Positions 1-8,273 of a stretch of 8,273 nucleotides of DNA are shown piece after piece. Within the stretch, counting starts at the first letter, position 1, and every line of letters begins with the position of its first letter. The translations under genes were made by a program, and so were the position numbers. Where the stretch lies: the NCBI GenBank assembly GCA_003249625.1, contig QKII01000073.1:1-8273 (forward strand), given 5' to 3'. The notes under the pieces were generated by a model. That model did not search any database, was not told the DNA's origin, and worked only from the letters and a program-made list of their open reading frames with translations. Source of the stretch: Propionivibrio sp. (GTDB lineage: Bacteria; Pseudomonadota; Gammaproteobacteria; Burkholderiales; Rhodocyclaceae).

Positions 1-2356
1 CGACCAGCGCACCACGCGGCGTTTCGATCATGGTACCGACCATGAACTCGACCGTCGCGTTGCGCTCGGCGAACACGGCCTCGGCCGTATCGCGGATCAC
101 CTTGGCCTGCGAGTTGAACTCGCGCACGGTACCGACCAGCGGGATCATGATCTCGACCTTCGGGTTGATGCCCTGGGCCTTGACGTTGAGCGCCGCTTCA
201 AGGATCGCGCGGGCCTGCATCTCGGTGATTTCCGGATAGGTGATGCCGAGGCGGCAGCCGCGGTGGCCCATCATCGGGTTGGCTTCATGCAGGTCATCGA
301 CGCGATGCTTGATGCCTTCATAGGTCAGGCCCATCTCGATGGCCATCTCGCGCTGGTTGACGTCGTCGTGCGGCAGGAACTCGTGCAGCGGCGGATCAAG
401 CAGACGGATGGTCACGGGCAGGCCGTCCATCGCCTTGAAGATACCCTCGAAGTCGCTGCGCTGCATCGGCAGCAGCTTGAACAGCGCACGACGGCGACCT
501 TCTTCGTCACGGGCCAGGATCATTTCACGCACGGCCTTGATGCGATCGCCTTCGAAGAACATGTGTTCGGTACGGCAAAGGCCGATGCCGACGGCACCGA
601 AATTGCGCGCAACAAGCGCGTCTTCCGGCGTATCGGCGTTGGCACGGACGGCCATCGTCTTGTAGCGCTCGGAAATATCCATCAGCTTGCCGAAGTCGCC
701 GGAGAGGTCGGCTTCCATGGTCGGCACCTTGCCCTCGTAGACCTGACCGCTCGATCCGTCGAGCGAAATCCAGTCGCCTTCCTTGTAGACCTTACCGTCG
801 ACGGTCATCGTGCGAGCCTTCGGATCGACGCGGATCGCACCGGCGCCGGAGACGCAGCACTTGCCCATGCCACGAGCAACAACAGCAGCGTGCGAGGTCA
901 TGCCGCCACGCGCAGTCAGGATGCCCTTGGCGGCAGCCATACCGCGCAGATCTTCCGGTGAGGTTTCCTGACGAACCAGGATGACGTCGAGACCGTTCTG
1001 CACCCACTGCTCGGCTTCGTCGGCAAAGAATACGATCTGGCCGGTCGAGGCGCCGGGCGAAGCCGGCAGACCGTTGGCGATCGACTTCGCGCTCTTGATC
1101 GCCGCGCGGTCGAATACCGGGTGCAGCAGTTCATTGAGGCGATCCGGGGAAACACGCATCACCGCGGTTTTCTCGTCGATCATGCCCTGGTCGAGCATTT
1201 CCATGGCCACGCGCACCATCGCTGCGCCAGTCCGTTTGGCGGAACGGGTCTGCAGCATCCAGAGCTTGCCTTCCTGGATGGTGAACTCGATGTCCTGCAT
1301 GTCCTTGTAGTGGTTTTCCAGCGACGTTTCGGTCTTGAGCAGCTGCTGGTAGATCTCGGGCATCAGCTCTTCCATCGACGGGAAGCGGGTACGGCGGTCT
1401 TCTTCGCTGACCTGGGCCAGCACGGCCCAGCGGCGGGAGCCTTCCAGCGTGATCTGCTGCGGCGTACGGATGCCGGCAACGACGTCCTCGCCCTGTGCAT
1501 TGACGAGGAACTCGCCGTTGAAGATGTCTTCGCCCGAGGCGGCATCACGCGTGAACGCCACGCCGGTGCCACTCTTGTCGCCAAGGTTGCCGAACACCAT
1601 CGACTGCACGTTGACGGCGGTACCCCAGGAGTCGGGGATGTCGTTCATCTTGCGATAGAGCTTGGCGCGGTCGTTGTTCCAGCTTTCGAACACGGCCATG
1701 ATCGCGCCCCACAGCTGCTCCCATGGATCATTCGGGAATTCTCGACCAAGGCGGGTGCGAATCAGCGCCTTGAACGCGGCGACCATCTCTTGCAGGTCTT
1801 CAACGCCGAGTTGCGTATCGAGTTCGACGCCCTTCTTCTCCTTGATCTCGTCGATGATTTCTTCGAACGGATCATGATCTTCCTTCGACTCGGGCTTCAG
1901 CCCCATGACCACATCGCCGTACATCTGAATGAAACGGCGATACGAGTCCCAGGCGAACCGCTCATTGCCCGACTTGACGGCCAGTCCCTTGACGGCTTCG
2001 TCATTGAGTCCGAGGTTGAGGATGGTGTCCATCATGCCCGGCATCGACGCACGCGAACCGGAACGCACGGAAACCAGCAGCGGATCGGCCGCATCGCCGA
2101 ACTTTTTGCCCATTTCCTTCTCGATGAAGGCAACGCCTTCCAGCACTTCCGCCTCGATCTGCTTGCGCACGACATCGCGACCCTGCTCGGAGTAAACCGT
2201 ACATACTTCGGCGCTGATGGTCAGGCCAGGTGGTACGGAAATCCCCAGGCGGCACATCTCGGCGAGGTTGGCCCCTTTGCCGCCGAGCGTATTCTTCATA
2301 TCGGCGGCGCCATCGGTCCGGGACGGACCGAATACGTATACGGACTTATTCGACAT
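1..2356 (-). CDS. ppdK: Pyruvate, phosphate dikinase (C-terminus cut by window edge)
   Basis: The enzyme reversibly converts pyruvate, ATP and phosphate to phosphoenolpyruvate, AMP and pyrophosphate in the cytosol, serving gluconeogenesis or pyrophosphate-dependent glycolysis. The reverse strand reads open for 785 codons from ATG at 2356. In order it shows GGKGANLAEM (residues 25-34) and SVRSGS with Arg98 in the ATP-grasp domain, then NAQGEDVVAGIRTP (286-299). Next come GGMTSHAA, with Thr487 and the phospho-carrier His489, and the PEP/pyruvate domain with RTEHMFF (Arg595), LLDPPLHEF (Arg651) and MIETPRGA (Glu778). These sit 33-34 residues after their counterparts in the Clostridium symbiosum enzyme, so about 120 residues, including the catalytic Cys, are missing off the left edge. 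LQTRSAKRTGAA points to PPDK rather than PEP synthase. A GGGG stretch 6 bases before the ATG is a modest ribosome site. Thr487 is the residue that regulatory kinase/phosphorylases modify in this family; no such gene is in view. Confidence 0.97.
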   Translation of the reverse strand, partial: MSNKSVYVFGPSRTDGAADMKNTLGGKGANLAEMCRLGISVPPGLTISAEVCTVYSEQGRDVVRKQIEAEVLEGVAFIEKEMGKKFGDAADPLLVSVRSGSRASMPGMMDTILNLGLNDEAVKGLAVKSGNERFAWDSYRRFIQMYGDVVMGLKPESKEDHDPFEEIIDEIKEKKGVELDTQLGVEDLQEMVAAFKALIRTRLGREFPNDPWEQLWGAIMAVFESWNNDRAKLYRKMNDIPDSWGTAVNVQSMVFGNLGDKSGTGVAFTRDAASGEDIFNGEFLVNAQGEDVVAGIRTPQQITLEGSRRWAVLAQVSEEDRRTRFPSMEELMPEIYQQLLKTETSLENHYKDMQDIEFTIQEGKLWMLQTRSAKRTGAAMVRVAMEMLDQGMIDEKTAVMRVSPDRLNELLHPVFDRAAIKSAKSIANGLPASPGASTGQIVFFADEAEQWVQNGLDVILVRQETSPEDLRGMAAAKGILTARGGMTSHAAVVARGMGKCCVSGAGAIRVDPKARTMTVDGKVYKEGDWISLDGSSGQVYEGKVPTMEADLSGDFGKLMDISERYKTMAVRANADTPEDALVARNFGAVGIGLCRTEHMFFEGDRIKAVREMILARDEEGRRRALFKLLPMQRSDFEGIFKAMDGLPVTIRLLDPPLHEFLPHDDVNQREMAIEMGLTYEGIKHRVDDLHEANPMMGHRGCRLGITYPEITEMQARAILEAALNVKAQGINPKVEIMIPLVGTVREFNSQAKVIRDTAEAVFAERNATVEFMVGTMIETPRGALV

Positions 2357-2372
2357 TTCTACCCCAATCAAC

Positions 2373-2419
2373 GGACAAACAAACAAAAAACGGCTTGTAC
2401 GGACGATTTGTTTTGTTCC
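2373..2419 (-). repeat. Imperfect inverted repeat in the ppdK leader
   Basis: On the ppdK sense strand, GGAACAAAACAAA (2419-2407) can pair with TTTGTTTGTCC (2383-2373) over 11 base pairs if two A residues bulge out. The loop is about 23 bases. The arm ends 16 bases before the ppdK start codon, close to its ribosome site. The sequence is AT-rich and of low complexity, so the pairing may be chance. No known riboswitch class is recognisable. Confidence 0.25.
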
Positions 2420-2468
2420 GCTGCGTCGCCCGCCTTTGCCAACTATTGTTATTTCTTGTGAGCGCGCG

Positions 2469-2477
2469 ATTGTAGCA
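2469..2477 (-). promoter_or_regulatory. Extended -10 promoter element for ppdK
   Basis: The sense strand carries TGCTACAAT: a TGn extension directly before the -10 hexamer TACAAT (2474-2469). The hexamer 17 bases upstream (CGCGGA) is a poor -35, which fits an extended -10 promoter. Transcription would start near 2461-2463, giving a leader of about 105 bases. The call rests on consensus matching alone. Confidence 0.45.
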
Positions 2478-2532
2478 GAACTCCGTGCCGCTCCGCGGCC
2501 GCTTTGCGCGCTATCTCGCTGATTTTACAAAC

Positions 2533-2557
2533 AATTGGATAAATGGCCTGACCAATT
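2533..2557. repeat. AATTGG/CCAATT inverted repeat between ispF and ppdK
   Basis: AATTGG (2533-2538) and CCAATT (2552-2557) form a perfect 6-base inverted repeat around a 13-base spacer. It lies in the AT-rich segment just after the ispF stop and upstream of the ppdK promoter. It could be part of the ispF transcript 3' end or an operator for ppdK. The sequence alone does not decide. Confidence 0.25.
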
Positions 2558-2566
2558 AATTAAATT

Positions 2567-2583
2567 TTTGAGCATCACTCAAA
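2567..2583 (-). terminator. Weak hairpin overlapping the ispF stop codon
   Basis: TTTGAG and CTCAAA form a perfect 6-base stem with a 5-base loop, and the ispF TGA lies in the loop. AT-rich sequence (AATTTAATTAATT) follows on the sense strand. The stem has only two G-C pairs and no true T-run follows, so it is at best a poor intrinsic terminator. Read-through from ispF into ppdK is possible. Confidence 0.22.
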
Positions 2584-3054
2584 CCGTTCGATCAGCGCGA
2601 CGGCATCAGCCGAAATCCCTTCTTCCCGCCCTACAAATCCAAGACGCTCGGCAGTTTTCGCCTTGACATTGACGCAGTCTGGCGCGAGTCCCAGATCCTC
2701 GGCGATTCGCTCCACCATCAGCGGAATATGCGGCGCCATCTTCGGACGTTGCGCGTTGATCGTTGAATCGACATTGACAATCCGCCAGCCGGCCGCCGTC
2801 AATCGGTCACGCACTTCGCGCAGGAGCGCTCTGCTATCGACATCGCGGAAACGCTCGTCGGTATCCGGAAACAGTCGGCCGATGTCCCCCATCGCCGCAG
2901 CGCCGAGCAATGCATCGACGAGCGCGTGCAGCAGCACGTCGGCGTCGGAATGGCCAAGGAGACCGCGTTCGTGTGGAATTTCGACACCGCCGATGATCAG
3001 TTTGCGCCCATGCACCAGCGCGTGGATGTCACTTCCCTGTCCGATTCGAATCAT
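2575..3054 (-). CDS. ispF: 2-C-methyl-D-erythritol 2,4-cyclodiphosphate synthase
   Basis: IspF cyclises CDP-methylerythritol 2-phosphate to methylerythritol cyclodiphosphate with release of CMP, the fifth step of the MEP isoprenoid pathway. The 159-residue product has the usual family length. It shows the metal-binding GSDIHAL near the N-terminus (Asp9, His11) and [11 protein letters not shown] (35-45, with His43 as third metal ligand). FPDTD (62-66) and [15 protein letters not shown] (133-147, with Thr134 and Glu136 at the CDP site) follow. The family is a cytosolic homotrimer with zinc at subunit interfaces. The ATG at 3054 shares ATGA with the ispD stop, implying translational coupling. 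Reading continues open upstream of this ATG, but that part overlaps ispD out of frame and does not resemble IspF, so the start is secure. Confidence 0.97.
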
Positions 3055-3740
3055 GCTTCCCTCGTCGACAAGACCAACTCGGCCAGACGCAGATCGGCCG
3101 GATAGGTCACCTTGAAATTCGTTGCGTCGGCTTTGACCAGCAGCGGCTTGTACCCTGCAGCTTCCAACGCACTCGCCTCGTCGGTTACGCCATGCATTCC
3201 TGCCAGCGTCCGGCAAAGCAGCCCATAGCGGAACATCTGCGGCGTCTGCGCCTGCCACAAGCCGTCGCGCGATTCTGTGGCAGCGACCCGCTGTTCCACG
3301 TCGGCACGCTTCAGCGTATCGGCCACCGGTACCGCCAACAGGCCGCCAACCGGATCGTCACGCAATTCATCGCACAGGGACGCGAGCATCGACCGGGAAA
3401 CACAAGGACGCGCCGCGTCATGCACCAGCATCCAGTCATCGTCGCCAACAATTCCGGCGACGGCGTGCAATCCGTTAGCCACGCTTTCGGCACGTGTTTC
3501 ACCGCCGCAGTAGAGCACTTGCAGCTTCGGTCCGAGGGCAGACCAGTCGTACGTTCCCCACCATTCATCGCCCGGAGAAAGGACAACCCAGACCCGTTCG
3601 ATGCGTTCGAACCGGCACAGCGCGGCAAGCGCGTGATGAATCATCGGCTGACCGGCGAGTTCAAGGTATTGCTTGGGAATTTCAGCACCGAAGCGGGCAC
3701 CGCTGCCGGCTGCGGGTACAAGGGCGAAATGACGTGACAT
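3051..3740 (-). CDS. ispD: 2-C-methyl-D-erythritol 4-phosphate cytidylyltransferase
   Basis: IspD joins CTP and methylerythritol 4-phosphate to give CDP-methylerythritol and pyrophosphate, the third step of the MEP pathway. The 229-residue protein is full length. It has the nucleotide-binding loop [17 protein letters not shown] (9-25) with Arg16 and Lys23, GGETRAESV (79-87), the metal-site HDAARP (107-112, Asp108), ADTLK with Thr142, Arg158, and NFKVTYP with Lys210. These match the catalytic and substrate contacts of the E. coli enzyme. It is followed by ispF with a 4-base overlap; ispE, which acts between them, is not in the window. No convincing Shine-Dalgarno precedes the ATG, yet the conserved N-terminus rules out a later start. 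A TAGAAT hexamer ends six bases before the ATG, so the message could be leaderless. Confidence 0.97.
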
Positions 3741-3746
3741 CGCGCA

Positions 3747-3752
3747 ATTCTA
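3747..3752 (-). promoter_or_regulatory. Possible -10 element of ispD, leaderless arrangement
   Basis: TAGAAT on the ispD sense strand differs from TATAAT at one position. Only six bases separate it from the ATG, so transcription would begin at or next to the start codon. No good -35 lies 16-18 bases upstream; a TTGTCA (3767-3762) is too close, at 9 bases. It could be fortuitous, with the true promoter further upstream. Confidence 0.3.
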
Positions 3753-3789
3753 GCCGAAAGTGACAACCGCGCTCGTGCCACGCTCCGCC

Positions 3790-3818
3790 TTGCGACTCCC
3801 CGCCCCCTTTCATATAGT
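3790..3818 (+). promoter_or_regulatory. Sigma-70-type promoter of the amrBAS operon
   Basis: TTGCGA (3790-3795, four of six matches to TTGACA) and TATAGT (3813-3818, five of six matches to TATAAT) are separated by exactly 17 bases. The expected start near 3825 gives a leader of about 14 bases that begins at the Shine-Dalgarno AAAGGAG (3825-3831). The promoter sits in the 98-base gap shared with the divergent ispD. No operator palindrome was seen, so constitutive expression is plausible. Confidence 0.6.
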
Positions 3819-3838
3819 GAAGCGAAAGGAGTCTCTTC

Positions 3839-4660
3839 ATGACCATAAACCTCCGTCCTGCCGCTGTCGCCGGCATGTTCTATCCGGACACCCCCGCAAC
3901 CCTGAGTCGTGAAGTCAAGGCACTGCTCGCTGACGCACCGTTGCAAGGGGAACTTCCGCCGAAAGCGATCATCGCACCGCATGCCGGTTACATTTTTTCG
4001 GGACCAATCGCCGCCAGCGCCTTTGCTGCACTGGCCAGTATGCGCAACACGGTACATCGTGTCGTCCTGCTAGGCCCGACGCACCGGGTCGCCGTCCACG
4101 GACTCGCGTTGCCGCGGTGTGATGCATTTGCCACGCCGCTCGGCACCGTTCCGATCGACAAACCCGCGGTAGACGCCATCAGCGACCTGCCGCAAATCCT
4201 GTTCAGCGACGCTGCGCATGCCCAGGAACACTCGCTCGAAGTTGAAATTCCATTTCTCCAGACCGTGCTTGACGATTTTTCGTTGCTCCCGCTGGCGGTC
4301 GGTGACGCATCGCCTGGCGAGGTCGCTGAGGTGCTGGAGCGCGTGTGGGGTGGGCGCGAAACCCTGATTGTCATCAGTTCGGATCTGTCACACTACCTCC
4401 CCTATTACGACGCCCAGCACATCGATTCGCGAACGGCACAACAGATTCTAGGCCTCGACCCGATGATCAATCACTACCAGGCTTGCGGCGCCACACCGAT
4501 CAACGGCCTGTTGCTCGCGGCGCGCAAGCGCGGCCTGCAGGTGCGTCAGCTTGACCTGCGCAACTCTGGCGATACGGCCGGCGACCGCTCGCGCGTGGTC
4601 GGTTATGGCGCTTTCGGTTTCTTCGCACCGGTAACGGGAGATCGACACCATGTCCATTGA
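3839..4660 (+). CDS. amrB: AmmeMemoRadiSam system protein B (MEMO1 family)
   Basis: This 273-residue protein belongs to the MEMO1 family, whose fold resembles class III extradiol dioxygenases (LigB type). Family features are RPAAVAGMFYP (6-16), PHAGYIFSGP (47-56), LGPTHRV (78-84), AQEHSLEVE (128-136), SSDLSHY (180-186) and ACGATPI (215-221). His48, His82, His185 and Cys216 correspond to the pocket residues of human MEMO1 (His49, His81, His192, Cys244), where metal binding has been reported. A metal site is therefore likely intact, but no reaction is established. There is no signal peptide, so it should be cytosolic. The ATG at 3839 has a strong AAAGGAG seven bases upstream. It is the first gene of a tight operon with amrA (11-base overlap) and amrS, which is why I assign it to this system. 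Confidence 0.94.
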   Translation: MTINLRPAAVAGMFYPDTPATLSREVKALLADAPLQGELPPKAIIAPHAGYIFSGPIAASAFAALASMRNTVHRVVLLGPTHRVAVHGLALPRCDAFATPLGTVPIDKPAVDAISDLPQILFSDAAHAQEHSLEVEIPFLQTVLDDFSLLPLAVGDASPGEVAEVLERVWGGRETLIVISSDLSHYLPYYDAQHIDSRTAQQILGLDPMINHYQACGATPINGLLLAARKRGLQVRQLDLRNSGDTAGDRSRVVGYGAFGFFAPVTGDRHHVH

Positions 4661-5198
4661 GCCACTCGGCCACACCTTGCTGACCATCGCGCGCAATGCC
4701 ATCGAGGAGGAATTCGGCATGAAGCCGCGCACGGTGACGCCGCACCCCGATCTCGCAAAACACGCTGCGACCTTCGTCACGCTTACCCAGAATGGACAAT
4801 TGCGCGGTTGTATCGGCAGTCTGGAAGCGCGCCGCCCGCTGGCCACGGATGTCGCCGAGAACGCGGTTGCCGCCGCCTTCAGCGATCCACGGTTCCCGCC
4901 GCTACGCCGTGGAGAACTCGACCAGACGCGCATCGAGGTTTCCCTTTTGGACACCGCACGGCCCATGGACTTCGACGACGAAGAGGATGCGCTCAAACAA
5001 CTCTGTCCCGGCATCGATGGGGTGATCCTGACCTGTGGCCACCATCGCGCGACCTTCCTGCCGCAGGTATGGGAGTCCTTGCAGACGCCGCGCCTGTTCC
5101 TTGAGCATCTCAAGCTCAAGGCCGGTTTGCCGGCTGATTTCTGGGGCCCAAACGTCGTCCTGAGCCGCTATGGCGTCCAGAAATGGAAGGAGCCATGA
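4650..5198 (+). CDS. amrA: AmmeMemoRadiSam system protein A (AMMECR1 domain)
   Basis: A single AMMECR1 domain fills this 182-residue protein, the normal length for bacterial and archaeal members. The hallmark LRGCIGS (51-57) follows the strand FVTLTQNGQ. Further family signatures are AFSDPRFPPL (76-85), the strand IEVSLLD (95-101), GVILTCGHHRATFLPQVW (124-141) and the C-terminal FWGPNVVLSRYGVQKW (164-179). The biochemical role is unknown. Conserved Cys54 in a tight loop suggests ligand binding or catalysis, but that is inference. The ATG at 4650 lies inside the end of amrB, with GGGAG (4636-4640) nine bases upstream. The stop overlaps the likely amrS start as ATGA. Its constant company with MEMO-like and radical SAM proteins implies one shared process. 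Confidence 0.94.
   Translation: MSIEPLGHTLLTIARNAIEEEFGMKPRTVTPHPDLAKHAATFVTLTQNGQLRGCIGSLEARRPLATDVAENAVAAAFSDPRFPPLRRGELDQTRIEVSLLDTARPMDFDDEEDALKQLCPGIDGVILTCGHHRATFLPQVWESLQTPRLFLEHLKLKAGLPADFWGPNVVLSRYGVQKWKEP
5187..5192 (+). promoter_or_regulatory. Shine-Dalgarno that bears on the amrS start
   Basis: AAGGAG lies between two in-frame ATG codons (5183 and 5195). It can serve only the second, although two bases is a short spacing; the GGA at 5185-5187 gives a better register. The first ATG has no ribosome site. The second also overlaps the amrA TGA as ATGA, so 5195 is preferred. Confidence 0.55.
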
Positions 5199-6295
5199 AA
5201 ACCCCGGAATCCGCCTACCCTGCCCGCTGGTGGCACGCGCTACCGGTCGAAACCGGCAAACCGGCACGCATCCAGTGCGACCTGTGCCCGCGTGACTGCA
5301 AGCTGCACGATGGCCAACGCGGCGCCTGCTTCGTCCGTCAGAATATCGGCGACAAAATGGTGCTCACGACCTACGGTAGGTCGTCGGGATTCTGCATTGA
5401 TCCGATCGAGAAAAAGCCGCTCAACCACTTTCATCCCGGCTCATCGATCCTCTCGTTCGGAACGGCGGGCTGCAATCTCGCTTGCAAGTTCTGCCAGAAC
5501 TGGGACATCTCCAAGTCGCGGGACATGGATCGCCTGATGGATTCAGCCAGTCCCGAGGGCATCGCCGCGGCGGCGCAGGCCTACGGCGCACAGTCGGTGG
5601 CGTTCACCTACAACGATCCGGTCATCTTCGCCGAGTACGCCATCGACACCGCCAAGGCCTGCCACCAGAAAGGCGTCAAGACGGTGGCCGTCACCGCCGG
5701 CTACATCCATCCGGCACCGGCGAAGGATTTCTTCGCTGAGATGGATGCGGCCAACGTCGACCTCAAGGCCTTCACCGACGATTTCTACGTCACGCTGTGC
5801 GGCGGCCACCTGCAACCGGTACTCGACACCCTCGCCTACATCCACCACGAGACGAATTGCTGGCTGGAAATTACCACGCTGCTGATCCCCGGCCAGAACG
5901 ATTCAGCTGCCGAGGTCAAGGCGCTGTCCGAATGGGTCGCGCGCGAACTGGGGCCAGATGTGCCGCTGCATTTCTCAGCCTTCCACCCTGACTGGAAAAT
6001 GGATGAACTGCCACCGACGCCACCGTCGACGCTGACGCGCGCACGAAACATCGCCATGGACGCCGGACTGCATTTCGTCTACACCGGCAACGTTCACGAC
6101 ACGGAGGGCGATACAACCTTTTGCCCCGCCTGCCACGCCGCGCTGATCGTTCGTGACTGGTATGTCATCCGCCACTACGACCTGCCTGACGACGGCTGCT
6201 GCCCGCATTGCCACACCCGCATCCCCGGCCACTTCGGGCGATTCGGGAAACCCTTCGGGTCGCAGCGCATCCCGGTCCGACTGGCGCGGAGGTAA
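5195..6295 (+). CDS. amrS: AmmeMemoRadiSam system radical SAM enzyme
   Basis: This is a radical SAM enzyme of the AmrS type, 366 residues from the preferred ATG at 5195 (370 from 5183). Numbering from 5195, the N-terminus has RIQCDLCPRDC (25-35) and a further Cys45 in RGACFVRQ. The [4Fe-4S] motif CNLACKFC (Cys93, Cys97, Cys100) follows in GTAGCNLACKFCQNWDIS. The TIM-barrel core includes FTYNDPVIFAEY (137-148), NVDLKAF (187-193) and HFSAFHPD (259-266). The C-terminus has VYTGNVHD followed by CPAC (310-313) and CCPHC (335-339), resembling a zinc knuckle. All of this is usual for the family, so the enzyme looks intact. It should cleave SAM to a 5'-deoxyadenosyl radical. The substrate is unknown, and AmrA, AmrB or something they bind are candidates. 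It follows amrA with a 4-base overlap. Confidence 0.94.
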   Translation: MKTPESAYPARWWHALPVETGKPARIQCDLCPRDCKLHDGQRGACFVRQNIGDKMVLTTYGRSSGFCIDPIEKKPLNHFHPGSSILSFGTAGCNLACKFCQNWDISKSRDMDRLMDSASPEGIAAAAQAYGAQSVAFTYNDPVIFAEYAIDTAKACHQKGVKTVAVTAGYIHPAPAKDFFAEMDAANVDLKAFTDDFYVTLCGGHLQPVLDTLAYIHHETNCWLEITTLLIPGQNDSAAEVKALSEWVARELGPDVPLHFSAFHPDWKMDELPPTPPSTLTRARNIAMDAGLHFVYTGNVHDTEGDTTFCPACHAALIVRDWYVIRHYDLPDDGCCPHCHTRIPGHFGRFGKPFGSQRIPVRLARR

Positions 6296-6304
6296 AGAGC
6301 GACC

Positions 6305-6988
6305 ATGCTCGACTTCACTCCTGACGGCCTCGGCATTCCGGTCTCGATCCCATCCGAACACGGTCTGCTGTACGGGGAACTCGGCGTCCTGTCGAACTCG
6401 CCGGGTATCGTCGTCCTCGCGCATGCAACGCTGGCGTTCGACGCAAAAGACAAACTGCTGGCCGGGCAATTCCGCCGCGCGGGCCTTTCGACGCTAAGTG
6501 TCGATCTTCTTTCGCGGCAGGAAGAGCACTTCCCCGATGTCCACAACAACGTGCCACTGCTTGCCCATCGGCTAACCGACTTTCTCGGCCTGCTTCGCAA
6601 CCGCATCGCCATGGGTGAATTGCGCGACCAGCCTGTTGGACTCTTCGCCGCGAATGCCACGTCTCCGGTTGTCATCCGTGTCGCGGCCCTGCGCGACCAC
6701 GACATCACGGCAATCGTCTGCCGCGGCGGCCTGATCGATCTGGCCGGCGTGCTGTACCTGCGAACACTGGAATCGCCGCTGCTGTTGCTGGCCGAAGAGT
6801 CGGATAAAACGCACATCGACAGCAACCGGCGAGCCCTGCGAGAAATAACCTGCCGCAATGAATTCCGCCTCATTCCGGAAATCGGCCCGGACTACGCCGC
6901 ATCGAATGGCATCGTGGAATGCATCAATGCGGCAACAGACTGGTTCACCGATTTCTTCTCTAGCCACCCGTTGAAAATGGACTGCTGA
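6305..6988 (+). CDS. Alpha/beta-hydrolase-like protein lacking catalytic residues
   Basis: The 227-residue protein follows the pattern of dienelactone-hydrolase-like proteins, including those found fused to phosphoribosyltransferases. It has a leading beta region, GIVVLAHA (34-41), AGLSTLSVDLL (59-69), the nucleophile-elbow strand VGLFAANATS (111-120), AIVCRGGLIDLAG (136-148), LLLLAEESD (159-167) and a C-terminal helix TDWF. In active relatives the elbow reads like GYFGAS, with Ser as nucleophile; here Asn117 takes that place. The acid seems kept as Asp167. The catalytic His, usually in a PGATH-like loop, aligns with Pro195/Asp196, and the Gly-rich HGSGSS-type loop is also lost. It is therefore probably a non-hydrolytic binding protein, though the alignment is by eye. 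It begins 9 bases after amrS; GGAGG (6288-6292) lies 12 bases from the ATG. It likely belongs to the amr operon. Confidence 0.75.
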   Translation: MLDFTPDGLGIPVSIPSEHGLLYGELGVLSNSPGIVVLAHATLAFDAKDKLLAGQFRRAGLSTLSVDLLSRQEEHFPDVHNNVPLLAHRLTDFLGLLRNRIAMGELRDQPVGLFAANATSPVVIRVAALRDHDITAIVCRGGLIDLAGVLYLRTLESPLLLLAEESDKTHIDSNRRALREITCRNEFRLIPEIGPDYAASNGIVECINAATDWFTDFFSSHPLKMDC

Positions 6989-7048
6989 CCGTCTCGCAAA
7001 GTTGTAGTAGTCTTGCCCCCCCTTTTGCAGCCCAGCCCAGTCATCGCC

Positions 7049-7819
7049 ATGACGCGTGAATTCCAACGCGCCACATTCCACCGCTCCGCCCTCGTTCGCA
7101 TCCTGTCCGACACGCAGCCGCAGATCCCCGACACGAAGTACGACTTCGGCGAACGGCTCGGACGCTGGCTGAACCTTTCGGATGCAATGACTCTGTTTTC
7201 CGTCCTTGGCGCGGAGGCCGACGCTCGCATGCTCGCGCAGTCATCAGACAATGACCAGCCGGAGCAACTGGCTCGCCTGCGCCAGACGCTGAGCGCGGCC
7301 ATTCACCACGACGGCGTTTTCTGCTCGGTGCCTGAAGGCGCAAAACCGCGCATCCCGTTCCCGACGCCAACGCCCGCCGACGATATTGGCAGCACGCCCG
7401 ACTTCACTCCTTTCCACCGCTACTACCTCGCGCACCAGCGCGAGATGACTACAGCGATCAGCGCGCTGCGCGCCAACGTCCGCAAGGCGCTGGCCGTACA
7501 ATCCGGCTCCGGCCGGCAACTCGCCAACCTTGACGCGACCTTCGAGAAAGCATTGGCAACGCGCGAATACACCCTGCTCGCGAACATCCCGATCCTGCTC
7601 GCACAGACCTTCGAACAGCGCTACGCAGAATACCGCACCTCTGCCAACGACAATCATGATCCGGCCCTCTGGACCCAACCAGGTGGGTGGCTGGAGGCCT
7701 TCTGCAACGACGCAAAGCGCGCCCTGCTCGCCGAACTCGAACTTCGCCTGAAGCCCGTTTCCGGACTAATCGCCGCATTGAACGAAATGAATGAAACAAA
7801 ACCGCATGAACAGTCCTAA
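7049..7819 (+). CDS. DUF3348 family protein of unknown function
   Basis: The predicted product is a mostly helical, soluble 256-residue protein with no signal peptide. I recognise the DUF3348 pattern known from betaproteobacteria: an N-terminal segment RSALVRILSD (12-21), FGERLGRWLNLSDAM (33-47), a Pro-rich linker (about 100-122), FHRYYLAHQREM (122-133) and a long helical C-terminal half ending in an Asn/Glu-rich tail. No catalytic motif is visible. A TTG at 7013 would add 12 residues, but neither start has a good Shine-Dalgarno. ATG is favoured because the extra residues (PPLLQPSP) do not look like family sequence. The gene starts 60 bases after the hydrolase-like gene and overlaps the next one by 14 bases. 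Pairing with the DUF802 membrane protein suggests a cytoplasmic partner of that protein. Confidence 0.75.
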   Translation: MTREFQRATFHRSALVRILSDTQPQIPDTKYDFGERLGRWLNLSDAMTLFSVLGAEADARMLAQSSDNDQPEQLARLRQTLSAAIHHDGVFCSVPEGAKPRIPFPTPTPADDIGSTPDFTPFHRYYLAHQREMTTAISALRANVRKALAVQSGSGRQLANLDATFEKALATREYTLLANIPILLAQTFEQRYAEYRTSANDNHDPALWTQPGGWLEAFCNDAKRALLAELELRLKPVSGLIAALNEMNETKPHEQS

Positions 7820-8273
7820 CCGCAATCTCAGTCTCATTGCCTTTTTTCTCGGTCTGGCCGCCGTCACATGGGTGGCCGTCGGATACGTTGGCAGCAGCAC
7901 TCTGGCCTTCACCGTCTCCTGCCTCATCGCTGCCATATATGTCTCCGGTGCGCTCGAAATGTGGCGTTTCTACGACAGCTCGAGCGCGCTGGCCCACGCG
8001 CTTGACAACGTTTCCGACGAGGTCGACAACATCGGGGCGTGGCTGCAACAGCTCCCGATCACTCTGCAGAACGCCGTTCGCCTGCGCATCGCCGGCGAAC
8101 GCGTCGCCCTGCCGGGGCCGAGCCTCACGCCATACCTAGTCGGCCTGCTCGTCCTGCTTGGCATGCTCGGCACCTTCCTCGGCATGGTCGTCACCTTGAA
8201 TGGCGCTGTGCTGGCCCTGGAAAGTACAACCGACCTGCACACCATCCGTGCAGCACTCGCGTCGCCAATCAAG
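7806..8273 (+). CDS. DUF802 / MotA-ExbB-like membrane protein (N-terminal part)
   Basis: The gene runs open to the right edge, showing 156 residues. Two hydrophobic segments lie at about 8-28 and 32-50, then a hydrophilic stretch (51-106), then a third segment at about 107-131 containing LGMLGTFLGMVVTL. That Gly-rich run resembles the channel helix of MotA/TolQ/ExbB proton-channel proteins, and the overall pattern fits DUF802 proteins of betaproteobacteria. The following ALESTTDLHTIRAALASPIK is typical of the loop after that helix. DUF802 proteins are much longer, so most of it is outside the window. An in-frame ATG at 7791 would add five residues (MKQNR). Neither start has a clear ribosome site, and I chose 7806 for the smaller overlap with the DUF3348 gene. 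Translation may depend on coupling to that gene. Confidence 0.75.
   Translation, partial: MNSPNRNLSLIAFFLGLAAVTWVAVGYVGSSTLAFTVSCLIAAIYVSGALEMWRFYDSSSALAHALDNVSDEVDNIGAWLQQLPITLQNAVRLRIAGERVALPGPSLTPYLVGLLVLLGMLGTFLGMVVTLNGAVLALESTTDLHTIRAALASPIK

Follow-up and report, generated by a model that had tools for sequence, protein, structure and literature searches.

The window analysed here (8,273 nucleotides of DNA from Propionivibrio sp.) contains an ordinary, intact AmmeMemoRadiSam locus, in which amrB, amrA and amrS encode a MEMO-family protein, an AMMECR1-family protein and a radical-SAM enzyme, respectively. The gene set is that of the AmmeMemoRadiSam system (TIGR04336, TIGR04335 and TIGR04337), all three proteins score far above the cut-offs and nothing essential differs; the novelty lies in the comparisons and not in the operon itself. 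On the basis of these comparisons we tentatively propose, as a reading that is possible rather than probable, that AmrS carries out radical chemistry on a polypeptide and that the AmrB-AmrA pair is its target.

The MEMO and AMMECR1 families extend to humans, and archaeal genomes among our controls also gave matches; because the bacterial operon supplies a radical-SAM partner of their own, it is the natural place to look for their reaction. The sequence-only reading of this DNA knew of no established reaction for the trio, and indeed none was found in the literature searched, most subscription journals lying outside that search. PMC7159879, citing Burroughs et al. 2019, mentions a related radical-SAM domain in 'recently-described Memo-Ammecr1 systems'. 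The comparisons described below turn 'unknown function' into named residues, namely G255 and C216 of AmrB and N102, C67 and C156 of AmrS.

Organization of the operon

The three genes lie on the forward strand. From the open reading frames and family profiles, amrB (positions 3839 to 4660, 273 amino acid residues) and amrA (4650 to 5198, 182 residues) overlap by 11 bases (4650 to 4660). The amrS gene (5195 to 6295, 366 residues; protein P0003), assigned by family profiles and fold comparison, overlaps amrA by 4 bases (ATGA) if it starts at the ATG at 5195; another in-frame ATG is present at 5183, and a start at the -4 position is possible in many relatives too. AmrB matched TIGR04336 with 265.9 bits (cut-off 26) and PF01875 (Memo) with 174.7 bits, AmrA matched TIGR04335 with 201.5 bits (cut-off 99) and PF01871 (AMMECR1) with 160.3 bits, and AmrS matched TIGR04337 with 619.5 bits (cut-off 220) and also PF04055. 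The intact operon with its overlaps of 11 and 4 bases, as previously read from the sequence, was thus borne out by the reading frames and by family scans far above cut-off, and the signature residues named for the three proteins, including LRGCIGS at residues 51-57 of AmrA, were all present on direct reading and on alignment to MEMO1.

The closest amrS gene found was that of the metagenome-assembled genome Candidatus Accumulibacter sp. UBA704 (90% identity), where the gene order is the same. The dN/dS values against the closest of the aligned loci (L001) were 0.113 for amrB, 0.061 for amrA and 0.052 for amrS, and on these values all three genes look to be under purifying selection.

A ribosome-binding site (AAAGGAG, 3825 to 3831, forward strand) was read directly 5' of amrB, and AGGAG was present in all six aligned loci. 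A consensus scan gave a probable sigma-70-type promoter, TTGCGA-17-TATAGT (3790 to 3818, forward strand). Since shuffled sequences would be expected to contain 1.8 sigma-70-like sites and the window has one, this match by itself means little; we retain it because L001 conserves it exactly, although it is not identical in the other four aligned loci. The 'one good promoter' of the sequence-only reading therefore stands on conservation in the closest relative and not on its consensus match, which is not above chance. No Rfam family at the gathering score and no tRNA were detected in the window.

Distribution and arrangement of the three genes

We scanned 200 Pseudomonadota genomes, 48 of which belong to a single class (that of genome G063). 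Over the cut-offs, AmrS was found in 79 genomes, MEMO and AMMECR1 in 83 each, and all three in 75. A and B occurred together in 82 of the 84 genomes with either, and AmrS accompanied B in 76 of its 83 genomes. This co-occurrence is far from chance, in a test that is inflated by kinship, as 48 of the 200 genomes are from one class. Matches to both B and A were also present in 78 of 80 close loci that had been gathered by AmrS similarity. The two exceptions were L004, the sequence of which starts inside amrA, and Pseudomonas sagittaria (L075), in whose genome AmrS was present and MEMO and AMMECR1 were looked for and not found.

These counts bear on whether the three genes are mere neighbours with separate roles. 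Such a reading would accommodate the lone AmrS of P. sagittaria, the seven genomes (of the 83 with B) that have B and A and in which AmrS did not exceed the cut-off (some of these perhaps reflect assembly gaps), the three of 79 with AmrS and no B, and, of the 14 control genomes, Haloferax volcanii, where AMMECR1 alone of the two families was matched, and Thermus composti, where MEMO alone was. The E. coli control genome matched neither family. We nevertheless regard separate roles as highly improbable, given the co-occurrence (with its inflation by kinship) and the fact that, where AmrS is encoded apart from B-A, most genomes still contain it. The view that the three genes form one unit is borne out by the co-occurrence, and the pairing of A with B by natural fusions.

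Archaeal AMMECR1 structures are available (PH0010, ST0229 and MM0484); AmrA is instead encoded with MEMO and is often fused to it in relatives. A single B-A reading frame was found at 21 of the 80 close loci. When one natural fusion (P0051) was used as a query, all 120 among the matches listed were fusions, although a full-length fusion query favours such matches. The predicted structure of P0051 had a mean pLDDT of 93.8 and a pTM of 0.73. Through such fusions, A and B are a physical pair in many relatives.

The arrangement of the genes was more variable than their presence. In the first sample, 25 of 30 loci had B-A-S in this order on one strand within short flanks. In 49 loci of further samples, some of which are the same places as in the 30-locus sample, B-A lay on the strand opposite AmrS in 23, B-A-S was found in 9, B opposite S in 3, A-S in 1 and S alone within the flanks in 13. 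Among 35 distant loci (longer than 7 kb) that carry a B-A fusion, 27 had no AmrS on the same stretch, and the remaining eight had one that was always of a second type (AmrS2, described below). In view of these distant and opposite-strand arrangements, overlapping genes are one of several ways in which the trio is encoded, its presence being constant and its order not, and the suggestion that the overlaps imply matched amounts finds no general support.

Relationship of AmrS to pyruvate formate-lyase activase

The radical-SAM motif CxxxCxxC of AmrS consists of C93, C97 and C100, and the accessory cysteines C28/C31/C35/C45 and C310/C313/C336/C339 are present. Among 113 AmrS sequences of the same type as that of the window, C28, C31, C35, C45, C67, C93, C97, C100, C156, C310 and C313 were invariant, and C336 and C339 were kept in 110, with gaps in the other three. 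C67 and C156 mark the type of AmrS found in the window, because they are replaced by His and Ala in 11 sequences of the second type and by Thr and Ala in three of a third type.

Outside its own family, the best NCBIfam match of AmrS was TIGR02493, the pyruvate formate-lyase (PFL) activase model, at 58.8 bits against a cut-off of 231.75; all scores against the other NCBIfam activase models were also below cut-off. PFL activase was the only solved sequence relative at an E value of 0.001. A structural model of AmrS was predicted from an alignment of 44 rows at least 70% identical to the window (A2; P0003 plus 43 of the 80 close loci, leaving out L076, which has a stop codon in amrS). The top three Foldseek matches of this model were all PFL activase, with TM scores of 0.70-0.71 by target length, and the model was weak at the radical-SAM loop (residues 89-117). 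Both the sequence and the predicted model thus place AmrS nearest to PFL activase.

According to a passage of PMC9326890, simulations that started from the crystal structure of PFL activase have the target glycine held by Asp16 and Asn38. The Asn38 anchor aligns with the conserved N102 of AmrS, and Asp16 falls on Phe79 when the alignment is extended by two residues, so that this aspartate is not kept. AmrS has the radical-SAM core and the Asn38 equivalent in common with PFL activase and other activases, but differs from PFL activase in lacking the Asp16 anchor and in having the extra cysteines C28/C31/C35/C45 and C310/C313/C336/C339 together with C67 and C156. Among the window genes scanned with NCBIfam and Pfam, no glycyl-radical enzyme was found.

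The metal pocket and the conserved glycine of AmrB

The pocket of AmrB comprises H48, H82, D182, H185 and C216, plus H127 and H131. The first five residues align with His49, His81, Asp189, His192 and Cys244 of human MEMO1, as given in the ligand list of PMC9477392, and the metal-pocket residues are thus common to the two proteins. The same source uses a ligand Glu versus Cys244 to separate class III extradiol dioxygenases (the LigB family) from MEMO1; AmrB has Cys216 in place of this Glu and by that rule does not belong with the dioxygenases. The AmrB set contained 182 domains, or 160 once repeats were removed, and the six His and Cys residues H48, H82, H127, H131, H185 and C216 were complete in 147 of the 160.

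The conservation of the pocket would fit a unit that handles or repairs a metal site, in which AmrB holds Cu or Fe in the His/Cys pocket, much as has been suggested for MEMO1 of humans, and is serviced by AmrS through the additional Cys clusters of the latter. In vitro, each molecule of human MEMO1 takes up two Cu(I) (PMC9477392), and structure entries include, by their titles, iron-bound and copper-bound MEMO1. A metal-site function, however, leaves both AmrA and the radical-SAM chemistry without a role and does not account for the glycine described next, which lies outside the ligand set; we consider it unlikely.

The last strand of AmrB reads R252-V-V-G255-Y256. Gly255 was invariant in an alignment of 93 rows (A1) and was kept in all 121 AmrB sequences of the SSDLSH type. 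Serine occupied this position in 14 of 16 sequences of the SGDFTH type, and several of these 14 adjoin an AmrS. The remaining 23 of the 160, which fitted neither type by the motif rule, had Gly in 18, Ser in four and a gap in one. In six of the seven genomes with B and without AmrS over cut-off, AmrB was read, and the glycine was kept in four and replaced by serine in two. The human MEMO1 residue matching Gly255 would presumably be Ser288, the register being inferred from the aligned ends, and we know of no AmrS partner for MEMO1 in humans.

The chance expectation of RV.GY[AG] in 455 residues is about 0.0008, or 0.024 for a loose form, with the motif having been chosen post hoc. Its first residue is variable among AmrB sequences (R, Q, S, H, K, G or E), and the V before the Gly is outside the PROSITE glycyl-radical pattern. 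A glycyl-radical domain (Gly_radical, PF01228) was not found in AmrB in Pfam at E values up to 10, Memo being the only match. By this domain search AmrB fails as a glycyl-radical enzyme; its RVVGY glycine resembles the target of the activase.

A possible target for AmrS

In the mechanism that we propose, the amrB-amrA-amrS operon would encode one functional unit, in which AmrB with its MEMO metal pocket and AmrA would form a lasting pair. AmrS, which lies on the PFL-activase branch of the radical-SAM enzymes, would cleave SAM and abstract a hydrogen atom from a polypeptide. We infer that its target is most likely the AmrB-AmrA pair, and that the best candidate site is the RVVGY glycine in the last strand of AmrB; the pair, thus modified or activated, would then perform its metabolic function in the His/Cys pocket. 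Hydrogen-atom abstraction from AmrB is the most economical concrete proposal because it brings together an AmrS of the activase branch, a nearly constant partner pair and an invariant, target-like glycine.

The idea that AmrS modifies AmrA or AmrB gains from the likeness of AmrS to the activases and from the presence of the RVVGY glycine in AmrB, and it loses through the genome with a lone AmrS and through the genomes with MEMO or AMMECR1 in which AmrS did not exceed the cut-off. Counting against hydrogen-atom abstraction from AmrB are that exported copies have serine, that AmrS stands alone in P. sagittaria, that no glycyl-radical domain was matched, that the activase cut-offs are missed and that Asp16 is not kept. 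Aminoacyl radical enzymes are described in which the glycine has given way to Ala, Ser or Thr (PMC11528403), and the serine in AmrB of the SGDFTH type does not therefore fully exclude a radical. A true backbone radical on AmrB nevertheless seems to us very unlikely. In favour of a polypeptide target, a radical-SAM domain related to the Memo-Ammecr1 one is found in peptide-processing systems (PMC7159879) and Memo domains fused to RiPP recognition elements are known (PMC12710340).

Genes adjacent to the operon

The divergent neighbour upstream of the operon is ispD (3051 to 3740, reverse strand; TIGR00453, 224.2 bits), followed by ispF (2575 to 3054, reverse strand; TIGR00151, 219 bits); a pyruvate phosphate dikinase gene (PF01326) also lies on the reverse strand. 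Either ispD or ispF was found at 29 of the 62 close loci with at least 3 kb upstream of amrB and at none of the 50 distant loci (35 genomes) that were longer than 7 kb, so that the association seems to reflect common descent among close relatives. An isoprenoid link by gene neighbourhood was accordingly rejected as a conserved link. Pfam identified three of the recurrent neighbour clusters at the distant loci, namely a family-5 solute-binding protein (22 genomes), a transporter permease (16 genomes) and a nucleoside-recognition membrane protein (11 genomes).

Burroughs et al. 2019 (J Biol Chem) reportedly propose modification of nucleotide bases and isoprenoids. Along such lines, AmrB-AmrA and AmrS might act successively on one non-protein substrate (a nucleotide base, tRNA or an isoprenoid), with a radical step by AmrS and a metal-dependent step in the MEMO pocket. 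We hold this to be a little less likely than the polypeptide mechanism, as the ligand Glu of the extradiol dioxygenases is Cys216 in AmrB, the ispD and ispF association looks like shared ancestry, and none of the three recurrent clusters makes bases or isoprenoids.

Downstream of amrS, and absent from the sequence-only reading, an additional reading frame (orf4, 6305 to 6988, forward strand) begins 9 bases past the amrS stop codon and is possibly on the same transcript. It encodes a hydrolase-like protein without the nucleophile serine, 'hydrolase-like' being our reading of the GASTG elbow in its relatives; scans of orf4 against Pfam and NCBIfam gave no match. Like the neighbouring ispD and ispF, orf4 is a feature of the lineage.

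A second AmrS encoded with a small exported protein

AmrS2, of about 326 residues, was found in 11 of the 48 genomes in the class to which G063 belongs, which we call Magnetococcales from the source name of the AmrS2 protein of G063. In these 11 genomes, AmrS of the window type was full in eight, partial in one and not over the cut-off in two. Matches resembling AmrS2 (over 490 bits) were confined to the same 11 genomes among 398 Pseudomonadota genomes (198 of them new), and no others were found in 369 Gammaproteobacteria or among all 48 genomes of the class. Homologues with 64-66% identity are named as those of Sedimenticola and Escarpia symbionts. In-frame TGA codons in some amrS copies had raised the possibility of selenocysteine, which was rejected because the TGA is the normal stop codon of the shorter AmrS2.

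Directly 3' of AmrS2, all 11 loci encode a miniprotein of 47-91 residues with a Tat signal, the start of which overlaps the AmrS2 stop by 4 bases (ATGA) in ten and by 1 base (TGATG) in L121. Each of the 11 miniproteins has a twin-arginine pair and ends in Gly, with the consensus tail L-x-x-AD-x-x-x-PH-x-LAG. In nine of the 11 loci it is followed by a B-A fusion that carries an apparent signal peptide; L121 has only an AmrA with an apparent signal peptide, and L114 has neither A nor B on the stretch, with a fusion elsewhere on the contig. Fusions of the exported type were seen, too, where AmrS2 is lacking, as in the genomes G067, G012 and G071.

A profile of the miniprotein was searched against the 200 genomes with at most 30 candidates scored per genome, and the 11 source genomes matched by construction (E values up to 1.6e-12), the next best value being 2.6e-5. 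Against NCBIfam, two of three miniproteins had no match, and the third matched a Tat signal above cut-off and formate_TAT below it, both in the signal region; one miniprotein searched against Pfam had no match. The possibility that the tail represents the N-terminal segment missing from AmrS2 was rejected, since in a comparison with 30 of 114 AmrS N-termini the sum was 155.6 against a null of 161.7 (sd 6.7) and 164 of 200 shuffles reached it.

The link between AmrS2 and the miniprotein rests on 11 genomes of one class and is not independently replicated. That a radical-SAM gene should be linked to so small an exported protein is a further hint that the target is a polypeptide. In a more far-reaching version, AmrB would be a new aminoacyl-radical protein, in effect a miniature glycyl-radical enzyme with a fold unrelated to PFL, in which a backbone radical made by AmrS on Gly255 passes to Cys216, while the exported paralogues use serine at that position and their AmrS also acts on the small Tat-exported peptide; we offer this as a speculation with little chance of being right in full. 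The exported paralogous version does provide a candidate substrate that, at 47-91 residues, is small enough for direct mass spectrometry. Between one pair of loci (L119 and L120), the miniprotein had dN 0.138 and dS 0.214 and AmrS2 had dN 0.022 and dS 0.296, indicating that the miniprotein evolves faster.

Genes downstream of amrS

The gene that follows amrS in the window, orf4 (6305-6988), has relatives adjoining amrS at several loci, including those of Thiobacillus and Nitrosomonas. These relatives carry a nucleophile elbow of sequence GASTG; the window protein has FAANATS there and, judging from this replacement, is probably inactive as a hydrolase. Despite this probable inactivity, the dN/dS of orf4 between the window and its closest relative locus, from an Accumulibacter MAG, was 0.130. 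The last part of the window (7046-8273) encodes a DUF3348 protein (PF11828, 217.3 bits) and then an ORF cut by the window end, for which no Pfam match over the cut-off was obtained.

Gene arrangement and AmrS types in the relatives

In 23 of the 49 loci L229-L277, the AmrB-AmrA genes (MEMO and AMMECR1 proteins) lie on the opposite strand to the radical-SAM gene amrS, with amrB adjoining amrS, an arrangement suggesting that the two units share a divergent promoter region. L170:412-3069 (-) encodes a family-5 solute-binding protein, and relatives of this gene recur near AmrB-AmrA in 22 of the 35 genomes that contain the distant loci.

A second type of AmrS was found in 11 genomes of one class (loci L111-L121; for example, L111:6016-8775), identified as Magnetococcales from the name on the source record of one member's protein. 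Directly after it comes a miniprotein that bears a Tat signal and ends in Gly; in nine of the 11 loci, an AmrB-AmrA fusion with an apparent Sec signal is next. In L121, a 449-residue FAD-type oxidoreductase (3864-5210, minus strand), assigned by eye, follows the signal-bearing AmrA; this protein may be relevant to the alternative in which AmrB-AmrA and AmrS act successively on a non-protein substrate, here an isoprenoid.

The AmrS of Pseudomonas sagittaria, encoded within a 429-kb contig, is 71% identical to that of the window, and no MEMO or AMMECR1 match was found in this genome. A third AmrS-like type (L122, L123 and L124; 294-304 bits) has about 150 additional C-terminal residues with HEV(F/Y)DRAHFPT in common, and the amrS of another relative (L076:8001-9077) contains one stop codon.

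Two AmrB-AmrA fusions with an SVSY/SISY-type tail (L180 and L181, from genomes G119 and G131) have lost residues of the AmrB pocket, where NHHYRS and HIHHHS replace HHHHHC, and from these substitutions both are possibly pseudoenzymes.
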